A DNA stretch of 64,000 bases from a virus, in the IMG/VR virus record IMGVR_UViG_3300042430_002694, positions 207,161 through 271,160 of that record; one strand, given 5' to 3'. The position numbers and the translations under genes were made by a program. The notes below the pieces were generated by a model. That model was given only the letters and a program-made list of their open reading frames with translations, searched no databases and was not told the origin of the DNA. Positions within the stretch are counted from its first letter, which is position 1. Every line of letters begins with the position of its first letter. Below are positions 1-64,000 of this stretch, one piece after another.

Positions 1-97
1 TTTCTGTTCCAGGTCCGAAGCTTCCATCTGCGCCTACTCCTAGGAGTGCTTGCATTTTGGCAACCTCTGGGCCATTAGATCCATTCTTTAATAGCAT
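1..97 (-). CDS. N-terminal fragment of a peptidoglycan-binding-domain protein (partial)
   Basis: This minus-strand gene starts at the ATG complementary to 95-97 and runs off the left edge. The 32 visible residues carry the opening of a PG_binding_1 repeat (NGSNGPEVAKMQALLG, then GADGSFGPGTE), the usual cell-wall-binding module of endolysins and tail-associated hydrolases. It lies downstream of another putative wall enzyme on the same strand, so a lysis or wall-degradation role is likely. The catalytic part is outside the window. Confidence 0.7.
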   Translation of the reverse strand, partial: MLLKNGSNGPEVAKMQALLGVGADGSFGPGTE

Positions 98-146
98 TTG
101 AAAAGGGTTTTTTGTTATTTATCAATTACTGACCTAAAAAAGAGTC

Positions 147-177
147 ATTAAAAAACCCCCAGTTTAAGCTGGGGGTT
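147..177 (-). terminator. Intrinsic terminator of the 198-800 gene
   Basis: A 9-bp stem AACCCCCAG/CTGGGGGTT with a 6-nt loop is followed, reading leftwards, by a run of T. It lies just after the stop of the minus-strand gene and separates it from the peptidoglycan-binding gene. Confidence 0.8.
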
Positions 178-197
178 ACTAGTAAACTCGTAAATTC

Positions 198-800
198 TTA
201 AACAATATCAGTTGATTCCAATAGAGTGTAAGTGAATGAATTTCCGTGGATTGCTTTAGCTAGATTTGCAAGTTTCATTAAGGCATTAAAGTCTGCAACC
301 TTTTTAAATACTTGACAACCTTCGGACCAGTTTTCAACGTATTCAGATTGAGTTTTTGGGTTAGAGCGGTGACCGTTAATTCCAAAGATTCCTTCTTGAA
401 TTGTTGTTTCGTCATACTTCATGTCTTTGTTTTTATCACGATAAACTTTAACTGGCTTAACCTGTCTTAGTGCTTCGTATTTGCCCTGGTGTAATCCAAT
501 CGCCCACATTCCACGATATTGTCCTGGAACTACTCGAGCAACTCCATTTGGATTGTGATATTCAAGCATAGCTTTCTTACCCGGATCAGTAGTTATTGGC
601 CAGCAGTTAAATTGCCATACGCCGTTAACTTTATAAGAAGCAGTCATCCAATCGTCAAATAGATTAGTAACTTTATCTGCGATTGCCGCTGAGTTATTTC
701 TAACCCCAACTAGATTTAGGTCATAGTCTTTGGCCCCTTCGAACCAAGCATAACCCTTTGCCTTAACTGCAGCCTCGATCATTTCTTTTGTGTAATTCAT
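198..800 (-). CDS. Putative cell-wall enzyme, L,D-transpeptidase-like signature
   Basis: A 200-residue protein without signal peptide or membrane segment. The region around residues 137-165 reads GIFGINGHR followed by WSEGCQVF, which resembles the HG...SxGC active-site signature of YkuD-type L,D-transpeptidases and related phage wall enzymes. Cys161 would be the nucleophile. The downstream minus-strand gene encodes a peptidoglycan-binding repeat, which supports a wall-directed role. The rest of the sequence is not recognised, so the assignment rests on this motif and context. Confidence 0.4.
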   Translation of the reverse strand: MNYTKEMIEAAVKAKGYAWFEGAKDYDLNLVGVRNNSAAIADKVTNLFDDWMTASYKVNGVWQFNCWPITTDPGKKAMLEYHNPNGVARVVPGQYRGMWAIGLHQGKYEALRQVKPVKVYRDKNKDMKYDETTIQEGIFGINGHRSNPKTQSEYVENWSEGCQVFKKVADFNALMKLANLAKAIHGNSFTYTLLESTDIV

Positions 801-841
801 AATATTTTCCTTTGTACTTTTTATTATTTAACTAACAGGCT

Positions 842-1243
842 ATGCTTAAAACTATGATAAATAACCTTACCGTGAGAGAATACATTAATAAGAAGAGTGC
901 GAATCTTCTTTTGGGATGGTGTATTGAAAAGTATGGCCCAAGTAAGTACAACAATCTCAAAACGTTGAAGATTCAGATTGATCCGAACCATATACATTTC
1001 GGAATGTATGAACCTTGTCAAAACACAATCATTTTAAATCCAAAAAGACACAGGTCGTTACTTTCTTGGTGCAGCACAGTAATCCATGAATACACCCATT
1101 TCAAACAGGACATGGAAAAATACGGAGAATACCGAACAAGTTACGAAAAACATCCATACGAGATAACGTGTAATAAGAGAGGATATCGCGATCAACTTGA
1201 GGCCAGAAGATGGCTTATTCGGAAACTCTGCACAAATTCTTAG
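842..1243 (+). CDS. Small zinc metallopeptidase-like protein (HEYTH)
   Basis: A 133-residue protein with the zincin motif HEYTH near residues 81-85 and a downstream KHPYEITCN segment that would supply the third zinc ligand (Glu). This is the core of small phage HExxH proteins of unknown substrate. There is no signal peptide, so it acts in the cytoplasm or is packaged. It is transcribed away from the wall genes. A second ATG lies four codons in. Catalytic activity is inferred from the motif only. Confidence 0.55.
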   Translation: MLKTMINNLTVREYINKKSANLLLGWCIEKYGPSKYNNLKTLKIQIDPNHIHFGMYEPCQNTIILNPKRHRSLLSWCSTVIHEYTHFKQDMEKYGEYRTSYEKHPYEITCNKRGYRDQLEARRWLIRKLCTNS

Positions 1244-1249
1244 TATAAT
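1244..1249 (+). promoter_or_regulatory. Early-type promoter, TATAAT core
   Basis: TTAGTATAATAA begins on the stop codon of the upstream gene and lies 35 bases before the lipoprotein start at 1285. The same AGTATAATAA word recurs before many genes in this window. Confidence 0.55.
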
Positions 1250-1284
1250 AATTCTCTAAATTAAAAACAAAAATAACCAGAAAC

Positions 1285-1458
1285 ATGAAGAAATCAATTT
1301 TGCTTTTCGCTTTTGCACTAGTTGCAATGATCGCTATCACTAGCTGTTCTAACTCTGCTCCAGCTGACTCTACTGTTACTGTTGCTGACTCAACTCTAGT
1401 TGACTCAACTTCAGTAACCACTGACTCAACTCTAGTTGACACAGTTACTGTAAAGTAA
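1285..1458 (+). CDS. Small Asp-Ser-Thr-rich lipoprotein
   Basis: A 57-residue ORF. It opens with a signal sequence (MKKSILLFAFALVAMIA) and a lipobox ending ITSC, so Cys21 should be lipidated. The mature part is almost entirely degenerate repeats of ADST/VDST type with many Thr and Val, giving an acidic, probably extended surface tail. It has its own promoter and terminator and so forms a single-gene unit. Small phage lipoproteins often act in superinfection exclusion, but nothing here shows that directly. Confidence 0.75.
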   Translation: MKKSILLFAFALVAMIAITSCSNSAPADSTVTVADSTLVDSTSVTTDSTLVDTVTVK

Positions 1459-1482
1459 TCAGAGAAACCTCTCGACTCTAAG

Positions 1483-1506
1483 TGCCTAGATTTCTAGGCA
1501 TTTTTT
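1483..1506 (+). terminator. Intrinsic terminator after the lipoprotein gene
   Basis: TGCCTAG/CTAGGCA stem with a 4-nt loop, followed by TTTTTTG. Confidence 0.85.
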
Positions 1507-1539
1507 GTTTAACTTGTTAAACCCTTTCGACTTTTATAG

Positions 1540-1545
1540 TAGAAT
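1540..1545 (+). promoter_or_regulatory. Weak early-type promoter, TAGAAT core
   Basis: ATAGTAGAATAAA lies 16 bases before the zinc-ribbon gene, directly after a terminator, so some promoter is expected here. The hexamer deviates from TATAAT by one base. Confidence 0.45.
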
Positions 1546-1560
1546 AAATTAAACTGAAAT

Positions 1561-1806
1561 ATGGATCAAAATGTCAGAGTCGGTCTTGAAAATTCAAGCC
1601 CAATCGTTTGCGAATCTTGCGGGAACGATACGTTTAAAGAAGCGAGCTACTTACGTAGAGTTTCTAAATTATTAACAGGATCAGCTGAGGATATGATTGT
1701 CCCAGTTCCTACTTTTACCTGCTCAAAGTGCTCTCACGTAAATGAACAGTTTCAAGTAAAGGACGCTAAACCTCAATCAACTGACAAACCTAAAATTATC
1801 TCTTAA
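1561..1806 (+). CDS. Small zinc-ribbon protein
   Basis: An 81-residue protein with two CxxC pairs (CESCGN near residue 17, CSKCSH near 54), the pattern of a zinc ribbon. The polar C-terminus is probably flexible. It leads a compact group in which the next two genes follow with almost no spacing (thioredoxin, phosphoesterase). The function is unknown. Zinc ribbons of this size in phages may bind nucleic acid or host proteins. Confidence 0.6.
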   Translation: MDQNVRVGLENSSPIVCESCGNDTFKEASYLRRVSKLLTGSAEDMIVPVPTFTCSKCSHVNEQFQVKDAKPQSTDKPKIIS

Positions 1807-1809
1807 CTT

Positions 1810-2088
1810 ATGTTAATTATAACAGACTATTGGGCTCCATGGTGCGGTCCTTGTAAAGTAATGATGCCAGCTATTTCAGAATTATCGGAACGATTTAATG
1901 TACCTGATTCTCAAATTGAGATTAGAAAGGTAAACGTTGACGAAAATCCTGAACTTGCCAGTAAATTTGGAATCAGGGGAATCCCTACTCTTATTTTTGT
2001 TAAAGACGATCAAGAAGTAAAGAGACTTAGTGGTCTTAGAACAAAGAATCAGATACTTGAAGAAATCGAAACAATACAAAATTCATAA
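1810..2088 (+). CDS. Thioredoxin-like protein
   Basis: A 92-residue thioredoxin fold with active site WCGPC at residues 11-15 and the cis-proline loop GIPT near 64-67. It is shorter than typical thioredoxins (about 105) and starts just before the active-site strand. Expected role: cytoplasmic dithiol reduction, for example of ribonucleotide reductase as with T4 nrdC. No reductase gene is visible nearby. Its stop overlaps the start of the next gene (TAATGG). Confidence 0.88.
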   Translation: MLIITDYWAPWCGPCKVMMPAISELSERFNVPDSQIEIRKVNVDENPELASKFGIRGIPTLIFVKDDQEVKRLSGLRTKNQILEEIETIQNS

Positions 2089-2771
2089 TGGAAATTACAT
2101 TTATAAGTGATACACATTGGATTGTATCTGATCCAGTTAATACAGAAGACCTAAATGATCTTCTGCCTGGAGGTCCTATCTTGGTCCACGCAGGTGATGT
2201 ATCTGGGCGTGGAACTGAGCGTGAAATTAGAGTATTCCTTAAATGGTTTAGTTCACAACCCTATATGCATAAGATCCTAATTGCTGGAAACCACGACTTC
2301 TTTTTTGAGGTAGCAAAACCAGAGGAGGTTCAGGCTCTGCTTGCTGAGTATCCTGGAATTACCTACTTAAATGATAGTGGCGTAACGATTGAGGGTATTA
2401 AATTCTGGGGAAGTCCAGTAACTCCATTCTTTCATAATTGGGCATTTAATCGATATGAAAATGAAATAGGTCCACATTGGGATCTTATTCCGGAAGGAAT
2501 TGATGTTCTGATAACGCACGGGCCTCCTCATGGAATCTTGGATAAAACTATCAGAGAAGGTTGGAGCGTTGGTTGTAAAAGTCTAAAGGCTAAGGTTGAT
2601 CAAATTAAACCCCAAGTTCATGTATTCGGCCACATACACGAAGAGATGGGCCAAGTAGAAATAGGCGGTACTACATTTATTAATGCGTCAGTGGTCGATG
2701 AACGATATCGACTATGGCATAATCGCCCGCCAGTTATTAACGTTGAACCAAGATCAGAAAATTTAGTATAA
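2088..2771 (+). CDS. Calcineurin-like metallophosphoesterase
   Basis: A 227-residue protein with the full dimetal phosphoesterase motif series: DTH (residues 8-10), GDVS (37-40), GNHD (about 66-69), THGPPHG and the terminal GHIHEE. The substrate is not predictable. Relatives act on cyclic nucleotides, phosphoproteins or nucleic-acid ends. Translation is coupled to the thioredoxin gene by a 1-base stop/start overlap. A second, unrelated phosphoesterase lies at 16101. Confidence 0.85.
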   Translation: MEITFISDTHWIVSDPVNTEDLNDLLPGGPILVHAGDVSGRGTEREIRVFLKWFSSQPYMHKILIAGNHDFFFEVAKPEEVQALLAEYPGITYLNDSGVTIEGIKFWGSPVTPFFHNWAFNRYENEIGPHWDLIPEGIDVLITHGPPHGILDKTIREGWSVGCKSLKAKVDQIKPQVHVFGHIHEEMGQVEIGGTTFINASVVDERYRLWHNRPPVINVEPRSENLV

Positions 2772-2772
2772 T
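2767..2772 (+). promoter_or_regulatory. Early-type promoter giving a predicted leaderless mRNA
   Basis: TATAAT followed by exactly six bases (AACTCT) and then the ATG at 2779. A start point seven bases past the hexamer would be the A of the ATG. Confidence 0.65.
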
Positions 2773-2778
2773 AACTCT

Positions 2779-2997
2779 ATGGAAATAGAAACTAATAAAC
2801 CACGAGTTGTTTGGAATCCTGGAATTTATTCAATCTTTGCACTGCTAACTGCGATGATCGGTTATCAGATTCACAATAGCATTTTTTGGGCGATCATGGA
2901 CTTCTTTTTCATGCCATTCGCTTGGATTAAATGGTTAATCATGCATGAAGTAAATATCACAATCATTAAGGAAACGTTTTCCTTTTTTCTAAAATAA
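2779..2997 (+). CDS. Small hydrophobic membrane protein
   Basis: A 72-residue protein with a hydrophobic stretch at about 15-35 and a second at 37-52 rich in Phe and Trp, so two membrane passes are likely. No family is recognised. It has its own promoter immediately before the ATG and is followed 8 bases later by a lipoprotein gene, suggesting a two-gene envelope unit. Confidence 0.6.
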   Translation: MEIETNKPRVVWNPGIYSIFALLTAMIGYQIHNSIFWAIMDFFFMPFAWIKWLIMHEVNITIIKETFSFFLK

Positions 2998-3005
2998 AAA
3001 TCAAT

Positions 3006-3269
3006 ATGAAAAAATTAGTAATTTTAACAGCGATCCTATTCTCATTCGCTTCATGTACTGAAAACTCGCGAGTTAAAAACTTCGGCGGTGAAGGCACTAT
3101 CAATTTACCAAAGGGCAGAAAATTGGTAACTGTAACGTGGAAAGAGACTCAAATCTGGTATTTGACTCGGCCGATGGATTCAAGTGATGTTGCTCAAACC
3201 TATCAGTTCCATGAAGAATCGAGTTATGGCGTAATGGAAGGTACGTATAATATAATCGAGTCTAAGTAA
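3006..3269 (+). CDS. Small lipoprotein
   Basis: An 87-residue protein with a signal sequence (MKKLVILTAILFSF) and lipobox ASC, predicting lipidated Cys17. The mature domain of about 70 residues contains WKETQIWYLTRP and may form a small beta fold. It sits between a membrane-protein gene and tRNA-Ser, in the same direction. The function is unknown. Confidence 0.7.
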   Translation: MKKLVILTAILFSFASCTENSRVKNFGGEGTINLPKGRKLVTVTWKETQIWYLTRPMDSSDVAQTYQFHEESSYGVMEGTYNIIESK

Positions 3270-3275
3270 CTCAAA

Positions 3276-3363
3276 GGAGGATTGGCAGAGTGGTCGATCG
3301 CGGCAGTCTTGAAAACTGTTGTACCGCAAGGTACCGTAGGTTCGAATCCTACATCCTCCGCCA
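3276..3363 (+). tRNA. tRNA-Ser(UGA), CCA encoded
   Basis: Seven-base acceptor GGAGGAT/ATCCTCC, anticodon loop CTTGAAA (anticodon TGA), class II variable arm, T-loop TTCGAAT, discriminator G and encoded CCA at 3361-3363. It stands alone, away from the arrays. Confidence 0.95.
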
Positions 3364-3379
3364 AAAAAATCAATAAACA

Positions 3380-3568
3380 ATGGGACTATTCGGAGCAATC
3401 GCTAATATAGCAAGCGCAACAGTAAAAACAGCATTGTCACCAATCGCAGTCGTAAAGGATGCAGTTGACGTGGCAACCGGTGGCGAAGCTACCGCAACAA
3501 AGGATTTAATAAACTCGGTCGGCGAAGACTTATCTGACGCAGTCGATGAGGTAGTTGATCCTTATTAA
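3380..3568 (+). CDS. Small hydrophobic/acidic phage protein
   Basis: A 62-residue protein starting MGLFGAIANIASATVKTA with an Ala/Val-rich N-terminal half and an acidic C-terminal half (GEDLSDAVDEVVD). Short proteins of this layout are common hypothetical genes in large phages. The N-terminal segment could be an amphipathic helix. The function is unknown. Confidence 0.6.
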   Translation: MGLFGAIANIASATVKTALSPIAVVKDAVDVATGGEATATKDLINSVGEDLSDAVDEVVDPY

Positions 3569-3582
3569 AAAAATAACAGTAT

Positions 3583-4281
3583 ATGTTAATTAAAAATCAA
3601 ACGCCATACCTTGGCAAAATTCAGTTGAAGTTCGAGAGATTTCCTCACTACACTGGCAAAACTAAATTAAATAAGATCCACTTGGATCTGGGATTTACTA
3701 AGTTAGTAAGCCGAATCCGACCTGAAAGAGATTTGGAAGGTTGGGCTGTAAATCCTGAATGTATTAAACAAATTGAAGCAACTACTGGGCTAAAGGTAGG
3801 AGTTCATAAGTTCGGACCAGACGATGAGTACTCATTACCCAATTCATGCATGAATCCAGACGGAGTTTACGTTGGATCAATTGAAGAAGGTTGGTGGTAC
3901 TACAACAATGGCCTCAGAGCAACAAAGGGATCTCATCCTCATACTGCATGGAGTAAGAAGGCAAAGCAGTGGATTGGTTATTCTCACCGTGCTTCTTGTG
4001 CATTCGGAAAAGGCGATAAACTATTTGATGCTAAATGGAAACCTGCTGAACAAGACCTTCCTCAATACGAAAAGTTCTACGGCAAGCACCTGGACTCGTA
4101 TTATAAAGAGTGCGAAGAATGGGCAAAGAGTACCTCTGACCATAAAGCGTCAGAAGAAGAAATGACCCTTGCTGGTTGGGCAGTAGATCATATTCCTTTT
4201 AGACTACGTGGTGCTAAGACAATTCATTCGTATGAAGATGCTTACAAGGCAGCAGTTAACTTTGCAAAATACGTATCGTAA
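3583..4281 (+). CDS. Conserved phage protein of unknown function
   Basis: A 232-residue soluble protein rich in Trp, Tyr, His and Lys. A central segment (DGVYVGSIEEGWWYYN, then SHPHTAWSKKAKQWIGYSHR) has the look of a conserved catalytic or binding core with several His residues, but I do not recognise the family. Its stop overlaps the next start (TAATGG), so the two genes are probably co-translated. Confidence 0.55.
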   Translation: MLIKNQTPYLGKIQLKFERFPHYTGKTKLNKIHLDLGFTKLVSRIRPERDLEGWAVNPECIKQIEATTGLKVGVHKFGPDDEYSLPNSCMNPDGVYVGSIEEGWWYYNNGLRATKGSHPHTAWSKKAKQWIGYSHRASCAFGKGDKLFDAKWKPAEQDLPQYEKFYGKHLDSYYKECEEWAKSTSDHKASEEEMTLAGWAVDHIPFRLRGAKTIHSYEDAYKAAVNFAKYVS

Positions 4282-4538
4282 TGGCAAAAGGCTCTATATT
4301 AAATGCACTAAAGAACGAGGCGGACATGAAACGTCTCGTTCTTGAGTTTACTGAGAAATTAGAACATGACCCGTACCAACCGGGGCTAGTTCATCCGGAA
4401 GTCTATCCGGACGATGTTCAGGAAGTACTTGAAGATCTACTGTGGATTAGGGGATTCGATGAAGCGACTATCAGAGTTAGAAAGAATCCAGATGGAGTAT
4501 CTGTATCAGTAGAAGTTTTGGGCAGAACTAAGGGATAA
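4281..4538 (+). CDS. Small acidic protein of unknown function
   Basis: An 85-residue protein with a predicted helical first part and a basic end (IRVRKNPDGVSVSVEVLGR). Translation is coupled to the upstream gene. The late-promoter motif of the next gene overlaps its stop codon. Confidence 0.5.
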   Translation: MAKGSILNALKNEADMKRLVLEFTEKLEHDPYQPGLVHPEVYPDDVQEVLEDLLWIRGFDEATIRVRKNPDGVSVSVEVLGRTKG

Positions 4539-4542
4539 ATAA
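4535..4542 (+). promoter_or_regulatory. T4-type late promoter (ATAAATAA)
   Basis: GGATAAATAATAA overlaps the stop of the upstream gene and lies 17 bases before the start at 4560. T4 late promoters have the consensus TATAAATA. Confidence 0.65.
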
Positions 4543-4559
4543 TAAAAATAAGATCCCTA

Positions 4560-5111
4560 ATGAAACTTAAGAGATTTTCACAATTTGTAAAAGAGAGCTT
4601 GATAACAGAATCTTCGTCAGTTATTGAAGTTGAAGAAAATATATTCTTAATAGACGAAATAATCTACATAATTTGGCTTGTTACACTAGACGTATCTTTC
4701 GATTATGAGCCTGACGATAGCAGTGTCGGATTCGTTGGCGGCTATTCAGTTGATGATGTTGACTTTGATGGAGTAGACGGAGTGTATAAAGTAACTGATC
4801 CTTCAGTAATTTCGCAGGTTAAAGCCATGCTAGATTCCCCTGAAGCTGAAGAGTTAAAAAGCATGGGATTTGAAGGAGCTGATGAATATGCAGCAATTGG
4901 CGATTTAATATACGATGCAGAGCAAGAAGAAATTACAGGAGAAGAGCTCAAGGACTTCATTAATAAATTCAAAGCTCTTTACGATTCAAATACTCTAGTC
5001 GATTTAACTGGTACTTTCAAAAAAAGAACTGACTCTGCTCTCGATAGAGCGGTTGAGGATTTTGAACCTGATGAGCCTGACTACGATGATTACGACGATG
5101 ATCGTTATTAA
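4560..5111 (+). CDS. Acidic protein with capsid-targeting-like N-terminus
   Basis: A 183-residue, strongly acidic protein. The first residues (MKLKRFSQFVKESLITE) match the pattern of the T4 internal-protein capsid-targeting sequence (MKTYQEFIAEA), followed by possible I/L-x-E prohead-protease sites. Around residues 95-115 it has EELKSMGFEGADEYAAIGDL, a module also seen in the proteins at 27298, 60235 and 62345. The C-terminus is an Asp/Tyr-rich tail. It follows a late promoter. The best guess is a protein packaged in the head. The targeting role is inferred from motif and promoter type. Confidence 0.6.
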   Translation: MKLKRFSQFVKESLITESSSVIEVEENIFLIDEIIYIIWLVTLDVSFDYEPDDSSVGFVGGYSVDDVDFDGVDGVYKVTDPSVISQVKAMLDSPEAEELKSMGFEGADEYAAIGDLIYDAEQEEITGEELKDFINKFKALYDSNTLVDLTGTFKKRTDSALDRAVEDFEPDEPDYDDYDDDRY

Positions 5112-5118
5112 TAAATAA
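5111..5118 (+). promoter_or_regulatory. T4-type late promoter (ATAAATAA)
   Basis: The octamer sits directly on the end of the upstream gene, 19 bases before the start at 5138. Confidence 0.6.
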
Positions 5119-5137
5119 ACAAAAATTACTTTTTAAA

Positions 5138-5701
5138 ATGAAACTTAAAAGATTCACACAATTTGTTAACGAAGCAAAGATTAACGAAGCTCAAATCAAA
5201 GATAAAACTATCGTTGCTAAGCTTGATAGAATTCACGAAATCAAAACTCGATTAAAAGAATTGACAGCTGAAACAAAAGCTATCAATACTGAGCTTGGTG
5301 CATTTGATGCAACAATGAAGCCGATCTTTGATGCAATGAAAGTCCTAAATGATAAGCTTGCAACAACTGAAAAATACGTTATCAAGATTTCAAGATACGG
5401 CGGATCTTCTGAAAACCCATCTTATGCTAAAGCTGTAGAGCAGGCACTAGGGTTAGTCGATGCTGCTGCTCAAGCAATTATCAACGAATGTGTTAGACAA
5501 AACACAGCAATATCAAACGTAAAACACTCATACGATATTGAAAAACTAGATGAATCTAAATTAACTGATAAAGCTAAAGCGATCGTTGCTAGGTTGTCTG
5601 GTAAAATCACAGCAATCGTTGCCAAGTTAAAGTCTTTCTTTGAGTCTAAATTCTCTAAGATCGATCAAGCAAACGAAAAACTTGCAGCAATGATAAAGTA
5701 A
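5138..5701 (+). CDS. Helical protein with capsid-targeting-like N-terminus
   Basis: A 187-residue, Lys/Ala/Glu-rich, largely helical protein. It begins MKLKRFTQFVNEAKINEA, nearly identical to the start of the proteins at 4560 and 27298, with adjacent NEA sites that could be cut by a prohead protease. The rest looks coiled-coil, and residues around 89-94 (ENPSYAK) resemble the C-terminal NPSYAK of the 27298 protein. Late promoter upstream. Probably an internal head or scaffold-core protein. Confidence 0.6.
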   Translation: MKLKRFTQFVNEAKINEAQIKDKTIVAKLDRIHEIKTRLKELTAETKAINTELGAFDATMKPIFDAMKVLNDKLATTEKYVIKISRYGGSSENPSYAKAVEQALGLVDAAAQAIINECVRQNTAISNVKHSYDIEKLDESKLTDKAKAIVARLSGKITAIVAKLKSFFESKFSKIDQANEKLAAMIK

Positions 5702-5736
5702 TTTTTAGTAAAGGGAAACCTTTTTTAAAAAGTTGG

Positions 5737-5742
5737 TATAAT
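5737..5742 (+). promoter_or_regulatory. Early-type promoter for tRNA array 1
   Basis: TTGGTATAATAAC lies 35 bases before the leader ORF at 5778 and is the only obvious TATAAT-type promoter before the leader, terminator and first four tRNAs. Confidence 0.6.
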
Positions 5743-5748
5743 AACTAG

Positions 5749-5756
5749 ATAAATAA
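5749..5756 (+). promoter_or_regulatory. Possible late promoter overlapping the array 1 promoter
   Basis: GATAAATAAC begins seven bases after the TATAAT. If both work, the tRNA leader is transcribed early and late. Confidence 0.45.
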
Positions 5757-5777
5757 CTAGACAAAAAAATTAAACTC

Positions 5778-5909
5778 GTGCAAATAACTACGAACATATC
5801 AAAAAATACTCAAAACTGGAATCAGTATCCGGCAGGCACAGTTAATGTGATTGCAATGGAGACGATTAAAGATTTTGGGGTATTGCGAGGTTCTAGTGGT
5901 ATAAGTTAA
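5778..5909 (+). CDS. 43-codon putative attenuator leader peptide of tRNA array 1
   Basis: A GTG-started ORF of 43 codons between the array promoter and an intrinsic terminator. Its first 35 residues include every amino acid served by the tRNAs of the following array (F, K, I, M, W, Q, D, E, A, T, G, V, P, N, Y), one Ser, and no Leu, Arg, Cys or His. Leu, Arg and most Ser occur only after residue 35. Codons 37-39 (CGAGGTTC, 5886-5893) can pair with GAACCTCG at 5933-5940, the 5' half of the terminator. This is the layout of an amino-acid attenuator. No Shine-Dalgarno is visible and the start codon is uncertain. Translation has not been shown. Confidence 0.55.
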   Translation: MQITTNISKNTQNWNQYPAGTVNVIAMETIKDFGVLRGSSGIS

Positions 5910-5964
5910 GAAATTACATAACTAACAACAACGAACCTCGAACCTAAAAAATTCGAGGTTTTTT
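5886..5964 (+). promoter_or_regulatory. Attenuator: antiterminator segment plus terminator of array 1
   Basis: Terminator: AACCTCGAA (5934-5942) with TTCGAGGTT (5952-5960), then T-rich sequence. Competing antiterminator: CGAGGTTC (5886-5893), inside the leader ORF, with GAACCTCG (5933-5940), 8 bp. The two helices exclude each other. A ribosome at the leader stop codon would mask the upstream segment and favour termination. A ribosome stalled earlier would leave it free. Confidence 0.6.
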
Positions 5965-5974
5965 GTTTTAGCAT

Positions 5975-6050
5975 GGTGAGGTAGCTCAGATGGTAGAGCA
6001 CAGGACTGAAAATCCTGGTGTCGGCGGTTCGATCCCGCCCCTCACCACCA
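5975..6050 (+). tRNA. tRNA-Phe(GAA), CCA encoded
   Basis: Acceptor GGTGAGG/CCTCACC, anticodon loop CTGAAAA, T-loop TTCGATC, encoded CCA. First tRNA after the attenuator. Confidence 0.96.
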
Positions 6051-6128
6051 ACAAAAAAATGAATAAGAATATGAAACGTAAACGCTAAAGGCCCAGTGAC
6101 TCCCAGAGTTACAGGTCTAAATACACAG

Positions 6129-6202
6129 GTCTTCGTAGCTCAGTTGGTTAGAGCACCTCACTTTTAATGAGGGAGTCACAGGTTCGAGTCCTGTCGGGGA
6201 CA
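6129..6202 (+). tRNA. tRNA-Lys(UUU), CCA not encoded
   Basis: Acceptor GTCTTCG/CGGGGAC with G-T pairs, anticodon loop CTTTTAA, T-loop TTCGAGT. It is followed by ACTA, so the CCA end must be added. Confidence 0.95.
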
Positions 6203-6208
6203 CTAAAC

Positions 6209-6285
6209 TGGAATATAGCTCAATTGGTTAGAGCATTCGCCTGATACGCGAAAGGTTATAGGTTCGATTCCTATTATTCCAACCA
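6209..6285 (+). tRNA. tRNA-Ile(GAU), CCA encoded
   Basis: Acceptor TGGAATA/TATTCCA, anticodon loop CTGATAC, T-loop TTCGATT, discriminator A and CCA. Confidence 0.95.
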
Positions 6286-6290
6286 AACAT

Positions 6291-6368
6291 TGCGGGATGC
6301 GTAGAAAGCGGTTATCTCGTCAGTCTCATAAGCTGAAGTTCCCGGTTCGAGTCCGGGTCCCGCAACCA
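6291..6368 (+). tRNA. tRNA with CAU anticodon (Met, or lysidine-type Ile), CCA encoded
   Basis: Acceptor TGCGGGA/TCCCGCA, anticodon loop CTCATAA, T-loop TTCGAGT, CCA. The D-arm (CGTAGAAAGCGGTTATCTCG) is unusual. As the array has three CAU tRNAs, this or the one at 8859 could be the AUA-reading Ile type, which sequence alone does not settle. Confidence 0.88.
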
Positions 6369-6377
6369 AAAGAATAC

Positions 6378-6448
6378 ACGGATGTGGTGCAATGGTAGCA
6401 TGCGGGTCTCCAAAACCCTAGATGGGAGTTCGAATCTCTCCGACCGTG
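6378..6448 (+). tRNA. tRNA-Trp(CCA anticodon)
   Basis: Anticodon loop CTCCAAA. Acceptor ACGGATG/CGACCGT has one A-A mismatch. T-loop TTCGAAT, discriminator G, 3' CCA not encoded. Confidence 0.9.
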
Positions 6449-6490
6449 CAAATCTTTCGAAAGAAAGTGACTAAATTAAACCTAATGTGG

Positions 6491-6496
6491 TATAGT
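6491..6496 (+). promoter_or_regulatory. Possible internal promoter, TATAGT core
   Basis: TGGTATAGTAATC lies 50 bases before tRNA-Gln in a spacer without other function. It resembles the TATAGT before the gene at 9017 and could transcribe the rest of the array independently of the attenuator. Confidence 0.4.
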
Positions 6497-6545
6497 AATC
6501 ATATAAGTTTAACAAGAGTTCTTTGACTTATTGGAGATTGAAAAT

Positions 6546-6616
6546 TGTCCTGTGGTGTAATGGCAGCACGTCTGGTTTTGGTCCAGAAGATCGAGGTTCG
6601 AATCCTTGCGGGACAA
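6546..6616 (+). tRNA. tRNA-Gln(UUG)
   Basis: Acceptor TGTCCTG/CGGGACA, anticodon loop TTTTGGT, T-loop TTCGAAT, no encoded CCA. Confidence 0.94.
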
Positions 6617-6621
6617 CATAT

Positions 6622-6693
<72 letters not shown>

Positions 6694-6698
6694 CTAAT

Positions 6699-6804
6699 GA
6701 TTAGATGGGCGTAATGCGGGATGGTACCCAAGTCCCGAACTCGAAAGAGGTAAGGTTGTCTACTCCGTCTTGCACGGTATCCGGTTCGAGTCCGGCTCTA
6801 ATCA
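6699..6804 (+). other. tRNA-like element with unresolved anticodon arm
   Basis: Perfect 7-bp acceptor GATTAGA (6699-6705) with TCTAATC (6797-6803), discriminator A, a T-arm CCGG-TTCGAGT-CCGG, but about 106 nt long. Between them are CGGGA/TCCCG and CCGT/ACGG stems, and I cannot place a normal D-arm plus anticodon loop. It may be a class II tRNA with an insertion, or a tRNA mimic processed at its ends. Confidence 0.5.
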
Positions 6805-6807
6805 CCC

Positions 6808-6864
6808 GGATCCATGCACGTCGAGCGCAAACCAATCGCTCTTCAGGTAGATTTGCATGGATAA
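6808..6864 (+). ncRNA. Structured tRNA-spacer RNA (hairpin element)
   Basis: ATCCATGCA (6810-6818) pairs with TGCATGGAT (6854-6862), 9 bp. An inner GAGCG/CGCTC stem lies at 6823-6841. A further TACCC/GGGTA hairpin follows near 6880-6893. No ORF fits the region. Confidence 0.5.
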
Positions 6865-6913
6865 ACAACCCGTCACGGTATACCCACAGGGTAGGAGTGA
6901 ACTGGAGAGAAAT

Positions 6914-6985
6914 GGTCCTGTAGTTAATCGGCTATAACGCCGCCCTGTCACGGCGGTATGCCGGGTTCGATTCCCGGTGGGACCG
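6914..6985 (+). tRNA. tRNA-Asp(GUC)
   Basis: Acceptor GGTCCTG/TGGGACC, anticodon loop CTGTCAC, T-loop TTCGATT, discriminator G, no encoded CCA. Confidence 0.95.
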
Positions 6986-6987
6986 CG

Positions 6988-7169
6988 AAAGTATATCAAC
7001 AGAAGTCCGACTTGCACGGATGAAAGGAACCTTGGCTCCATGGGATTAGCTACCCAACCGGAGAGATATAAATGACCCAAGGTACTCTGTTCAGGTCCCT
7101 GCTCTACTGTGCACAGTATCAGGTTATGGGGAACAAACCATAAGTAAAAACCGGAGCACGGTATACTTT
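6988..7169 (+). ncRNA. Structured RNA between tRNA-Asp and tRNA-Glu
   Basis: A closing helix AAAGTATA (6988-6995)/TATACTTT (7162-7169) brackets several stems: ACCTTGG (7029-7035)/CCAAGGT (7077-7083), with CTCC/GGAG and GGG/CCC inside it, TACTG/CAGTA at 7105-7118, and TTATGG (7124-7129)/CCATAA (7138-7143). The closing helix would bring the two flanking tRNAs together. No family recognised. Confidence 0.55.
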
Positions 7170-7174
7170 TATTT

Positions 7175-7246
7175 GGCCCGTTAGTCTATCGGTTAGGACA
7201 CGCCCCTTTCACGGGTGAGAGACGAGTTCGATTCTCGTACGGGCTA
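7175..7246 (+). tRNA. tRNA-Glu(UUC)
   Basis: Acceptor GGCCCGT/ACGGGCT, anticodon loop CTTTCAC, T-loop TTCGATT, no encoded CCA. Confidence 0.95.
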
Positions 7247-7248
7247 CT

Positions 7249-7388
7249 AAGAACAACGGTCTCTCCGGCCAATGTGATGTCGACAATCACGGTCGGATCA
7301 AGAGTTCACCACCCTCAGCCTGGGCCCAGAGAAAACTCTGATGAAGCTGTTAAGATTGGAGCGAGACGGGTACTCCAACGTTGTTCTT
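7249..7388 (+). ncRNA. Multibranched structured RNA between tRNA-Glu and tRNA-Ala
   Basis: Closing helix AAGAACAACG (7249-7258)/CGTTGTTCTT (7379-7388), 10 bp, exactly filling the spacer. Inside: TCCGGCC/GGTCGGA (7264-7270/7291-7297) capped by GTGAT/ATCAC with a 7-nt loop, AGAGTT/AACTCT (7301-7306/7334-7339), and TTGGAG/CTCCAA (7356-7361/7373-7378). This is a clear junction-type fold. No known RNA family is recognised. Confidence 0.65.
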
Positions 7389-7392
7389 AAAT

Positions 7393-7469
7393 GGGCTGTT
7401 AGCTCAGTTGGCTAGAGCACCGCACTTGCACTGCGGGGGTCGAGAGTTCGAGTCTCTCACGGTCCACCA
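7393..7469 (+). tRNA. tRNA-Ala(UGC), CCA encoded
   Basis: Acceptor GGGCTGT/ACGGTCC, anticodon loop CTTGCAC, T-loop TTCGAGT, CCA. Confidence 0.95.
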
Positions 7470-7474
7470 ACATT

Positions 7475-7548
7475 GCCTCCTTAGCTCAGTTGGCCAGAGC
7501 GCCTCACTTGTAATGAGGATGTCGGCGGTTCGAATCCGTCAGGAGGCT
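7475..7548 (+). tRNA. tRNA-Thr(UGU)
   Basis: Acceptor GCCTCCT/AGGAGGC, anticodon loop CTTGTAA, T-loop TTCGAAT, discriminator T, no encoded CCA. Confidence 0.95.
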
Positions 7549-7552
7549 CACA

Positions 7553-7718
7553 TCGTATTAGGGTCGTGCCGCATTTTGCCACGATACGAAATAGACTTGA
7601 GAGGATCAGAGGCGGCCGTGACTACCTCAAGTCGAAGTTAGATAGTGTCTCGGTACGCTCTGGTTAGTCGCAAGACTTTCTAACGACGAGGTCCCGGTGG
7701 GCAGAACGCGTCTGATCC
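7553..7718 (+). ncRNA. Structured RNA with possible pseudoknot between tRNA-Thr and tRNA-Gly
   Basis: Stems: TCGTAT/ATACGA (7553-7558/7584-7589), GACTTGAG/CTCAAGTC (7594-7601/7626-7633), GTTAGA/TCTAAC (7637-7642/7679-7684) holding AGTC-GCAA-GACT (7666-7677), a GNRA-capped hairpin. GGATCAGA (7603-7610), in the loop of the second stem, is complementary over 8 bp to TCTGATCC (7711-7718), giving a long-range pseudoknot. Confidence 0.6.
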
Positions 7719-7727
7719 CACCCACTT

Positions 7728-7803
7728 GCGGGAGTAGCTCAGTTGGTAGAGCGCAACCTTGCCAAGGTTGAGGTCGCCGGTTCGAACCCGGCCTCCCGCT
7801 CCA
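7728..7803 (+). tRNA. tRNA-Gly(GCC), CCA encoded
   Basis: Acceptor GCGGGAG/CTCCCGC, anticodon loop TTGCCAA, T-loop TTCGAAC, discriminator T, CCA. Confidence 0.96.
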
Positions 7804-7806
7804 TAA

Positions 7807-7879
7807 GCGGATGTCGTATAATGGCTTATTACTCCAGCCTTCCAAGCTGGAGATGCGAGTTCGATTCTCGCCATCCGCT
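7807..7879 (+). tRNA. tRNA-Gly(UCC)
   Basis: Acceptor GCGGATG/CATCCGC, anticodon loop CTTCCAA, T-loop TTCGATT, no encoded CCA. Confidence 0.95.
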
Positions 7880-7884
7880 CGACC

Positions 7885-7956
7885 GGTGGCTCCCTTAATG
7901 GTTCGAGGCCGACCTCAAACATCGGTGATACGTCATACAGGGGGCGAAAGCGTATC
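7885..7956 (+). ncRNA. Short structured spacer between tRNA-Gly and tRNA-Val
   Basis: Contains GAGG-CCGA-CCTC (7905-7916) and GATACG/CGTATC (7927-7932/7951-7956). Less convincing than the neighbouring spacers. Confidence 0.35.
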
Positions 7957-7960
7957 AAAC

Positions 7961-8033
7961 AGTCCTTTAGCTCAGTTGGTAGAGCATCTGTTTTACATGC
8001 AGAGGGTCGTAGGTTCGAATCCTACAGGGACTA
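7961..8033 (+). tRNA. tRNA-Val(UAC)
   Basis: Acceptor AGTCCTT/AGGGACT, anticodon loop TTTACAT, T-loop TTCGAAT, no encoded CCA. Confidence 0.94.
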
Positions 8034-8035
8034 CT

Positions 8036-8131
8036 ATGAGCAAGAGATACTCAGTAAGATTGGTCGCATTCTTTAAAAAAGCGATGGTAGTGAAAAAGTC
8101 CTCGACCTTAATGGGGGATCGATTCGGGTAA
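8036..8131 (+). CDS. Possible 31-codon basic peptide in a tRNA spacer
   Basis: An ATG-started ORF of 31 codons, very basic (RLVAFFKKAMVVKKSS), fills the first third of the 289-base spacer between tRNA-Val and tRNA-Pro. No promoter or terminator is tied to it. It may be chance. Confidence 0.2.
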   Translation: MSKRYSVRLVAFFKKAMVVKKSSTLMGDRFG

Positions 8132-8322
8132 ACGTGAGCAAGACTCTGCCGCGCCGACGTAGAGAGTTGACAGGTTTTTATGTGGTAAGACACTAATGAA
8201 AAAGACTTATTGGGGGAGGACCGTATAGTCTAAGACGTCAATAAGGGATATGGTTCTCGAAACAGTCAGAGAAACCCGTTAAAATCCAGTCTTCGTACAA
8301 GTCTCAGTATGGAGCAAATTAT
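8132..8322 (+). ncRNA. Structured spacer RNA with H-type pseudoknot before tRNA-Pro
   Basis: CTTATTG (8206-8212) pairs with CAATAAG (8239-8245), while GAGGACCGTAT (8216-8226) pairs with ATATGGTTCTC (8248-8258), 11 bp with two G-U pairs. The order A-B-A'-B' defines a pseudoknot. A weaker ACTCT/AGAGT stem lies near 8142-8167. Confidence 0.5.
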
Positions 8323-8399
8323 CGAGATGTTGGGGAGTCCGGTTACCCCGCCTGCTTTGGGAGCAGGAGAACTCGCAGGTTCGAATCCTGCCATCTCGA
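8323..8399 (+). tRNA. tRNA-Pro(UGG)
   Basis: Acceptor CGAGATG/CATCTCG, anticodon loop TTTGGGA, T-loop TTCGAAT, no encoded CCA. Confidence 0.95.
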
Positions 8400-8400
8400 C

Positions 8401-8501
8401 AAAAGAACCTTAGTAGAGGCTGACTCCACCAGCTAGGACGTAACGTTCAAGCCTAGCTGAAAGCACGCGCTTGCGCTGAAATGGTGGTCGAGGTTCTTTT
8501 A
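8401..8501 (+). ncRNA. Structured RNA between tRNA-Pro and tRNA-Asn
   Basis: Closing helix AAAAGAACCT (8401-8410)/AGGTTCTTTT (8491-8500) begins two bases after tRNA-Pro and ends eight before tRNA-Asn. Inside: CCACCA/TGGTGG (8426-8431/8482-8487), AGCTAGG/CCTAGCT (8431-8437/8452-8458, sharing a base with the former) and a small GC hairpin. The T-rich 3' end could also terminate transcription, but tRNA genes continue in the same direction. Confidence 0.6.
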
Positions 8502-8507
8502 TTTTAT

Positions 8508-8582
8508 TGGGTGTTAGCTCAGCGGTAGAGCTCTCGACTGTTAATCGAGTGGTCCCAGGTTCGAATCCTGGACACCCAGCCA
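8508..8582 (+). tRNA. tRNA-Asn(GUU), CCA encoded
   Basis: Acceptor TGGGTGT/ACACCCA, anticodon loop CTGTTAA, T-loop TTCGAAT, discriminator G, CCA. Confidence 0.95.
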
Positions 8583-8585
8583 AGG

Positions 8586-8714
8586 TTGATTAGGGAATGA
8601 TTGTGTCAATAGTTCGAGAGTGAATGCTGACTGACATAATCGGAGTTTGCAGGCATTCACCAGAGTAATGCTAATCGTAAAATGAGATGTCCACTGAACC
8701 ATCTTCTCATTTCC
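8586..8714 (+). ncRNA. Structured RNA with pseudoknot between tRNA-Asn and tRNA-Tyr
   Basis: Outer helix GATTAG/CTAATC (8588-8593/8671-8676). Inside, GATTGTGTCA (8599-8608) with TGACATAATC (8632-8641) interlocks with GTGAATGC (8620-8627)/GCATTCAC (8653-8660), an A-B-A'-B' pseudoknot. A separate hairpin AAATGAGA/TCTCATTT follows (8680-8687/8705-8712). Confidence 0.6.
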
Positions 8715-8720
8715 TTACCT

Positions 8721-8807
8721 GCCGTAGCGCTGAAGTTGGAGAGTCAGGACAGACTGTAAATCTGTTGTCGTAAGGCTGAGTAGGTTCGAATCCTACCTGC
8801 GGCACCA
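8721..8807 (+). tRNA. tRNA-Tyr(GUA), CCA encoded
   Basis: Acceptor GCCGTAG/CTGCGGC, anticodon loop CTGTAAA, class II variable arm, T-loop TTCGAAT, CCA. Confidence 0.95.
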
Positions 8808-8858
8808 AGTAGTTTTGAGGTGGGCGAATTCTACTCTAAAAAAATAATCCCTCCACCA

Positions 8859-8932
8859 GGACCTTTAGCTCAGTTGGTTAGAGCAGCGCACTCATAATGC
8901 GAAGGTCTCAGGTTCGAGCCCTGAATGGTCCA
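8859..8932 (+). tRNA. tRNA with CAU anticodon (elongator Met or Ile type)
   Basis: Acceptor GGACCTT/ATGGTCC with one T-T mismatch, anticodon loop CTCATAA, T-loop TTCGAGC, no encoded CCA. Last tRNA of array 1. Confidence 0.9.
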
Positions 8933-8985
8933 CAAATTTTTTAGATTTTTTATCATCCGATTAAACCTAAATCGATTTTTAATAG

Positions 8986-8991
8986 TATAGT
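8986..8991 (+). promoter_or_regulatory. Early-type promoter, TATAGT core
   Basis: AATAGTATAGTAATAG lies 25 bases before the ATG at 9017. Confidence 0.5.
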
Positions 8992-9016
8992 AATAGTGTA
9001 TCTTAATTTAAAACAA

Positions 9017-9406
9017 ATGACAAATACAAATTTAACTAACACAGTAGAACGATTAATGGAATTGCCTCAAGCAATCCAAGAATTGCAAATGGAAATTTTA
9101 GACCTAAACACTGAGTCTAACAAGAGTACCGAATTAATCTCCAATATCCAGTCAAAAATCAAGGTTGAAATTAACTCTGAAGTTGATGCAAACGGAAAGA
9201 AAACTTTCTCTAATGCAGAGGCAAGAGATGCTGAATTCATTGAGCGTACAAAGTTCAATTCTGAATTAGCAGGCCTTCGATCAGAGCATGACGCTTTACA
9301 GAGAGAAATTCAAGAGAAGAAAATTCAAGTTGAGTGCTTATCAAATGAGCAACGCAATAGCCGTTCAATCCTGAACTTTTTTGCAGGAGAAAACGAGACA
9401 GTTTAA
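9017..9406 (+). CDS. Coiled-coil phage protein
   Basis: A 129-residue protein. I chose ATG 9017 over the GTG at 8996 because the promoter-like TATAGT ends just upstream of the latter. The sequence is helical, rich in Glu, Lys, Asn and Leu, with a central ANGKKTFSNAEARDAEF segment that recurs in many phage proteins of this size, often near recombination genes. Likely a dimeric coiled coil; function unknown. Confidence 0.6.
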   Translation: MTNTNLTNTVERLMELPQAIQELQMEILDLNTESNKSTELISNIQSKIKVEINSEVDANGKKTFSNAEARDAEFIERTKFNSELAGLRSEHDALQREIQEKKIQVECLSNEQRNSRSILNFFAGENETV

Positions 9407-9407
9407 A

Positions 9408-9870
9408 GACATTAACTTTTAGCACTTTAGTTAATAAAGTTTCGATGAGTACTTTTCGCGAAACTCCAAAAAGGCCAACATTTGTAACGTTTATGTTGTA
9501 AAGGGTGACACTACCTGCAGAGGCAAATCATCCAATAACGATACAAGCTATTTCATTTAGCGTCTTTATGAAGTAGTGGTTGCTGACCCCAACCAGCAAG
9601 ACCAAAGCATGTAACTATGCGGGTAGAGTTTGGGACAAAGGCGTGAGGAACAGTAAAGGCAGCCATGACTACTTGATTGGAAATGTTTTACCCAGTACAA
9701 TAAACCTTGCCGGGATGGTTACTACGCTGCAACGTGTCTTGCGGATATGGCAAAGGGATACTATAGACTCTGACTATATAAACATCGAATTGAAAGGTAC
9801 TTAATTGCCGGAAGAGGAGATAAAAAGAGTGTAGCTGAACAGAGCAGCGATGACACAGCACTCTTTTGAT
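9408..9870 (+). ncRNA. Large structured RNA downstream of tRNA array 1
   Basis: A stretch of about 460 nt with no convincing gene and many stems: ATTAACT/AGTTAAT (9411-9435), AGTTTCG/CGAAACT (9438-9465), CAACAT/ATGTTG (9476-9498), CTATTTCAT/ATGAAGTAG (9548-9576), TTGCTG/CAGCAA (9580-9599), and a terminal AAAAGAGTG/CACTCTTTT (9823-9867) enclosing GCTG/CAGC. It is followed by an intrinsic terminator. Its size, ornate fold and position by a phage tRNA array recall the ROOL and GOLLD RNA classes. I cannot match conserved sequence, so this is inference. No tmRNA or RNase P signatures were seen. Confidence 0.55.
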
Positions 9871-9895
9871 TTTAAACCACCATTCATTAATAATT

Positions 9896-9920
9896 AAAAC
9901 CGGCGTCAGCCGGTTTTTTT
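9896..9920 (+). terminator. Intrinsic terminator after the large RNA
   Basis: AAAACCGGC-GTCA-GCCGGTTTT stem followed by a run of T. Confidence 0.9.
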
Positions 9921-9927
9921 ATGTGAG

Positions 9928-9935
9928 ATAAATAA
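9928..9935 (+). promoter_or_regulatory. T4-type late promoter (ATAAATAA)
   Basis: GAGATAAATAATAAC lies right after a terminator and 21 bases before the virion gene at 9957. Confidence 0.75.
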
Positions 9936-9956
9936 TAACACAAAATAATTAATTGG

Positions 9957-10826
9957 ATGGCGACTACTCCATTTGCATACAACCCATCGCAAGCTACAAT
10001 CTCAGGAGCTACTAATTTAGTAAATCTTGCAATAGGCGAGTCTGCTCAAGACTATTCAGCTCAGCCAGGCGGAGTTACTTGGTGGATGGGACCTGAAGAT
10101 ACAACCGGTTACTTAATTTGTAGACCTGTACCTGCAGGTAATCAGCCAACTCAATTAGGCGCAATCGGAACAGTTCGATTTGCCAGAAGTGCAGCTAAAA
10201 CCGATCAATCTTTTCTAGACCTGGCGAATTATTTAAAGAGGGACTTGGGAGGATCTCCTAATTTAGCTAGCGCATCGGCTGCTCTTACTTGGTTAAATTC
10301 AAATGGATTTTGGACTTCATGGGTTCAGCCTTACGTTGCAGGTTTATATAAAACTACATACTCTGGGTATTTTGCAGATAATGTCAGTTTCTTTGCAACC
10401 GCAACGCCTCAAACATTCGGAGCAAATCCAGCTACTTCAGTACAAACTACTGTAATTACTGAACCGGGAACAGACGATGGATCAGATTTTAGTTGCCAAT
10501 GGTTAGGTTATTTCAAACCAGCTACTACTGAAACTTATACATTTTACACATCAAGTGATGATGCATCGTATATGTGGATAGGTGCAAATGCTCAGACCGG
10601 TTTCACTACAACAAATGCAACGGTTAATAATGGTGGATTACATGGGCCGGTAGAAGCATCAGGTACAGCATCATTAACGGCCGGCGCGTATTATCCGGTC
10701 CGAATTCAATTTGGCGAACGCGGTGGAGGTGATGTACTAACATTTAACTACTCAACTCCGACTATCACTAAAACGACTAATGTAACCGGATTAGTTTTCT
10801 ATAATTCATCTACTAATAACTTCTAA
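9957..10826 (+). CDS. Virion protein with C-terminal PA14/GLEYA-like domain
   Basis: A 289-residue protein. The N-terminal part (about 1-150) opens with phage-structural-like sequence (FAYNPSQATISGATNL). The C-terminal part has the pattern of PA14/GLEYA lectin-like beta sandwiches: CQWLGYFKPATTETYTFYTSSDD, then GAYYPVRIQFGERGGGD. Such domains bind carbohydrate. With a late promoter and its own transcription unit, a surface decoration or host-recognition protein is likely. It lacks Cys apart from two residues and has no signal peptide. Confidence 0.65.
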   Translation: MATTPFAYNPSQATISGATNLVNLAIGESAQDYSAQPGGVTWWMGPEDTTGYLICRPVPAGNQPTQLGAIGTVRFARSAAKTDQSFLDLANYLKRDLGGSPNLASASAALTWLNSNGFWTSWVQPYVAGLYKTTYSGYFADNVSFFATATPQTFGANPATSVQTTVITEPGTDDGSDFSCQWLGYFKPATTETYTFYTSSDDASYMWIGANAQTGFTTTNATVNNGGLHGPVEASGTASLTAGAYYPVRIQFGERGGGDVLTFNYSTPTITKTTNVTGLVFYNSSTNNF

Positions 10827-10843
10827 TTGTCTATTCATATTGG

Positions 10844-10849
10844 TATATT
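10844..10849 (+). promoter_or_regulatory. Early-type promoter giving a predicted leaderless mRNA
   Basis: TATATT, six bases, then the ATG of clpP at 10856. Confidence 0.6.
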
Positions 10850-10855
10850 AATACC

Positions 10856-11521
10856 ATGATGAATGAATTTCAAAAGTACGCAATGAGCGAGCACGGGGTG
10901 TCCTCATTGAAATTAGATTATTACGGTAAACAAGTTGAGTCATCGATGACTCCTTATATTTTAGAGGAACGTGAAATGCGAGTTACTCAAATGGATATTT
11001 TCTCCAGATTAATGAGGGATCGTATTCTATGGGTCGCTGGACCAGTAAACGACTACATGTCAACTATTGTACAGGCTCAGTTAATGTTCCTAGATTCTGT
11101 TGATAATTCAGATATCACAATGCACGTTGACTCTCCAGGAGGATCGGTTAAGTCTGGTCTATCAATGGTCGACGTAATGGACTATATCAAAGCCGATATC
11201 CGAACCGTAAATACTGGCATGGCCGCATCGATGGGATCAGTGCTATTGGGCGCAGGAACAAAAGGCAAACGTAGTTCCCTAAGACACTCAACCACAATGC
11301 TGCACCAATCGTCTGGCGGTTTTAGCGGCAATATTCAGGATGCTGAAGTTGACTGGGCTGAATGGCAAAAAGTCAATCATGAACTTTTCGTTCTACTTGG
11401 TAAATACTGTGGTAAGAAAGCTGACCAAGTAAAGAAGGATGCAACCAGAGATTTCTGGTTAAATGCTGAAGAGGCAGTTAAGTACGGAATTATAGATCAA
11501 GTAATCACAAAGAAACCTTAA
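10856..11521 (+). CDS. clpP: ClpP-like serine protease subunit
   Basis: A 221-residue Clp protease proteolytic subunit. The catalytic triad is visible: Ser125 in GMAASMGS, His140 in MLHQSSGG and Asp199 in TRDFWLNAEEA, with the oxyanion strand VDSPGGSVKSG at 91-101. Length and domain match bacterial ClpP, without an obvious propeptide. It should form tetradecameric rings that need an AAA+ unfoldase. This phage encodes a ClpC-like one at 37121. Alternatives are prohead protease duty or interference with host ClpP. Translation starts at an ATG pair. Confidence 0.9.
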   Translation: MMNEFQKYAMSEHGVSSLKLDYYGKQVESSMTPYILEEREMRVTQMDIFSRLMRDRILWVAGPVNDYMSTIVQAQLMFLDSVDNSDITMHVDSPGGSVKSGLSMVDVMDYIKADIRTVNTGMAASMGSVLLGAGTKGKRSSLRHSTTMLHQSSGGFSGNIQDAEVDWAEWQKVNHELFVLLGKYCGKKADQVKKDATRDFWLNAEEAVKYGIIDQVITKKP

Positions 11522-11522
11522 T

Positions 11523-11939
11523 ATGAATAGAGTCTTAATTCTCCTACGTGGAGTTCCTGGTGCAGGTAAATCAACTGTTGCCAATTCAATATGGAATGAG
11601 TATGCCGTTTGCGAAGCTGACAAGTATTTTCACAACAAGGAAACTGGTGCATACGAATTTGATGTTACTAAACTGAAGGATGCACATGAATGGTGTAGAT
11701 CCCAGGTCGAGACCAGAATGAAAGACAGTCTGGTGAATCCACAATTTTACCCAGAGATTGTTGTCTCAAACACATTCACCCAAGAGTGGGAGATGCAGGC
11801 ATACTTCGATCTTGCAAAACAATACGATTACCGAGTAGTTTCTCTAATCGTTGAGAACCGTCATGGTGGAGAGAACGTGCATGGAGTACCAGCAGATAAG
11901 GTACAAGCAATGAGGGATCGTTTCCAAATTAAATTATGA
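11523..11939 (+). CDS. P-loop kinase, polynucleotide-kinase-like
   Basis: A 138-residue P-loop protein with Walker A GVPGAGKST at residues 10-18, followed by CEADKYF and near the C-terminus RHGGENVHGVP..M.DRF. This is the layout of the AAA_33 / N4BP2-like kinase group, relatives of the T4 polynucleotide 5'-kinase domain. It probably phosphorylates a 5'-OH end of RNA or DNA. It would complement the RNA ligases at 20490 and 53962. It follows clpP by one base. Confidence 0.7.
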   Translation: MNRVLILLRGVPGAGKSTVANSIWNEYAVCEADKYFHNKETGAYEFDVTKLKDAHEWCRSQVETRMKDSLVNPQFYPEIVVSNTFTQEWEMQAYFDLAKQYDYRVVSLIVENRHGGENVHGVPADKVQAMRDRFQIKL

Positions 11940-12139
11940 TAAAAACCGAGTCCTTTCTGGAGTATAGGATTACTTACTCATGTCCGTTGACTGGCATGAC
12001 TGGTGTGTGCTTCTGTAAGTGGTATGAGAAACTTAATGAGGTAATTAATATTTTTAAAATACCAAGTGAGTTTAAGCTGGAAGGATTTGACGGACTCAAT
12101 TGGAAACTTATTAACAATAGCGTGCCAATTTTGGTATAA
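11936..12139 (+). CDS. Small protein of unknown function
   Basis: A 67-residue protein overlapping the kinase gene by four bases. YSCPLTGMTGVCFCKWYEK contains three Cys but no complete metal motif. Its stop lies inside the promoter of the next gene. Confidence 0.45.
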   Translation: MIKTESFLEYRITYSCPLTGMTGVCFCKWYEKLNEVINIFKIPSEFKLEGFDGLNWKLINNSVPILV

Positions 12140-12140
12140 T
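12135..12140 (+). promoter_or_regulatory. Early-type promoter, TATAAT core
   Basis: TTTTGGTATAATAATATAAAC lies 27 bases before the ATG at 12168. Confidence 0.65.
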
Positions 12141-12167
12141 AATATAAACCTTAAACATATAAAAGTT

Positions 12168-12503
12168 ATGGACAAAAAACAAGTAATGCAAACGATCCTA
12201 GATAAATTAGGAAAGTTGAGCAAAAAATTGGGCAACTTAATGATTTTAGCATTAGCTCTAGTTGCAGGCTTCTTTATTGGTTATTACTACTGGATGGTAA
12301 CAAATAAAACCGCAAAAACTGAATGGGAAAATATTAAACCCCTATCAGAAACATCGGTTGCAATCAATGAGCGAAATGAATTGCTTGTAATCGACCGAAA
12401 ATCTGGAATCTATTCAATTTATCAGGATTCAATCGGTATCGTTATTTTTAACCTGTATGCCAATCGCATCTACAAACAAGTGGCACCAGCTGCTCAACAA
12501 TAA
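12168..12503 (+). CDS. Single-pass membrane protein
   Basis: A 111-residue protein. Start taken at ATG 12168, downstream of the promoter; upstream in-frame starts lie inside the preceding gene. One membrane segment at about 24-45 (LMILALALVAGFFIGYYYWMV) is followed by a soluble domain with NERNELLVIDRKSGIYSIYQDS. It sits just before a membrane-anchored lytic transglycosylase, so an envelope role is possible. Confidence 0.55.
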   Translation: MDKKQVMQTILDKLGKLSKKLGNLMILALALVAGFFIGYYYWMVTNKTAKTEWENIKPLSETSVAINERNELLVIDRKSGIYSIYQDSIGIVIFNLYANRIYKQVAPAAQQ

Positions 12504-12507
12504 AATC

Positions 12508-13023
12508 ATGTTCTCCGTAAAATCTCTAGTTGTTCTAATATGCTTAGTAGTATTTGGCGCAACATGGGCTTACGAAATGCGTGAAAGGAAATCGAATGAA
12601 TTGCCGGATGGGGTAATGAATATTCAAGATGCCCCTCCGTCAATTCAATTATACGACTACTTAAAGAAATACTCTGAACAATATGGAGTTCCTTTCAATA
12701 TCGCGTATGGAGTGGCTCACAAAGAAACAGGTTATGATGGTCCATTTGATTGGAAATACAATCCACAATTAACTTCATCAGCCGCAGCGTATGGTGCAAT
12801 GCAGATACAGGTTCCAACTGGCCAATCTGCATGGAAAGACGTCAAGGTAACTAAACACATGCTGTTGACTGATCTTGAATTCAATGTCGAAACATCAATG
12901 CGAGTTCTTTCTAAATTAAAGAAGAGATTTGGCAGATGGGATATTGCTCTTGGCTGTTATAACACTGGAAGACCTTTGGTAAACTCATACGCAATCGCAA
13001 TCATAAACACAAAGATAAATTAA
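12508..13023 (+). CDS. Membrane-anchored lytic transglycosylase (SLT fold)
   Basis: A 171-residue protein; start taken at ATG 12508 after the upstream stop. An N-terminal signal anchor (SLVVLICLVVFGATWAY) precedes a goose-type lysozyme/SLT domain: catalytic Glu in AHKETGY, then YGAMQIQ and a terminal CYNTG. It should cleave glycan strands in the periplasm, serving DNA entry, lysis or superinfection control. It is separate from the wall genes at the left end. Confidence 0.8.
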   Translation: MFSVKSLVVLICLVVFGATWAYEMRERKSNELPDGVMNIQDAPPSIQLYDYLKKYSEQYGVPFNIAYGVAHKETGYDGPFDWKYNPQLTSSAAAYGAMQIQVPTGQSAWKDVKVTKHMLLTDLEFNVETSMRVLSKLKKRFGRWDIALGCYNTGRPLVNSYAIAIINTKIN

Positions 13024-13025
13024 TA

Positions 13026-13298
13026 ATGGCAGACTTTTGTAATAAATGCGCAGACGAAATGTTCGGCGAAGATGCTTCACCGGATATTCAAGTTGAATCA
13101 ATTGCAACTGGCCTTGAACCGGGATATTACATGCCAGTTCTATGCGAAGGTTGCGTAATGAGAATGATCGTCAAAGAAGAAGACGGCACAGTTAAAATTG
13201 GATACGATCCGCTTGACGACAGTGACGAATTTGTATTTGAAACTCTTGAAGAGTACTTACGTAAAGACTCTTCCCTTAACCGTGAACCCCTCCGTTGA
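13026..13298 (+). CDS. Small acidic protein with two CxxC pairs
   Basis: A 90-residue protein with CNKC at residues 5-8 and CEGC at about 40-43, suggesting a zinc knuckle, followed by an acidic C-terminus. It starts three bases after the transglycosylase stop and ends before a strong terminator. Function unknown. Confidence 0.55.
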   Translation: MADFCNKCADEMFGEDASPDIQVESIATGLEPGYYMPVLCEGCVMRMIVKEEDGTVKIGYDPLDDSDEFVFETLEEYLRKDSSLNREPLR

Positions 13299-13314
13299 TA
13301 GTATCGGCGGACCG

Positions 13315-13346
13315 ACGGCCTCCGATTGGAGGCCGTTTATTTTTTC
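13315..13346 (+). terminator. Intrinsic terminator
   Basis: ACGGCCTCC-GATT-GGAGGCCGT followed by TTATTTTTT. Confidence 0.9.
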
Positions 13347-13351
13347 GATAG

Positions 13352-13357
13352 TATAAT
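13352..13357 (+). promoter_or_regulatory. Early-type promoter, TATAAT core
   Basis: GATAGTATAATAACTA lies directly after the terminator and 15 bases before the ATG at 13373. Confidence 0.65.
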
Positions 13358-13372
13358 AACTAAAAATATAAA

Positions 13373-13627
13373 ATGACTGAGTTAGAAAAATTTCAAATAG
13401 TAAATTCTTGCGAAACTCCTAAGGAGTTAGCTGATACGCTAATAAAATTAGCAGATCCTGAAACTGGCAGAATCCAAGGCAGACTTAAAAGCTTTGATGC
13501 AAAGAGAATGTCTATATGCATCGGCCCAGTAATCTACGAAGGAGCTCCTGCTAATTTATTAACAAGAGAGTTTGGGATTCGACAACAAGCTCTCTATATT
13601 AGGTACTGTATACAAAACGGAATATAA
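13373..13627 (+). CDS. Small protein of unknown function
   Basis: An 84-residue protein, first of a tightly packed four-gene string leading to PRPP synthetase. It contains GRIQGRLKSFDAKRM and a C-terminal REFGIRQQALYIRY helix. Stop and next start overlap (TAATG). No family recognised. Confidence 0.5.
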   Translation: MTELEKFQIVNSCETPKELADTLIKLADPETGRIQGRLKSFDAKRMSICIGPVIYEGAPANLLTREFGIRQQALYIRYCIQNGI

Positions 13628-13881
13628 TGAAAGTATTAAGACCTGAAGTACAAGCTTGCCTAAAATCAGTCCTACCTGGCAAGCATGGAATAACTGACCT
13701 AATGGATGACATGATGATCTCCAGCTTTAACATAACTGACGATGAGTTTGATTTCATTTGCGAAAATGCAGAAGAGTCCGAATTAAACGCAATCGTTTTA
13801 CCGGACGGCGCCTCGTTTTCTAAAAGACGAAAAGCGATCGAAATCCGAAATAAGTACCTTGAACTTTTTAACAATCAATAA
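13627..13881 (+). CDS. Small acidic protein of unknown function
   Basis: An 84-residue, mostly helical protein coupled to the gene before it by a 1-base overlap. Acidic centre (DDEFDFICENAEESE), basic C-terminus. No recognised domain. Confidence 0.5.
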   Translation: MKVLRPEVQACLKSVLPGKHGITDLMDDMMISSFNITDDEFDFICENAEESELNAIVLPDGASFSKRRKAIEIRNKYLELFNNQ

Positions 13882-13883
13882 AA

Positions 13884-14270
13884 ATGAGAGACGTAAACAT
13901 GGACGGCATTACACCAAATGAGTACATCTCAAAAGCTCTGGTGCAGTTACGTAATTTTAAACAGGCTGCTCTGCTTGAAAGATCTTTACTTACGACTAAA
14001 CATGTTGTTAGTGAAGAACTTAAGTCAGCCAATCCGCAGTTAGATATTGATAAGATGGTAAGTGCTCAGCTGATGCAGAAAGTCGCAAAGCACATGATTG
14101 ACGAGTTTGAAGATCAGATAACAACAGAACCTCATCCAATCATTGGAGGCGAGACCTTATACACGTTTCAGGTAATGGTACTACCGACCGACGACTTAAA
14201 ACATATTGTAGAATATTGCATTCGCCAAATCCCTGAGGAAATCTTGAGTAAAATAAAAAAAGGAGAATAA
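13884..14270 (+). CDS. Helical protein of unknown function
   Basis: A 128-residue helical protein without Cys or membrane segments. Two bases separate it from the upstream gene and two from the downstream one, so it belongs to the PRPP synthetase operon. No family recognised. Confidence 0.5.
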   Translation: MRDVNMDGITPNEYISKALVQLRNFKQAALLERSLLTTKHVVSEELKSANPQLDIDKMVSAQLMQKVAKHMIDEFEDQITTEPHPIIGGETLYTFQVMVLPTDDLKHIVEYCIRQIPEEILSKIKKGE

Positions 14271-14272
14271 CT

Positions 14273-14821
14273 ATGACAACTGTAGATAAAATTAAGAGCC
14301 TAATTTCAGCAATTTCAAAAAGAGGAATTGGCCATACTGAGCTAATGAGGCAAGGAACTAATCACTACGATCGACCCTTTGCTATTGTTGCAAATACAAT
14401 GGACTCCGCAAAGCGATTGGCCGGCGAGTCTGACCTCGCTACACCAGTTACGATAAGTAATATTGATCACTTAATAGGATCAGATTTGCCAGTTGCAATA
14501 GATCATTACCAAGTTCAGCAATTACTACAGTCAGCTCTAATTGAGATTTCCGATAGAGATTTTAAATTACAGAGAGCAATGACCATCCAGGAAAAGATGA
14601 TGACACTTGTTGAATTGTATCAGAAGAGAGCTCATGAAATTGAGTCAATTAGTTCAGATCTATTGGCATGTAATTGGTGGGACGTTAAGAAGATTATCTC
14701 TACTGAACGTAAGCTTCATAAAGCAATCTTAAAATACAATACTGAATACGATGGTATTGCCCAAACGTTTGACACCTTAACTAAAATAGCAAAACATACA
14801 CATGAGACTACTAACTCTTAA
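14273..14821 (+). CDS. Unknown phage protein of the PRPP synthetase operon
   Basis: A 182-residue protein. The first half has a Rossmann-like alternation (RPFAIVANTMDSAKRL, then DHLIGSDLPVAIDHYQVQQLL), a pattern met in phage proteins near nucleotide-handling genes. The second half is helical with EKMMTLVELYQKRAHEIE. It overlaps the start of the PRPP synthetase gene by 20 bases. Function not identified. Confidence 0.5.
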   Translation: MTTVDKIKSLISAISKRGIGHTELMRQGTNHYDRPFAIVANTMDSAKRLAGESDLATPVTISNIDHLIGSDLPVAIDHYQVQQLLQSALIEISDRDFKLQRAMTIQEKMMTLVELYQKRAHEIESISSDLLACNWWDVKKIISTERKLHKAILKYNTEYDGIAQTFDTLTKIAKHTHETTNS

Positions 14822-15731
14822 TCTAGCAAATCCGGAAAACGAAGGACGAGACCACTTTGAAAGAAGTGCATTCGTTGATTTCAAAGTTTCAAAGTTTGCT
14901 GACGGTCAACAGTCATTAACTCTAACTGGCGATATGCGTGGAAACTTAAGTTACCTACACGAAGCTGATGTCGTAATAAAATCTAGACTAAATAACTTCA
15001 AGGATCTTGAGTTAATTATCTGTGCAAATCAGGCTCTTCGCGAATGTGGAGTCGCGACAGTTTCCCTGTATGTTCCCTATTTCTTGGGAGCACGTAGTGA
15101 CCGTAAATTCTCAGAAGGTTCTTCAAATTACCTAAAGACCGTTATTTGCCCAATCATTAATTCTCAGAAATTTGAATCTGTGCAGGTTCTGGATCCTCAC
15201 TCTGATGTATTGGAAGCCTGTCTCAATAATTTCCAAAAAGTATCTAATTACTTACTCGTTAAGTACGCGCTTACTGATATTGATAACACGAATCAGGCAA
15301 GAGAGAATATTGTTCTTGTTTCTCCAGACGCAGGTGCTCTAAGGAAAATTTACAAAGTCGCTGACTGGTTTGACTTAAATGAGGTGGTGACTGCGGTAAA
15401 GCACAGAGATCCAAAAACCAGTAAAATCACTCACACCGATATTTCCTTAAAACCATTAGTGCATGAGTACGGCAAGAAATTCGTTATCGTGGACGATATT
15501 TGCGATAGTGCTGGAACTTCAATTGAATTAGCAAAAGCAATCAAGGAGAGAACTCAAGATTCGAAAATATACTTGATAGCGACCCATGGAATTTTCAGTT
15601 CAGGATTATTTGATCTTTCTGCATACTTCGAAAAAGTTTACTGTACAAATTCAGTACAGGATATTAAAGCTGACGAGTACTCTGACTACACAGTTAGCGC
15701 AGATTTCGTAAAACAATTTAACTTATTTTAG
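14802..15731 (+). CDS. prs: Ribose-phosphate pyrophosphokinase
   Basis: A 309-residue PRPP synthetase. It shows LYVPYFLGARSDRKF, a pyrophosphate/ATP region, VSPDAGA and the PRPP-binding loop VIVDDICDSAGTS at about 226-238. Length matches the family (about 310). It makes PRPP from ribose 5-phosphate and ATP, feeding nucleotide or NAD synthesis. Phages with prs often also carry nicotinamide phosphoribosyltransferase, which is not in this window, but a nucleotidyltransferase of the NMN-adenylyltransferase fold is at 53962. Confidence 0.88.
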   Translation: MRLLTLNLANPENEGRDHFERSAFVDFKVSKFADGQQSLTLTGDMRGNLSYLHEADVVIKSRLNNFKDLELIICANQALRECGVATVSLYVPYFLGARSDRKFSEGSSNYLKTVICPIINSQKFESVQVLDPHSDVLEACLNNFQKVSNYLLVKYALTDIDNTNQARENIVLVSPDAGALRKIYKVADWFDLNEVVTAVKHRDPKTSKITHTDISLKPLVHEYGKKFVIVDDICDSAGTSIELAKAIKERTQDSKIYLIATHGIFSSGLFDLSAYFEKVYCTNSVQDIKADEYSDYTVSADFVKQFNLF

Positions 15732-15753
15732 TAACATAAAAAACCCATAAATT

Positions 15754-16020
15754 ATGATAGGTATAACTACCCTCCTTATTACAACAGTGGCAGCCTTTGT
15801 TCTATTTGTTGTGCTAGGCTTGGCACTAGGCAACAGACGCGATAGAATTGCAGCAGAGCACTATATGAAATCGCTTGACGAATTTAAAAGAGCAAACAAA
15901 GAGGCGGAAGCCAACGGCGAACCTCTATTTTGTGAGTCTACTAAAAAGCCAAGCGAGAATCTTTATCGCGAAGTACTAACTACGACTCAGTCCCCATCGA
16001 GCACAGATGACAACGATTAG
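15754..16020 (+). CDS. Small single-pass membrane protein
   Basis: An 88-residue protein: membrane segment at about 3-26 (GITTLLITTVAAFVLFVVLG), then a charged cytoplasmic helix (RRDRIAAEHYMKSLDEFKRA) and a Ser/Thr-rich tail. Function unknown; it ends the operon before a terminator. Confidence 0.55.
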   Translation: MIGITTLLITTVAAFVLFVVLGLALGNRRDRIAAEHYMKSLDEFKRANKEAEANGEPLFCESTKKPSENLYREVLTTTQSPSSTDDND

Positions 16021-16061
16021 TACGGTGCCCAGTTTAAAACTAGTCAACTATTAAAAATAAA

Positions 16062-16086
16062 AAGGAACCGACTAGGTTCCTTTTTT
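16062..16086 (+). terminator. Intrinsic terminator
   Basis: AGGAACC-GACTA-GGTTCCT followed by TTTTT. Confidence 0.88.
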
Positions 16087-16088
16087 GG

Positions 16089-16094
16089 TAAATT
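16089..16094 (+). promoter_or_regulatory. Early-type promoter giving a predicted leaderless mRNA
   Basis: TAAATT, six bases, then the ATG at 16101, starting directly in the terminator tail. Confidence 0.5.
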
Positions 16095-16100
16095 AGATTT

Positions 16101-16769
16101 ATGAAAATTACATTACAGCCTCATCAGCGAATATGGTTCACGTCAGATACTCACTACAAACACTCAAATATTTGTAGAGGAACGTCTAATTGGCCGGCCG
16201 AGAGTAAGACCAGAGATTTCGATACCCTGGATAAAATGAATGATACGATTGTTAACAATATCAATCACCTAGTCAGCGAAGACGATATTCTTTTCCACTT
16301 AGGAGACTGGTCGTTCGGAGGATTTGATAACATCCAGGAGTTCAGAGACAGGTTGCTCTGTAAGAACATTCATTTGGTTCTAGGTAATCACGACCAGCAC
16401 ATCGAGAATGACAAGGGAGGAGTCAAGGCTCTATTTGCATCAGTGAATCATTACGTTAGACTGGAACTTACTGTTCCAAACGTGCCGAACGAAATAAATC
16501 CAGCGAAGACTATTAAGAAAACGTTTGTGCTATGTCATTACCCAATCGCAAGTTGGCACGATATGAACCGTGGAGTAATTCAATTACATGGTCACGTTCA
16601 CTTAGGCCCACACAATAAATTACATGCAGGTAAAGCAATGGACGTTGGCATGGACGGCAACTTCATGGACCCATATTCTCTTCAAGAAATCGCAAAGATT
16701 ATGAGAGACCGTCCAGTTAAGTGTTTGGTTTTACCGAACGATCACCATGAAACAAACGAAGGAAGATGA
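16101..16769 (+). CDS. Calcineurin-like metallophosphoesterase
   Basis: A 222-residue phosphoesterase of the small phage/bacterial type: SDTHYKHSNI near residue 15, HLGDWSFGG, LGNHDQH and the terminal HGHVHLG. All dimetal ligands are present. The substrate is unknown. Not similar in detail to the one at 2088. It is the first gene of a three-gene run with 16766 and 17203. Confidence 0.82.
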   Translation: MKITLQPHQRIWFTSDTHYKHSNICRGTSNWPAESKTRDFDTLDKMNDTIVNNINHLVSEDDILFHLGDWSFGGFDNIQEFRDRLLCKNIHLVLGNHDQHIENDKGGVKALFASVNHYVRLELTVPNVPNEINPAKTIKKTFVLCHYPIASWHDMNRGVIQLHGHVHLGPHNKLHAGKAMDVGMDGNFMDPYSLQEIAKIMRDRPVKCLVLPNDHHETNEGR

Positions 16770-17203
16770 TACAGAATACACACAATAAAATCGGCGAGGG
16801 TAATCGACTCCTTGCGCAATTCATGGGAGGCACAATTGTCTCTAGTGAAACCTACGAAATGCCACACGGCTCAAACGGCAAAGGCGTCTTTGAAAAATGG
16901 GGTGGACTCTCTGGAATTCCCAGTCACGATCAGGAATTGGCTGCACTTGGAATATTTAGATATGAAACCTCATGGAGCTGGATTTTTCCAGTAATCGAAA
17001 AGATCGAGAGTCTTGGTTTCTGCGTCAGCATTCACCGTAGAGGAATTCAAATTATTAAGTACGACAAGGATCGAAGATTTGAAGCGACTGACCTAATTAT
17101 CGATGAAGACTTCTTAGATGATTATTCTGGAGATGTTAAGCGAATTGCTGCATGGGACTGTTGCGTTTCTTTTGTTGACTGGTACACAAAGAGGAGCCAA
17201 TAA
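16766..17203 (+). CDS. Unknown protein between phosphoesterase and SET genes
   Basis: A 145-residue protein overlapping the phosphoesterase gene by four bases and coupled to the SET gene by a 1-base overlap. It contains GVFEKWGGLSGIPSHDQELAALG and several Trp residues. No domain recognised. Tight coupling suggests a joint role with the SET protein. Confidence 0.5.
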   Translation: MIQNTHNKIGEGNRLLAQFMGGTIVSSETYEMPHGSNGKGVFEKWGGLSGIPSHDQELAALGIFRYETSWSWIFPVIEKIESLGFCVSIHRRGIQIIKYDKDRRFEATDLIIDEDFLDDYSGDVKRIAAWDCCVSFVDWYTKRSQ

Positions 17204-17589
17204 TGGAATTAACGGGACCCTCTAAACTAGTAGTCGCATCCAGTCCAATACACGGACTTGGAGTATTCGCAACGCAATCTATTAGCCCAGGCGAGATTAT
17301 TGAAGAATGTCATTTCATAACATTCGATGCGACATCAGATGATCCTATTTTTAATGATTATCGATTCATAGTCGGCCGTTCTGAGAAATTAGGCTGCGTA
17401 GAGTATGGCGTTCTTCTTGGATTCGGAGGAATCTACAATCACAGTGAAACTCCAAATATAAATTGGAGACATGATACTGAAAAGAATTGTTTTACGTTCT
17501 TTGCACTAGTCGATATTAATCCAGGAGACGAATTGTGCTCGTATTACGGAGGGCCTGAATATTGGAAATCAATTGGTATGGAAATTTAG
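17203..17589 (+). CDS. SET-domain protein
   Basis: A 128-residue minimal SET domain: N-terminal SSPIHGLGVFATQSISPGEIIEE, the pseudoknot motif YNHSETPNINW and the C-terminal DINPGDELCSYYGG. SET proteins are S-adenosylmethionine-dependent lysine methyltransferases. Here the pre- and post-SET zinc regions are missing, as in the small viral and bacterial forms. The target could be a host or phage protein. Its stop overlaps the next promoter. Confidence 0.75.
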   Translation: MELTGPSKLVVASSPIHGLGVFATQSISPGEIIEECHFITFDATSDDPIFNDYRFIVGRSEKLGCVEYGVLLGFGGIYNHSETPNINWRHDTEKNCFTFFALVDINPGDELCSYYGGPEYWKSIGMEI

Positions 17590-17595
17590 TATAAT
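17590..17595 (+). promoter_or_regulatory. Early-type promoter, TATAAT core
   Basis: TTTAGTATAATAACAAAG lies 68 bases before the flotillin-like gene; the leader is unusually long. Confidence 0.6.
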
Positions 17596-17663
17596 AACAA
17601 AGTAGTTAGCTAATCGGGCTAATGTAATCTCTATATTTTAATAATTAATAAAAACAAAAAAAA

Positions 17664-19097
17664 ATGACAGAAATCATCACATCATCACTTATGTACGGAC
17701 TACCGGCCTTAATAGGGGTAATCGTATTTTTTTATGCACTATCTCTACGTCGAATCGTGCCAACTAACGTAGTCCACATCGTTCAACGAGGAGACAAAAC
17801 TGTTTCCTATGGCGTAGGTAAAGGCTCTAACGTTTATTATGAGTGGCCGAAGTGGTTACCTAAAATCGGAGTTATGGTCAGATCATTGCCAGTATCTAAC
17901 TTTGATATTGACTTAGCTAAATATTCAGCGTATGATAAGGACCGTGTCCCTTTCGTAGTTGACGTTAAGGCATTCTTCCACATTGCTGATACAAATAAAG
18001 CTGCCGAGAAAGTAGAATCATTTGACGAGTTGAAAAAGCAGCTGGAAAATGTAGTTCAAGGAGCAGTTCGTTCTATTTTAGCAAAGTCTAAATTGGAGGA
18101 AATTATGGAAGAACGATCTATCTTTGGCGAAAAATTTACTGAAAGTGTTAAAGTTGATTTATCTAATTGGGGAGTTGAGCCTATTAAAAATATCGAGTTA
18201 ATGGATGTTAGAGATACTGACGGTTCGAGCGTTATTCACCAGATTATGGCTAAGCGAATGTCTGCGATTGATATGGAATCCAGAACTGAAGTTGCTAAAA
18301 ACACTAAATTGGCAGAGCAGGCGGAACTAACTGCTCAACAAGAAATTGATGTAACTAAAGCAGAAACTCAGAAAATTGCAGGAGAGGCGCAAGCTCAATC
18401 AATACAGGCAATCGGTATTGCCAAAGCAGAGGCTACAAAAAAGGCAGGTATTGCAGAACAAGAGTCAATATCAGATATCGCTCAAGCTGAACGAGCTACT
18501 GCTGAACAGCAAATGGAGGTCGTTAAAGTTAATGAGATTAAGCAGGCTGAAATTGATAAGGAAAAGGCAATTATTGCAGCTGAGCAACAAAAACGCAAAA
18601 CTGAAATTGACGCAGAGGCTAATAAATTTAGAATTGAGACTGAGGCTTCTGCTACACTTGAAGCACAGATCAAAAATGCAGAAGGTGTTAAAACTCTGGG
18701 CCAAGCAGAAGCAGATATTATTAAAGCAAAGGGTATATCGCAGGCTGAATCCAAGAAAGCAATGGAGCTTGCTGGAGTAACTGCCCAAACAACCCTAGCA
18801 AAAGAGATTGGCGAAAACAAATCTTACCAAGAATACTTGATCAAAATTAGAGAAGTTGAAGTAACTCAAGTAGTCGGAGTTGCACAATACGAATCGATGG
18901 CAAAAGCAATGGCTGGAGCTGACTTGAAACTATTGGTAAATAGTGGAGACGTACACTCAGGAATTGGCAAGTTAAGCGACCTATTCACAGCTAAAGGAGG
19001 TTCACAGATTAACGGGCTTCTTGAATCATTGAAACAGACACCTGAAGGTAAAGGCTTACTGGCTATGCTTAACAAGCTTACACCAGGCGCAGAATAA
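17664..19097 (+). CDS. Flotillin-like SPFH-domain membrane protein
   Basis: A 477-residue protein: one N-terminal membrane segment (about 8-27), an SPFH/band-7 domain to about 190, a long Ala/Glu/Lys-rich coiled coil with repeated EA-containing heptads (about 200-390), and a Gly-rich C-terminal region. Length and order match bacterial flotillins (FloT/YuaG), which organise membrane domains as large oligomers. A phage copy may shield or reorganise the inner membrane during infection. It has its own promoter and terminator. The family call is firm, the role is inference. Confidence 0.82.
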   Translation: MTEIITSSLMYGLPALIGVIVFFYALSLRRIVPTNVVHIVQRGDKTVSYGVGKGSNVYYEWPKWLPKIGVMVRSLPVSNFDIDLAKYSAYDKDRVPFVVDVKAFFHIADTNKAAEKVESFDELKKQLENVVQGAVRSILAKSKLEEIMEERSIFGEKFTESVKVDLSNWGVEPIKNIELMDVRDTDGSSVIHQIMAKRMSAIDMESRTEVAKNTKLAEQAELTAQQEIDVTKAETQKIAGEAQAQSIQAIGIAKAEATKKAGIAEQESISDIAQAERATAEQQMEVVKVNEIKQAEIDKEKAIIAAEQQKRKTEIDAEANKFRIETEASATLEAQIKNAEGVKTLGQAEADIIKAKGISQAESKKAMELAGVTAQTTLAKEIGENKSYQEYLIKIREVEVTQVVGVAQYESMAKAMAGADLKLLVNSGDVHSGIGKLSDLFTAKGGSQINGLLESLKQTPEGKGLLAMLNKLTPGAE

Positions 19098-19117
19098 TTT
19101 TTAATAAATTTAAGACA

Positions 19118-19150
19118 AAAAGTCTCTAGATTTGTCTAGAGACTTTTTTA
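19118..19150 (+). terminator. Intrinsic terminator after the flotillin-like gene
   Basis: AAAAGTCTCTAGA-TTTG-TCTAGAGACTTTT followed by more T. Confidence 0.9.
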
Positions 19151-19156
19151 TTTTGG

Positions 19157-19162
19157 TATAAT
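19157..19162 (+). promoter_or_regulatory. Early-type promoter of the RNA-maintenance operon
   Basis: TTTTGGTATAATAGTA lies 16 bases before the CCA-adding enzyme gene. Confidence 0.65.
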
Positions 19163-19178
19163 AGTAAAAAGAAATAAC

Positions 19179-19916
19179 ATGACAGCACCATTTGAATTTT
19201 ACGAAGTAGGCGGAAAGGTAAGAGACGAGATCTTGGGACTTCAGTCCAAAGACGTTGATTACGTAGCCGTGCCGAAAGCAACTCTGCTTGAGGAATTTCC
19301 TGAGGCGGCTGATATGTTTGACTTGCTAGTTGACTACTTAACTCGTGAAAAATTCCAGATATTCCTGATCACCAAAGAATGTTACACAATCAGAGCAAAA
19401 TTTCCAGACGGACATAAGTACCAAGGAGTTGCTGATTTTGTAATGTCTAGAAAAGAGACTGGATACGTGCCGTTTACCAGAACTCCGATCATTAAGCCTG
19501 GAACCCTATTCGACGATTTACAGAGAAGAGACTTTACTCTTAATGCCCTGGCAAGAGAAGCGGACGGCTCGATCATTGACTACTTTGATGGGCTGACTCA
19601 CTTGAAGCTTGGGCTATTAGTAACGCCATTACCTTGCGAGGAAACGTTTCACGATGATCCTTTGAGAATCTTGAGAGCTATTAGATTTTCAATCACTAAA
19701 GGATTTACTATCCCTGAGGAAATGTCTCAAGTAATAAAGCACTACGATTACGAAGTTAAGATGTGTGTAGTATCAGCTGAGAGAATCAGGGAAGAGCTCT
19801 TTAAGTGTTTCAAACATGACACTCATGCAACGATACTTAAGTTATCAGAGTACCCTTTCCTTATGGAATACATTTTTAGAACACAAATCTGGTTAAAACC
19901 AACAATGGAAGAATAA
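19179..19916 (+). CDS. cca: tRNA nucleotidyltransferase (CCA-adding type)
   Basis: A 245-residue class II nucleotidyltransferase/poly(A) polymerase head: GGKVRDEILG at about 11-20, the metal-binding KDVDYV, RRDFTLNALA and HDDPLRILRAIRF. It is much shorter than bacterial CCA enzymes (about 400) because the C-terminal body and tail domains are reduced. Many of the phage tRNAs here lack an encoded CCA (Lys, Gln, Asp, Glu, Thr and others), so this enzyme would complete or repair them. It starts the operon with the HD protein and RNA ligase. Confidence 0.85.
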   Translation: MTAPFEFYEVGGKVRDEILGLQSKDVDYVAVPKATLLEEFPEAADMFDLLVDYLTREKFQIFLITKECYTIRAKFPDGHKYQGVADFVMSRKETGYVPFTRTPIIKPGTLFDDLQRRDFTLNALAREADGSIIDYFDGLTHLKLGLLVTPLPCEETFHDDPLRILRAIRFSITKGFTIPEEMSQVIKHYDYEVKMCVVSAERIREELFKCFKHDTHATILKLSEYPFLMEYIFRTQIWLKPTMEE

Positions 19917-19957
19917 TGGAAGCAACAATAAATGGAAGAATAATGGAAGCAAAAATA
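19904..19957 (+). repeat. Tandem 27-bp duplication at a gene junction
   Basis: Copies at 19904-19930 and 19931-19957 differ at one base. Each contains ATGGAAGAATAATGGAAGCAA, so the stop/start overlap of the two genes is present twice. The period is in frame. Confidence 0.85.
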
Positions 19958-20470
19958 AACTGGGTTCTAGACCAACATAGAGACACGAATCACATGTACG
20001 ATAAGTACTTGCCTTATGAATTTCATTTACGTATGGTCGTTGAAGTTGCAAAGAAATTTCAATCTTTAATTACGTATGAGAAAGATTTTGAGCATGTACT
20101 ACTTGGAGCATGGGGCCATGATCTTATTGAAGACACCAGAGTTTCATACAATGATGTTAAGCAGGCGCTTGGAGAAATGGCAGCAGATATTGTCTATGCG
20201 TGCTCAAACGAGAAAGGCAAGAGTCGTAATGATCGGGCTAACTACCGATACTACGATGGAATCAGAACAACGCCGTATGCGATATTCGTTAAGTTATGCG
20301 ACCGAATTGCAAACGTGCAGTACTCAAAAATGTCTGGCAGCAGAATGTTCGAGATGTACAGAAAAGAAAATCCCGAATTCATGCAGCAATTAGGCTGGAC
20401 GGCTGAAGAAAAATATCTTCATGAGTATGCCAATATGTTTGTATACTTAAGTAAATTATTCGAAGACTGA
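19916..20470 (+). CDS. HD-domain protein, small ppGpp-hydrolase-like
   Basis: A 184-residue HD protein: HLRMVVEVAKKF, LGAWGHDLIEDTRVSYNDV (metal-binding HD at about 66-67) and VKLCDRIANVQ. This motif series and size match the SpoT/MESH1-like small alarmone hydrolases that remove the 3'-pyrophosphate of ppGpp. It could blunt the stringent response set off by uncharged tRNA. The tandem duplication at the junction added nine residues, so ATG 19943 was probably the original start. Substrate is inferred; other HD phosphohydrolases are possible. Confidence 0.7.
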   Translation: MEATINGRIMEAKINWVLDQHRDTNHMYDKYLPYEFHLRMVVEVAKKFQSLITYEKDFEHVLLGAWGHDLIEDTRVSYNDVKQALGEMAADIVYACSNEKGKSRNDRANYRYYDGIRTTPYAIFVKLCDRIANVQYSKMSGSRMFEMYRKENPEFMQQLGWTAEEKYLHEYANMFVYLSKLFED

Positions 20471-20489
20471 AAATAAAAAAATTAATATA

Positions 20490-21692
20490 ATGGAAAATCA
20501 AAACAGCGTATGTTACATTGGAAAAGTAACAGAAATCAAGGCAATCGAAGGAGCTGACAATATTGAGTTAGCGATCATCGGTGGATGGAATTGTATTACT
20601 AAAAAAGGACTACACAAGGCGGACGAATTTGTTATCATTGCAACAACTGATGCAGTTATTCCGGAAGAGTTATCCGAAAAATTGGGAGTAACCGGTTACC
20701 TGCGTAAGGGCAATCGAGTTAGAACAGTTAAGTTGAGAGGAGTTTACAGTGAGTGTCTAATCATTCCGCTTAATGTGCTTGAAGGTTCAGAAGAAATGAA
20801 GATCGGAGTTAGTAAACAGCCTTGGGGCGATCAATTACAGTTGGGCCCTTATGACGATGCACTCGTTATTGAAGAAGGAGTTGACGTTAGTGAGATGCTT
20901 GGAATTTTCAAGTACGAACCGCCAGTTAGACAGGTCCAACTTGCTTCAGGTAAAAAGGTTCGTTATCAAGACAATCCAAACTTTCATGTCTACTACAAGT
21001 TTCCTAACTTGAAAAATGTTAGTGGAATGTTTACTGAAGAGGATATTGTGCAAATCACGCGTAAGATCCACGGTACGAATGCACGATACGGTATAGTTAA
21101 GAAGAATCGCTTGTCCTTCATGGATAGGATTAAAAAATTCTTTGGATTCGCCGGAGAGCTCTTTGAGTACGAGTACGTTTATGGATCTCATAATGTCGAG
21201 AAGGGTTCTGATTCTCAAGGGTTCTATTCAACTGATGTCTGGAGAACAATTGCCGAGAAGTACGATATCAAGAACAGGTTGCTTACCTTAGCAAAAACTA
21301 AAAATAGGATTGGTGAACTTGGAGCTGGTATTGTAATTTACGGAGAAATTTACGGTGCAGGTATTCAAAAGAATTACGAGTACGGTCTGACTGATATTGA
21401 ATTCGTTGGATTCGATGCCACAGTAAACGGCAAATACGAGTCCACTATTTACACTGAATTCCTTTTCAAAGAAGCGCTAGAGTTACCTCACGTTGGAGTC
21501 CTATACACAGGACCGTGGTCACAAGAGACACAAGACCAGTTCGTCTTTGGTAATATGATCAAAGGAACTAAGGTGCCGCATGAAGGCATTGTTATTAAGC
21601 ACATAAGCGGTGAGCGTAATCGAGTAGCAAAGGTAATTAATCCAGACTATTTGATTTACGGAGAAAAGCACGATATTGGAGACTCACATTAA
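20490..21692 (+). CDS. RNA ligase, Rnl5 (DraRnl)-like
   Basis: A 400-residue ligase. The N-terminal part (about 1-150) looks like the OB-type domain typical of Deinococcus RNA ligase relatives. The nucleotidyltransferase domain follows, with motif I RKIHGTNARYG (Lys near 191), YGEIYGAGIQ as motif III/IIIa and EGIVIKH as motif IV. It joins 3'-OH to 5'-phosphate RNA ends after self-adenylylation. Next to a CCA enzyme and a cyclic-phosphate protein, repair of cleaved tRNAs is the likely job. Confidence 0.82.
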   Translation: MENQNSVCYIGKVTEIKAIEGADNIELAIIGGWNCITKKGLHKADEFVIIATTDAVIPEELSEKLGVTGYLRKGNRVRTVKLRGVYSECLIIPLNVLEGSEEMKIGVSKQPWGDQLQLGPYDDALVIEEGVDVSEMLGIFKYEPPVRQVQLASGKKVRYQDNPNFHVYYKFPNLKNVSGMFTEEDIVQITRKIHGTNARYGIVKKNRLSFMDRIKKFFGFAGELFEYEYVYGSHNVEKGSDSQGFYSTDVWRTIAEKYDIKNRLLTLAKTKNRIGELGAGIVIYGEIYGAGIQKNYEYGLTDIEFVGFDATVNGKYESTIYTEFLFKEALELPHVGVLYTGPWSQETQDQFVFGNMIKGTKVPHEGIVIKHISGERNRVAKVINPDYLIYGEKHDIGDSH

Positions 21693-21706
21693 TAAAACAA
21701 ATACAA

Positions 21707-22180
21707 ATGGAAGAAGAAAAATTACCGATCAGAATCTATTTAGATGACGTTCGAACACCAATTGAACAGGACTGGATAGTTGTTAGATCATACCAGGAGT
21801 TCAAGGACAAGGTGATGGAAATTGGATTAAAGAACATTCACATGATCTCATTGGATCACGACTTGGGTGACTCAGCTATGTCAGAGTACTTCACGAATGT
21901 AAGTCCTAACTATAAGCTAGACTACACGAACATTACTGAAAAAACTGGAATGGATTGCACTAAGTGGTTGGTGAATCAGTTCTACGACGAGAATCCAAAG
22001 AGAATTGAGATGAGTCGTTTCGATAAGCGTAATGTGCCGATTCGGTTTCCAGCAGTCTACGTACACTCAGCGAATCCAATTGGATCAGCGAACATGATGG
22101 GTTACATTAATAACTTCTTCATGAATGAGGGAGAACCTCAAAACTGCGTGAGAGTTCAGATACCTCACACGGTAATGTAA
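21707..22180 (+). CDS. Cyclic-phosphate-processing receiver-type protein (cREC-like)
   Basis: A 157-residue protein with IYLDDVRTP near the N-terminus, SLDHDLGD at about 45-52, and a C-terminal VHSANPIGSANMMGYI. This is the pattern of the small receiver-like domain predicted to process cyclic phosphates at RNA ends and found with RNA-repair enzymes. Directly following an RNA ligase gene, it would open 2',3'-cyclic phosphates left by anticodon nucleases. The enzymatic role of the family is a prediction. Confidence 0.7.
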   Translation: MEEEKLPIRIYLDDVRTPIEQDWIVVRSYQEFKDKVMEIGLKNIHMISLDHDLGDSAMSEYFTNVSPNYKLDYTNITEKTGMDCTKWLVNQFYDENPKRIEMSRFDKRNVPIRFPAVYVHSANPIGSANMMGYINNFFMNEGEPQNCVRVQIPHTVM

Positions 22181-22201
22181 TTATTAAAAATAGATTAACT
22201 A

Positions 22202-22744
22202 ATGAAAGTTGTACAAGAATTTCCTAACGGGCTTATATCAGTTTATCCATCCGTGTTTGGCGATGAAAGAGGATTTTTTCTAGAATCGTTTAATCAGCTG
22301 AAATATTCTGAATTTCTTAATGAGCATTCATTTGTTCAGGATAATTTATCTAGATCCAAAAAAGGAGTCCTTCGTGGATTGCATTTTCAAGCTCCACCGT
22401 TTGATCAAGGAAAATTGGTTCAGGTAATTACAGGAAGCGTGTTGGATGTTGCGGTAGATATTCGTCGAGACTCTCCAAGCTACGGTAAATCCTTTCAAGT
22501 TGTATTAAATACGACTGATCGCAATCAACTTTGGATTCCACCAGGCTTTGCGCATGGCTTCGTTAGCCTAGAAGACGACACTATTTTTTCCTATAAATGC
22601 ACAAACGGTTATTCAAAAGAACATGAAGGCTGTATATTATGGAATGATGCGGACTTAGCGATTGATTGGGAAATTGAAAATCCTATCATTTCGGATAAAG
22701 ATCAATTGGGAACCCCGTTTAAAGAGTTAATCAGCCCATTCTAA
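22202..22744 (+). CDS. rfbC: dTDP-4-dehydrorhamnose 3,5-epimerase
   Basis: A 180-residue RmlC-type cupin: GDERGFFLESFN, VLRGLHFQAPP with the catalytic His near 63, VLDVAVDIRRDSPSYG and WIPPGFAHGFVSLED. It performs the third step of dTDP-rhamnose synthesis. Other pathway genes are absent here, so it may remodel host sugar pools or supply glycosylation of DNA or virions. An NDP-sugar epimerase lies at 41961. Confidence 0.88.
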   Translation: MKVVQEFPNGLISVYPSVFGDERGFFLESFNQLKYSEFLNEHSFVQDNLSRSKKGVLRGLHFQAPPFDQGKLVQVITGSVLDVAVDIRRDSPSYGKSFQVVLNTTDRNQLWIPPGFAHGFVSLEDDTIFSYKCTNGYSKEHEGCILWNDADLAIDWEIENPIISDKDQLGTPFKELISPF

Positions 22745-22798
22745 CGAGAATTGCTGAAAATAAAAAATGACCTCAGGAAATTATTAATAGTTATTGGG

Positions 22799-22804
22799 TA
22801 TAAT
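22799..22804 (+). promoter_or_regulatory. Early-type promoter of the Leu tRNA pair
   Basis: TTGGGTATAATAAC lies 33 bases before tRNA-Leu; there is no leader ORF or terminator between. Confidence 0.6.
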
Positions 22805-22836
22805 AACTTTATAACAAAACAAACGTTCTTTAAGTT

Positions 22837-22917
22837 GCCCTCTTGGCGGAATTGGTAGACGCGCTAGACTTAGGATCTAGTCTTAGGGTGAGAGTTCGAG
22901 TCTCTCAGAGGGTACCA
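22837..22917 (+). tRNA. tRNA-Leu(UAG), CCA encoded
   Basis: Acceptor GCCCTCT/AGAGGGT, Leu-type D-arm GCGGAATTGGTAGACGC, anticodon loop CTTAGGA, variable arm, T-loop TTCGAGT, CCA. Confidence 0.95.
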
Positions 22918-23069
22918 AACACATATCACAAATAAAAATGTGAGTTACTTTGAAATAGCCAATTATAAGCCAACATAAAGCCGTTGGGTACAGAAGGAGT
23001 AATTAACCGGAGTATAGGCAACAATTGTGACACTGTAACAAATACCCATTTGAGTGGTATGTTTTAAAT
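22918..23069 (+). ncRNA. Spacer with moderate RNA structure between Leu elements
   Basis: No ORF. CACAT/ATGTG (22920-22924/22938-22942) and a longer-range TGGGTA (22985-22990)/TACCCA (23043-23048) helix can form. Similar in style to the array 1 spacers but weaker. Confidence 0.35.
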
Positions 23070-23190
23070 AGTCAGGTGGCGGAATTGGTAGACGCTATGT
23101 GGTGCGGAACTCGCTTCGTTCACCACTCCCTTAGCGGGGAAAACAAAGGTAAGAGATGTGACCATGCAGGTTCGAATCCTGTCCTGACTA
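23070..23190 (+). other. Leu-type tRNA-like element with an inserted hairpin region
   Basis: Acceptor AGTCAGG/CCTGACT, Leu-type D-arm GCGGAATTGGTAGACGC and T-arm GCAGG-TTCGAAT-CCTGT are intact, but the element is 121 nt long. The middle has GTGGTG/CACCAC (23099-23126) and TCCC/GGGA stems instead of a readable anticodon arm. It may be an insertion in the anticodon region, or a tRNA-derived structural RNA. Confidence 0.55.
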
Positions 23191-23353
23191 CGATTGTTAA
23201 CACGCTTGCTTCGTGTTGAAATTGTCAGATAACGTGCAACGATAGTTTAAAGACTGTAGAAAAAGAAACACTGACTGGAAGGATTCTTATGGACGCATAA
23301 GAAGTAAAAGTCCACAACTAAACCTACTTACAATTGGCAAGGTAAATTGAATT
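23191..23353 (+). ncRNA. Structured RNA after the Leu-type element
   Basis: No ORF. AACACG/CGTGTT (23199-23217) and TTCTTATG-GACG-CATAAGAA (23284-23303) are clear hairpins; an intrinsic terminator follows. It is probably the 3' part of the tRNA transcript or a separate small RNA. Confidence 0.45.
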
Positions 23354-23384
23354 AAGGCGATCGATCTAACGGTCGCCTTTTTTA
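23354..23384 (+). terminator. Intrinsic terminator of the Leu tRNA unit
   Basis: AAGGCGA/TCGCCTT stem with a 12-nt loop, then TTTTTT. Confidence 0.85.
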
Positions 23385-23385
23385 G

Positions 23386-23391
23386 TATATT
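23386..23391 (+). promoter_or_regulatory. Early-type promoter giving a predicted leaderless mRNA
   Basis: TTTAGTATATT, six bases, then the ATG at 23398, directly in the terminator tail. Confidence 0.65.
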
Positions 23392-23397
23392 AGACTT

Positions 23398-24141
23398 ATG
23401 AAAGTACTACACAAACAGGAGAATTCAAAGCTTATTAATTATGAGTTGTATGAAATCGCTCCAAAGATTTATGCAGTCTTGGCAAAGGACTCTTTTGAGA
23501 GAGCGATGCTCTTTCTTAGAGCACAAGAGTATTATGAATCCCCTTTTCCTGAATTTAGAGGACAGGACTTTGATATTTTTGTCTACATGAATCGTTACCG
23601 AAAAGAGAGATCAGCTAACTATTTTAGTTACACAGCGGACTGGAGCGGATACAATGTTCCTAGCGAATCTCTTGAAGCCTGTATGCGAGGAGTTTATCAG
23701 TATCATACTGACATAACTTCGTACGATCATGAAATGACAGAGGTTGTGTCTATTATTAGACAGTACCAGAAAAAAGGTAAGTTCTATCTACTTGGAGTCG
23801 ATTCATTGGAATCAAGAGTAATGGATCATGAATTTGCTCACGGGCTATTCTATACAAATAAGGCGTATAAAACCGAGATGATGGAGTTAGTATTATCTTT
23901 AAAGCGAGATCTATACGAACAGCTTGAAAGCTACTTGATTCAAATCGGCTACACAAGCCACGTAATCGCGGATGAGATTCAGGCTTATATGGCGACAGGA
24001 TTAACGGCAACGATGGCAAAGACCAGAGGCTCAGTTACGGCAGCTAAGAAATTCGAAAAGATATTTAAGAAATACAAGAAACAATATGGCAAACACGATA
24101 ATATCAATAACCCTAAACGACAAGCAGCAGAAAAAGTTTGA
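23398..24141 (+). CDS. Metallopeptidase-like protein (HEFAH)
   Basis: A 247-residue protein with VMDHEFAHGLFYTN (zincin HExxH at about 143-147) and a later ADEIQAYMATG whose Glu could be the third ligand. The C-terminus is basic (KKFEKIFKKYKKQYGK). No signal peptide. This is the second HExxH protein in the window after 842. Substrate unknown. Confidence 0.6.
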   Translation: MKVLHKQENSKLINYELYEIAPKIYAVLAKDSFERAMLFLRAQEYYESPFPEFRGQDFDIFVYMNRYRKERSANYFSYTADWSGYNVPSESLEACMRGVYQYHTDITSYDHEMTEVVSIIRQYQKKGKFYLLGVDSLESRVMDHEFAHGLFYTNKAYKTEMMELVLSLKRDLYEQLESYLIQIGYTSHVIADEIQAYMATGLTATMAKTRGSVTAAKKFEKIFKKYKKQYGKHDNINNPKRQAAEKV

Positions 24142-24292
24142 TGCTTGGGGTAAGCACCTAAAAGCCCTGTTTGGCGAATGGGGAAACTTAACCTGGACAG
24201 TATCATCATGTGGAATCGGAGACACAATCACTGTCACTAGCAGCAATGCACCAAAACATCCATTAGACTTAACTGATGTCGGTAGCTGGTAA
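24086..24292 (+). CDS. Small protein of unknown function
   Basis: A 68-residue protein starting inside the 3' end of the metallopeptidase gene (56-base overlap) in another frame. It has a helical start and a WTVSSCGIGDTITVTSSNAP beta segment. The long overlap makes it less certain. Confidence 0.45.
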   Translation: MANTIISITLNDKQQKKFDAWGKHLKALFGEWGNLTWTVSSCGIGDTITVTSSNAPKHPLDLTDVGSW

Positions 24293-24584
24293 GGAACGTT
24301 GCGACTGCGGAAAGATCGCAACTTGGTGTTACGGGCCAGGTTATAGAGATGGAGGTAATCCAAATTCATGTGATGATTGTGTCTCTCGTGGATGTGATTG
24401 TAATCACAATTACGTTAGTGTAAACTCGTATCATCCACCACTAGACTCACCTAATTTACCGGAAGGCGAAGAGGGAGTTGACTGGAAGTGGATTAAAGCT
24501 GATAAAGTTTGGTGCTGGATTGATGAGCGCGGTAGAGAATATCCATGCTGTGAGTACGACTACATAATAGGATCAGAAGATTAA
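24276..24584 (+). CDS. Cysteine-rich small protein
   Basis: A 102-residue protein with ten Cys, including CDCG, CDDC and CDC clusters in the first 45 residues, then WKWIKADKVWCWIDERGREYPCCEYD. It probably binds zinc. It overlaps the preceding gene by 17 bases. Function unknown. Confidence 0.55.
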   Translation: MSVAGKERCDCGKIATWCYGPGYRDGGNPNSCDDCVSRGCDCNHNYVSVNSYHPPLDSPNLPEGEEGVDWKWIKADKVWCWIDERGREYPCCEYDYIIGSED

Positions 24585-24595
24585 TTAAACGAAAT

Positions 24596-24976
24596 ATGAG
24601 AATAGCAGTAATTGCACACGATAATAAAAAGGCGGACATGGTGGCATTCATCATGAAGCGTCTTGATTTTTTTAAGCAGCACGAGGTTGTTGCAACTGGT
24701 ACGACCGGTACTCACATTGAGCATGCAGGTCTTGAGGTCGACCGAATGAAGTCTGGACCGCAAGGCGGAGACGCTCAGATCGCAGCAGAGTTAGTCAACG
24801 GTAAAATAGATGGAGTTATCTTCTTTATTGATCCATTAACTGCACATCCGCATGAAGTTGACGTTCAAATGTTACTTAGATTGTGTAATGTGTATAATAT
24901 TCCTATTGCAACGAACTATTCGACTGCAAGCTTGTTGATACAGGCAGTTTCTTCTAAAAATAACAACGATAAATGA
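24596..24976 (+). CDS. mgsA: Methylglyoxal synthase
   Basis: A 126-residue MgsA: AHDNKK at residues 8-13, ATGTTG, the phosphate-binding SGPQGGDAQIAA and DPLTAHPHEVD. It covers most of the family's usual 130-150 residues. It converts dihydroxyacetone phosphate to methylglyoxal and phosphate, bypassing lower glycolysis and releasing phosphate. In a phage it may raise free phosphate for nucleotide synthesis or weaken host metabolism. It overlaps the helicase gene by four bases. Confidence 0.85.
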   Translation: MRIAVIAHDNKKADMVAFIMKRLDFFKQHEVVATGTTGTHIEHAGLEVDRMKSGPQGGDAQIAAELVNGKIDGVIFFIDPLTAHPHEVDVQMLLRLCNVYNIPIATNYSTASLLIQAVSSKNNNDK

Positions 24977-26709
24977 GTAAACTCACACGGGACTTTGAAG
25001 AGTTCATAAAAGGTAAACATCCGAGCATTGAGTTTAGACCTCAGCAAAAAGAAGCGATAATCGATATTATTTCAGCATACGAAGAAGACCATAATGGAAT
25101 TTATCTACTTGATGCGCCGACTGGATCAGGCAAGTCAGTTATCGCAATGTTATTTGCTGATTTTCTTGCATTTAAGGGAAATCGCGGCTATATCTTAGCA
25201 TCTGACCTCTCTCTTCATGAACAATACGTCAAAGATTTTAAAAAGTTGCAGGTATGGAATTGGGGTAATATAAAAGGTGTTGATAACTACCGATGCGTTG
25301 TGAACGACGAGAAATTTTCAGTCGGTGAGTGCAAGAGTAAAGGAACCTCTTATGAAAAGGCTGAATCTCTTCCGTGTTTCAAACAATGTGGCTACTTGAC
25401 CTCAAGAAAAAAGGCAATCAAGTCGCCAGTCTCTCTGTTAACCTATCCATACGCCCTGATTCAACGAAATTACGTTGAGCAAAATCAGCAAGGCAACGGT
25501 AAGGGCTCCCCATTTCCACAAAGAGATTTTGTAGTATGCGATGAGGCCCATAAGCTACTTGATATTGTACAGAGCCATTTCAGTCCAATCGTTTCGCATG
25601 AAATTGTTAAAAAGACTGAGAGCTTAATTGAAAGCACCGGCGATATTGGCCAAAAGATACCACAAGTGGACACTGAACGATTAGCAAAAGTGATTGATAT
25701 GATTTACGAACAGGAGGATCATGGCAACTTGCTTAAATTACTTAAGGAGGTTACTAGACTCTTGAGCATTGCAGTTCAGGCAACCTCTTCGCTTAGAGAA
25801 AATGCATCAATTGAATTTTTAGAGGGCAGCATTCCATCCGAATGGTTGGCTGTCTTTGGCATGGCGGACTGGTGTAAGGACGTTCACTGTAAACTAGAAG
25901 ACTATTGTAAAATCATTGAACAAGTAGGTCTTGAGAAGCTCGTAAAGAATCCTGGCGAAAAGTCAATCACATTCAACTGTATCGATGAGTACTACCTATT
26001 ACAGAAACACTTCTTTACGAAATTTGGATTCAAGTTACTGATGACTGCTACAATGGGCAGTCCCAGCGATTTCATGAGAAATCACGGAATCAAGAAGGCT
26101 AAGTACTTTAAGATTGAAAGTCATTTCAATTGGGAGAAGTCACCTATCATTTTCTATCCAGGTAAAAAAATGTCAACCAGATTCCTACAAGAGAATCTAC
26201 AATGGGCAATTGATTCAGTAACCAGAATAGTCAGGGAGAACTCTGAGCACTCCGGAATCATTCATTCAGGTTCTTATGAATTGAATACTAAGATCTGGAC
26301 AGGTCTTCCCAAAGATGTTAAGAAACGCATTGTTCTCTATAAAGGATCTGAAGAGAAAGAGATCGCGCTAAAGATAATGAAGAAGAAGAAGGCAATGGTA
26401 CTGATGGGTCCATCTATTCTTGAAGGCTTGAACATGGTTGACGACCAGAGTAGATTCCAAATCTTCTTAAAGGTTCCGTACCCTCATCTCGGCGACAAGT
26501 ACGTTGCTGCTAAATTGGAATACAGCCAGCAATGGTACAATTGGAAGACCTCAATCGCTGTCCTGCAAGGAGTAGGCCGCTCAATACGTACACCTGAGGA
26601 TTGGGCGGTGACTCATCTACTTGATGGATGTTTCGCAGACCTAATGAAATCCGCAGGTGATCAATTCCCACCTGACTTCAAAGCGAGATTGCGAATAGAG
26701 TATAAATAA
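24973..26709 (+). CDS. SF2 helicase, XPD/DinG-like
   Basis: A 578-residue helic­ase: Q-motif-like FRPQQKEAI, Walker A APTGSGKS (about 48-55), DEAH box at about 190, and in the C-terminal part LMGPSILEGLNMVDDQ and LQGVGRSIR (motif VI). Four Cys between Walker A and the DEAH box (YRC, GEC, PCFKQC) are placed like the Fe-S ligands of XPD/DinG helicases. It should unwind DNA 5'-to-3'. Its stop overlaps a late promoter. Confidence 0.8.
   Translation: MSKLTRDFEEFIKGKHPSIEFRPQQKEAIIDIISAYEEDHNGIYLLDAPTGSGKSVIAMLFADFLAFKGNRGYILASDLSLHEQYVKDFKKLQVWNWGNIKGVDNYRCVVNDEKFSVGECKSKGTSYEKAESLPCFKQCGYLTSRKKAIKSPVSLLTYPYALIQRNYVEQNQQGNGKGSPFPQRDFVVCDEAHKLLDIVQSHFSPIVSHEIVKKTESLIESTGDIGQKIPQVDTERLAKVIDMIYEQEDHGNLLKLLKEVTRLLSIAVQATSSLRENASIEFLEGSIPSEWLAVFGMADWCKDVHCKLEDYCKIIEQVGLEKLVKNPGEKSITFNCIDEYYLLQKHFFTKFGFKLLMTATMGSPSDFMRNHGIKKAKYFKIESHFNWEKSPIIFYPGKKMSTRFLQENLQWAIDSVTRIVRENSEHSGIIHSGSYELNTKIWTGLPKDVKKRIVLYKGSEEKEIALKIMKKKKAMVLMGPSILEGLNMVDDQSRFQIFLKVPYPHLGDKYVAAKLEYSQQWYNWKTSIAVLQGVGRSIRTPEDWAVTHLLDGCFADLMKSAGDQFPPDFKARLRIEYK
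26702..26709 (+). promoter_or_regulatory. T4-type late promoter, predicted leaderless
   Basis: TATAAATA, five bases (ACTCT), then the ATG at 26714. In T4, transcription starts at about this distance from TATAAATA. Confidence 0.7.
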
Positions 26710-26713
26710 CTCT

Positions 26714-27298
26714 ATGAAACACCTTAAACTATACGAAGAATTTGATCTTGACAGATTCCTAGACAATCCAGAAAAGGAATTAGCTGATGACAATTCACCA
26801 GAGATCAATGTAGGAAATTACGTTGACTCATACCGAGGTAAAGGCCAAGTGCTTGATATCGATAGCGATTTTGCAAAAGTTGAATTACATAACTCAAAAG
26901 GCAATATTGTTAAAGTTCCAGTTTTTGCTCTAACTAAAATATCTCACGAAGACCTAACTTCAGCCAAGGTCGGAGATTCTCAAGCTGAACTTGCGGAGCT
27001 AGTGAGTCAGGCCAGACAGTACAATGATTACCTTGACTCAACTGAAGATTATGATAACGAAGATGAAGAGGATGGAGTTTACTCAGCAAGTCAGGTAAAT
27101 TTCGATACCCTACTAGCATATATTCAAGATACAACGATCGATGTTATCTCTATTAAAAATAACGATAGTGCATACGATACCTATTCAGAATATCACGAAC
27201 TGATTAATTTAGTCGGCTCAATCGCTGGAGCAATTCAGAGAGCAAGACCGGACTTAATGGATGAAGTTGATGCAGCACTAGACAATTTCCCAGGATAA
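26714..27298 (+). CDS. Acidic protein with capsid-targeting-like N-terminus
   Basis: A 194-residue acidic protein starting MKHLKLYEEFDLDRFL, a variant of the targeting motif. Residues about 33-80 (VGNYVDSYRGKGQVLDID, then KVELHNSKGNIVKVPVFAL) look like an SH3/KOW-type barrel. The C-terminal half is helical and acidic. It is coupled to the next gene by a 1-base overlap and follows a late promoter. Likely a packaged head protein; function unknown. Confidence 0.55.
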   Translation: MKHLKLYEEFDLDRFLDNPEKELADDNSPEINVGNYVDSYRGKGQVLDIDSDFAKVELHNSKGNIVKVPVFALTKISHEDLTSAKVGDSQAELAELVSQARQYNDYLDSTEDYDNEDEEDGVYSASQVNFDTLLAYIQDTTIDVISIKNNDSAYDTYSEYHELINLVGSIAGAIQRARPDLMDEVDAALDNFPG

Positions 27299-28629
27299 TG
27301 AGACTTAAACGATTTACACAATTCGTTAATGAAAATACTGATGATGCTGAAGAATTAGCAGCATTAGGTTTTAATTCAAAGATTGACACGGATGAAATTC
27401 AAGGATTAATGGCCGAATACAACCCAGAGGAGAAGACCGACACGACATTAGGTTTCGATTTGGGATTTGATATGACAGCTGATGATTTAGGACTTGATCC
27501 AGAAAGAGCAGAGGCTGCTGAATTAGATAGCGTGTTCCTTGTTCAGTACTATGTTGATTTCGACTTTGAGACAATGAAATCTAAAGTACAAGTGGCAGTC
27601 TTAAATTCTGGGATTGATTTTGACGGTGCAGGTAATGCGTATGAAGTTGATTTTAAACTGGATTCAGAAAATCACGATTCTCAAGGAATCGCTGATGAGT
27701 TAACTCAGATTTTGCAGCGAATTGAATACGAAGGCATGTTTGTAGACATGGCAGTCGATATAGTAAATGACATAATCGATAGACGTCTTGGAGAAGTATC
27801 AGAAAAGAAGAAACTTAAATGGCATGATTCTGATGAGCCTAACACAAAAGGAAAATTCATAATTGAGAACTTATCTGATGAAGAAGCTGCAGAACTAAGA
27901 GCAATGGGTTTTGGTGGAGTTGACACTGATGCAATCGCAGAACTAGTCAATGGAGCAACTGCAGAAGATCAAATCGTTATTGTTTCAGGCCAGTTCAATC
28001 AATCTATAGATGATTACGGAATAGATTCATCCGAATATCCGGATATAGAAAGAGACGTATGGACTGATTTTGAAGTCAGAATAAACTTTATCGATGAAAC
28101 TGTTAAGTCGTCAGTTAGTGTCGCACAAAAAGATATCGGACTTTACGAAGATGCTGAACTTGAAGACTATGAATGGTCTGACCTATTCCAAAATGGAGAT
28201 CCAGTTTCAATGAAGTCTAATGAGATAGCTGAAGATATTGAACTCTTTATGAGTGCCGTAACTGGTTTCGAAGACTCGCTTGGAATGTACGACAAAATTC
28301 AAGATCTTTTAAATAAGGCAATTGAGGAACAGTATCACAGATGGGATGACGAAGAAGATGATGAAGCTGATGAAGATGAAATTTCAGAAAAGAAAAAACT
28401 TAAATGGCACGATTCTGATGCACCTGATGCAAATGGAAAATTCAGAGACCTTGGAGTTAATAAATTAGCGGATTGGTTAATCAGAACAAGAGGTGGTAAC
28501 ATGCAAAAGATTACTGGATCGCTAAATCAACAAATTAATTTTAACAAGCGAAAAAATCCAAGTTATGCCAAGAAAATGGAGTCGACTCGGGAAGCAGTTA
28601 AAAGAAAATTAGCAAAAAGAAAAGAATAA
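27298..28629 (+). CDS. Repeat-containing protein with capsid-targeting-like N-terminus
   Basis: A 443-residue acidic protein beginning MRLKRFTQFVNENTDD. Two related domains follow, each opening with an LGF/MGF module (EELAALGF at 20-27, AAELRAMGFGGVDTDAI at about 198-214). The basic linker SEKKKLKWHDSD occurs after each (about 166 and 361) and may be a processing or binding site. The C-terminus is basic with NPSYAK as in the 5138 protein. Probably an abundant internal head or scaffold-core protein. Confidence 0.6.
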   Translation: MRLKRFTQFVNENTDDAEELAALGFNSKIDTDEIQGLMAEYNPEEKTDTTLGFDLGFDMTADDLGLDPERAEAAELDSVFLVQYYVDFDFETMKSKVQVAVLNSGIDFDGAGNAYEVDFKLDSENHDSQGIADELTQILQRIEYEGMFVDMAVDIVNDIIDRRLGEVSEKKKLKWHDSDEPNTKGKFIIENLSDEEAAELRAMGFGGVDTDAIAELVNGATAEDQIVIVSGQFNQSIDDYGIDSSEYPDIERDVWTDFEVRINFIDETVKSSVSVAQKDIGLYEDAELEDYEWSDLFQNGDPVSMKSNEIAEDIELFMSAVTGFEDSLGMYDKIQDLLNKAIEEQYHRWDDEEDDEADEDEISEKKKLKWHDSDAPDANGKFRDLGVNKLADWLIRTRGGNMQKITGSLNQQINFNKRKNPSYAKKMESTREAVKRKLAKRKE

Positions 28630-28654
28630 ATAAAACCAATTAGAAATATTGTAG

Positions 28655-28660
28655 TATATT
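28655..28660 (+). promoter_or_regulatory. Early-type promoter of tRNA array 2 leader
   Basis: GTAGTATATT, six bases, then the leader ATG at 28667; a leaderless leader-peptide mRNA is predicted. Confidence 0.65.
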
Positions 28661-28666
28661 ATTAAC

Positions 28667-28738
28667 ATGAAAACATTATCCTTACATTCACTTTGTTTAC
28701 GTTCGTTGAGATTAAGTCTCGATGTGTCTAGGCCGTGA
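28667..28738 (+). CDS. 23-codon putative attenuator leader peptide of tRNA array 2
   Basis: An ATG-started ORF of 23 codons directly after a promoter. Seventeen of its 23 residues are Leu (7), Ser (5), Arg (3), His and Cys, exactly the five amino acids carried by the tRNAs that follow (Cys, Ser, His, Leu, Leu, Ser, Arg, Arg). The five Ser codons are all different (TCC, TCA, TCG, AGT, TCT), the three Arg codons are different, and four Leu codons are sampled. Its last codons and stop overlap the antiterminator segment. This strongly suggests a tRNA-sensing leader. Translation is not demonstrated. Confidence 0.7.
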   Translation: MKTLSLHSLCLRSLRLSLDVSRP

Positions 28739-28796
28739 TGTAAGATAAGAAAACTTCTACTGAAAAGGCTTAGACTAACGTTTAAGCCTTTTTTGT
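28704..28796 (+). promoter_or_regulatory. Attenuator of tRNA array 2: pause hairpin, antiterminator, terminator
   Basis: Three competing helices: CGTTGAGA (28704-28711)/TCTCGATG (28717-28724) within the leader; GTCTAGGCC (28726-28734), over the last codons, with GGCTTAGAC (28767-28775), 9 bp with one G-U; and the terminator AAAAGGCTTA (28763-28772)/TAAGCCTTTT (28783-28792) followed by T-rich sequence. The antiterminator and terminator share 28767-28772, so they exclude each other. Confidence 0.65.
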
Positions 28797-28800
28797 TTTT

Positions 28801-28870
28801 GGTCAGTTTGGTCGTGGAGGCCGTCAGGTCTGCAAAATCTGAGGAGTTGGTTCGATTCCAACATTGACCT
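28801..28870 (+). tRNA. tRNA-Cys(GCA)
   Basis: Acceptor GGTCAGT/ATTGACC, anticodon loop CTGCAAA, T-loop TTCGATT, discriminator T, no encoded CCA. Directly after the attenuator. Confidence 0.93.
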
Positions 28871-28878
28871 CAAAAACT

Positions 28879-28962
28879 GGAAGAGTAATTCAGCTGGCGC
28901 TGGACCTAGTCTTGAAAACTAGTGGTACCTTCGGGTATGGGGATCGATACCTCACTCTTCCG
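28879..28962 (+). tRNA. tRNA-Ser(UGA), second copy, unusual T-loop
   Basis: Acceptor GGAAGAG/CTCTTCC, anticodon loop CTTGAAA, variable arm, but T-loop ATCGATA instead of TTCGA-type. Same anticodon as the tRNA at 3276. Confidence 0.9.
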
Positions 28963-28977
28963 CTCGTTCTTTTACAT

Positions 28978-29055
28978 GGTAGACGTAGCTCAGTTGGTTA
29001 GAGCGCCTGATTGTGGTTCAGGAGGTCGTCGGTTCGATCCCGATCGTTTACCCCA
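28978..29055 (+). tRNA. tRNA-His(GUG), CCA encoded
   Basis: Acceptor GTAGACG/CGTTTAC with the extra G-1 (28978) opposite C73 (29052) required for histidyl identity, anticodon loop TTGTGGT, T-loop TTCGATC, CCA. Confidence 0.94.
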
Positions 29056-29058
29056 ACT

Positions 29059-29134
29059 GCCTCTGTGGGTAAACTGGTAAAGCCGCTTGACTTAGGATCA
29101 AGAGATTTTGTGGGTTCGAATCCCACCAGAGGTA
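29059..29134 (+). tRNA. tRNA-Leu(UAG)
   Basis: Acceptor GCCTCTG/CAGAGGT, anticodon loop CTTAGGA, short variable arm, T-loop TTCGAAT, no encoded CCA. Confidence 0.92.
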
Positions 29135-29141
29135 CAAAAAT

Positions 29142-29222
29142 GCTCCCGTGGTGAAACTGGTAAACACGCTCGGCTTAAGATCGAGTGCGCAATGCTTGTG
29201 GGTTCGAGTCCCACCGGGAGTA
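29142..29222 (+). tRNA. tRNA-Leu(UAA)
   Basis: Acceptor GCTCCCG/CGGGAGT, anticodon loop CTTAAGA, T-loop TTCGAGT, no encoded CCA. Confidence 0.94.
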
Positions 29223-29227
29223 CTAAT

Positions 29228-29315
29228 GGAGAGTGAAGCAACAAGGTGTTGTCGCCGCCTGCTAAGCGAGCGGTTCCCGAAAGGGAATGGGGATCGAGAC
29301 CTCCACTCTCCGCCA
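29228..29315 (+). tRNA. tRNA-Ser(GCU), CCA encoded, unusual T-loop
   Basis: Acceptor GGAGAGT/ACTCTCC, anticodon loop CTGCTAA on a weak stem, variable arm TTCCCGAAAGGGAA, T-loop ATCGAGA, discriminator G, CCA. Confidence 0.9.
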
Positions 29316-29316
29316 T

Positions 29317-29390
29317 AGTCCAGTAGCTCAGTGGAATAGAGCAACCGCCTTCTAAGCGGTAGGTCGCAGGTTCGAGTCCTGCCTGGATTA
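29317..29390 (+). tRNA. tRNA-Arg(UCU)
   Basis: Acceptor AGTCCAG/CTGGATT, anticodon loop CTTCTAA, T-loop TTCGAGT, no encoded CCA. Confidence 0.94.
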
Positions 29391-29402
29391 CAAATTATTT
29401 AG

Positions 29403-29408
29403 TACAAT
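29403..29408 (+). promoter_or_regulatory. Early-type promoter giving a predicted leaderless mRNA
   Basis: AGTACAAT, six bases, then the ATG at 29415. Confidence 0.55.
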
Positions 29409-29414
29409 ATAGCT

Positions 29415-29645
29415 ATGGAAGAAATAACAAACGCAGAAAGAGAATTCATGTTCTATAAGATTGGAACAGCTGGATCGTTTCACACAGCCTTGATTCAGAC
29501 AATTATGAAGGCTGATATTCGTAATCAGGCTAAGCTTGCACTAGGTTTTCCCGAAGATGTTCAAGTGGTTCAACGTTTTCAAAACGAAAGTGGCTACTGG
29601 GAAGGTCTGCAAGAGCGCTGGAAAGCTGCACATAACCGAAACTAA
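29415..29645 (+). CDS. Small phage protein of unknown function
   Basis: A 76-residue helical protein (FHTALIQTIMKADIRNQAKLALG, VQRFQNESGYWEGLQERW). It lies between two Arg tRNAs with its own promoter. The sequence style is common among small hypothetical phage proteins near nucleotide-metabolism genes. No function assigned. Confidence 0.55.
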   Translation: MEEITNAEREFMFYKIGTAGSFHTALIQTIMKADIRNQAKLALGFPEDVQVVQRFQNESGYWEGLQERWKAAHNRN

Positions 29646-29654
29646 TTAGTACCT

Positions 29655-29727
29655 GCCCCGGTAGTTCAATGGATCAGAACACACGGCTACGGACCGTGAG
29701 ATGGGGGTTCGAATCCCTCCTGGGGTA
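29655..29727 (+). tRNA. tRNA-Arg(ACG)
   Basis: Acceptor GCCCCGG/CTGGGGT, anticodon loop CTACGGA, T-loop TTCGAAT. A34 would need deamination to inosine by the host enzyme TadA. Confidence 0.93.
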
Positions 29728-29742
29728 CTTAACTTAATCAAC

Positions 29743-29955
29743 ATGGCAAATTTAAAAAAGGGTAATATCATAGTCTTTTCTAGAAAGGACAAACCTAATG
29801 AAACTATAATTAAGGGCTCAAGCGATCCAATTAATGGAATGGTCACTACCGACAAGCAGGAATACTCAGTAGATTTCCTTAATCGATGGGTCCATTTTGG
29901 TTTCTGTAGAGTATTTAAACCTGCAGATCTGCCTTCAGAATACGTAGGGAAGTAG
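29743..29955 (+). CDS. Small protein of unknown function
   Basis: A 70-residue protein; start taken at ATG 29743, 16 bases after tRNA-Arg. ANLKKGNIIVFSRKDKPNET and VHFGFCRVFKPADLP suggest a small beta-barrel fold. No family recognised. Confidence 0.5.
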   Translation: MANLKKGNIIVFSRKDKPNETIIKGSSDPINGMVTTDKQEYSVDFLNRWVHFGFCRVFKPADLPSEYVGK

Positions 29956-29964
29956 TCGAGTCGT

Positions 29965-29972
29965 ATAAATAA
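29965..29972 (+). promoter_or_regulatory. T4-type late promoter (TATAAATAA)
   Basis: CGTATAAATAAAC lies 22 bases before the TTG start at 29995. Confidence 0.7.
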
Positions 29973-29994
29973 ACTTCAAATAGAATGATTAATT

Positions 29995-30891
29995 TTGAAG
30001 TTACTTAAATTTACACAATTCATAACTGAAGCCCGAATCTCTTCTCACGGAGAGGGTCGTATAGATCAACGAATCTATAATCTAGAGTCAATTAACTTAC
30101 CTAAGCCAGCGAGACAATTTATTCGAGAAGCTGGATTTGAAATAAACGAAGTCTACTCTCAACTCATTGATGCTATTAAATCTGAATTTAAAAAGAGCCA
30201 AGACCATATTGAGAGAACTCAATTTCCATCAGGCCATAAAGCCCTACCAGTAGTTGCACCATTCTTAAAGATAGAGGGTACCTCTTATCCAGTAACAATG
30301 TCTGTAAAATCATTTAGTGGAGAGATTGAAAAAATTCACATCGGCGAGCGAGTTTTCGCCTATATTTCAGATGATGTTCTTACAACAATCAAGGTGCTCC
30401 CTCACAGAATGTCTCATAAAGATATTCAAATGGATTTGGAAAATCATCTTTCTAGAAAGGGTAAAACTGGATCAGTTACCGTATATGAATTACCAGAAGA
30501 GACAGTAAATAGCGTATTTGAACTTACAGAAGACGGTCAAGTAATCCCAGAAAGAAGAGCTGCCTATACTCCAGCAGTTATTAGCGGAGAACAACAATAC
30601 TCAGTCGCAGCTGGTAGAAAAATTAAGGTGTTTATTCCATTCCTAAAAGAGTTCACTGAATGCACAATTGATGGTGTCCTAAACCGTGATTCTTTTAGAG
30701 AAGACCGATTCTTGAAATTGGGAATTATTTTACCGGATGGCAGAAAGATTGCCAAAACTCTAAATCCTGGAGATACAGTCGAGCTCCCAATTGGAGAAAA
30801 TGGGGACTGGGTAAAGACAAAAATCGCAGATTCACTTTACGTATACGATAAGAGAACTGCTGAACCTATTTCACTTAAAGCAATCGCTTAA
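29995..30891 (+). CDS. Protein with capsid-targeting-like N-terminus (TTG start)
   Basis: A 298-residue protein. The only start that yields the expected N-terminus (MKLLKFTQFITEARISS) is a TTG at 29995; the nearby ATG at 29985 is out of frame and closed at once. ITEAR matches an I-x-E prohead-protease site. The body contains SGHKALPVVAPFLKIEGTSY and a C-terminal beta-rich domain. It is unlike the LGF-module proteins. Late promoter upstream; probably packaged. Function unknown. Confidence 0.6.
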   Translation: MKLLKFTQFITEARISSHGEGRIDQRIYNLESINLPKPARQFIREAGFEINEVYSQLIDAIKSEFKKSQDHIERTQFPSGHKALPVVAPFLKIEGTSYPVTMSVKSFSGEIEKIHIGERVFAYISDDVLTTIKVLPHRMSHKDIQMDLENHLSRKGKTGSVTVYELPEETVNSVFELTEDGQVIPERRAAYTPAVISGEQQYSVAAGRKIKVFIPFLKEFTECTIDGVLNRDSFREDRFLKLGIILPDGRKIAKTLNPGDTVELPIGENGDWVKTKIADSLYVYDKRTAEPISLKAIA

Positions 30892-30931
30892 TCTTCTCGA
30901 GAAACTTTCTAAATTTTCTGAGTTAAATATT

Positions 30932-30953
30932 ACTGGAACATAGAGCCTCGCTC
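30932..30953 (+). repeat. Left copy of an inverted repeat flanking the 31031 gene
   Basis: ACTGGAACAT then AGAGCCTCGCTC. The reverse complement of 31848-31871 reads the same with a two-base insertion and one change. The copy contains a small AGAGC/GCTCT hairpin. Confidence 0.7.
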
Positions 30954-31030
30954 TGTTCGTCTAGGGTTTACGAGCCCTTGAGTAATCGCGAAAGGTTACA
31001 AATAGATGAGCAAAAAATAACATAACTACT

Positions 31031-31837
31031 ATGTACCAACAAACAATCACAACTGGTGGTTCAACTGCAGTATTTAATACTTTCAGCAGCCAACCCCAAC
31101 CTACTGCCCACATAACAAAGGGCAGGGGAAGACTAAAGACCTACGGTCAGTCAGTCTATCTAAAAGACAGTTCACATTTTGAAATTGAACTGCACAATCC
31201 AAAAACAACACCAGTTCTTGCAAAAATCTGGATAAATGGGAAACTGTTATCGAATGCAGGAATTATCGTGAAACCAGGCCAGAGAGTCTATCTTGAAAGA
31301 TTTATGGATGTTGCTAAAAAATTCAAGTTTGAAACTTACGACGTTGATACGTCAACTGGAACTGTTCGAGCAATCGCCGATAACGGCAAGGTCGAAGTAC
31401 AGTTCTATGATGAATCGTCTTATCAGCTAAACGGCAATTCAGGTACGAATATTTGGCAACAGCCATTTACGTACACGACTCACCAGTGGCCAGGTCATAC
31501 GCTAACTTCTAATATTGGAGGTTCAGCTAATGCATTTTACTGCGCAAGTTCGCTAGGTCCACAAGGTTCAAACGGCCCTCAAGGTCCAGCCGGAATACCG
31601 GGGTCGATGGAAACGGGTCGAATTGAAAAGGGCGAAAGCTCTAGTCAAAACTTCGAATATGCAGACGGCCAATACAATTCATGGAGCTGTACAACCGTCA
31701 GGTGGCAGATTCTACCGGAAAGTAAAAAACCTGTTGAAATGGGAGAAATTCGCTCTTATTGCACAGGTTGCGGTACTCGCCACAAAAAATCAAGTTGGAA
31801 ATTCTGCCCTAATTGCGGAACCTCCATAACTGAGTAA
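31031..31837 (+). CDS. Virion-like protein with collagen repeat and C-terminal zinc ribbon
   Basis: A 268-residue protein. Residues about 30-130 form a beta-rich domain (VYLKDSSHFEIELHNP, KIWINGKLLSNAGIIVKPGQRVYLERF). A short collagen-like stretch GPQGSNGPQGPAGIPG follows at about 176-192, then a C-terminal zinc ribbon (CTGCGTRHKKSS, FCPNCGT). Collagen repeats point to a surface fibre or decoration. The zinc ribbon is unusual for such a protein. It is flanked by an inverted repeat and has no obvious promoter. Confidence 0.55.
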   Translation: MYQQTITTGGSTAVFNTFSSQPQPTAHITKGRGRLKTYGQSVYLKDSSHFEIELHNPKTTPVLAKIWINGKLLSNAGIIVKPGQRVYLERFMDVAKKFKFETYDVDTSTGTVRAIADNGKVEVQFYDESSYQLNGNSGTNIWQQPFTYTTHQWPGHTLTSNIGGSANAFYCASSLGPQGSNGPQGPAGIPGSMETGRIEKGESSSQNFEYADGQYNSWSCTTVRWQILPESKKPVEMGEIRSYCTGCGTRHKKSSWKFCPNCGTSITE

Positions 31838-31847
31838 CATTAGTCCT

Positions 31848-31871
31848 GAGCGGGGCTCTAAATGTTCCAGT
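31848..31871 (-). repeat. Right copy of the inverted repeat flanking the 31031 gene
   Basis: GAGCGGGGCTCT then AAATGTTCCAGT, the inverted counterpart of 30932-30953, about 900 bases apart. Confidence 0.7.
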
Positions 31872-31878
31872 TATACAG

Positions 31879-31886
31879 ATAAATAA
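31879..31886 (+). promoter_or_regulatory. T4-type late promoter (ATAAATAA)
   Basis: CAGATAAATAAAC lies 19 bases before the start at 31906. Confidence 0.7.
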
Positions 31887-31905
31887 ACTCAAATTATTCA
31901 AACAA

Positions 31906-32202
31906 ATGCATAATAATAAAATTTTAAGTTTCGAAGAATTCGTTCAACAAGGAACAGGCGAAATGGGTCAGGAAATGGGCCACGAAATGGACCATACTGC
32001 TGAAATGCCACAGGGCGGAGAAGATCAAGCACTATTACCAGCACCAGCTGAAGAAGTAGAAGGCGGAGAAACTGAACACAACGTTCCAAACCACATGCAA
32101 GATGATTCAGAAGAAGGAACTTCTGACAATGAACCTAATATTGAAGTTGAAACATCAGCTAACGATATTGAAGCACACACCGACGAAAACGGCGGATTCT
32201 AA
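31906..32202 (+). CDS. Very acidic small protein with capsid-targeting-like N-terminus
   Basis: A 98-residue protein, no predicted globular domain. MHNNKILSFEEFVQQ is the motif; MGQEMGHEMDH and long Glu/Asp runs follow. Low complexity and charge fit a scaffold-like or DNA-mimic internal peptide source, comparable in size with small T4 core proteins. Late promoter upstream. Confidence 0.6.
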   Translation: MHNNKILSFEEFVQQGTGEMGQEMGHEMDHTAEMPQGGEDQALLPAPAEEVEGGETEHNVPNHMQDDSEEGTSDNEPNIEVETSANDIEAHTDENGGF

Positions 32203-32223
32203 AAAACTTTTCTTGCTAATCAA

Positions 32224-32616
32224 ATGAGCGGTAGAACTAGAAATAACCAAGATGTCGATACTATGATGAACGACATACTTGATGCGCTCGACGTAATCAA
32301 GGCCAAATTGCCAAATGGCGAACTTAAGATAATTCAAGAGAGAATGGAAGGTTTAGAATCTTCCCAAGAGGACATGCACGAAGATCTGAGACAGATCAAA
32401 AAGCAGCTGCTTGATCCTGAAGACGGTATTGTCGTTAGAGTAAATAAGAACACTGAATTTCGTAAAAGGAAGGAAGAGGAGGCTAGAATTTATCAAGTAA
32501 TATTGGATGAACATAAGGAGCTTATGTCATGGAAATCTACTGTAACTAAAATACTATGGATTATAGTAACGGCAGTTGTCGGAATTGCAGTGGGTATGAT
32601 TTTTAAGTCAAATTAA
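32224..32616 (+). CDS. Coiled-coil protein with C-terminal membrane anchor
   Basis: A 130-residue protein: coiled coil over about 10-90, then STVTKILWIIVTAVVGIAVGMIF as a tail anchor. This layout resembles XhlA-type hemolysin/holin accessory proteins, so a lysis or membrane role is possible. A terminator follows. Confidence 0.5.
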   Translation: MSGRTRNNQDVDTMMNDILDALDVIKAKLPNGELKIIQERMEGLESSQEDMHEDLRQIKKQLLDPEDGIVVRVNKNTEFRKRKEEEARIYQVILDEHKELMSWKSTVTKILWIIVTAVVGIAVGMIFKSN

Positions 32617-32639
32617 CGATTCATCATTTTTTTTTTTTG

Positions 32640-32668
32640 AAGTCTCACTTTTGTGGGACTTTTTTTGT
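32640..32668 (+). terminator. Intrinsic terminator
   Basis: AAGTCTCAC-TTTT-GTGGGACTT followed by TTTTTT; a run of T also precedes it. Confidence 0.85.
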
Positions 32669-32677
32669 TTTTATTAG

Positions 32678-32683
32678 TATATT
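32678..32683 (+). promoter_or_regulatory. Early-type promoter, TATATT core
   Basis: TTAGTATATTATAAG lies after the terminator and 26 bases before the ATG at 32710. Confidence 0.55.
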
Positions 32684-32709
32684 ATAAGTAATAAACAAAA
32701 AATATACTT

Positions 32710-32982
32710 ATGGCAACATTCGAAGTAGACGTAGACGTTTCTGATATCTTATCGGAATTATCATCTCGTGAAAAGCGAGAAATGTACGAAGATTTAAAAG
32801 AAGAACTTGAAGAGGACGATGTTTCAAAAAATCCTGAGGATCTATTTAACAGCGGCACCTCCTACATGGAACAGGAAATTGGAAAGGCTTTGGCTTGGAT
32901 GTGGGAATACCGCAATATGCTGACGACCTCTCAAAGAAACCGAATCCTAGCAATCACAAAAGAAAACTTCGTTGAGCAATGA
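32710..32982 (+). CDS. Small acidic helical protein
   Basis: A 90-residue protein (ILSELSSREKREMYEDLKEEL, then MEQEIGKALAWMWEYRNML). First gene of a long string of small early genes up to about 37093. No family recognised. Confidence 0.5.
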   Translation: MATFEVDVDVSDILSELSSREKREMYEDLKEELEEDDVSKNPEDLFNSGTSYMEQEIGKALAWMWEYRNMLTTSQRNRILAITKENFVEQ

Positions 32983-33224
32983 AATACTACACTAGTCTCT
33001 TAATCGTGGCTTTGTTGGTAACAAGCTGCGGTTATAACAAACCGGAACCAATTCGAATTGAAAAGTACAAGGTGGTACGTACCTTTAAAAAGACCCCAAT
33101 ATCAATTCACGATGAAATGTCTCCACGATATAGAGCAGTATTGACGAATGGAGATACGGTTGCATGCAGAGAACACTGCAAGGCTGGAGACACAATAACA
33201 TTTGAATATTATGGGACTAGATAA
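32979..33224 (+). CDS. Small lipoprotein
   Basis: An 81-residue protein: signal MKYYTSLLIVALLVTSC with lipidated Cys17, then a basic beta-rich domain (VVRTFKKTPISIHDEMSPRY, VLTNGDTVACREHCKAGDTI). It overlaps the upstream gene by four bases. Third lipoprotein in the window. Confidence 0.65.
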   Translation: MKYYTSLLIVALLVTSCGYNKPEPIRIEKYKVVRTFKKTPISIHDEMSPRYRAVLTNGDTVACREHCKAGDTITFEYYGTR

Positions 33225-33423
33225 AATAGACTACAAAGAAGACTTGTATGAGGCAGTGCTTATTAAGCAAGCATACGACTTCATGAGTTCAGGCAAAGAA
33301 AATATAATAGTCTTTTTTGAAGAGAATTGCAACGGCCCAATTTTCCAGGAAATGGTAAGATTAAATGGAGCAAAGAGCGTTATCAACGACTTAGTAGACA
33401 CAATTAACAATTTAAACTCGTAA
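33211..33423 (+). CDS. Small protein of unknown function
   Basis: A 70-residue protein; ATG 33211 chosen over an upstream TTG. It overlaps the lipoprotein gene by 14 bases. Acidic, helical, with a hydrophobic ENIIVFFEENC strand. No family recognised. Confidence 0.45.
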   Translation: MGLDKIDYKEDLYEAVLIKQAYDFMSSGKENIIVFFEENCNGPIFQEMVRLNGAKSVINDLVDTINNLNS

Positions 33424-33425
33424 AC

Positions 33426-33767
33426 ATGAAAAATTTATTTTTATCGATGGTATGTGCAATTATCACCATCTCAGCAAGTGCACAAATGCCGATAATAACG
33501 GCAGAAAATTCAAAGACCGTATTTGTTGATAAACCTGGAAAATGGTTAATCTATCAAACTGGAGAAATTGTAGAATTACCTGAATCAGCGGATGCTCGCA
33601 AAATATTGGTAGAGTGCGCAGATCAAGGCTGTTTTGGCTGGGTTGTTGAAAACTTGGAAGGTCAACAGTGCTACGTAACGATTACTGACGAAGGTGTTAA
33701 ATTTCGCCACTCAAGAAAACCTATCGCTTCAAAGAAGGCTGACGGTTTAACGACCTCAGTTAATTAA
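33426..33767 (+). CDS. Secreted small protein
   Basis: A 113-residue protein with a cleavable signal peptide (MKNLFLSMVCAIITISASAQ, cleavage probably after SAQ or SAS-AQ). The mature part is beta-rich with two Cys (VECADQGCFGWVV) that could form a disulfide in the periplasm. Function unknown. Confidence 0.6.
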   Translation: MKNLFLSMVCAIITISASAQMPIITAENSKTVFVDKPGKWLIYQTGEIVELPESADARKILVECADQGCFGWVVENLEGQQCYVTITDEGVKFRHSRKPIASKKADGLTTSVN

Positions 33768-33785
33768 AAAAAAAATCCATTAATT

Positions 33786-34034
33786 ATGGCCGCAAGAAGT
33801 AACCAACCTGGGGATATTATTGTCTGGATAGAAAATATTATTGCATCATGCACGCATCCCATGCAGGAAAGTGTTGCTAGAAAGTTAATTGATCTATTTG
33901 ACAAAAAGCTCGAAAGAACAAAGTATCCAACCAGTTTAAGAATACTTATTTACCGTAACCTTAGAGATAAGATTGACGATAAAATGTACGACCGAATACA
34001 AAAAAATCTAGAAAACAATGCCGACTTTAATTAA
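33786..34034 (+). CDS. Small basic helical protein
   Basis: An 82-residue protein with many Arg and Lys in its second half (KKLERTKYPTSLRILIYRNL). Overlaps the next gene by 17 bases. No family recognised. Confidence 0.5.
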   Translation: MAARSNQPGDIIVWIENIIASCTHPMQESVARKLIDLFDKKLERTKYPTSLRILIYRNLRDKIDDKMYDRIQKNLENNADFN

Positions 34035-34314
34035 AATACACCCAGACGGACGAGAAGAGTTCAAAGAACGAGGAGCTCGAGTTGAAGCAATCGCATGGAA
34101 CGAAGATCGTACCTACAAAGAGGTAGTTGACTCAATTCCAGTAGTTGGATGCTCTCTCCTAGTTGGATCAGTTACTGCCAGATCCTATTCAGCTCAAGAC
34201 TATTGGTTGACTACTGTAGTAACTGAAATTCTAGAAGAGCGCAAAGACTCGGACGGCAGGTTTGAGTTTGTAAAATTTAAAACAGAAAATTCAGTATATG
34301 AGCTCAGAGGATAA
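34018..34314 (+). CDS. Small protein of unknown function
   Basis: A 98-residue beta-rich protein (PVVGCSLLVGSVTARSYSAQDYW, VTEILEERKDSDGRFEFVKF). Overlaps both neighbours by 17 bases, part of a tight string. Confidence 0.5.
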   Translation: MPTLIKIHPDGREEFKERGARVEAIAWNEDRTYKEVVDSIPVVGCSLLVGSVTARSYSAQDYWLTTVVTEILEERKDSDGRFEFVKFKTENSVYELRG

Positions 34315-34555
34315 AACCGTCCAGGACATTACTCACGGAATAGTTGCAGTAAGACGAGACGATAAAAAGAATGAAATGTACGTTCTGCATTTTTGTGGGT
34401 TCTTTGAAGAGCCTAGCGCTGCAGACTACGACCACCTACGAAAAGAATTAGAAGAGGATCCTGAATTTGGATTAACTGATCAGGAATTTGAATTAATCGC
34501 AGCGACTCCTCAAATGCTGGAGTACGTCAAAAATGATGCAAATCAAGGTAACTAA
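34298..34555 (+). CDS. Small acidic protein of unknown function
   Basis: An 85-residue protein (MYVLHFCGFFEEPSAADYDHL, DPEFGLTDQEFELIAATPQ). Its stop overlaps the start of the HAD gene. Confidence 0.5.
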   Translation: MSSEDKTVQDITHGIVAVRRDDKKNEMYVLHFCGFFEEPSAADYDHLRKELEEDPEFGLTDQEFELIAATPQMLEYVKNDANQGN

Positions 34556-35127
34556 TGAAGGTAATTTTTTTAGACCATGATGGAGTTATTTGCCTAGCTA
34601 CTGAATGGGGAAGTCGATTTAAGAAGACTAAAAGGTCTAAGACTGCGATGCAAATTAATACTAAAGACAATCCAGTTGAGTTTAGATTTGACAACTTTAA
34701 TCAGAAAGCAGTTTCAATACTTAACGATATTATAAAGCAGACTGATGCTGAAATTGTAGTAAGTTCAGATTGGACACGTTGGGCGACCGTTGAAGAAATG
34801 GGCGAGTATTATGAATCAAAGGGCATCTGTAAAAAGCCGATCGCATTTACCCCAGACCTAAAGGACTGTACTGTGCATGGAAGTATTTTTATCTGGTCAC
34901 CGGATTGGGATCTTGAACAAGTAAGATCTATTGAAATTAAGCAGTACTTACACGATCATCCTGAAATAACTCATTGGGTTGCAATTGACGACTTAAACAT
35001 GGGTAAAAGCGGCGAGAGTTGGAAAGATGTGTGGGCCTTAGATAATTTCGTACTTACACCAAAGCGAATGGAAGGCATTAAGCAGTCTGGAATAAAGGAT
35101 AAAATCTTAAAATTTTTAAAGGATTAA
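34555..35127 (+). CDS. HAD-superfamily phosphatase-like protein (RNA-repair HAD type)
   Basis: A 190-residue protein with IFLDHDGVICL (motif I, first Asp near 7), IVVSSDWTRW (motif II) and WVAIDDLNM (motif IV). This resembles the HAD domains associated with the Swiss Army Knife RNA-repair proteins. Motif I is DHDG rather than DxDGT. It may dephosphorylate RNA ends. A second such HAD is at 52812. Confidence 0.65.
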   Translation: MKVIFLDHDGVICLATEWGSRFKKTKRSKTAMQINTKDNPVEFRFDNFNQKAVSILNDIIKQTDAEIVVSSDWTRWATVEEMGEYYESKGICKKPIAFTPDLKDCTVHGSIFIWSPDWDLEQVRSIEIKQYLHDHPEITHWVAIDDLNMGKSGESWKDVWALDNFVLTPKRMEGIKQSGIKDKILKFLKD

Positions 35128-35130
35128 GAG

Positions 35131-35136
35131 TACAAT
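35131..35136 (+). promoter_or_regulatory. Early-type promoter, TACAAT core
   Basis: AGAGTACAATATAAAAAAC lies 16 bases before the ATG at 35153. Confidence 0.5.
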
Positions 35137-35152
35137 ATAAAAAACAAATACT

Positions 35153-35401
35153 ATGTCAGAAAACACAAATGCCGAACTTGGATTAATCCAAACAATAGCT
35201 AGAACTGGTGCAATCGAAACAGTTCAAGCCCTAGCACTTGCTCAACAAATGGGAATGGTCAATTCACAAGAAGAATTAACTGAATTAATTGCAGCAGGAA
35301 TGGAGACGATCCTTGAAGAATACGTTCAACAAATAGAAAACCAATCTAAAATTATCCTAAATGAAGCTGGAAGTATTCGAGAAGGTAATAAACCAAATTA
35401 A
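35153..35401 (+). CDS. Small Ala/Gln-rich helical protein
   Basis: An 82-residue, fully helical protein (TGAIETVQALALAQQMGMV). It overlaps the next gene by 41 bases in a different frame. Function unknown. Confidence 0.5.
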   Translation: MSENTNAELGLIQTIARTGAIETVQALALAQQMGMVNSQEELTELIAAGMETILEEYVQQIENQSKIILNEAGSIREGNKPN

Positions 35402-35744
35402 AGAACAAGACGAAAAAATCAGTGCCCTGTACAAAATGGGAGTTGATTTAATCGAGTTTAGCGATTCATATTCGTCATTACGGTCTCTACTGCTTAGAGC
35501 CTATTATGGAGAAGAAGGCGAAGACTGGATTTCGTGGTTTCTTTATGAAAGAGACAGTTCAGTAGGAGCCGATCCTAATCAAGCATGGGACAAAGATGGA
35601 ACACCTATTTGTTACGATATTCCAAGTTTATGGAAATGTGTTGAGGAGAGTCGATGTTCAACTGATTTTGTTGAATATGAGCTTCCTAAATCAAGAGCGA
35701 CCGCTGATGATTTGTTAAATCATATAGTAAACGGACTAGGTTAA
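35361..35744 (+). CDS. Small protein of unknown function
   Basis: A 127-residue acidic protein (EEGEDWISWFLYERDSSVGADP, PICYDIPSLWKCVEE). The start lies inside the preceding gene. Proteins with this WISWFLYE pattern occur in other large phages as hypothetical genes. No function assigned. Confidence 0.5.
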   Translation: MKLEVFEKVINQIKEQDEKISALYKMGVDLIEFSDSYSSLRSLLLRAYYGEEGEDWISWFLYERDSSVGADPNQAWDKDGTPICYDIPSLWKCVEESRCSTDFVEYELPKSRATADDLLNHIVNGLG

Positions 35745-35755
35745 TAAATTAGTAG

Positions 35756-35761
35756 TATAAT
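35756..35761 (+). promoter_or_regulatory. Early-type promoter giving a predicted leaderless mRNA
   Basis: GTAGTATAAT, six bases, then the ATG at 35768. Confidence 0.65.
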
Positions 35762-35767
35762 AATCTT

Positions 35768-36211
35768 ATGAAAACACACAATTCAGATAGAGTCGGTGCT
35801 ATTAAACATAGAGCTAAGCGCATTTTTCAAAGAGTCGGTATTAAAATGACCCGATTATTTAATCCACTTGATGTAATAAGAGCTGAAGAAAATTCATCGG
35901 ATCGAGATGCCTCAATTCTTTTTAGAAAGATGATTTTACAAAAGGACAGCGAATTACTAATAAGTCCAATTAGCAACCGATACTTTGTAAAAAATGATGC
36001 AAATAACATCCTATTAATCTTAGAAGAATACGAATTAGTTATTATTAATCATGTATTTGGATACAACATTAAACTTTCACAAAAGGCTTACCGTCAATTA
36101 TACACAGCTTTCGTAAATGAAGTGGAGGACCGTAGAAAGCAGATGGAAAGAACTTTTAGTAAAAATGTAAAGCACTCATTACAAACGTTAATTCAAAGAT
36201 TAGATGACTAA
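35768..36211 (+). CDS. Basic protein of unknown function
   Basis: A 147-residue protein with a basic N-terminus (RVGAIKHRAKRIFQRVG) and a compact middle (LLISPISNRYFVKNDANNILL). It could bind nucleic acid. It overlaps the next gene by eight bases. Confidence 0.5.
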   Translation: MKTHNSDRVGAIKHRAKRIFQRVGIKMTRLFNPLDVIRAEENSSDRDASILFRKMILQKDSELLISPISNRYFVKNDANNILLILEEYELVIINHVFGYNIKLSQKAYRQLYTAFVNEVEDRRKQMERTFSKNVKHSLQTLIQRLDD

Positions 36212-36470
36212 ATACACAAAACTATCACTACTTGGACTATCTCCAGTTATTACGATCATACTAATGGTTGCTATTGGAACTGTATTAGCTAGATCAAGAA
36301 ACTCTAAAGAAGTTCCATTCGCGAGCTCTTCTAAAATTGACACAGTTTACGTTGAAAAGCGAGTTGAGGTTGAAGTAAAGCCTGACACCGTATATTTTAT
36401 TAAACCTTGTAAAAAATCACATTGCGATACAGAATCAGTTAAACCCCCAAAAATAGACTCAATACAATAA
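36204..36470 (+). CDS. Small membrane-anchored protein
   Basis: An 88-residue protein: membrane segment at about 8-30 (LLGLSPVITIILMVAIGTVL), then a Val/Lys/Asp-rich stretch with two Cys near the end. It is coupled to the next gene by a 1-base overlap. A spanin-like role is possible but not supported by a motif. Confidence 0.5.
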   Translation: MTKYTKLSLLGLSPVITIILMVAIGTVLARSRNSKEVPFASSSKIDTVYVEKRVEVEVKPDTVYFIKPCKKSHCDTESVKPPKIDSIQ

Positions 36471-37093
36471 TGGAAGTAAAATTCGCAGATACATTCGGAG
36501 ATAGCTTAAAGCGTCTCAGGTGGCATGAAAGTAAAATTTATAAATTCTACTCGTTTTTTCGGTACGATATCGGGCGTTTCGTTAAAAACGTTTGGCGTTT
36601 TAAAAAGGCACTAAACGGTCATTACTGGTGGGACCATCATGGCTCTCTACAGTTCATGGAGATTGCGTTAACTCACATAGCTGACAATCTTGAGAAGCGA
36701 GGTCTTGAAGTAGACGGGCCTAGGCTAAAGAAGGTTGCTAAGATGCGTAGAGCAGTTGAACTTATTAAGAATTACAATCAAGATAATTATATTGAAATGG
36801 CTGAGGCTGAACTGGGCGAAATTATTCATCATGAATGGGAGTTCGAAGCGGTTCCAGACAAACCTGGATATTCTCAATTAGTCGACAACGATACTCCAGA
36901 GGAAAAAGAGCACAATCGTAAAGTTTTCAATAGAGCACGTGAAATCGAAGATACTGAATGGTCTGAACTATGGGCCATCTTACAAGGGCAAAACCGAACT
37001 CAATTTACCATGTTTGCAGACAAGTCAACTGACAAAGATTCAGCTTGGGACAATTGGTTTGATGGATCAGGTATGAAAGGTTGGTGGGATTAA
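36470..37093 (+). CDS. Phage protein of unknown function
   Basis: A 207-residue protein rich in Trp, His and charged residues (NGHYWWDHHGSLQFMEIALTH, then EMAEAELGEIIHHEWEFEAV). The HHGSLQ and YNQDNY...A..ELG pattern recurs in other large phages without a known role. Last gene before the ClpC-like gene. Confidence 0.55.
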   Translation: MEVKFADTFGDSLKRLRWHESKIYKFYSFFRYDIGRFVKNVWRFKKALNGHYWWDHHGSLQFMEIALTHIADNLEKRGLEVDGPRLKKVAKMRRAVELIKNYNQDNYIEMAEAELGEIIHHEWEFEAVPDKPGYSQLVDNDTPEEKEHNRKVFNRAREIEDTEWSELWAILQGQNRTQFTMFADKSTDKDSAWDNWFDGSGMKGWWD

Positions 37094-37106
37094 CACTTAA
37101 AAAGAG

Positions 37107-37112
37107 TATAAT
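37107..37112 (+). promoter_or_regulatory. Early-type promoter of the ClpC-like gene
   Basis: AGAGTATAAT, eight bases, then the ATG at 37121. Confidence 0.65.
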
Positions 37113-37120
37113 AACTGTAT

Positions 37121-39103
37121 ATGGCAAAACAAAACAACAAAACCGGAAAAACTCCAATGCTCGATTCGTTCGGGAAAGATCTTACTCAATTAGCTATTGA
37201 GGGAAAGTTAGATCCAGTCGTTGGTAGGGAAAAAGAAATAAAGCGTTGCAGTCAAATACTCGCACGTAGAAAAAAGAACAATCCTCTCTTGATTGGAGAG
37301 CCTGGAGTTGGTAAAACTGCCATCGTCGAAGGTCTTGCAAAAATGATCATTGACAAAACTTGTCCACGAGTTCTATTCGATAAAAAGATCGTTACTCTTG
37401 AGCTTGCGAATTTAGTAGCAGGTACAAAGTACAGAGGTCAATTCGAAGAGCGAATGGAACAAATAATTGACGAAGTTCAACAAAATCCGCATGTTATCCT
37501 ATTCATAGATGAGATTCATACCCTAATTGGAGCTGGCTCAGCTAGCGGATCATTGGATGCGGCGAATATCCTGAAACCTGCACTTTCTCGTGGACAGATT
37601 CAGTGTATTGGTGCAACAACGCTTGACGAATTTAGAGGATCTATTGAAAAAGATGGTGCCCTGAATCGTAGATTTCAGCAAGTGATGGTAGATCCATCTA
37701 CGCCAGAACAAGCTCGCCAGATCATCCAGAATATACGCCAGAAGTACGAAGACCATCACTCAGTAAGATACACTGACGAAGCACTTGATGCTTGCGTTAC
37801 CTACAGTGATCGATACTTACAGGACAGATTTCTACCGGATAAAGCGATTGACTTAATGGACGAAGCTGGCTCAGCAGTTCACATAAACGGAGTAGTTGTA
37901 CCTGAAGAAATTAAGTCACTTGAGGTAAAATTAGTTGAGGTAAGCGAACGCAAACAAAAGGCAGTAGATGGACAACAGTACGAAGCGGCTGCTAAATTGA
38001 GAGACGAAGCACTTAAGGTAATGTCAGAAATTGACGAAGAAAAATCAAAATGGGAAGAATCATTAAAGGTGAATCGCCTAAATGTTTCAGAAGAAGATAT
38101 CGCATCAGTAGTTGCCGCAATTACTGGAATTCCAATTACTAGACTCAAAGGTTCTGAGCTTGAAAGACTTGCTAATATGGCAAGCTGGTTAAAGGATCGA
38201 GTAATCGGTCAGCCTGAAGCAGTGGTCAAATTAACAAAAGCAATCCAGCGATCAAGAGCAGGGCTTAAGTCTAAAAATAGACCAATTGGGACTTTCATGT
38301 TCCTCGGCCCAACTGGTGTTGGTAAAACCGAATTGGCAAAGCAGCTTGCAAAATTCATGTTCGACTCAGAGGACTCGTTAATCAGAATAGACATGACTGA
38401 GTTTGGAGAAAAATTTACGTCGACTAAATTAATAGGAGCTCCTCCAGGATACGTTGGATACGATGAAGGTGGTCAGCTTACTGAGAGAGTTAAGCGTAAA
38501 CCCTATTCAGTAGTTCTATTGGACGAGGTCGAAAAAGCTCATCCTGATATTTTTCACACTCTACTTCAAGTATTGGATGAAGGCCATTTAACTGATGGGC
38601 TTGGTCGTAAAATAGATTTTAAAAATACTGTGATTATTATGACTTCTAATTTGGGAGTTAAGGAATTGCAAGATTTTGGAGGAGGTATTGGATTCTCGTC
38701 AGCTGTTGATCAATTTGAAAAGCAGAAAGAGATCGCAGCAAGCGTTCTAAAGAAGGCTGTTAGTAAGCAGTTTGCACCAGAGTTTATCAATCGACTAGAT
38801 GATATTATTATCTTCGAGACTCTTAAGAAAGAAGATATTACTAAGATCGTTGAAATTGAACTTTTAGACCTGTATGCTAGAGTTAAGGAAAATGGATACA
38901 CTGTTGAGTTGACTAAACAGGCAAAAGAATTCTTAATTGAAAATGGCTATGACCCTAAATTTGGAGCTCGTCCACTAAAGAGAGTTATTCAAAATCACGT
39001 AGAAGATCTTATAGCAGAGGCCTTTATCGACGGAAAGATTAAAGATGGTGATAAATTGGTGATTACTCATAAAGCCAAAGAAGAAAACTTATCATTTAAG
39101 TAA
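37121..39103 (+). CDS. ClpC-like AAA+ unfoldase lacking the N-domain
   Basis: A 660-residue double-AAA+ ATPase. D1: Walker A GEPGVGKTAIVEG at about 64-76, Walker B ILFIDEIHT. A short UVR/M-type coil follows (about 270-305). D2: GPTGVGKTELAKQ at about 396 and the pore loop GAPPGYVGYDEGG. The loop GGGIGFSSA near residue 523 corresponds to the IGF/IGL/VGF tripeptide that docks on ClpP. Compared with ClpC (about 810) it lacks the N-terminal adaptor-binding domain. With the phage ClpP at 10856 it could form a complete protease. The closest host-type alternative is ClpB, but the IGF loop and short coil argue against it. Confidence 0.88.
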   Translation: MAKQNNKTGKTPMLDSFGKDLTQLAIEGKLDPVVGREKEIKRCSQILARRKKNNPLLIGEPGVGKTAIVEGLAKMIIDKTCPRVLFDKKIVTLELANLVAGTKYRGQFEERMEQIIDEVQQNPHVILFIDEIHTLIGAGSASGSLDAANILKPALSRGQIQCIGATTLDEFRGSIEKDGALNRRFQQVMVDPSTPEQARQIIQNIRQKYEDHHSVRYTDEALDACVTYSDRYLQDRFLPDKAIDLMDEAGSAVHINGVVVPEEIKSLEVKLVEVSERKQKAVDGQQYEAAAKLRDEALKVMSEIDEEKSKWEESLKVNRLNVSEEDIASVVAAITGIPITRLKGSELERLANMASWLKDRVIGQPEAVVKLTKAIQRSRAGLKSKNRPIGTFMFLGPTGVGKTELAKQLAKFMFDSEDSLIRIDMTEFGEKFTSTKLIGAPPGYVGYDEGGQLTERVKRKPYSVVLLDEVEKAHPDIFHTLLQVLDEGHLTDGLGRKIDFKNTVIIMTSNLGVKELQDFGGGIGFSSAVDQFEKQKEIAASVLKKAVSKQFAPEFINRLDDIIIFETLKKEDITKIVEIELLDLYARVKENGYTVELTKQAKEFLIENGYDPKFGARPLKRVIQNHVEDLIAEAFIDGKIKDGDKLVITHKAKEENLSFK

Positions 39104-39113
39104 ACGTCTGCAG

Positions 39114-39121
39114 ATAAATAA
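39114..39121 (+). promoter_or_regulatory. T4-type late promoter (ATAAATAA)
   Basis: CAGATAAATAATC lies 19 bases before the start at 39141. Confidence 0.7.
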
Positions 39122-39140
39122 TCAAAAATAACCATACATA

Positions 39141-40109
39141 ATGGGAAGATTTGGTAAAAACAGAGTGCCTAATTTCATGAAAGGTAAAGAAGATGCAATT
39201 GGCGCTAATCCAAGAGTAGCTGATGAAAATTTGGATGAAATGCATCCAGTAGAAATAGTTTCATTGGGAGATCATGGAGACGACCATGCAATGATCGTTA
39301 TTAGAAGTAAATCAGGTGAAGAGCTTGAGCTTAGATTCGACTATGACGGTAACGGCATGCTAACGGCAATGCACGGAGATCATGAGTACTCTATTCCAGT
39401 AGAACTTGAAGTTGTATCTGATGAAATTGACGAAAAACTTAAAGGTAAACAAAAGAACTTAGATAAGAATCGAAATGGAAAAATTGATTCAGGCGATTTT
39501 AAATTACTTAATAAGTCGAAAGAGGATACTGAAGGTAAAGCTTCTAACACATTTGAAAATTTCGTTAATGAGTGTTGGTCACCAATGACCGAAGGCTACA
39601 GCCCAGCAATGTCAGAAGAAGCACAGAATGCAGTTAAATCAGTATGCGAAGAAATTCTAATTAAAGAGGCTCAAATGTGCGATGAAGACGCAGATCCTAA
39701 CCATACATACGAGAATTACTTAAATGAAGTTGGCTCGTACATGAGTAAGTGTATGATGGAAGCAGCGGCTGAGGTTGATGTGGAAGAGCCGATTAACGAA
39801 AGAGCTATTCAATATCCAAAGGCTGGAGGAAAATGGGTAACACCAGATGCGAGTAAATACGTAGTATATGTAGGAAAAACCCCATATAAAGTAACGGTGA
39901 AGTCTCCGATCTACAGCGGCCCTATCATTATTCAACACATAGACGGTCCAAAAGAAGGTTGGATGGGAAATTACTATACGGTAACTGATAGTAAAGGACA
40001 AACTAAAGACTTTGATGAAAGCGAAATTGCTGCACTTGTTAAAAAAGAAGGAAGTAATGTTATTGAACTAGGCGGAGCATTAGGCAAAGCTATTTTTACT
40101 AAAGCTTAA
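39141..40109 (+). CDS. Late protein with EF-hand-like loop and internal targeting-like motif
   Basis: A 322-residue protein. Residues about 110-123 read DKNRNGKIDSGDF, a near-perfect EF-hand/dockerin calcium loop. At about 134-145 there is SNTFENFVNECW, like the capsid-targeting motif but internal, followed by acidic helices. The C-terminal domain (about 225-322) is a separate beta-rich unit (KYVVYVGKTPYKVTVKSPIYSG). It has a late promoter and terminator. Possibly a structural or internal head protein processed near residue 130. Confidence 0.55.
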   Translation: MGRFGKNRVPNFMKGKEDAIGANPRVADENLDEMHPVEIVSLGDHGDDHAMIVIRSKSGEELELRFDYDGNGMLTAMHGDHEYSIPVELEVVSDEIDEKLKGKQKNLDKNRNGKIDSGDFKLLNKSKEDTEGKASNTFENFVNECWSPMTEGYSPAMSEEAQNAVKSVCEEILIKEAQMCDEDADPNHTYENYLNEVGSYMSKCMMEAAAEVDVEEPINERAIQYPKAGGKWVTPDASKYVVYVGKTPYKVTVKSPIYSGPIIIQHIDGPKEGWMGNYYTVTDSKGQTKDFDESEIAALVKKEGSNVIELGGALGKAIFTKA

Positions 40110-40131
40110 ATTCATAATTAAATATAAAACT

Positions 40132-40158
40132 AAAGCTCGGAACATTCCGAGCTTTTTT
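40132..40158 (+). terminator. Intrinsic terminator
   Basis: AAAGCTCGGAA/TTCCGAGCTTT followed by TTT. Confidence 0.88.
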
Positions 40159-40176
40159 ATTTAGGTTAGGCCGTGA

Positions 40177-40184
40177 ATAAATAA
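40177..40184 (+). promoter_or_regulatory. T4-type late promoter (ATAAATAA)
   Basis: GTGAATAAATAATC, right after a terminator, five bases before the ATG at 40190. Confidence 0.7.
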
Positions 40185-40189
40185 TCAAT

Positions 40190-40447
40190 ATGGACAATCC
40201 ACATAATAATAAAATGTCATCTGGTGAAATTACTGTACCAGCCAGTTCATTTCAACAAAGAACTGATATGAATATTCAACCTACTCCAGTAAATGTGGCT
40301 GTGGGTGGGCTTCCTCAGCACTGGTTGAATACAGCGCCGTATTCTAAGCGAGATATGACAACTAATTCGACTCCATCCAGAATCGGCTCAAATCCTAGAG
40401 TTTATAAAGTCCTACGATTTAACGAGTATATGGAATCTAATAAATAA
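40190..40447 (+). CDS. Small late protein with C-terminal targeting-like motif
   Basis: An 85-residue protein of low complexity (Asn, Pro, Ser, Thr). The last residues VLRFNEYMESNK look like the capsid-targeting motif but at the C-terminus. It starts a late run leading to neck and baseplate genes. Function unknown. Confidence 0.5.
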   Translation: MDNPHNNKMSSGEITVPASSFQQRTDMNIQPTPVNVAVGGLPQHWLNTAPYSKRDMTTNSTPSRIGSNPRVYKVLRFNEYMESNK

Positions 40448-40462
40448 TAAAAAGTAACTACT

Positions 40463-40828
40463 ATGAGTAACAAAATTTTAAACTTCGACGATTTTCATAA
40501 AGGGTCTAACTTAAGCGATCCCAAGAAACATGCAACGGCCTCAAAACCTGATCAAGTTAAGAAAGAAAAAACAATTGATCAAGTTAAGAGTGCTGATCTA
40601 TCTCAAGTTAAGGTAACTGAGCCTGATTACACGAAAGTATCTAAAACTCCTATTCAAGAGAGCTCAGCTGATACTCAAGCACAGATCGATATAATTAATC
40701 AGACCAAAGCACTTAGGGACCAAGTCGCAGCTGCTGCAACTGATGCAGAAAAGATTCAGCTATTGACTAAAATCAAGCAGATTGAACAACAAGCTGAGCA
40801 GAAAGCAAAGGCTACTAAGACTGCATAA
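40463..40828 (+). CDS. Small protein with capsid-targeting-like N-terminus
   Basis: A 121-residue protein: MSNKILNFDDFHKGSN, then a Lys/Gln/Asp-rich disordered region with repeated DQVK (four times within 70 residues) and an Ala/Gln-rich C-terminal helix. Likely a small internal head or scaffold-core protein. Confidence 0.55.
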   Translation: MSNKILNFDDFHKGSNLSDPKKHATASKPDQVKKEKTIDQVKSADLSQVKVTEPDYTKVSKTPIQESSADTQAQIDIINQTKALRDQVAAAATDAEKIQLLTKIKQIEQQAEQKAKATKTA

Positions 40829-40842
40829 AATTACTTAACGAA

Positions 40843-41583
40843 ATGACGTTAGACGAGTTAATATTAGACATCCAGGATGAATTAACGTTTGCAAAAGCGC
40901 TACCTTATTCTATTCCAGAACCAGAGATTAAACGTATCATCACTAATTCTGAGAGATATTTTTATGATAACTGGAAACATGCAGTTGAACCGCGATATTT
41001 ACTGATTCCTCAAGAAGTTTTTACGTCTACTGGATTTAAGCAGCACAGAACGATTCAGTTACCTGAGTGCGTAGGTTTCGTTCATGATGTTAAGCAGCCC
41101 AATTCTTCAGGCTCAATGTTTGGAACAATGGATGCGGATTTTGCGGATAATAAGTTCATTGGGTCAGAGGTATTTTTAACACCATTCATTGGGGAATCTA
41201 TTATGTACAGAACGATTATCTTCTCGTTTCTTGACCTAGTTAAAGGCTTTACCATTGACACTTTTGCATACGACTACAATAAGAATACTCGAAAACTAAC
41301 AATACTCGGAAGAACCCCTAGACAAAACGGTATTGTTCTAACGATCGCTAAGAAAATCCCAGCTGATGATCTGTATAATGATGAATTGTTTCAAAGATAC
41401 GTAAGAGCAAAGGCTAAATTGAGACTTGGTGATCTGTTAACGACATTCGATTATAATCTTCCAGGCGGAATCAAACCTAACTACACAAATCTAGTCACTA
41501 AAGCTGAAAATGAGCTTACTCAAGTACTTGAAATGATGAAAGGCGAAAATACTCCAGACTTCTTGTACTTTGCAAGATGGTAA
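40843..41583 (+). CDS. Putative neck or head-tail connector protein
   Basis: A 246-residue protein without recognised catalytic motifs. The first 60 residues are helical (LDELILDIQDELTFAKALPYSIP), the middle beta-rich. Position in a late block directly before the gp25-like gene and close to portal suggests a virion connector. The assignment rests on context. Confidence 0.45.
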   Translation: MTLDELILDIQDELTFAKALPYSIPEPEIKRIITNSERYFYDNWKHAVEPRYLLIPQEVFTSTGFKQHRTIQLPECVGFVHDVKQPNSSGSMFGTMDADFADNKFIGSEVFLTPFIGESIMYRTIIFSFLDLVKGFTIDTFAYDYNKNTRKLTILGRTPRQNGIVLTIAKKIPADDLYNDELFQRYVRAKAKLRLGDLLTTFDYNLPGGIKPNYTNLVTKAENELTQVLEMMKGENTPDFLYFARW

Positions 41584-41590
41584 TTAAGAC

Positions 41591-41980
41591 ATGGCAACAC
41601 AACCAGTAGGAAAAGACCTATACTTACGAGCACCAGGCGATCCAAACTACCAAGAAGGTATTTATGAATCAAATGACTCAATTGAAAATGCTCTTCAACA
41701 AATTAGAATGACGCTACTTACTAGAGCAGGTGAAGTTCTTGGGGAAGATATTGGATTCAATGCCGAAAAGTATCTTTTTGAATTTGAGCAATCAGACATT
41801 AGCGCTATGGAAAAGGAGGCAAACGATCAAATTAATGAATATGTTTTATTCAGTCGACCTTACTCAATTGCAGCTAATGCATTTAAAATGGACGATATAT
41901 CTGATCCATATAAAGTAGGATTAGGCTTGGACATTAAGATAGACGGACAGTCTGCGTTTGCTACAATGTTTGACCTTTAA
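41591..41980 (+). CDS. Baseplate wedge protein, gp25-like
   Basis: A 129-residue protein matching the GPW/gp25 family in length (T4 gp25 is 132) and motif: IENALQQIRMTLLTRAGEVLGEDIGFNAEKYLFE at about 29-62. gp25 is a core baseplate wedge component of contractile tails. The gene converges with, and overlaps by 20 bases, the minus-strand epimerase gene. Confidence 0.75.
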   Translation: MATQPVGKDLYLRAPGDPNYQEGIYESNDSIENALQQIRMTLLTRAGEVLGEDIGFNAEKYLFEFEQSDISAMEKEANDQINEYVLFSRPYSIAANAFKMDDISDPYKVGLGLDIKIDGQSAFATMFDL

Positions 41981-42884
41981 GCCAATCTTCTAATTTAATT
42001 AACGGGTTCCAATCAAGATACGATTTAGCGGCAGTGACGTCAGCTAAACTAATCTTCGGCTCTAATCTAAAACCTACATTTACCGTTTTTCCGCCAACCA
42101 TTTCAGCGATTTGATTTACGCTGATATTTTCTCCACTTCCTATATTAATAATTCGGTGATACTTATCTGAAGCGTTAGCGAGCGCATTGTATGCTGGTGA
42201 GTGTAATGCAGCAATATTTGCTCTAACTACATCTGATACGTGAATAAAATCTCTTCGCTGTTCTCCGTCATTTGTGATTGGTAAAGGTTTGCCAGCCTTA
42301 GCTTTTTCTAAAAATATTGGAATGACTGAGCGGTATGAACTGTCAGGATTTGAATTTGGACCGTAAACATTGAAATATCTAAGGCACGTCGTTTTTATTC
42401 TGTAAATTGAAGAATATAATTTGCAATAATTTTCCCCAATCTGTTTAGTTAACGCATAGGTTGAAATTGGATCAAGCGGTACAGATTCATTAGTTGGAAA
42501 TAACTCAGTGTTTCCGTATACTGCACTAGTTGAGCTAAACACTAATTCCGATACACCAGCGATTCGACACGCTTCAAGCACGTTTGAGGTTCCTATTACA
42601 TTTACTAAATTATATAGAGTAGGTGATTCTAATGACTCCTGGACAGAAGTTAATGCGGCTAAATGGAATACGCATTCTGAACCTTTAATGATGGCGGCGA
42701 TCTTCTTGGGATCCCCTGTAATATCGTAGACTCTTAGGTCAATCGCTAAGTTTTTAATGTTGCTTTTCTTACCGGTCGATAGATTATCGATTACGGTTAC
42801 TCGGAACCCTTGCTCTACGAGTGATTTAACAAGGTGAGATCCGATAAATCCGGCCCCACCTATTACTGTTACTTTACGATTCAT
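41961..42884 (-). CDS. NAD-dependent sugar epimerase (extended SDR)
   Basis: A 307-residue extended short-chain dehydrogenase: GGAGFIGSHL (NAD binding) at 9-18, DNLSTGK, catalytic SSTSAVYGN and YALTKQIGE (Tyr-x-x-x-Lys), and the YFNVYGP motif. Closest in pattern to UDP-glucose/UDP-GlcNAc 4-epimerases (GalE/WbpP). Probably modifies sugar nucleotides for surface glycan or virion glycosylation, together with RfbC at 22202. It is placed oddly between baseplate and portal genes. Confidence 0.85.
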   Translation of the reverse strand: MNRKVTVIGGAGFIGSHLVKSLVEQGFRVTVIDNLSTGKKSNIKNLAIDLRVYDITGDPKKIAAIIKGSECVFHLAALTSVQESLESPTLYNLVNVIGTSNVLEACRIAGVSELVFSSTSAVYGNTELFPTNESVPLDPISTYALTKQIGENYCKLYSSIYRIKTTCLRYFNVYGPNSNPDSSYRSVIPIFLEKAKAGKPLPITNDGEQRRDFIHVSDVVRANIAALHSPAYNALANASDKYHRIINIGSGENISVNQIAEMVGGKTVNVGFRLEPKISLADVTAAKSYLDWNPLIKLEDWLKGQTL

Positions 42885-42896
42885 GTATACCTAAAA

Positions 42897-44579
42897 TTAA
42901 AGTTGTCCTGGTGTTCCTACTTCAGATGAGGTTTCTCCACCAGCCGGTTCTTCTCCAGCTGGGGCAGCAGGCGCTCCACCAGCAGCAGCGGCTCCACCAG
43001 CAGCGGCGCCACCGTCAGCTTTAGCATCATTGTCTTGAGTTGCTTGGTAGCTTCGGTTTTTAGCAATATCCTCGTCACTTAATTTCAAGTATTCTTTAAT
43101 TAAGTATTCGGTTGAGAAGTAAGGTTTAGCATCATCATTCACTACCGCTTTCATTGCATTAAGGGTAGCAAGACGTTTATTAAGTAATTCCTGAGTTTTA
43201 ATCTCCTCGAATACATTATCATTGTGCCATAGCATACCTACTGCATTTGAGAAACGGTGATCCGTTTTTAAATCCTTAATATCTAAGCACATTTGCAAAT
43301 ACAGAGGTTTGGTGATTAACTCTTTGAAGGCTGATCTTAATCTCTTGATGAATTTATTGTAGCGAATCTCCTCTCTTGAAATACCTTCCGCATTCATAGT
43401 GTATGCACCTTGACCTTCTGACCAACGTGAATATGGAAGTTTAGAGTCAAGCTTTAGTTTATCTTGAAAGTATTTTAATAATTCAGAGCCTGATAAATTT
43501 GGGCCTGGATATTCAAGTGCTTCAATATCGATTTTCTCGCCTCTATCGTTTACTGGAAGAACGTAGTTTTTATAGAAAAGAATATTAGGTTTTCCATCAA
43601 CCATTAATTCTCCAGAGCTACCATCGAATGTTATATCTTCTTTTAAGGTATTGGTAAACTCACGAACATCTTCTTTGGCTTTTTGCATTGATTTTGTTCC
43701 AACTGGTACGCTTGTTTTTAAACGAATTGGCGCATTCATTGTATGCCAAATAATCTTAGAGTGTTCAATTAAACGAAGTAGGTTAAATGAACGAAGTAGT
43801 CTCTCTACGAAACTAACTCGCTTGGTTCTAAATTCATTTGAATATGAAATGTAGATAATTTGTGAATCAGTTAAGGTACGATTCATCTTATTAATGGGAT
43901 CACGTTGAGACCATTGCAGATAAATTTTTCCGCCTGAATCTTTTTTTACTTCAGGATAAAGAGTAGATGGATCTAATTCCTTAAATCCAATAATATCTTT
44001 TGGATTTGAGATATTGTCGTAAATGATTTCAAATGCCAAGTGACCTTCAATTAACCATTGGTAAAAGTACTGCCATGCTGAAATTCCTCTGTCGAAACTC
44101 CATGCACTATAGATCTTTGCAAAATTTTCTTGGTACTTCTCAATTACTTTTTCTTGATAGTTAAGACGTTGGTCTTTATTCTTTCCTCGGTAATTAATTT
44201 CTCCAACTAGGTCATTTGGATAACAGAATCGATTATCTTCATCGTATACAATTGCATCATCTGCAATAGTTTCAATAACGAATTCAATTTCGCCATTTGA
44301 TGCAAGATCCCTAAGTCTCTCTCTTTTCTGAACATAGTCTAATTGAAAGAACGCGATTGACTTGTTCTTTAATGAGGATGTCGTATCGGATAGAGCAAGA
44401 GTAGCCTTCATCAGATCATCTCCCATTGCGTTGTTGAAACCCGTTAACTGACCTTCAATGTAACCTATCGCTTGTGAGTTCTTCACAAGAAGGTCATCGT
44501 ATTTCATACCAAATCGACTTAGTGCGGTTAAGCTTGATCTAAGCCCTTTCATTGGGTTACTGTCTAAAAATCCTGCCAT
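42897..44579 (-). CDS. Portal protein, gp20-like
   Basis: A 560-residue T4-type portal (T4 gp20 is 524). Diagnostic regions: DDAIVYDED, KELDPSTLYPEV, the RSFNLLRLIEHSKIIWHTMN stretch followed by APIRL, and the acidic/aromatic tunnel region. The C-terminus ends in a Gly/Ala/Pro-rich low-complexity tail (about 515-550) not found in T4. The dodecameric portal sits at the head vertex for DNA packaging. It is on the minus strand with gp4-like and replication genes. Confidence 0.85.
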   Translation of the reverse strand: MAGFLDSNPMKGLRSSLTALSRFGMKYDDLLVKNSQAIGYIEGQLTGFNNAMGDDLMKATLALSDTTSSLKNKSIAFFQLDYVQKRERLRDLASNGEIEFVIETIADDAIVYDEDNRFCYPNDLVGEINYRGKNKDQRLNYQEKVIEKYQENFAKIYSAWSFDRGISAWQYFYQWLIEGHLAFEIIYDNISNPKDIIGFKELDPSTLYPEVKKDSGGKIYLQWSQRDPINKMNRTLTDSQIIYISYSNEFRTKRVSFVERLLRSFNLLRLIEHSKIIWHTMNAPIRLKTSVPVGTKSMQKAKEDVREFTNTLKEDITFDGSSGELMVDGKPNILFYKNYVLPVNDRGEKIDIEALEYPGPNLSGSELLKYFQDKLKLDSKLPYSRWSEGQGAYTMNAEGISREEIRYNKFIKRLRSAFKELITKPLYLQMCLDIKDLKTDHRFSNAVGMLWHNDNVFEEIKTQELLNKRLATLNAMKAVVNDDAKPYFSTEYLIKEYLKLSDEDIAKNRSYQATQDNDAKADGGAAAGGAAAAGGAPAAPAGEEPAGGETSSEVGTPGQL

Positions 44580-44587
44580 TTAATTGT

Positions 44588-45253
44588 TTATTTTATTTCA
44601 AATAGAGAGAAACTTGATCTAGCCGATATTGTCCTGTCAGTTGAATAGTTCGCTAAGTGTAAGTTAGGAACAGTATCCCAGTCGATAAGGGTTAAGTTTC
44701 GCATCTTTTCTCTATTGTATTTATTCACCAGAAGATTGAATTTAATGTCCGGCATTCCAAGTAGGGTCTTTATAAATGTCGTATCGACCGTAAAAAATGG
44801 AGCAACTGCTCGTTCCCTGATTCGTTTATTAAATTCCATTAGGTTGCCGTCTTCAAAACAGTTAGCTAATGGAGTACTCATTTTATTTAAGTATGTCCGA
44901 ATAAACCGTTTTCTTAGAGGTTGGGACATTAATTTAACATTTAGGCCCAATCCATCAGGGCTTAATGCTAGAAATATGGGGCGGTTATCATAATACGGCT
45001 TCTTTACTCGATATTTTGCAGCAAGGGCCACATCTTTTACGGAAGGATATTTAAGTAATTCGTATTCGTCCCAAGTTGGAACCTGATCTGGCCCAATTGG
45101 TTCAAGTTCAGTATGAGTATAAAAATGACCAGGAATCAGAATAGTACGGTCTCCACCACGAGTCATATTTATGAATACGTGATTTGGGTTTGGACTAAAG
45201 TCCGGGTCTGTTCCGTTTTGATAAAAGTCTTGTATAGTTTCTAATTGCGTCAT
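44588..45253 (-). CDS. Unknown protein between portal and gp4-like genes
   Basis: A 221-residue protein: FSPNPNHVFINMTRGGDRTILIPG near the start, NRPIFLALSPDGLGLNVKLM in the middle and YNREKMRNLTLIDWDTVPNL at the end. I do not recognise it. Position next to portal and head-completion genes suggests a virion-assembly role such as DNA-end protection. Confidence 0.5.
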   Translation of the reverse strand: MTQLETIQDFYQNGTDPDFSPNPNHVFINMTRGGDRTILIPGHFYTHTELEPIGPDQVPTWDEYELLKYPSVKDVALAAKYRVKKPYYDNRPIFLALSPDGLGLNVKLMSQPLRKRFIRTYLNKMSTPLANCFEDGNLMEFNKRIRERAVAPFFTVDTTFIKTLLGMPDIKFNLLVNKYNREKMRNLTLIDWDTVPNLHLANYSTDRTISARSSFSLFEIK

Positions 45254-45262
45254 TTATATCTT

Positions 45263-45769
45263 TTATATTGATTTGAACAGAAAGTTTTCGGTTATTATCC
45301 CAAATTTTAAACCTCTTACTGAAGCGAACTCTTTAGCTGCTTCAAATTTTGCCTGATTTACAATGTATTGCTTGGCTGCATATACATAACTTGCAGTTTG
45401 CTTGTCAGTCATTCTTGCTGGGGCAGTAGGTGGTTTGGTATACTTGTCAGGCTTTACCTCAATTAACCAAGACTGCTCCTTTCCTGAGCTATCTTTGGTT
45501 ACGATATAAAAATCAACATAATATGTGTGTCCGCGTTTATCAAGAGGAGAATAGTAAGGAATTCCTACTGGTTCGCTTGAGTATTTAATAACAGTCGGGC
45601 TGTGATCACACCATTTTAGGAATTTGAATTCCCAGCTTGATCTGAATATTATTTGCGAAGTATCGCCAACGTACTTCTCAGGGAACGCTGGTTTAAAGTA
45701 TCCCTGACGGATTGTTCCAGCTCGCGGTTTTAAGAAAGTCTTGATGCTCTTCTGCTCTTTCGGTTTCAT
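45263..45769 (-). CDS. Head-completion protein, gp4-like nuclease fold
   Basis: A 168-residue protein matching T4 gp4: FRSSWEFKFLKWCDHSPTVIKYSSEPVGIPY, then YYVDFYIV and WLIEVKPDKY. The E...D..(x)ExK pattern is that of the TnsA-like restriction-endonuclease fold. In T4 it is needed to complete heads. It has its own late promoter on the minus strand. Confidence 0.78.
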   Translation of the reverse strand: MKPKEQKSIKTFLKPRAGTIRQGYFKPAFPEKYVGDTSQIIFRSSWEFKFLKWCDHSPTVIKYSSEPVGIPYYSPLDKRGHTYYVDFYIVTKDSSGKEQSWLIEVKPDKYTKPPTAPARMTDKQTASYVYAAKQYIVNQAKFEAAKEFASVRGLKFGIITENFLFKSI

Positions 45770-45773
45770 ATAG

Positions 45774-45781
45774 TTATTTAT
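45774..45781 (-). promoter_or_regulatory. T4-type late promoter, minus strand, predicted leaderless
   Basis: Read on the minus strand: TATAAATA, five bases (ACTAT), then the ATG at 45769. Confidence 0.65.
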
Positions 45782-46902
45782 AGGTACGCCATGTCAAACA
45801 CGGAATCGCTAAAATAACTATTGATCCATTCATTAAAGCTTTCAATTGAAGTATTTGAATTTCTGTCATGCATGTAACAGAAAAGGTCATTAATATCTTT
45901 GACTTTTTGTAGAGCCATCATATCTTCAGTAGAACTAAATTTTCTCTTTAGGTCACCGATTGCTTTATTCCACAAAAACACAGAGTATCCTTGCTGGATA
46001 AAATTCATCATTTGAGTCTTGCCTGCCTTATCTCGGTCAAATATAACTTGAGTAGCACCCTTTGACCCTAGATTAGAGAAAATACTTCTGGCTTTAGATG
46101 CACCAGAGGTTGCAATCGCGTTAGTTATGAACATTGAATCGAATTGACCCTCAGTCATTCTGATTGGCTTGCTGAAGTCAACGTTCAAGATATTGAAGTA
46201 GTTATTAAGAAAGTTCGCATCTTCCACCAGATCCTTCGAGAGTCCTATCTGAGAGAAGATATGAATAATATCGGAATATGACTTGATTATGTACTTACGT
46301 TCGGAATTTGGATCGAGACTTCTAATTGAGAATCCTAGTATTTTACCGGATCTTCTATCGAAATTAAAAATATAGACTTTATTATCGGATGAATCAGTAT
46401 AGAGACAATCTCCGAAATCTTCAATTAAGTTGATCGCTCGGCCCTTTATGTACTGATACGCTCTAGATTCTTCTGAAACCATATCAAGTCTCTTTAACGA
46501 GAACCTATTGATTACTTCAGTTATTGTAACAAGACTTGATGTATCGGATGTTAAGAATCTAATTAATTGATTCTCTGTCTTTTTGGGTTTTGCAACTGGT
46601 GAGTATTCTGTATCTAGGATAAAGCTTGGAAGCATGATTCCATGTTCCTTACTCATTCTGGCAACAAATTCTCCCATGGTCATATATGCCATACAACCAT
46701 CATTAAAACATTTATAAGCCCCAGTATCTAAATAGAGGTTACCACGCTTCTTTGAAACCTTCTTGTCCGAGTCTCCGCAAATTGGACACGCGAAATTTAG
46801 CTTACGGCCAGTCTCTCCATCAATTTTTTGTTTCTCAGGAACATCGTGGAATCTCTTACGTAATAAGGTTTCAATGAATGCGGTTATTTCCTCAATTCTC
46901 AT
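45778..46902 (-). CDS. DNA primase (zinc ribbon plus Toprim)
   Basis: A 374-residue primase: N-terminal zinc-binding CPICGDSDKK and YKCFNDGC at about 39-70, then a Toprim-type core with MTEGQFDSMFITNAIATSGAS near 240 and FDRDKAGK near 285. Comparable to T4 gp61 in size and role: it makes RNA primers for lagging-strand synthesis. It overlaps the polymerase gene by 11 bases. Confidence 0.8.
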   Translation of the reverse strand: MRIEEITAFIETLLRKRFHDVPEKQKIDGETGRKLNFACPICGDSDKKVSKKRGNLYLDTGAYKCFNDGCMAYMTMGEFVARMSKEHGIMLPSFILDTEYSPVAKPKKTENQLIRFLTSDTSSLVTITEVINRFSLKRLDMVSEESRAYQYIKGRAINLIEDFGDCLYTDSSDNKVYIFNFDRRSGKILGFSIRSLDPNSERKYIIKSYSDIIHIFSQIGLSKDLVEDANFLNNYFNILNVDFSKPIRMTEGQFDSMFITNAIATSGASKARSIFSNLGSKGATQVIFDRDKAGKTQMMNFIQQGYSVFLWNKAIGDLKRKFSSTEDMMALQKVKDINDLFCYMHDRNSNTSIESFNEWINSYFSDSVFDMAYL

Positions 46903-48517
46903 CAGTTATAGTTACCTTCTTTACAGGTTTTGGTTTAGTTGCGTTTTTGTAAGCTTTGTCAAGATCGTATCCCATTTTGTAGTAATCCTTTCCGGTTTTA
47001 ACAGCTTTTTCGTACTTGTCAGTTTGCAACCATGAACCACCAGACGGAGTATTGATTATTTCGCTCCAGCCATTCGATCTTAAGTATTCTTGCATCACTT
47101 CAACTGGAATTGCAAATGGATCTTCTACTTCAATTCCTAATTTCTTTGCTACTCGATCGCGATACTTAGTAAGTTCGTGTTTTGGAACGATTACTGTATT
47201 TAGGCCAAATTTAGAAATTGCTGAAATGTAAACTGGGAATAAATTCGCAGGTACCGGCTTGTCTGGATTACCAATGTATTCTTGGCAGCTTTCCGGAATT
47301 TCAGAATAGGCTAGAGTTTTTGAGTCAACTGCATACAGTGGGAAAGTTTCTTCGTTTGTGAATTCTTTGCTACGGCTTCTTGATTTAACAAGTTCAACTT
47401 TACGAACAAGGGCTGAAGTTAATTCCGGATAACCCATTGCAACTAATAATTTATTAATTGGCTCAATGATTAATCGGAAGAACTGTTGATCTCTATCCAT
47501 AGGCACTGCGAATTCTTCTGGATAAGAGCCTGGAGCGTACGCAAAAATATCAAATTCATACTCATTCGGCGAAGCATAGTAAAATTTAATCTTTGAACCG
47601 CTTCGTATCAATGCATACTTTTGATTTTTGGTTTTCTTTATCACGTGATTGTGATATGCAGCAGCTCTACCGTAAATCGGCATTCCTTTCTCCATTACTA
47701 ATGGATTTAGGCTCTTTAGGTAATCTTCGTAAACTCGAACTGAGAAGTTAAAAGCAATCTCATCGACCGTTAGCGAATTACACTCGTCTTTTAGAGCCTG
47801 TAATTTCGGAATCAAGTCTTCTTCAAGATCCAAGTTATACCCGATTCCTAAAAGATATGAATACAGCTTTTGTAAGTGCTGTCTTGCCCAAATTGGATAG
47901 GAAGCTTGAATTGCTTCAAGACCCTTAATGATTAATGATTCTTTATCAAGTAGTCGTTCGTGCTTATTATCTTTATATGATACGCTTAAGATGTATTTCT
48001 TCTTAGCGAGCCAGATTCCTGAACTAGAAAGATTTTCAAGCTCAAAATTTTGGCGATTGTCTGTGTTGAAATGAACTGCGTATTTCTCAAAAGCTTGTTC
48101 AAAATAATCCTTTAATCGGTTTCGGTTAATTGCCAAACAGAACTCAAGAGACTCTTTATTATCTAAGTCTAATCCTTCTACTGACTGAATTGCATAATCA
48201 AAACAGACATACACAGAGTCAGTATCTGTGTAAATTGCAGCTTCTTTTTCAATTTGAGAAACTTTTTTGTCTGAAATTCCTAAAATTTCATGAAGTTCAG
48301 TATCTAGGTGCCACTTGTGCTGAAAGTAGTGATTTACTGCCCGGATTGAGAATTTAATTAAATCTTGACCTTGTAGAGTAATAGATTTAGCTATTTCGTT
48401 ATTATGAAAATAGAAATATCGGTTACCGAAGGCACCATAGAATGAGTTAATTAAGATTTTAATTGCATTCTGCTTTAAATCTAGTGATTTAATTTGCTGT
48501 TCTAACTGTTTTGACAT
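46892..48517 (-). CDS. DNA polymerase family B, C-terminal part (split gene)
   Basis: A 541-residue protein containing polymerase motif B (KILINSFYGAFGNRY at about 20-34) and motif C (YTDTDSVYV near 97), palm, thumb and C-terminal regions, but no 3'-5' exonuclease domain and no motif A (DxxSLYP). A complete T4-like polymerase has about 900 residues. The ORF has its own start and a promoter just upstream, and the DNA beyond is occupied by a divergent gene, so the N-terminal half must be encoded elsewhere. A two-subunit polymerase is inferred. Confidence 0.85.
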   Translation of the reverse strand: MSKQLEQQIKSLDLKQNAIKILINSFYGAFGNRYFYFHNNEIAKSITLQGQDLIKFSIRAVNHYFQHKWHLDTELHEILGISDKKVSQIEKEAAIYTDTDSVYVCFDYAIQSVEGLDLDNKESLEFCLAINRNRLKDYFEQAFEKYAVHFNTDNRQNFELENLSSSGIWLAKKKYILSVSYKDNKHERLLDKESLIIKGLEAIQASYPIWARQHLQKLYSYLLGIGYNLDLEEDLIPKLQALKDECNSLTVDEIAFNFSVRVYEDYLKSLNPLVMEKGMPIYGRAAAYHNHVIKKTKNQKYALIRSGSKIKFYYASPNEYEFDIFAYAPGSYPEEFAVPMDRDQQFFRLIIEPINKLLVAMGYPELTSALVRKVELVKSRSRSKEFTNEETFPLYAVDSKTLAYSEIPESCQEYIGNPDKPVPANLFPVYISAISKFGLNTVIVPKHELTKYRDRVAKKLGIEVEDPFAIPVEVMQEYLRSNGWSEIINTPSGGSWLQTDKYEKAVKTGKDYYKMGYDLDKAYKNATKPKPVKKVTITDEN

Positions 48518-48525
48518 ATACGAGT

Positions 48526-48531
48526 ATTGTA
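48526..48531 (-). promoter_or_regulatory. Early-type promoter of the split polymerase gene
   Basis: On the minus strand TACAAT, eight bases, then ATG at 48517. Confidence 0.5.
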
Positions 48532-48564
48532 CTTGTGAATATTCATTTGGGTTTAATTTACCAA

Positions 48565-48572
48565 ATAAATAA
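48565..48572 (+). promoter_or_regulatory. T4-type late promoter (ATAAATAA)
   Basis: CCAAATAAATAAC lies 16 bases before the ATG at 48589, back to back with the minus-strand early promoter. Confidence 0.65.
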
Positions 48573-48588
48573 CTAAAAAGTTGAAAAC

Positions 48589-49191
48589 ATGGTAAACACT
48601 GATCGCTCTGTAATTAATAGAGCTTATCCATTTTTAAGCAATTTTCCATTTGATAAAGACTTTGATATTCAAATATCAACTTCTCCAGTCGCTGCTGTGA
48701 TGTTCGATGACGATTTTGAAACAAGCAGATCATCAACTCCGTATGTTATCAATTTTAGACACACCGGATCTCCAATCAACGCAAGTATCTCAATTGTAAA
48801 GGATGAACTTATTTGGATCGGTGAAATTGCTGAATCCATCACAAAACTTGACAGGATAGCTAAGCGAATTGACCGAGGTATTAAAACCAAGGATCTTTTA
48901 GTAAAACGCGACATGTCTTTAGAAGCGGATGAATGGATGACTCTTGTTTCAGATCGCAAGAGCTCTCTTAGCCAGGAAACGTTTAACGAAGTGCTGGCAG
49001 GTCTAGTAGGAAATAGGTCAGTTAACCAAACTGTGACACTAATAAATAATTTGAATAAGCTTTACACTAAAACTGGTCTGGTTAAATTATCAAAGGCAGA
49101 ATGTGACGTGATTTTCACGTTTCTTCATTTTAGACTGATTTATGCAAAGCTAATACTTGGCATTGTAATTGCCTCAAAAATATCAATCTAA
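48589..49191 (+). CDS. Late protein of unknown function, probably structural
   Basis: A 200-residue soluble protein without known motifs. SPINASISIVKDELIWIGEIAES at about 64-86 and a hydrophobic C-terminus. Late promoter and the following targeting-motif genes suggest a virion or assembly role. One base separates it from the next gene. Confidence 0.5.
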   Translation: MVNTDRSVINRAYPFLSNFPFDKDFDIQISTSPVAAVMFDDDFETSRSSTPYVINFRHTGSPINASISIVKDELIWIGEIAESITKLDRIAKRIDRGIKTKDLLVKRDMSLEADEWMTLVSDRKSSLSQETFNEVLAGLVGNRSVNQTVTLINNLNKLYTKTGLVKLSKAECDVIFTFLHFRLIYAKLILGIVIASKISI

Positions 49192-49464
49192 ATGGAACAA
49201 TTGGATTCATTCATTGAGTATCTGTATACGGTAGAAGAGAACTTAACTCAACTAACGACAGATCAAGTAAAAAAGCTACAGTCAATTCAAACTAAAGTAA
49301 GTGAATTAGTTAATAAAATTCAAACGCCTCAACCGGCCCAGCCTCAAAGCCAACCCCAAGTTCAAGTACGATCAATGGAATTACAGTTAGCTGAAAATAA
49401 GGTTCAAAGCTTCTCAAACTACATGGAGTTAAAAGAAACAACTAAAGCAAAGAATGCTAGGTAA
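49192..49464 (+). CDS. Small coiled-coil protein with C-terminal targeting-like motif
   Basis: A 90-residue protein: helical N-terminal half, Pro/Gln-rich middle (TPQPAQPQSQPQVQV), and a C-terminal VQSFSNYMELKET resembling the capsid-targeting motif. It overlaps the next gene by 11 bases. Confidence 0.5.
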   Translation: MEQLDSFIEYLYTVEENLTQLTTDQVKKLQSIQTKVSELVNKIQTPQPAQPQSQPQVQVRSMELQLAENKVQSFSNYMELKETTKAKNAR

Positions 49465-50254
49465 AAGACTCCATACATTTTCACAATTTATTCTAGAAAG
49501 AGGTGATTGGAATTACGCAAATCACTATGCTCAATACCTAAATAAGTTCACAGAAGATTCTGTTATATTGGATCTACTTAAAGACTTTGATAAACAGGTT
49601 AATGAATTGGAGGATACTTACTGGTATAATAGAGAAAGTCGAAATTTTAGAAACGACCATTATGCACTAGACATGAAAATCCACTCATACCCAGATGTAC
49701 AGAAATGGGCAGCACTAAAAGGATATTCAGCTGAGGAAATTGAAGAAGATGAGTCGTCATTAGAATCAGCAATGTGGGATCAGTGGGGTAGATTCATGGA
49801 AGAGACTTACGAAGTTAATTCAGAAGACTATATGAATACGTATGACTGGTTAACTAAAGTTGGAGTAGGGGGCCAAAGCGGAGGCTGGCTATTACTAGCA
49901 ATGGAGGACAGTCATTCTGACTTGGAAAGAATTCTAGAAGATAAATTCGATATGTACTTAGAAGAAGTAGCAGACGCAAATGCTGGATCAATTCAGTTAC
50001 TAAAACAAATCATTGAAAATCCAGAAGAGACTGCTGAGCTCATTGAGTTTGGAATAATTGATGAAGAGACTGCTGCTAAAGCAGAGGAGATTATTGAAGC
50101 TCGAGATGAAGTTGAAAACTGGTTACGTGAAAAACTGAATGAATTGTATCAAATAGAAAGGGATCTTGATGCAATTAAAGATGATATTAATAGATTTAGA
50201 CAGACTGCATTAGCTGATTTTTACGTATGGACCTCTGATTCAGAAGACTATTAA
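49454..50254 (+). CDS. Acidic helical protein with capsid-targeting-like N-terminus
   Basis: A 266-residue, Glu/Asp-rich helical protein starting LGKRLHTFSQFILERGDW. The C-terminal half is long coiled coil (EEIIEARDEVENWLREKLNEL). Probably a scaffold-core or internal head protein. Converges with the uvsW gene, sharing four bases. Confidence 0.55.
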   Translation: MLGKRLHTFSQFILERGDWNYANHYAQYLNKFTEDSVILDLLKDFDKQVNELEDTYWYNRESRNFRNDHYALDMKIHSYPDVQKWAALKGYSAEEIEEDESSLESAMWDQWGRFMEETYEVNSEDYMNTYDWLTKVGVGGQSGGWLLLAMEDSHSDLERILEDKFDMYLEEVADANAGSIQLLKQIIENPEETAELIEFGIIDEETAAKAEEIIEARDEVENWLREKLNELYQIERDLDAIKDDINRFRQTALADFYVWTSDSEDY

Positions 50255-51801
50255 TTAACGAATCTATTTAAGTCAAATTTGTGTTTTGACACAATGAATT
50301 TCTGACTCTTATAAATTTTCTCTCTAGCATGACCGTGCTTAACGATGTAGCCATTAAGATCGTCTATTAGATCGTAAATCGTTACCTTAACTTTCCCTTT
50401 TAATCCACGCATTCCCCTACCAATAGATTGACGTATTGTTACCTCAGATTTGTAACTCTCGGCCAAGATAATGTGATTAACGTTTTTTAAGTCAATTCCA
50501 GTAGAGAAAGTTCCGTATGATGCGACTAGTGTAACGCCAGGACCAGCTTCCATAATTCTTTGATATTCATCACGATCTGAGCTATCAACACCACCGTCTA
50601 TGTAATAAACGTGCTCTCTCCATTCCTTAATCTTATCACAAATACGCTGGCCGTACTGATCCTTAACGTTTATGTATAGAATCAAAGTATTTCCTTCAAG
50701 TTTCTTAACGAATGCAGAAATGAAGTCAATTCTAGGTTCGTAAGAGACAATGAACGCTTTTTCAGAGTCGTACATCTCTTTACCGGACTTTCCTTCTTCT
50801 CGCAGAGCCATGTATTTCTCAACAAAAGGTTCAGTTTTAGGATATTCTAAGTAAACCATTTTAATATAGACATCAGGTGAGTAGTTATTCTCAATTAAGT
50901 GACTTGCGGATAGAGTCATACTTAATGGACCAAGAAATTCTTGAATTCTGAAGAAATCCGAATAGTCTTCTTCTATTTTAATTGTTCCGGAAAGTCCAAG
51001 TTTGTATTCGACATTAACTGACTGTATTAAAATATCCCGAACAGAGTTTCCTCTACTTGTGTGACACTCATCGATACAAACAATGCTAAATTCCTTGAAG
51101 AATTCAGGAGGTCTGTTAATTAGACTTTGGTAAGTTGAAATAACTATCTCAGATTCAGCAAATGCTTTGTCTGTGTACTTACTCTTTCCGCCGATCGTCA
51201 TTACGTTAAAGCTCATCAGACCGGTATTGTAATCGTCTGTGAATTTTTCAGCAGTTTGACTAACTAGTCCAGCTCTAGGAACTACGATTAGGGCTTTTTT
51301 GCCATTTCCGGCGAGAATACCCTTTCTCTTAAGAAAGGCTAAATATAAAAAGAAAATAATTGTTTTACCAGCAGATGTTGCAAGTTCAAGAGAACAGAAC
51401 TTGTATTTTAAGGCACGAAATACTGCCTCTAATTGATAGTCTCTAGCCTCAATGTTTGAACCATCCAGCATAACTGACGTAAACTTTGCAAGTTGATCCT
51501 TTGTGAAATTTAAGTTAAATAATTTCTCATAATCTTCGATATGAACCTCATACTCAAATTTCTTACTGAAATTAAATAGTTCTTTCCAAAGGCCGACTCC
51601 GATTTTGTGAGCGCCGGTTTCTTTATCGACTACAACAAAATGGTCGTATCCGTCCCATAACTTTCGTTTATATAGACGATTAAAAAGATAGCCTTTTTGC
51701 CTCTTTTTAAAATAGAATTGAAGATCTTTGAGTTCGCCCTTTGTGTCATGGCTTACAAGTACAAGAAATTGTCGATCGTTTGATAATTTAAAGGTTAACA
51801 A
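50251..51801 (-). CDS. uvsW: UvsW-like DNA/RNA helicase
   Basis: A 516-residue SF2 helicase: N-terminal domain with KRQKGYLFNRLYKRKLWDGY, motif I ELATSAGKT near 145, CIDECHTSRG (DECH box) near 247, LGLSGT and ATP-binding motif VI IRQSIGRGMRG. Size and domain order match T4 UvsW (about 500), which unwinds recombination intermediates and R-loops and switches origin use late in infection. The possible UvsY gene lies just upstream as in T4. Confidence 0.85.
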   Translation of the reverse strand: MLTFKLSNDRQFLVLVSHDTKGELKDLQFYFKKRQKGYLFNRLYKRKLWDGYDHFVVVDKETGAHKIGVGLWKELFNFSKKFEYEVHIEDYEKLFNLNFTKDQLAKFTSVMLDGSNIEARDYQLEAVFRALKYKFCSLELATSAGKTIIFFLYLAFLKRKGILAGNGKKALIVVPRAGLVSQTAEKFTDDYNTGLMSFNVMTIGGKSKYTDKAFAESEIVISTYQSLINRPPEFFKEFSIVCIDECHTSRGNSVRDILIQSVNVEYKLGLSGTIKIEEDYSDFFRIQEFLGPLSMTLSASHLIENNYSPDVYIKMVYLEYPKTEPFVEKYMALREEGKSGKEMYDSEKAFIVSYEPRIDFISAFVKKLEGNTLILYINVKDQYGQRICDKIKEWREHVYYIDGGVDSSDRDEYQRIMEAGPGVTLVASYGTFSTGIDLKNVNHIILAESYKSEVTIRQSIGRGMRGLKGKVKVTIYDLIDDLNGYIVKHGHAREKIYKSQKFIVSKHKFDLNRFVN

Positions 51802-51816
51802 GCATTTAAAATATTT

Positions 51817-52257
51817 TTAATGCCCGTCTAGGAGCTTTTGTACGTCTAATCTGGTTTTAATACCAAATAGAACTGCGTCAATTGTTTTAATGGAATCTGA
51901 GTAAAAAGTTATCTGATTTTCAACCTGTTCGATCTTTTCTTTAAGCGAGGCGGTCTTTCCATCAACTATTGTATTCTTTTCATTAGCGCCATACCTCATT
52001 TGATGATTCTTTGATGCATCGATCCACTCTTCACCCTTCTTTTCACGGAAAGTCTTCTTAAGTTGAGTAAAGTGCTCAATAAGAGTGTGATTCTCCTCAA
52101 GCATTCTCTGCCTTAAGCTAAGAAATGTCACTTGAGCCTCAGGAATCTTACGAATGTGCTCGAGAAGTTTGATTCCTACATAGATTTCGCCAGAGAACGA
52201 TTCTCGTTTCTCTCTAAAAACTTCAGCAATAGTTCTTTTTGGGGTAGTTTCTTCCAT
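51817..52257 (-). CDS. Possible UvsY-like recombination mediator
   Basis: A 146-residue helical protein directly upstream of uvsW, the T4 gene order being uvsY next to uvsW. Its C-terminal half (SLKEKIEQVENQITFYSDSIKTIDAV, then GIKTRLDVQKLLDGH) has the length and pattern of T4 UvsY (137 residues), but similarity is weak by eye. Confidence 0.45.
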   Translation of the reverse strand: MEETTPKRTIAEVFREKRESFSGEIYVGIKLLEHIRKIPEAQVTFLSLRQRMLEENHTLIEHFTQLKKTFREKKGEEWIDASKNHQMRYGANEKNTIVDGKTASLKEKIEQVENQITFYSDSIKTIDAVLFGIKTRLDVQKLLDGH

Positions 52258-52289
52258 ACCTATATTTTATCAAAAACTTGCAGTAAGTT

Positions 52290-52760
52290 TTAACTGATAA
52301 AGCAATAATATAGACTTTCGATTTGATAGAAGTCACTATTGAACTCTTGAATTATATTACTTGAGTAAATTGAATCCCCAAGTTCATGATGATCACCGTT
52401 TGTGTAGAAGACAGAGACGCCTCCATCGTAAAGGCATACAACTGAGTCTAATTTATAGTGCTGAATTGACCCTCTAACCATCTCCTTGAATTGCTCATGA
52501 GATACGTCAGAACCCTCATTAGTAACAAAGATACTAGGAAATGATCTCTTGATCCGGTGGCCGCTATTTTCTATTGAATTTAGTATTTGTAGCACATAAG
52601 GCAGCTTGCCATAGTCATCTAGGTCTTTTAGGACTTGATTGTACTGTTTTGAATTAGTAAAGTTATAAATTACGAAAGGTTTTTGCGCCTGCACACAGTC
52701 TCTAACCAATTGATAATGGTTTCCATCGTATTCTCTTGTTTTTCTTAGCGATCTGTTCAT
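52290..52760 (-). CDS. Unknown small protein
   Basis: A 156-residue protein with a basic start and beta-rich second half (LDSVVCLYDGGVSVFYTNGDHHELG). A late-type ATAAATAA lies 30 bases upstream on the minus strand. No family recognised. Confidence 0.5.
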   Translation of the reverse strand: MNRSLRKTREYDGNHYQLVRDCVQAQKPFVIYNFTNSKQYNQVLKDLDDYGKLPYVLQILNSIENSGHRIKRSFPSIFVTNEGSDVSHEQFKEMVRGSIQHYKLDSVVCLYDGGVSVFYTNGDHHELGDSIYSSNIIQEFNSDFYQIESLYYCFIS

Positions 52761-52767
52761 AATTTAG

Positions 52768-52773
52768 TATATT
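52768..52773 (+). promoter_or_regulatory. Early-type promoter, TATATT core
   Basis: ATTTAGTATATTAGAT lies 38 bases before the ATG at 52812, back to back with the minus-strand gene. Confidence 0.5.
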
Positions 52774-52789
52774 AGATAAAACTACTAGG

Positions 52790-52797
52790 TTATTTAT
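52790..52797 (-). promoter_or_regulatory. T4-type late promoter, minus strand
   Basis: GATAAATAACC read on the minus strand, 30 bases before the ATG at 52760. Confidence 0.5.
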
Positions 52798-52811
52798 CAG
52801 TAAAATACTCT

Positions 52812-53351
52812 ATGGAAAATCATATTCATATTAACATATTCGACTTTGACGAAACTCTCTTTAGAGTGCCAGGTTACACATGCAAAGAAGCAAAGGGAAT
52901 TACGCCCTACGACTGGTTTGACTCGCCTGAGTCTTTATCACCGGAGTTCAACATTCGAGCAATCTTAAATACTTGCGAGCAAACTCAAGCGCAACCAGAC
53001 GTTCTTAGTTTTTTAATAACTCACCGAGTTAAAGCCTGTCAAGAAAGAGTTCTTGAAATACTTAGAGATAATGGCGGAATCTTATTCGATAAAACGTTCT
53101 TTCTTGGAAGAGAATCTGCTAAGGCTGAGGTTGCCCTTAAATTGATTAGAACTCACGAAGCTAATTCAATCACAATATTTGAAGATTCACTATGGGAAAT
53201 CATTAAGTACACAGAAGCATTCTTGGATGCAGGCTTAATGATTGATATTGAATTCATCTTTGTTGATAAGAGTCGAGTAATTACAATCGCATGGGAAACC
53301 GCTAGGTCCATTGCTGAACTATCTCAAATTGAAAAATTAAGCATACAATGA
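52812..53351 (+). CDS. HAD-superfamily protein (RNA-repair HAD type)
   Basis: A 179-residue protein with NIFDFDETLFRVPG (motif I, Asp10 and Asp12), LITHRVKACQERV (motif II), and IFEDSLWEII (motif IV). This matches HAD domains of the Swiss Army Knife RNA-repair group. It is coupled by a 4-base overlap to a P-loop kinase and lies just before a ligase fusion, forming phosphatase, kinase and ligase in a row. Confidence 0.68.
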   Translation: MENHIHINIFDFDETLFRVPGYTCKEAKGITPYDWFDSPESLSPEFNIRAILNTCEQTQAQPDVLSFLITHRVKACQERVLEILRDNGGILFDKTFFLGRESAKAEVALKLIRTHEANSITIFEDSLWEIIKYTEAFLDAGLMIDIEFIFVDKSRVITIAWETARSIAELSQIEKLSIQ

Positions 53352-53956
53352 TATTATTCGTAGAAGGCGCCAGGCACTGTGGCAAAACATTTTTAATTAA
53401 TCAATTTATCGAGAAGGCAAATGATCCAAGAATTGAGTACTACAAATTCTATTTCGCAGATCATATTAAAACGTTAGGATTAGTTGGATTAGACACTGAT
53501 CCAAGTCTTCATTATTTTAGCTTGGGAAATATCATGACCATTATGGAAATGAATCTTAGACCTGAATATTCAGATAAAATTTGGATATTTGATCGAGCTA
53601 TCATATCTGCATACACTTGGGCAATCTTAAGAAAAAGATTAACTCGAACTAAAGCTGAGCTTGAATTCTTAACTCTATTGAAAACTAATTTATATGCAAA
53701 TTCAAAAACGTTAGTAGTTTCAGTTGCAGGTCAAACTGGTGATTCTAGCAGAGTTAAAGATACTTGGGATGGAGCACATTCTACACTAGAAGAACAGCAA
53801 CTAATGGCTCATCTAATTGAGCTTGGTGTAAAAGATCTTGTAAATTCAGAAAAAAATAACAAACTAAGCATCGTTTTTAATAAGTTTGATGAAGATTCGG
53901 TTAATTCATTTAATGCCGAGTGTTATACATTATTAGGAATAGAGCCTAATAAATAA
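53348..53956 (+). CDS. P-loop nucleotide kinase-like protein
   Basis: A 202-residue P-loop protein with FVEGARHCGKTFLIN (Walker A) at residues 4-18 and IFDRAIISAYTW near 78, the DRx...S pattern of deoxynucleoside and thymidylate kinases. Between a HAD phosphatase and a ligase gene it might act on RNA or DNA ends instead. Substrate undetermined. Confidence 0.6.
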   Translation: MILFVEGARHCGKTFLINQFIEKANDPRIEYYKFYFADHIKTLGLVGLDTDPSLHYFSLGNIMTIMEMNLRPEYSDKIWIFDRAIISAYTWAILRKRLTRTKAELEFLTLLKTNLYANSKTLVVSVAGQTGDSSRVKDTWDGAHSTLEEQQLMAHLIELGVKDLVNSEKNNKLSIVFNKFDEDSVNSFNAECYTLLGIEPNK

Positions 53957-53961
53957 CAGAT

Positions 53962-55830
53962 ATGGCAGGATTATCACACTTACGAGACGTTTATGAAAAG
54001 CGTGGAAAGGACTTCCTTGACAGTCTTTTAAATAAGACAGTTATCATCAACGAAAAAATTGACGGTGCCTATTTTGGTGCCAAGAAAGATGCACAACAGA
54101 ATAACTTTAACTTCTTTAAAAAAGACAGCAAAATTGGTTACATCGACCGAGTTCTTAGTCGCTACTACGAGCCGGGCATTGGACATTTTGAGAGTCTTGG
54201 GACTGATGTAATTTCAGCAATTCCTGAAAATTACGTGTTTGGAATGGATTATACTCCGAATCGTGAAACTCCTCTAACCCTAAGTCACATTAAGGTATTG
54301 GATGAAAATTACCAATTATCTGAGATTATTCATGATTTCGGTAAATTAAACGAATGGGCTGGTAAGCTTGGAGTAAATCCTCCAGCGATTCTATTTCAAG
54401 GTAAACTTAATGACGAACAAAAGGTAAAGATACAGGAATTCCTGTTTACTCCAGCAGCTTCATTGATTGAAAAGTTCAAAACGATCTCATTCACTAAACA
54501 CATTATGGCAGTATTGGATCCAACTGTTGACGAAACGGCTCAAACTAAAGAGTATGAGAGATCAATTGACGAAATTGTATTTAGATTCTTTGATGATAAT
54601 AAAACAGCGAATGAAGCTTCAGTACTAGCGAAATTAGTTGATCCCGTTTTTTACGATAATGCAAAACAGCTATCGCCTGAGAAAGTTCAAAGGAAGAGTG
54701 ATGATTATATTTGGATTATTGTTATTGATTTAATGAATTTTATTGAAGGCTACAGAATATCAGAGCTTAGGGAATTCGTTGAGGCTGGAGAAACTCCAGA
54801 GGAGAGATACGTTTCTCTGATAAATCGACTGTTTGCTGAGTTTATTAAAGAGTACGGCGACAAATACGGAGATCTAGATATTCAGGTCCCAGCGTTTCTA
54901 CAAAAACCTGAGTTTGATATTAATTTAGACCTAATTAATGATCCATTCGTAACTACTATAATTGCAAAGAATCCTAATTATAAAGAAATTTACCGAATAT
55001 TCATTAATATTTTTAGAAAAAAGAAAGTTAAAGTAAATTCAAATCTATTCACTGATGCAATGAAGACTAATTTATTAGCACAAATCGATAAACTTGGACA
55101 GGTTGCAATGGGAGATCAATTATTTGAAAACTATTTTCCTTCATTCAATGAATTTGTAGGAGACGATAAGAATCCTGGCTATTTTGAAACATACGATATC
55201 GCGCAAAATGAAGAGCGTAAAGTAAAGAAAGTTAATTTACTGATTTCAGAATTTCAACCGATCCATAAAGGACACCTAAAGAATGCAAAAATCCTTACTG
55301 AGAAAAACGGACTTCCTACTCTATTAATATGCGTACATCCTGGAAAATCAGGAAAAATCTTCCCGTTTAAGAAAGAAACTATTAATAACGCCCTATCTAA
55401 ATTAACGGCAAACGAGAAACCTAATATAGCAGGTCACGTAATGGTTGGAGATGGAAATATTGAATCTATACTTAAAGCAATAAAACCTGGTTTTGAGCCA
55501 GTTAGCATCGCAGCAGAACCTAGCCGAATTAAAGATATCGCACTACAATTAGACTTAGCAAAAAAGAGATCAAGAAACCTAAATATTAAGAGAGAGACTT
55601 CGTTAATTGAAGTACCTACTACAAGTATTGGAGAATCAATTATGACCTCAATTAAAAACAGAGATTTTGCTTCATTTAAAGAAGCTACCCCGATCACCAT
55701 ACATTCAGAATTCTATAACTTAAATAAAGATCTAATGGAATCATTAACTGAATCTATTAGTCATGAGAATGTGATCGAAGATGAAATTAAGAAACCTAAC
55801 CCAACTCCTATAATTCAAATAGAAGACTAA
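53962..55830 (+). CDS. Fusion of polynucleotide ligase-like and nucleotidyltransferase domains
   Basis: A 622-residue protein. N-terminal domain: IINEKIDGAYFGAK with the ligase motif I Lys near 32, and VFGMDYTP further on, typical of covalent nucleotidyltransferases. At about 389-400 lies YFPSFNEFVGDDK, like an internal capsid-targeting motif. The C-terminal domain (about 420-590) has LLISEFQPIHKGHLKNA (HxGH, residues 435-438), and STSIGES...NRDFASFKE, the pattern of NMN/pantetheine adenylyltransferases. Joining a ligase to an HxGH nucleotidyltransferase is unusual. It could link NAD or a nucleotide to RNA ends, or repair RNA. Confidence 0.65.
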   Translation: MAGLSHLRDVYEKRGKDFLDSLLNKTVIINEKIDGAYFGAKKDAQQNNFNFFKKDSKIGYIDRVLSRYYEPGIGHFESLGTDVISAIPENYVFGMDYTPNRETPLTLSHIKVLDENYQLSEIIHDFGKLNEWAGKLGVNPPAILFQGKLNDEQKVKIQEFLFTPAASLIEKFKTISFTKHIMAVLDPTVDETAQTKEYERSIDEIVFRFFDDNKTANEASVLAKLVDPVFYDNAKQLSPEKVQRKSDDYIWIIVIDLMNFIEGYRISELREFVEAGETPEERYVSLINRLFAEFIKEYGDKYGDLDIQVPAFLQKPEFDINLDLINDPFVTTIIAKNPNYKEIYRIFINIFRKKKVKVNSNLFTDAMKTNLLAQIDKLGQVAMGDQLFENYFPSFNEFVGDDKNPGYFETYDIAQNEERKVKKVNLLISEFQPIHKGHLKNAKILTEKNGLPTLLICVHPGKSGKIFPFKKETINNALSKLTANEKPNIAGHVMVGDGNIESILKAIKPGFEPVSIAAEPSRIKDIALQLDLAKKRSRNLNIKRETSLIEVPTTSIGESIMTSIKNRDFASFKEATPITIHSEFYNLNKDLMESLTESISHENVIEDEIKKPNPTPIIQIED

Positions 55831-55839
55831 CTAAACTAA

Positions 55840-55866
55840 AAAAGCTCCATAAGGAGCTTTTTTTAT
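55840..55866. terminator. Bidirectional intrinsic terminator
   Basis: AAAAGCTCC-ATAA-GGAGCTTTT with T runs on both strands, between converging genes. Confidence 0.88.
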
Positions 55867-55883
55867 GTGATTAGGTTAGGAAT

Positions 55884-57452
55884 CTACAGAGTTGTAAATT
55901 CTCCTTTTATAAAATTGATATGTTGCGCTTTACCATCATGGTGGATGATTACGTGTGACTGGAGCCATCCACTAGGTCCGACATTATAGTTAACTCTTAA
56001 TTTAGTTGAAGTCCCTACAGCTAACGCGCCGTCCTTTCTTCCAGGAGAATGGTAATGTCCAACTACAATTTTTGTATTTAATTTTCTAAATTGAAGCAGA
56101 GATCCGCGTGATCCGTTTGAACCTACATCTCCGTGTTGAGCAAGCTCCCAGCCATTTACGACAAGGCTATCACTTCGGCCTAATGTTTTGAAACTTGGAA
56201 ATCTCTCGTTGATTAGGTACGGAATAACTCCATTTGGTGCAACTCCCCTAAGCAGTAGAGAACTGTATTCCATGTACTCAAGAGAGTTCTTTATGGTTGC
56301 AGCTTTTCTCCAGTCAGTGGTTTTTAACCAACGGTCTAGAAAATCGTCATGATTACTTCTAACGATAGCTACATTATAGTCTCTAAAATCCTCAAGCCCG
56401 ACTAGCATTGCATCGACCTCTTTTCTCAATGAGTTAGACCCGTCCTGCTCTCTGTGATATTGAATGAATGGGTCGTTTATTTCATGATGATTAATTGAAA
56501 GTCCATCAAATACGTCATGTAGAATAACATTTTCAGGATGAAGTTTCTTAAATAGGTCTAGGGTTTTATTAATTACACGTTGATCGTGTTGACCATAGTG
56601 AAGATCGCCTAGGATCGCGGCAGCTACTGAAGTTACTTCAGAGATTTCGCTTGATTCAGTATCGTCATTGTATTCAACTCGATTGTATAGGTCAGTGAAA
56701 TTACCATCGTCGGTTGCGGTTACTTGTCTAGCGAAGAATGTATTAGAGTCTTTTATTTCAACGACTACAAAACCAAGAGTATGGTGGAATTCTCCCTTCT
56801 TACCTGATTTAGAATCAGTATAGTTAGAAACGGTGCATGCTCCAGTAGTCATCATCATTTTTGGAAGATTTCCTTCAAGTACAGGAACTGTTTCTAAATG
56901 AACTTTCGGAGAGCCAAAGACACATGAGTTAATACCAGTCATTCCCTGAAGACCAGTCATTGGATCAACTGCGGTTGGCTGAATTTTAATATCTGACATG
57001 ATCCACATGTGTTTGTGAACCTCATGTCTATTTGCATCTAAATATGTTTCAATTCGACTAGACCACGTTTCGTAATTTTTATCAGAGAAAACGGAGGTTG
57101 GGTTTTTATAGCGACCTGCGATTACGTGGATATCTGCATTAATGTGATCTGCGTACTTTTCGATATTGGATACAAAGTCTTCATGAACTGGCGTATCGTT
57201 TTGGGCCCAGGTGATAATGAAACGTTTCTTCTTTTTATTGAATTTTCGCTCTCGGGCTTTAATTAATTGCGGTGATTCTTGTATTGAACTTTCAGTTATT
57301 CCTAATTTGGCTAACCATTTCTGAACAGTTCTCTCGGACTTATTTAGAAATGAGCTTAATTCTTTCATTCTGGTGTCCCAACTTAAATCCTTATTCCAAT
57401 AGAGATTAGATAGGTTGGAAACATCTTCTGGGGTTAATTCGTTAAACTTCAT
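55884..57452 (-). CDS. Metallophosphoesterase with N-terminal HTH
   Basis: A 522-residue protein. The first 55 residues (SSFLNKSERTVQKWLAKLGI) form a helix-turn-helix. A central region of unknown fold follows, and the C-terminal half has LGDLHYGQHDQ, IVRSNHDDFLDRW and VVGHYHSPGR, a calcineurin-like phosphoesterase. The layout resembles T5 A1-like proteins linked to host DNA degradation and DNA transfer, but this is only a suggestion. Confidence 0.7.
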   Translation of the reverse strand: MKFNELTPEDVSNLSNLYWNKDLSWDTRMKELSSFLNKSERTVQKWLAKLGITESSIQESPQLIKARERKFNKKKKRFIITWAQNDTPVHEDFVSNIEKYADHINADIHVIAGRYKNPTSVFSDKNYETWSSRIETYLDANRHEVHKHMWIMSDIKIQPTAVDPMTGLQGMTGINSCVFGSPKVHLETVPVLEGNLPKMMMTTGACTVSNYTDSKSGKKGEFHHTLGFVVVEIKDSNTFFARQVTATDDGNFTDLYNRVEYNDDTESSEISEVTSVAAAILGDLHYGQHDQRVINKTLDLFKKLHPENVILHDVFDGLSINHHEINDPFIQYHREQDGSNSLRKEVDAMLVGLEDFRDYNVAIVRSNHDDFLDRWLKTTDWRKAATIKNSLEYMEYSSLLLRGVAPNGVIPYLINERFPSFKTLGRSDSLVVNGWELAQHGDVGSNGSRGSLLQFRKLNTKIVVGHYHSPGRKDGALAVGTSTKLRVNYNVGPSGWLQSHVIIHHDGKAQHINFIKGEFTTL

Positions 57453-57540
57453 TGATGTATACAGTTTTTGTTAACTAATTATATTTAATACTTGGATAAA
57501 GTTTTACTTGAGAACTTCCAAAGTAGTGGAAGATTGCCTA

Positions 57541-57548
57541 ATAAATAA
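57541..57548 (+). promoter_or_regulatory. T4-type late promoter, predicted leaderless
   Basis: AATAAATA, five bases (ACCCT), then the ATG at 57553. Confidence 0.7.
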
Positions 57549-57552
57549 CCCT

Positions 57553-57798
57553 ATGGAAAAGAGCGCTAAAAACGTAGATAACTACCGGAAGGGTAAAGAA
57601 CCTTTAAAGAATGCTGTGATGCAGCATCCAACCGGGAACGAAGTATACGATTTTTTACAGAAAAAAGTGAATCGCGACTTTTGGGTTACACCGTTTAAGA
57701 AATGGCAGAAAATCCAAAAATATAATAATAAAGCGAATGACTATATGCAGGATCACGACTATCTTGGTCCGCTTGGCCGTGGAGATAATGACAGATAA
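57553..57798 (+). CDS. Small late protein of unknown function
   Basis: An 81-residue basic protein; ATG 57553 chosen because it follows the late promoter at the expected distance. Contains GNEVYDFLQKKVNRDFWVTPF and many Asn, Tyr and Lys. First gene of a late block that runs to 62842. Confidence 0.6.
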   Translation: MEKSAKNVDNYRKGKEPLKNAVMQHPTGNEVYDFLQKKVNRDFWVTPFKKWQKIQKYNNKANDYMQDHDYLGPLGRGDNDR

Positions 57799-57815
57799 AA
57801 ATACTTTAAAAACTA

Positions 57816-58235
57816 ATGTTTGGACTAGAAGACCTTACTGAACCACATACGGGTGAAGACAAAACAATCGCCTATTTCGTGCTATCTCTAATGCAGATCG
57901 CGGATCAGGCAAAAATAATTCACTGGCAAACTGGATACGATACTGAACACCGTCACTTTGGAGCTTTCTACGAAGGTTTTATTGAGAGCATGGACACAAT
58001 AGTTGAAGCGATTGCTGGTAAATACGGATCACAAAATCTTAAGTTCGGAGAAGCAGCTATTATGGTTTACGATTATGATATGGCTTACATGGAATTCTTT
58101 AAATTAGTAGATGAAGCATTACGTGGAACATTTGCAGAAATATTTGATAGAGAGGAAGATTCTGATCTGTATAATTTAATAGATGAGGTACTAGTCCTTA
58201 AAAACAAAACGCAATATTTGCTACAACAAAAGTAA
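57816..58235 (+). CDS. Ferritin-like helical phage protein (DUF5856-like)
   Basis: A 139-residue helical protein with SLMQIADQAKIIHWQTGYDTEHRHFGAF at about 25-52 and IESMDTIVEAIAGKYG. The helix pattern and conserved His/Glu positions resemble the ferritin-like DUF5856 proteins found in large phages. Metal binding is possible. Two bases from the next gene. Confidence 0.6.
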   Translation: MFGLEDLTEPHTGEDKTIAYFVLSLMQIADQAKIIHWQTGYDTEHRHFGAFYEGFIESMDTIVEAIAGKYGSQNLKFGEAAIMVYDYDMAYMEFFKLVDEALRGTFAEIFDREEDSDLYNLIDEVLVLKNKTQYLLQQK

Positions 58236-58236
58236 T

Positions 58237-59793
58237 ATGTTTTTAAAAGTAAGAAAATTACAATCAATTGAGAATTTAATTCTTGAAACTGACCTGATTC
58301 AGATCGGCGATGAGGCTAACGATATTCTCAATAAAGTAAAGTCCGAAGATGATACGACTGGATCTGGGCCTACTGGCGATAATAACGAGGACCTAAATCG
58401 TCTTCTTGATATGCTATTTAATTTAGGAGAAGATGAGCTTACTGGAAAATTAGATGATCCGACTCTGTCAAAGATATTTTCGGATCCTAAAATGAAGCAA
58501 ACTCTTGAGGAGTATTTTGCATATTTACAGGAAAGAATCAAAGTCTTTAGAGAAGAGTTAATGAAAGCTCTAAATGAGGTTCCGGTAAATGAAGCAAAAG
58601 TTGGTCAAATTACAGATAAAATTACAAAATTTGTTTGTAGAGTTAGAGTAATTGAGCTAATTTATCAAAACAAAGCCTCTAAAAAGAAAGCTGGTGACGA
58701 GCCTGATTTTAGTGAAGAAATTAATAAAAAGGTTTCTGAAATAAACGATGAACTCTATAATTTGTATTCACTAATGGTAATTATACCAGCAGAGAAAACT
58801 AAACAGTCTTATTCTAAATTTCAAGGAGCTCAAAATCAAGAAGAAAAAGAAGCTGCTGCACAGGAAGTATTTTCAAATTTAGAAGCAGCTGAAATCTTAG
58901 CAGCGGAAATGCCGGAGGAAGTTTCAGCCGGAATTGAAGATGCTACAGCAACGTACACTTCTCAAATATCATCAGAACTTGGAAATGACGTAACCTCTGA
59001 CATTAAGGCTGGAGTTTACGTAAATAAGAACGTTGCCTCTTTAATTAGACGAATATTTGAATTTCAATACACAAATTGGACAAACGAGAATGATATTTTA
59101 GCGGAAGCGAATAAGCTTAGAACAAGCGTTAATGGATTTCCGGACGTATCGACTGAAGCAAAGGAATACCTATTGCGACTAATTGACCAGATTCAAGTAG
59201 CGTTAATTGAAAAGGCTAAGAATAAGCAATTCGATACCAAGAAATATAAAGGAATCCATTACGATTTTAATAAGAAACTACCGTTATACGAAAGAACTTC
59301 TCTTCCAGTAAATGGAAAACAAATAGCAGACGAAACTAAATTAATGAAATTTAGAAAAGCTGCTCAATCGTTAATGGAGTTGATATTCGGTGGAGAAAAA
59401 ACCGGCGGAGTAACTGCACAAGCTTTTGAAAGAACTGGTAAATGGGCACATGCGATTTATGCAAAAACCCTAAACGGCGCAGCTAAAGTAATAGGAAAAG
59501 CGGTAAAAGGCCGAGAAGGAGAAATGAAAGCTGATGCGTTTAGTCGACTATTCATATTCGATACTTCTGTAGTAGACGAACCTAAGGCTAAACAGGTTAG
59601 CGAAGATGGAGTAGCTCCTGGAGTTTCTCCACAGGTACCTGGATCAATTGGCGGAATGGGAGCTATTACACCACCGACTGAAACATCATTTGGTTCTGGA
59701 GATAATTTCGGAATTCAGAAAAAAGGCAAAAAGAAAAAGTATGGCGTTGTATTAGGCTTCGCTGATTTTATAAAAGAACAAAATAACCTATAA
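58237..59793 (+). CDS. Large late helical protein, probable head or scaffold component
   Basis: A 518-residue, largely helical protein. The N-terminus (MFLKVRKLQSIENLILET) is a loose variant of the targeting motif, and the last residues (VVLGFADFIKEQ) are a clear one. The middle is rich in Glu, Lys and Ala with coiled-coil character; the C-terminal part has GGEKTGGVTAQAFERTG and Gly/Pro-rich stretches. Its place among other targeting-motif genes suggests a prohead protein. Confidence 0.5.
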   Translation: MFLKVRKLQSIENLILETDLIQIGDEANDILNKVKSEDDTTGSGPTGDNNEDLNRLLDMLFNLGEDELTGKLDDPTLSKIFSDPKMKQTLEEYFAYLQERIKVFREELMKALNEVPVNEAKVGQITDKITKFVCRVRVIELIYQNKASKKKAGDEPDFSEEINKKVSEINDELYNLYSLMVIIPAEKTKQSYSKFQGAQNQEEKEAAAQEVFSNLEAAEILAAEMPEEVSAGIEDATATYTSQISSELGNDVTSDIKAGVYVNKNVASLIRRIFEFQYTNWTNENDILAEANKLRTSVNGFPDVSTEAKEYLLRLIDQIQVALIEKAKNKQFDTKKYKGIHYDFNKKLPLYERTSLPVNGKQIADETKLMKFRKAAQSLMELIFGGEKTGGVTAQAFERTGKWAHAIYAKTLNGAAKVIGKAVKGREGEMKADAFSRLFIFDTSVVDEPKAKQVSEDGVAPGVSPQVPGSIGGMGAITPPTETSFGSGDNFGIQKKGKKKKYGVVLGFADFIKEQNNL

Positions 59794-59795
59794 TA

Positions 59796-60221
59796 ATGAA
59801 TAAAATTGTTAAAACATTTGAAAATTTCCTAGAAGGACCAGAACACCATGAAATGATGCCGCATAGAGCGCCTCATCACGATATGGAACAACGAGTAGCT
59901 CACACAACTGATCATGATGATCATAGAGCTGAGAATTATATGTTCTTTGGAAATCTAGAGACAATTAAGAGACTTGTTGATATTTTATTGGAAATGGATC
60001 CATCAAAAGTGGATGCGGTTCTAACGAATGGACACGATTGGGCAGCAGATCATATAGCTACATCAAAGGACGATATCGAAGAAGTTGCAAATTTCTTAAT
60101 CAATGAAATGGCAGAAGACTCTATTCGCGAGAACGACGAGTCGGAAGAAAACTCTATGGTTTGCGAAAACTGCGGAGTTGGGTATTCAGTTAACGAAGAA
60201 CACCTTTGCGAAGAGGCTTAA
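59796..60221 (+). CDS. Capsid-targeting-like protein with C-terminal zinc motif
   Basis: A 141-residue protein: MNKIVKTFENFLEGPEHHEM at the start, a His/Asp-rich stretch (HRAPHHDMEQRV, TDHDDH), a helical middle, and a C-terminal CENCGVGYSVNEEHLC that could bind zinc. Late block. Likely packaged; role unknown. Confidence 0.58.
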   Translation: MNKIVKTFENFLEGPEHHEMMPHRAPHHDMEQRVAHTTDHDDHRAENYMFFGNLETIKRLVDILLEMDPSKVDAVLTNGHDWAADHIATSKDDIEEVANFLINEMAEDSIRENDESEENSMVCENCGVGYSVNEEHLCEEA

Positions 60222-60234
60222 ATAATATTAAATT

Positions 60235-61182
60235 ATGCAAATGCAAAACCATATTAAACCATTTAAAGCATTCAATGAATCAGTTGAAGAAGTAGATGGT
60301 GAATGGTACTATGGGATCGCTGATTGCAAGGGTCTTGAATCTTTTATGCCTGCTCCAAACGTAGAAGAACTAGGAGAGCTTGAAGACATGGGATTTACTG
60401 GAGGTCAAGCTAAATCGTTCAATCATACACTAAGTATGATGAGTATGAGATGCCACTTCAATCAACAAAGACACCCAGTAGTTTACATGGCAAAACTTGC
60501 AGCAGACGATGCAGAAATGGTTCAGGATCTATTGGATTCAGGGGATTATATTAATGCATTAGAGGTAGTAAAAGCAAATTCAATAGAAGTTAAATTAGCT
60601 AGAGGTCAAGGAGCAAATCTAGAGAAACGATGGAGAATGATTCCTAATCCGGATCTTGATCCAATGTCTGAAGGTTTAGAATACCATATCACAAATAATT
60701 TATCAGTATGCGAGTCTATTTATAGACCAGCCAGTGATGCTCACTTTAGCCTATTAGCTGAAGCCCGAAGTCGATTTGAGTCAGGCGAATTAGCACTGTC
60801 TGGAATAGATCAGATTCTGTTTGAAGAAACGGATTTAGGTTTATTTGGAGAATACGGTGGAGAACTAGTTCCATTAGATTTTCTATTTGAGGCAGAGTAT
60901 CAAGGAAGATCGGTTGAACTTGGAAAACCTGCTCGAGGTGGAGCCAAGAAATACCACGTTTACGTAATGAATCCAAAAACAAAAAGGGTAAAGAAGATTT
61001 CATTTGGAGACGTTCACGGTGGACTAACTGCAAAGGTTAGTGATCCGAAAGCTAGAAAAAGTTTCGCGGCTAGGCACCAATGTCATCTAAAAAATGATAG
61101 ACTTACTGCCGGTTATTGGGCATGTAGAATAAATCGATATGCTAACTTATGGGGAGGTAAAACTTACCCAGGATTTTGGTAA
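60235..61182 (+). CDS. Capsid-targeting-like protein with conserved C-terminal phage domain
   Basis: A 315-residue protein. N-terminus NHIKPFKAFNESVEE, then ELEDMGFTGGQAKSF (LGF-type module). The C-terminal 95 residues, YQGRSVELGKPARGG, VYVMNPKTKRVKKISFGD, KSFAARHQC and AGYWACRINRYA, are a domain recurrent in large T4-like and marine phages, usually next to head genes. LFEAEYQGR suggests a prohead-protease cut before this domain. Confidence 0.62.
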   Translation: MQMQNHIKPFKAFNESVEEVDGEWYYGIADCKGLESFMPAPNVEELGELEDMGFTGGQAKSFNHTLSMMSMRCHFNQQRHPVVYMAKLAADDAEMVQDLLDSGDYINALEVVKANSIEVKLARGQGANLEKRWRMIPNPDLDPMSEGLEYHITNNLSVCESIYRPASDAHFSLLAEARSRFESGELALSGIDQILFEETDLGLFGEYGGELVPLDFLFEAEYQGRSVELGKPARGGAKKYHVYVMNPKTKRVKKISFGDVHGGLTAKVSDPKARKSFAARHQCHLKNDRLTAGYWACRINRYANLWGGKTYPGFW

Positions 61183-61198
61183 AATAAAATAGGTACAA

Positions 61199-61696
61199 AT
61201 GAACGAAGGCAAGGTAACTGGAAAATCAGGTCCGTATTTTAAAGGACTGGCTAAGGATCAAAAGAATAAAAAGCTGAATCAAATGAATCGTCAATCAAAA
61301 ATGAGCGATTCGGACGATAATGCATATAAACCAATGCCCGGAGACCTAGATAAATCAGGAAAATTTAAAGGCTCTAAAGTTAAAAGCTCATTTACCAAAA
61401 AGGTGAATCGTGAAATGGATGAGACTCTCGTCTATAAATTTTCCGAATGGGTAGAAATTAATGAGTCTAGCCCAGCAGACAAATCACTAAAGAAGAAAGC
61501 TGAAAAATATAAGATGCCATTTGGTATTCTTAAGCAAGTATTTAATAGAGGAATGGCTGCTTGGAAGACAGGTCACCGACCAGGTCAAAGTCAAGAAGCA
61601 TGGGCCCATGCTAGAGTAAACTCTTTTGTTACAAAATCAAGTGGAACTTGGGGAAAGGCGGATAAGGACTTAGCTCAAAAGGTAAGAAAGAAATGA
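61199..61696 (+). CDS. Basic protein with DUF5824-like domain
   Basis: A 165-residue basic protein. An internal VYKFSEWVEINESS (about 81-94) resembles the targeting motif. The C-terminal region SLKKKAEKYKMPFGILKQVF, GMAAWKTGHRPGQSQEAWA and ARVNSFVT matches the small domain (DUF5824-like) found in several phage head-related proteins. It overlaps the next gene by four bases. Confidence 0.6.
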   Translation: MNEGKVTGKSGPYFKGLAKDQKNKKLNQMNRQSKMSDSDDNAYKPMPGDLDKSGKFKGSKVKSSFTKKVNREMDETLVYKFSEWVEINESSPADKSLKKKAEKYKMPFGILKQVFNRGMAAWKTGHRPGQSQEAWAHARVNSFVTKSSGTWGKADKDLAQKVRKK

Positions 61697-61962
61697 TAAA
61701 GCCTTATGTTGATATTAATGAGGTTGGTACTGAACTTGTTAGAACCTTCTCACAAGACATAGATCCAATTGAGTTAAAATGGCATAGAGACGACGAAACT
61801 CGACATTTAATTTCAGAAAATGACACGGACTGGATGATTCAAATGGATAATGCACTGCCGACGTCGTTAAATAATATAGTAACGATTCCTAAACATGACT
61901 GGCACCGCCTTATTAAAGGAACCGAAGACTTAACCCTAAAAATTAAAAAAGAGAAAGTATGA
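61693..61962 (+). CDS. Small protein of unknown function
   Basis: An 89-residue protein (SQDIDPIELKWHRDDETRHLIS, NIVTIPKHDWHRL). ELKWHRDD echoes the LKWHDSD linker of the 27298 protein. It overlaps both neighbours by four bases. Confidence 0.5.
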   Translation: MIKPYVDINEVGTELVRTFSQDIDPIELKWHRDDETRHLISENDTDWMIQMDNALPTSLNNIVTIPKHDWHRLIKGTEDLTLKIKKEKV

Positions 61963-62345
61963 AATTTTCAGTCGGAGACAAGGTGGTAATCAAGACGGAC
62001 GTTGAGGAGATGCAAAACGGTCTGTTGGAATTAGTAGATGGCCTTGAAGCAGTAATCACCGAGATTTATCAAAACAGTTACGAACCAGATGTGGATCGTT
62101 TTGAAGTAGAATTAGTTAGACCAATTGAGTTTAACGGAGAAGAAATTGTGGTAGTCCCAGGACTTTACCAAGATAATATCGACCTTGTTAAGAAGGTTGA
62201 TGAGTCTAAAAAACGTAATTTAGCTAAGAGTAAATTAGTTAATGAACGTCGAGTGTCTTCGTTTAAGGAGCTGGAATATAGATTAGCAGTAATTGCTAAA
62301 TCCGAAGCAGTTTCAGAGAAGAAAAAATTAAAATTCGCTAAATAA
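61959..62345 (+). CDS. SH3-like small protein with basic C-terminal tail
   Basis: A 128-residue protein: KFSVGDKVVIKTDVEEMQNG begins an SH3/KOW-like barrel of about 75 residues, followed by a basic linker, VSSFKELEYRL and a C-terminal SEKKKLKFAK that repeats the SEKKKLK motif of the 27298 protein. Probably head-associated. Confidence 0.55.
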   Translation: MKFSVGDKVVIKTDVEEMQNGLLELVDGLEAVITEIYQNSYEPDVDRFEVELVRPIEFNGEEIVVVPGLYQDNIDLVKKVDESKKRNLAKSKLVNERRVSSFKELEYRLAVIAKSEAVSEKKKLKFAK

Positions 62346-62842
62346 TGCAGAAACACGTAGCTCTATACGAAGAATACAAAAATCCATGGGCAGATGATGT
62401 ATTGACCATGGAAGTGGAAAGATATGACGTTGACTTAACTAATTTTCCTAGACAGATTGAAAACAAGGCTGCTGGTATTTCTCCTGAAGATAAGGACCAG
62501 CTGAAAGATTTAGGTTTTGACTCAATGGCGGAAATAAACGACCATTCTCACGGAACATGCAAGATACTGTATAAAATCGATGCAGTTCACTCACGACATG
62601 GAATTGAGGATATTGATTTTGAACTTAAGGGCTTCTATCTTATGATAGAATATTCAATTTGGGACGAGGCTACCGATGAAGAAATTTGGCACGAGATTGA
62701 ATTAGAAGACGGCGGAGATTTCTCAGGAAGAGTTGAAGCTAAGATAGAAGGCTTGCCTTTTTATCCACATGGTATTGAAATAGACATGCACGGTGGATTT
62801 GACGTAAGTAAATTTACATACACGGTGCAGATCGGAAGCTAA
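62345..62842 (+). CDS. Capsid-targeting-like protein with LGF module
   Basis: A 165-residue acidic protein starting MQKHVALYEEYKNPW, with KDQLKDLGFDSMAEIND near 52-68, the module shared with the 4560, 27298 and 60235 proteins. The rest is beta-rich (DIDFELKGFYLMIEYSIWDE). Last gene of the late block before a terminator. Confidence 0.55.
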   Translation: MQKHVALYEEYKNPWADDVLTMEVERYDVDLTNFPRQIENKAAGISPEDKDQLKDLGFDSMAEINDHSHGTCKILYKIDAVHSRHGIEDIDFELKGFYLMIEYSIWDEATDEEIWHEIELEDGGDFSGRVEAKIEGLPFYPHGIEIDMHGGFDVSKFTYTVQIGS

Positions 62843-62863
62843 TCAGTTACTCTGAAATACTGG

Positions 62864-62892
62864 AAAGGAAGGTCTGTCGATCTTCCTTTTTT
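62864..62892 (+). terminator. Intrinsic terminator
   Basis: AAAGGAAG/CTTCCTTT stem with a 10-nt loop, then TTTT. Confidence 0.85.
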
Positions 62893-62903
62893 TATTTAGG
62901 TCG

Positions 62904-62911
62904 ATAAATAA
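62904..62911 (+). promoter_or_regulatory. T4-type late promoter (ATAAATAA)
   Basis: TCGATAAATAACTATAAC, after a terminator, 24 bases before the ATG at 62936. Confidence 0.75.
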
Positions 62912-62935
62912 CTATAACGAAACAAATCAAAAGAA

Positions 62936-64000
62936 ATGGCAGACGAAATAACAACGCATACTAATCTAGTAACCGATACGGCATTCGCTGGAGTTAATTA
63001 CATGGAGGCCTTAGCTAAAGTTGGAGGTACTGGAACTCTAAAAGGCGATTTTGGAGAACTTGGATCTCTAATCGGAACTGAGAATAACGGAATAATCCAA
63101 CATAATGTAAGTTCGATATTTAATAAATTTACAGTTTTTCAGTACTCTCCTTTAAATGCAGGAAGTAAATATCGAGCAGAAGGTCACTTTATTGGATTTT
63201 CAAGTAATTTAAAAGATTCAAGCCAATACGAAGCAGAAGATAAAGCAGCAAGTGACATACAATTGGCGATTATTGGAATTAATGCCAGTGGAATAACTGA
63301 CCCGGCAGAAAGGACTAAAGCTCTACTTGCAAAGCTTGCACAATGGGAAAAAGTGGCTGGCCCTCTTAGGCAGAAGGCTAGAAATTTTAAGACTAATCAA
63401 GAAGGAATTTTATCGAATCCGTCTGCTACTAAATTAAAGCAGTGGGGAGCAAACATATCGGCGGGGACCTCAGTTGGTTTCCAGCCTTATGCATTAACTG
63501 ATTTTATGTATTGTAAAGACTATGGAAAGGTTCCGAATAATAGATTAGTAACCCTACGTAGATACCCATTCCCAATTGCAGATAGCTTGAGACTCGGTCA
63601 AGCGGATCAGCGTAAAAATGCAATACCTATTGCACAGGCAGTTACTTGGTTTGGGTCAGACACTCTTAACGACTTAAATAAATTAGGAATATTTGCTTGG
63701 GACATTCCATGGGAATCATTGACTGTTTCTGAACAAGAAATCACAGGTAATGAGGTTACGTTTAGTGAATTATTATCAACTATACAGGGTCTTCCTGGAG
63801 GAGCTGCATTAAAAACTACACTTGAGGCAGCATACGCAACATTTAGTGGGTCGGATCAAAACATCCAGGAGCTTAGTGGATACGATGCAAAAATGCAACA
63901 GTATCAAAAGAACTTATATACAACTGGTCCATATTGGAATAGAATATACGGGCCAGTTAACGTAATTGATAAGACTTCTAGAAGAAAACGCGGTATGCAA
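62936..64000 (+). CDS. Large late structural protein, N-terminal part (partial)
   Basis: An ORF open for 355 codons to the right edge, preceded by terminator and late promoter. It opens MADEITTHTNLVTDTAFAGV and contains FMYCKDYGKVPNNRLVTLRRYPFPI and, near the edge, GPYWNRIYGPVNVIDKTSRR. No catalytic motif. It reads like a large virion structural protein (tail or baseplate). The family cannot be named from this part. Confidence 0.65.
   Translation, partial: MADEITTHTNLVTDTAFAGVNYMEALAKVGGTGTLKGDFGELGSLIGTENNGIIQHNVSSIFNKFTVFQYSPLNAGSKYRAEGHFIGFSSNLKDSSQYEAEDKAASDIQLAIIGINASGITDPAERTKALLAKLAQWEKVAGPLRQKARNFKTNQEGILSNPSATKLKQWGANISAGTSVGFQPYALTDFMYCKDYGKVPNNRLVTLRRYPFPIADSLRLGQADQRKNAIPIAQAVTWFGSDTLNDLNKLGIFAWDIPWESLTVSEQEITGNEVTFSELLSTIQGLPGGAALKTTLEAAYATFSGSDQNIQELSGYDAKMQQYQKNLYTTGPYWNRIYGPVNVIDKTSRRKRGMQ

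Follow-up and report, generated by a model that had tools for sequence, protein, structure and literature searches.

The tRNA gene clusters of a broad group of phages are in many cases preceded by a short ORF whose amino acids match those of the tRNAs that follow, with an intrinsic terminator lying between the two. We consider it very probable (roughly 0.88) that these clusters, together with synthetase operons, are governed by ribosome-mediated transcription attenuation in which each operon senses its own products. The ORFs, the terminators, the match in composition and the complementary helices, along with their conservation, are established at the level of sequence, and translation of the leaders, ribosome stalling and a change in read-through are inferred, as there are no expression data.

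One such site had been noted in a preliminary description of the window, a 64,000-nucleotide stretch of a 271-kb phage record. That observation is confirmed and proves to be larger than was seen at the time: a second leader in the window (leader 1), the division of the genetic code between the two leaders and the synthetase leaders of a relative were all absent from it. The attenuation reading put forward there is supported by a leader composition that tracks the clusters and by an alternative helix that is kept, although behaviour as a switch remains an inference.

The two leaders of the window

The site described previously is that of leader 2 (Table 1). The 23-codon ORF that had been claimed is present at 28667-28738 as MKTLSLHSLCLRSLRLSLDVSRP, and 17 of its 23 residues (L7 S5 R3 H1 C1) are Leu, Ser, Arg, His or Cys, as reported. 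Reading the window in six frames gives 546 ORFs of 20-40 aa, for which the mean fraction of these residues is 0.37, and only leader 2 itself reaches this value; for the background, quoted as roughly a quarter, the figure in plus-strand window ORFs of at least 120 aa is 0.216. A chance origin of the composition is ruled out by the small-ORF count of 1/546 together with the permutations given below. The five Ser and three Arg codons are all different, as had been stated, but we reject synonymous-codon diversity as evidence, because a raised spread across synonymous codons is seen for non-cognate residues too. By inspection, leader 2 has a codon-box match for each of the eight cluster tRNAs (TTA, CTT, TCC, AGT, CGT, AGA, CAT and TGT).

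The promoter proposed for this transcript is visible only as a -10-like TATATT that is absent from the promoter-scan list. The stretch 28655-28660 is nearly the same in five of six aligned sequences (the window counted), and reads GGTATAATAGTTACATG in L115. Since the start codon follows only about 7 nt later, the leader 2 transcript may be leaderless. A hairpin inside the ORF, a candidate for region 1:2, stays in the homologues as judged by eye, with a different register in L099 and L103. The terminator claimed ahead of the tRNAs was located at 28762-28793, and cluster 2 (28801-29728) carries tRNAs for Cys, Ser, His, Leu and Arg. ARAGORN called the Cys, His, two Leu and Arg genes of the earlier list, and the two Ser genes that it missed are supported by their homologues in both L106 and L109, where the calls are Ser(TGA) and Ser(GCT); tRNA-Arg(ACG) is a further cluster 2 gene that the list did not contain.

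Table 1. Features of the two leader regions of the window (positions are those of the window).
Feature	Position	Strand	Remarks
-10-like TATAAT, leader 1 transcript	5737..5742	+	read from sequence, no functional test
Leader 1 ORF	5778..5909	+	VQITTNISKNTQNWNQYPAGTVNVIAMETIKDFGVLRGSSGIS, GTG start, 43 codons
Antiterminator 5' strand, leader 1	5886..5893	+	CGAGGTTC, inside last codons
Intrinsic terminator 1	5934..5965 (core 5936-5958)	+	5' arm common to antiterminator
tRNA cluster 1	5975..8933	+	ARAGORN: Phe Lys Ile Met Trp Gln Met Asp Glu Ala Thr Gly Gly Val Pro Asn Tyr Met
-10-like TATATT	28655..28660	+	sequence; start codon ~7 nt further on
Leader 2 ORF	28667..28738	+	MKTLSLHSLCLRSLRLSLDVSRP, 23 codons
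Hairpin inside leader 2, candidate region 1:2	28704..28724	+	CGTTGAGA/TCTCGATG, predicted fold
Antiterminator 5' strand, leader 2	28726..28734	+	GTCTAGGCC, last codons; p 0.013
Intrinsic terminator 2	28762..28793	+	terminator prediction and fold
tRNA-Cys(GCA)	28801..28871	+	ARAGORN
tRNA-Ser(TGA)	28879..28961	+	missed by ARAGORN; marginal Rfam tRNA-Sec match, 47.9 bits (cut-off 47)
tRNA-His(GTG)	28979..29055	+	ARAGORN
tRNA-Leu(TAG)	29059..29135	+	ARAGORN
tRNA-Leu(TAA)	29142..29223	+	ARAGORN
tRNA-Ser(GCT)	29228..29312	+	missed by ARAGORN, read by eye
tRNA-Arg(TCT)	29317..29391	+	ARAGORN
tRNA-Arg(ACG)	29655..29728	+	ARAGORN; after 76-aa ORF (29415-29645)

Leader 1 stands ahead of cluster 1, whose amino acids are precisely the 15 for which cluster 2 has no tRNA, and it contains all 15 of them. 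Cys, Ser, His, Leu and Arg together account for just one of the first 34 residues after its start, and its last eight codons include Leu, Arg and at least two Ser; within these codons CGAGGTTC is complementary to GAACCTCG in the 5' arm of terminator 1. Taken together, the contents of the two leaders mean that the code is shared 15 + 5 between leaders, just as it is between clusters. A similar -10-like box lies upstream of those leader 1 homologues whose sequence was read.

Some further features of the window are recorded here as observations. TATAAT-like boxes lie just ~7-14 nt ahead of start codons at 28655-28667 and near 2764, 23384 and 29403, so that some mRNAs of the phage may be leaderless or nearly so. 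The cluster 1 spacers 6700-6910, 6987-7170, 7250-7390, 7550-7725 and 8035-8320 are long, look structured by eye and are unexplained, and one stretch, 6704-6806, has tRNA-like ends. The region 23070-23190 (genome 230230-230350), missed by ARAGORN, resembles a tRNA (Rfam tRNA, 34.5 bits) with an insert of unusual length, for which a large variable arm or an intron may account. ORFs at 4560, 5138, 26714, 27298 and 29995 share a starting motif like MKLKRFTQFVNEA, which we take to resemble the capsid-targeting N-terminus of T4 internal proteins.

Leader composition in related phages

A portal scan, of which the best 80 of 106 loci were followed, led to 24 longer contigs, 12 of them with tRNAs; a tRNA was present in three of 24 further portal-related contigs, and the same scan of bacterial and archaeal genomes did not find a relative. 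Leader 2 homologues precede a Cys-His-Leu-Arg cluster in G002, G003, G011, G012 and G013. A DNA pattern of the leader 2 start matched ten stretches in the viral collection, namely four identical to the window, these five genomes and L129, all of them in contigs whose leader was read. The protein encoded just after cluster 2, used as a query, matched four loci, at 100% identity. Between the window and G002, leader 2 shows seven synonymous and no nonsynonymous changes ahead of the last four codons and none and three, respectively, in the tail, as would be expected were translation the first constraint and pairing the second. Five Ser residues remain in the leader of G012 and four in that of G013, yet ARAGORN finds no tRNA-Ser in either cluster.

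Homologues of leader 1 occur at 13 loci (L140-L152) and in L098 and L102, and a search of 12 contigs with the peptide gave one match. Seven distinct variants hold 15/15, 11/12, 14/14, 10/10, 10/11, 13/13 and 15/15 of their cluster amino acids, the start Met being excluded; the centre, NWNQYPAGT, is unchanged in all seven, and elsewhere the set of residues is kept as their order drifts, with dN/dS near 1 for distant pairs. In G018 (69% portal identity) a single merged cluster for 17 amino acids lies behind MQTQMNHIIENCFSQVAYAKWTGNDRDLGFRS, which holds all 17, lacks Pro and has one Leu close to its end. Loss of the composition in relatives had been named as grounds for refutation; the composition is kept, and it shifts when the content of the cluster shifts. 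The leader is gone in G004, where the terminator stays with some tRNAs, and this is, as far as sequence can tell, a natural loss of the putative switch. At this site (L110, reversed locus, around position 2343) ARAGORN finds cluster 1 reduced to five tRNAs, and the promoter-like box is kept.

In five huge-phage records (W01-W05, that is LR756500, LR756504, LR756502, LR756501 and LR745206; 462-735 kb, 33-42% portal identity) the tRNAs are sorted into several clusters, and many leaders match. We presume, as a guess, that these records come from the work of Al-Shayeb et al. (2020). Gln-only, Leu-only, Lys-only and Arg-Ser clusters have leaders rich in Gln, Leu, Lys and Arg/Ser: MTTSFQQQQQQQINRTD, with its run of seven Gln (QQQQQQQ), precedes a cluster of four tRNA-Gln and MTTTQQIQQQQINQTD a cluster of three, MRTILIIKKKKRDAIPIKIE precedes three tRNA-Lys, MNNILHINLLNSLCLLGIKLIG, which uses all six Leu codons, five tRNA-Leu, and MKTINNTSKSSSRSSSMSEIRLYS, with the run SSSRSSS, an Arg-Ser cluster. 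Mixed clusters are preceded by mixed leaders, with MKTVNTNIAIVEIAVIGGAEEGVMGVYCLNSKTS before Glu-Ala-Ile-Val-Gly-Glu (in short, IAIVEIAVIGGAEEGV before Glu-Ala-Ile-Val-Gly), MKTIAMIIRMRIIRPKMLG before Arg-Ile-Met and MKAISVHIIHIWEHLLEEVNINIM before His-Glu-Val-Trp. At the extreme, the cluster of G037 covers 20 amino acids, with Gly just before the leader and the other 19 after it, and its leader MQLHGCTYWILSNVEKNFPQADSITPSPGRS contains all 20 in 31 residues (start Met counted), as do only 24 of 200,000 random 31-mers of window protein composition. In L256 (G037) and L257 (G026) the region ahead of the first tRNA resembles, by eye, a tmRNA gene (GGGGGTGACC start).

An earlier set of 20 leaders had been hand-picked by eye, and the tests reported here used a fixed rule instead. 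The rule took each terminator with a tRNA no more than 400 nt on and the longest small ORF with its stop inside the 65 nt before that terminator, starting at the first ATG or otherwise the first GTG. Across 65 sources it gave 43 sites, 40 of them with an ORF and three without; dropping ten rows in which the leader is homologous to one of the two in the window left 30 non-redundant leader/cluster pairs. Their summed z of 95.7 was reached by none of 100,000 free permutations (mean 0.2, sd 8.1) and by none of 100,000 permutations within genomes (mean 6.5, sd 11.8), and the leaders contained 114 of 123 cluster amino acids vs 90.1 (sd 4.7) within genomes. z was at least 2 for 21 of the 30 pairs, with a mean of 3.19 (sd 1.84), vs 0.04 (sd 1.18) for 15 control ORFs obtained from 34 terminators without a tRNA. 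The 30-pair figures keep the rule's mistakes: window leader 1 is trimmed to an internal ATG (METIKDFGVLRGSSGIS), giving the lowest z (-0.53), and window cluster 2 lacks its Ser genes. Low values were also returned for G037 (-0.33), where almost every amino acid is represented in the cluster, and for the Gln site of L386 (-0.10), where the ORF taken is by eye the wrong one; in L102 the rule took the wrong frame. L127 and L267 are in no count.

For replication, a DNA pattern from His-Lys-Phe-Trp leaders (49 matching stretches, 21 terminator-to-tRNA sites) provided five long records, from which 20 stretches yielded 30 sites, 27 with an ORF and three without; exclusion of the five sites found via the pattern left 22 pairs. 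Their summed z was 48.0, vs a within-genome mean of 2.0 (sd 7.6; 0/50,000), the leaders covered 66 of 67 cluster amino acids, and z was at least 2 in 9/22. As the five genomes fall within the broad group of W03 and W05, with some homologous leaders, new clusters were tested here and not a new lineage. Kinship of the phages as the sole cause of the match is ruled out by the within-genome permutations (0/100,000 and 0/50,000). The whole record of W05, read as 32 stretches, has 153 terminators outside tRNAs, 64 of which follow a small ORF. Seven are followed by a tRNA, all seven with an ORF; five of these leaders beat all 57 other ORFs and the remaining two are reached by four and seven of the 57, and of the 59 tRNA entries in the record 50 lie in the clusters behind these seven leaders. 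At the level of codons the agreement is imperfect: where a cluster has just one of two codon boxes, the leader codons agree with it by 18 vs 6.

Some of the 57 tRNA-less ORFs of W05 (635 kb) precede synthetase genes. The valyl-tRNA synthetase gene is preceded by MKTINLNNLVVVNVSV, with all four Val codons, the isoleucyl gene by MNFNTIIIIRYSIPWSIPIG, the leucyl gene by MINNNVNILLLPLT (169 nt from terminator to ORF), the aspartyl gene, for which the best model is aspartate--tRNA(Asn) ligase, by MKNIRLNDDRFLLTNCKADW, and an asparaginyl-tRNA synthetase gene followed by an arginyl-tRNA ligase-like gene by MKTMTINNRNRLTDII. The Ile, Asn and Asp proteins reach a curated NCBIfam cut-off, whereas those for Val (443 aa) and Leu (422 aa) and the Arg-like one (392 aa, E 3e-10) stay below. 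These leaders were spotted by eye among the 57 ORFs, so their composition match is post hoc; their duplexes give p values of 0.008 (Val), 0.086 (Ile), 0.019 (Asn-Arg), 0.010 (Asp) and 0.010 (Leu), and an aspartyl leader of W03 gives 0.016. A LysRS-like gene (below cut-off) follows the Lys tRNAs and KKKK leader of W02, and a LeuRS gene lies ~0.8 kb downstream of the Leu cluster of W04. In the stretches read, no such leader was found at the PF00133 genes of W02 and W05 (MetRS by look only) or at the PF00152 protein of W04. Upstream of a HisRS-like protein (211 aa in L323, W05; a similar one in L322, W03) there is a terminator preceded by MRALHTYKITIDLG and MKTLHTYKNVIDWM, respectively, and the link of these putative leaders to His is suggestive only.

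Matched leaders were not found everywhere. Seven records outside the group, T4 included, with one tRNA-bearing stretch each, had none; their only terminator-to-tRNA site has as its ORF the annotated gene 115 of phage Atuin, which does not match, and one of these controls (L273) has bacterial-looking genes (argJ, nadA). On this small sample, and as far as was searched, the design is confined to one broad phage group. No leader was found in the stretches examined of the Sphingomonas phage PAU tRNA cluster or of the clusters in L153 and L165, nor in Lak-B4 and Lak-A1 (table 11 only) or G017, where L263 and L121 each have one terminator-to-tRNA site without an ORF. PTm1 gave no tRNA match.

Alternative helices and a proposed switch

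The pairing proposed for leader 2 can form: GTCTAGGCC (28726-28734) is able to pair with GGCTTAGAC (28767-28775) through nine pairs, one of them G-U. In the predicted fold of 28667-28800 the terminator forms, and in that of 28690-28785, without the first codons and with most of the terminator 3' arm absent, the antiterminator forms. Across the six sequences of the leader 2 family the antiterminator has 52 of 54 cells paired, and two of its nine pairs differ at both partners. Slid controls, paired at no more than 55.6%, and shuffled controls lend support to the predicted leader 2 helix, but on one measure, the number of pairs altered at both partners, 185 of 500 shuffles do as well. For leader 1 the antiterminator, tested on the rule-shortened ORF, has p 0.10; it is kept in all seven family members read, and in L145 both partners of one pair are changed. 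Examination of the helix in relatives, suggested as a check in the preliminary description, reveals paired changes that keep it and its recurrence across non-homologous leaders.

More generally, 32 leaders (two of which, L164 and L167, were added by eye) were compared with dinucleotide shuffles, and pairing between the leader tail and the terminator 5' arm is better than in the shuffles for 23 of them at p<=0.05 and for 14 at p<=0.01; in the replication set the counts are 15/22 and 9/22. This leaves 9/32 and 7/22 that fail at 0.05. Cognate residues make up 301 of 580 positions ahead of the pairing stretch vs 58 of 257 in or after it, a count for which window leader 1 was given back its GTG start, and window cluster 2 its Ser genes, by hand; in replication the figures are 188/428 vs 24/199. 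Regulatory codons upstream, followed by a tail dictated by RNA pairing, are what a stall sensor needs.

According to the model that we propose, RNA polymerase would start upstream of the leader, with a ribosome translating it right behind. If all of the tRNAs that the leader calls for are charged and available, the ribosome would reach the last codons and cover the antiterminator strand, allowing the terminator hairpin to form and transcription to end ahead of the tRNAs. Should any one of them be short, the ribosome would stall upstream in the leader, the last codons would pair with the terminator 5' arm, no terminator would form and the whole cluster would be transcribed. With the tRNAs themselves as its products, such a switch would amount to a direct feedback loop and to an OR-gate over the codons of the cluster. 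The signal would be a lack of charged tRNA, whether through demand, loss of host tRNAs or shortage of amino acids, and synthetase genes appear to be wired likewise in at least one related phage (W05).

It is formally possible that the leaders encode ordinary small proteins, each with its own function, whose composition matches the clusters incidentally. The conservation of leaders 1 and 2 across phages, including the invariant NWNQYPAGT of all seven leader 1 variants, would suit such proteins. However, composition follows the cluster across unrelated leaders, homopolymer-like stretches such as QQQQQQQ, KKKK, SSSRSSS and VVVNV are unlikely as proteins, the order of leader 1 drifts while its residue set stays, and most leaders have a tail complementary to the terminator, all of which makes this explanation extremely improbable. 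The terminators and ORFs could alternatively be real without any ribosome stalling, as a plain intergenic terminator with a promoter-proximal ORF that protects the RNA, or as a signal for tRNA-precursor processing. G004, with its terminator and some tRNAs but no leader, indicates that the parts can exist apart, as this would allow, but neither the amino acid match nor the antiterminator would be predicted, nor would the thinning of cognate codons where the pairing stretch begins, and we regard it as very unlikely. Finally, the loop might act at another step, with stalled ribosomes exposing an RNA site for a phage factor (an antitermination protein or RNase) in place of a simple hairpin switch. 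The nine of 32 leaders without a duplex that beats shuffles at 0.05 could be accommodated in this way; a factor alone, however, would require neither the duplexes that do beat shuffles in 23/32 and 15/22 nor the paired changes that keep them, which leaves it highly improbable.

If attenuation by stalled ribosomes does operate, it bears on the standing question of why phages carry tRNAs, and whether these are for constant use or on demand. A leader that names its tRNAs would permit prediction, from DNA alone, of what each cluster responds to, and the leaders are natural candidates for attenuators that read up to 20 amino acids. In some huge phages, the findings suggest, the supply of the translation machinery is regulated through an entire set of such switches. 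A broader interpretation, which we offer tentatively and hold at somewhat short of even odds, is that the leaders together form a codon-resolved supply monitor over the genetic code, with tRNA operons, and synthetase operons too, tested by their own leaders, such that the loss of any tRNA, for example to host anticodon nucleases in defence, would switch on the replacement set. In such a monitor the code of the window would be split 15 + 5 over two leaders, and the 31-residue peptide of G037 would test all 20 amino acids.

Comparison with known attenuators

Huge phages carry many tRNAs and synthetases (Al-Shayeb et al., 2020), and the text of that paper (PMC7162821), supplements aside, mentions tRNA 37 times and contains no 'leader', 'attenuat' or 'terminator'. 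We found no report in the open full-text literature, judged by titles and the starts of abstracts and with most subscription papers and preprints outside its scope, of attenuation of phage tRNA genes with leaders of 15 to 20 amino acids. Attenuation itself is known, and what appears to be undescribed, no report having been found, is the proposed choice of tRNA genes as targets, the occurrence in phages and the leaders that would read 15 to 20 amino acids. In the window, Rfam leader families stay below cut-off (Thr_leader, 25.9 bits over 5901-5967, cut-off 55, E 0.0055; Phe_leader, 16.1 over 28741-28796, cut-off 55), and T-box is absent both from the 27 matches at gathering score and, for the two leader regions, from the matches up to E 5.

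Attenuation by leader peptides is a textbook mechanism. The trp, his, leu, thr and ilv attenuators of enteric bacteria are leader peptides of amino acid operons, and the known ones read one to three amino acids. The phage sites share with them a short leader ORF enriched in regulatory codons, here those of the amino acids to which the genes downstream relate, an intrinsic terminator between leader and structural genes, and an antiterminator that overlaps the leader end and competes for the same terminator strand. The further criterion of a biosynthetic operon, that the regulated genes make the amino acid, is not met, the next genes downstream being tRNAs.

Among cellular systems, the pheST attenuator of E. 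coli places a Phe leader ahead of the phenylalanyl-tRNA synthetase genes. With a gene of the charging machinery under leader-peptide attenuation, it stands closest to the synthetase leaders of W05. Unlike pheST, which is cellular and concerns one amino acid, a single phage has separate leaders for ValRS, IleRS, LeuRS, AspRS and AsnRS-ArgRS, the last of which combines two amino acids. T-box riboswitches are the tRNA-sensing leaders of Gram-positive synthetase operons, and bind tRNA directly without translation. They resemble the switch proposed for the phage leaders in that uncharged tRNA is sensed and termination controlled, often at synthetases, but the phage leaders would sense through translation. 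The amino acid operon attenuators differ in what is regulated, since in the phages it would be tRNA genes (and synthetases in a relative) and the molecule sensed would be the product itself, and in their reach, with up to 20 amino acids to be read by a phage leader as against one to three.
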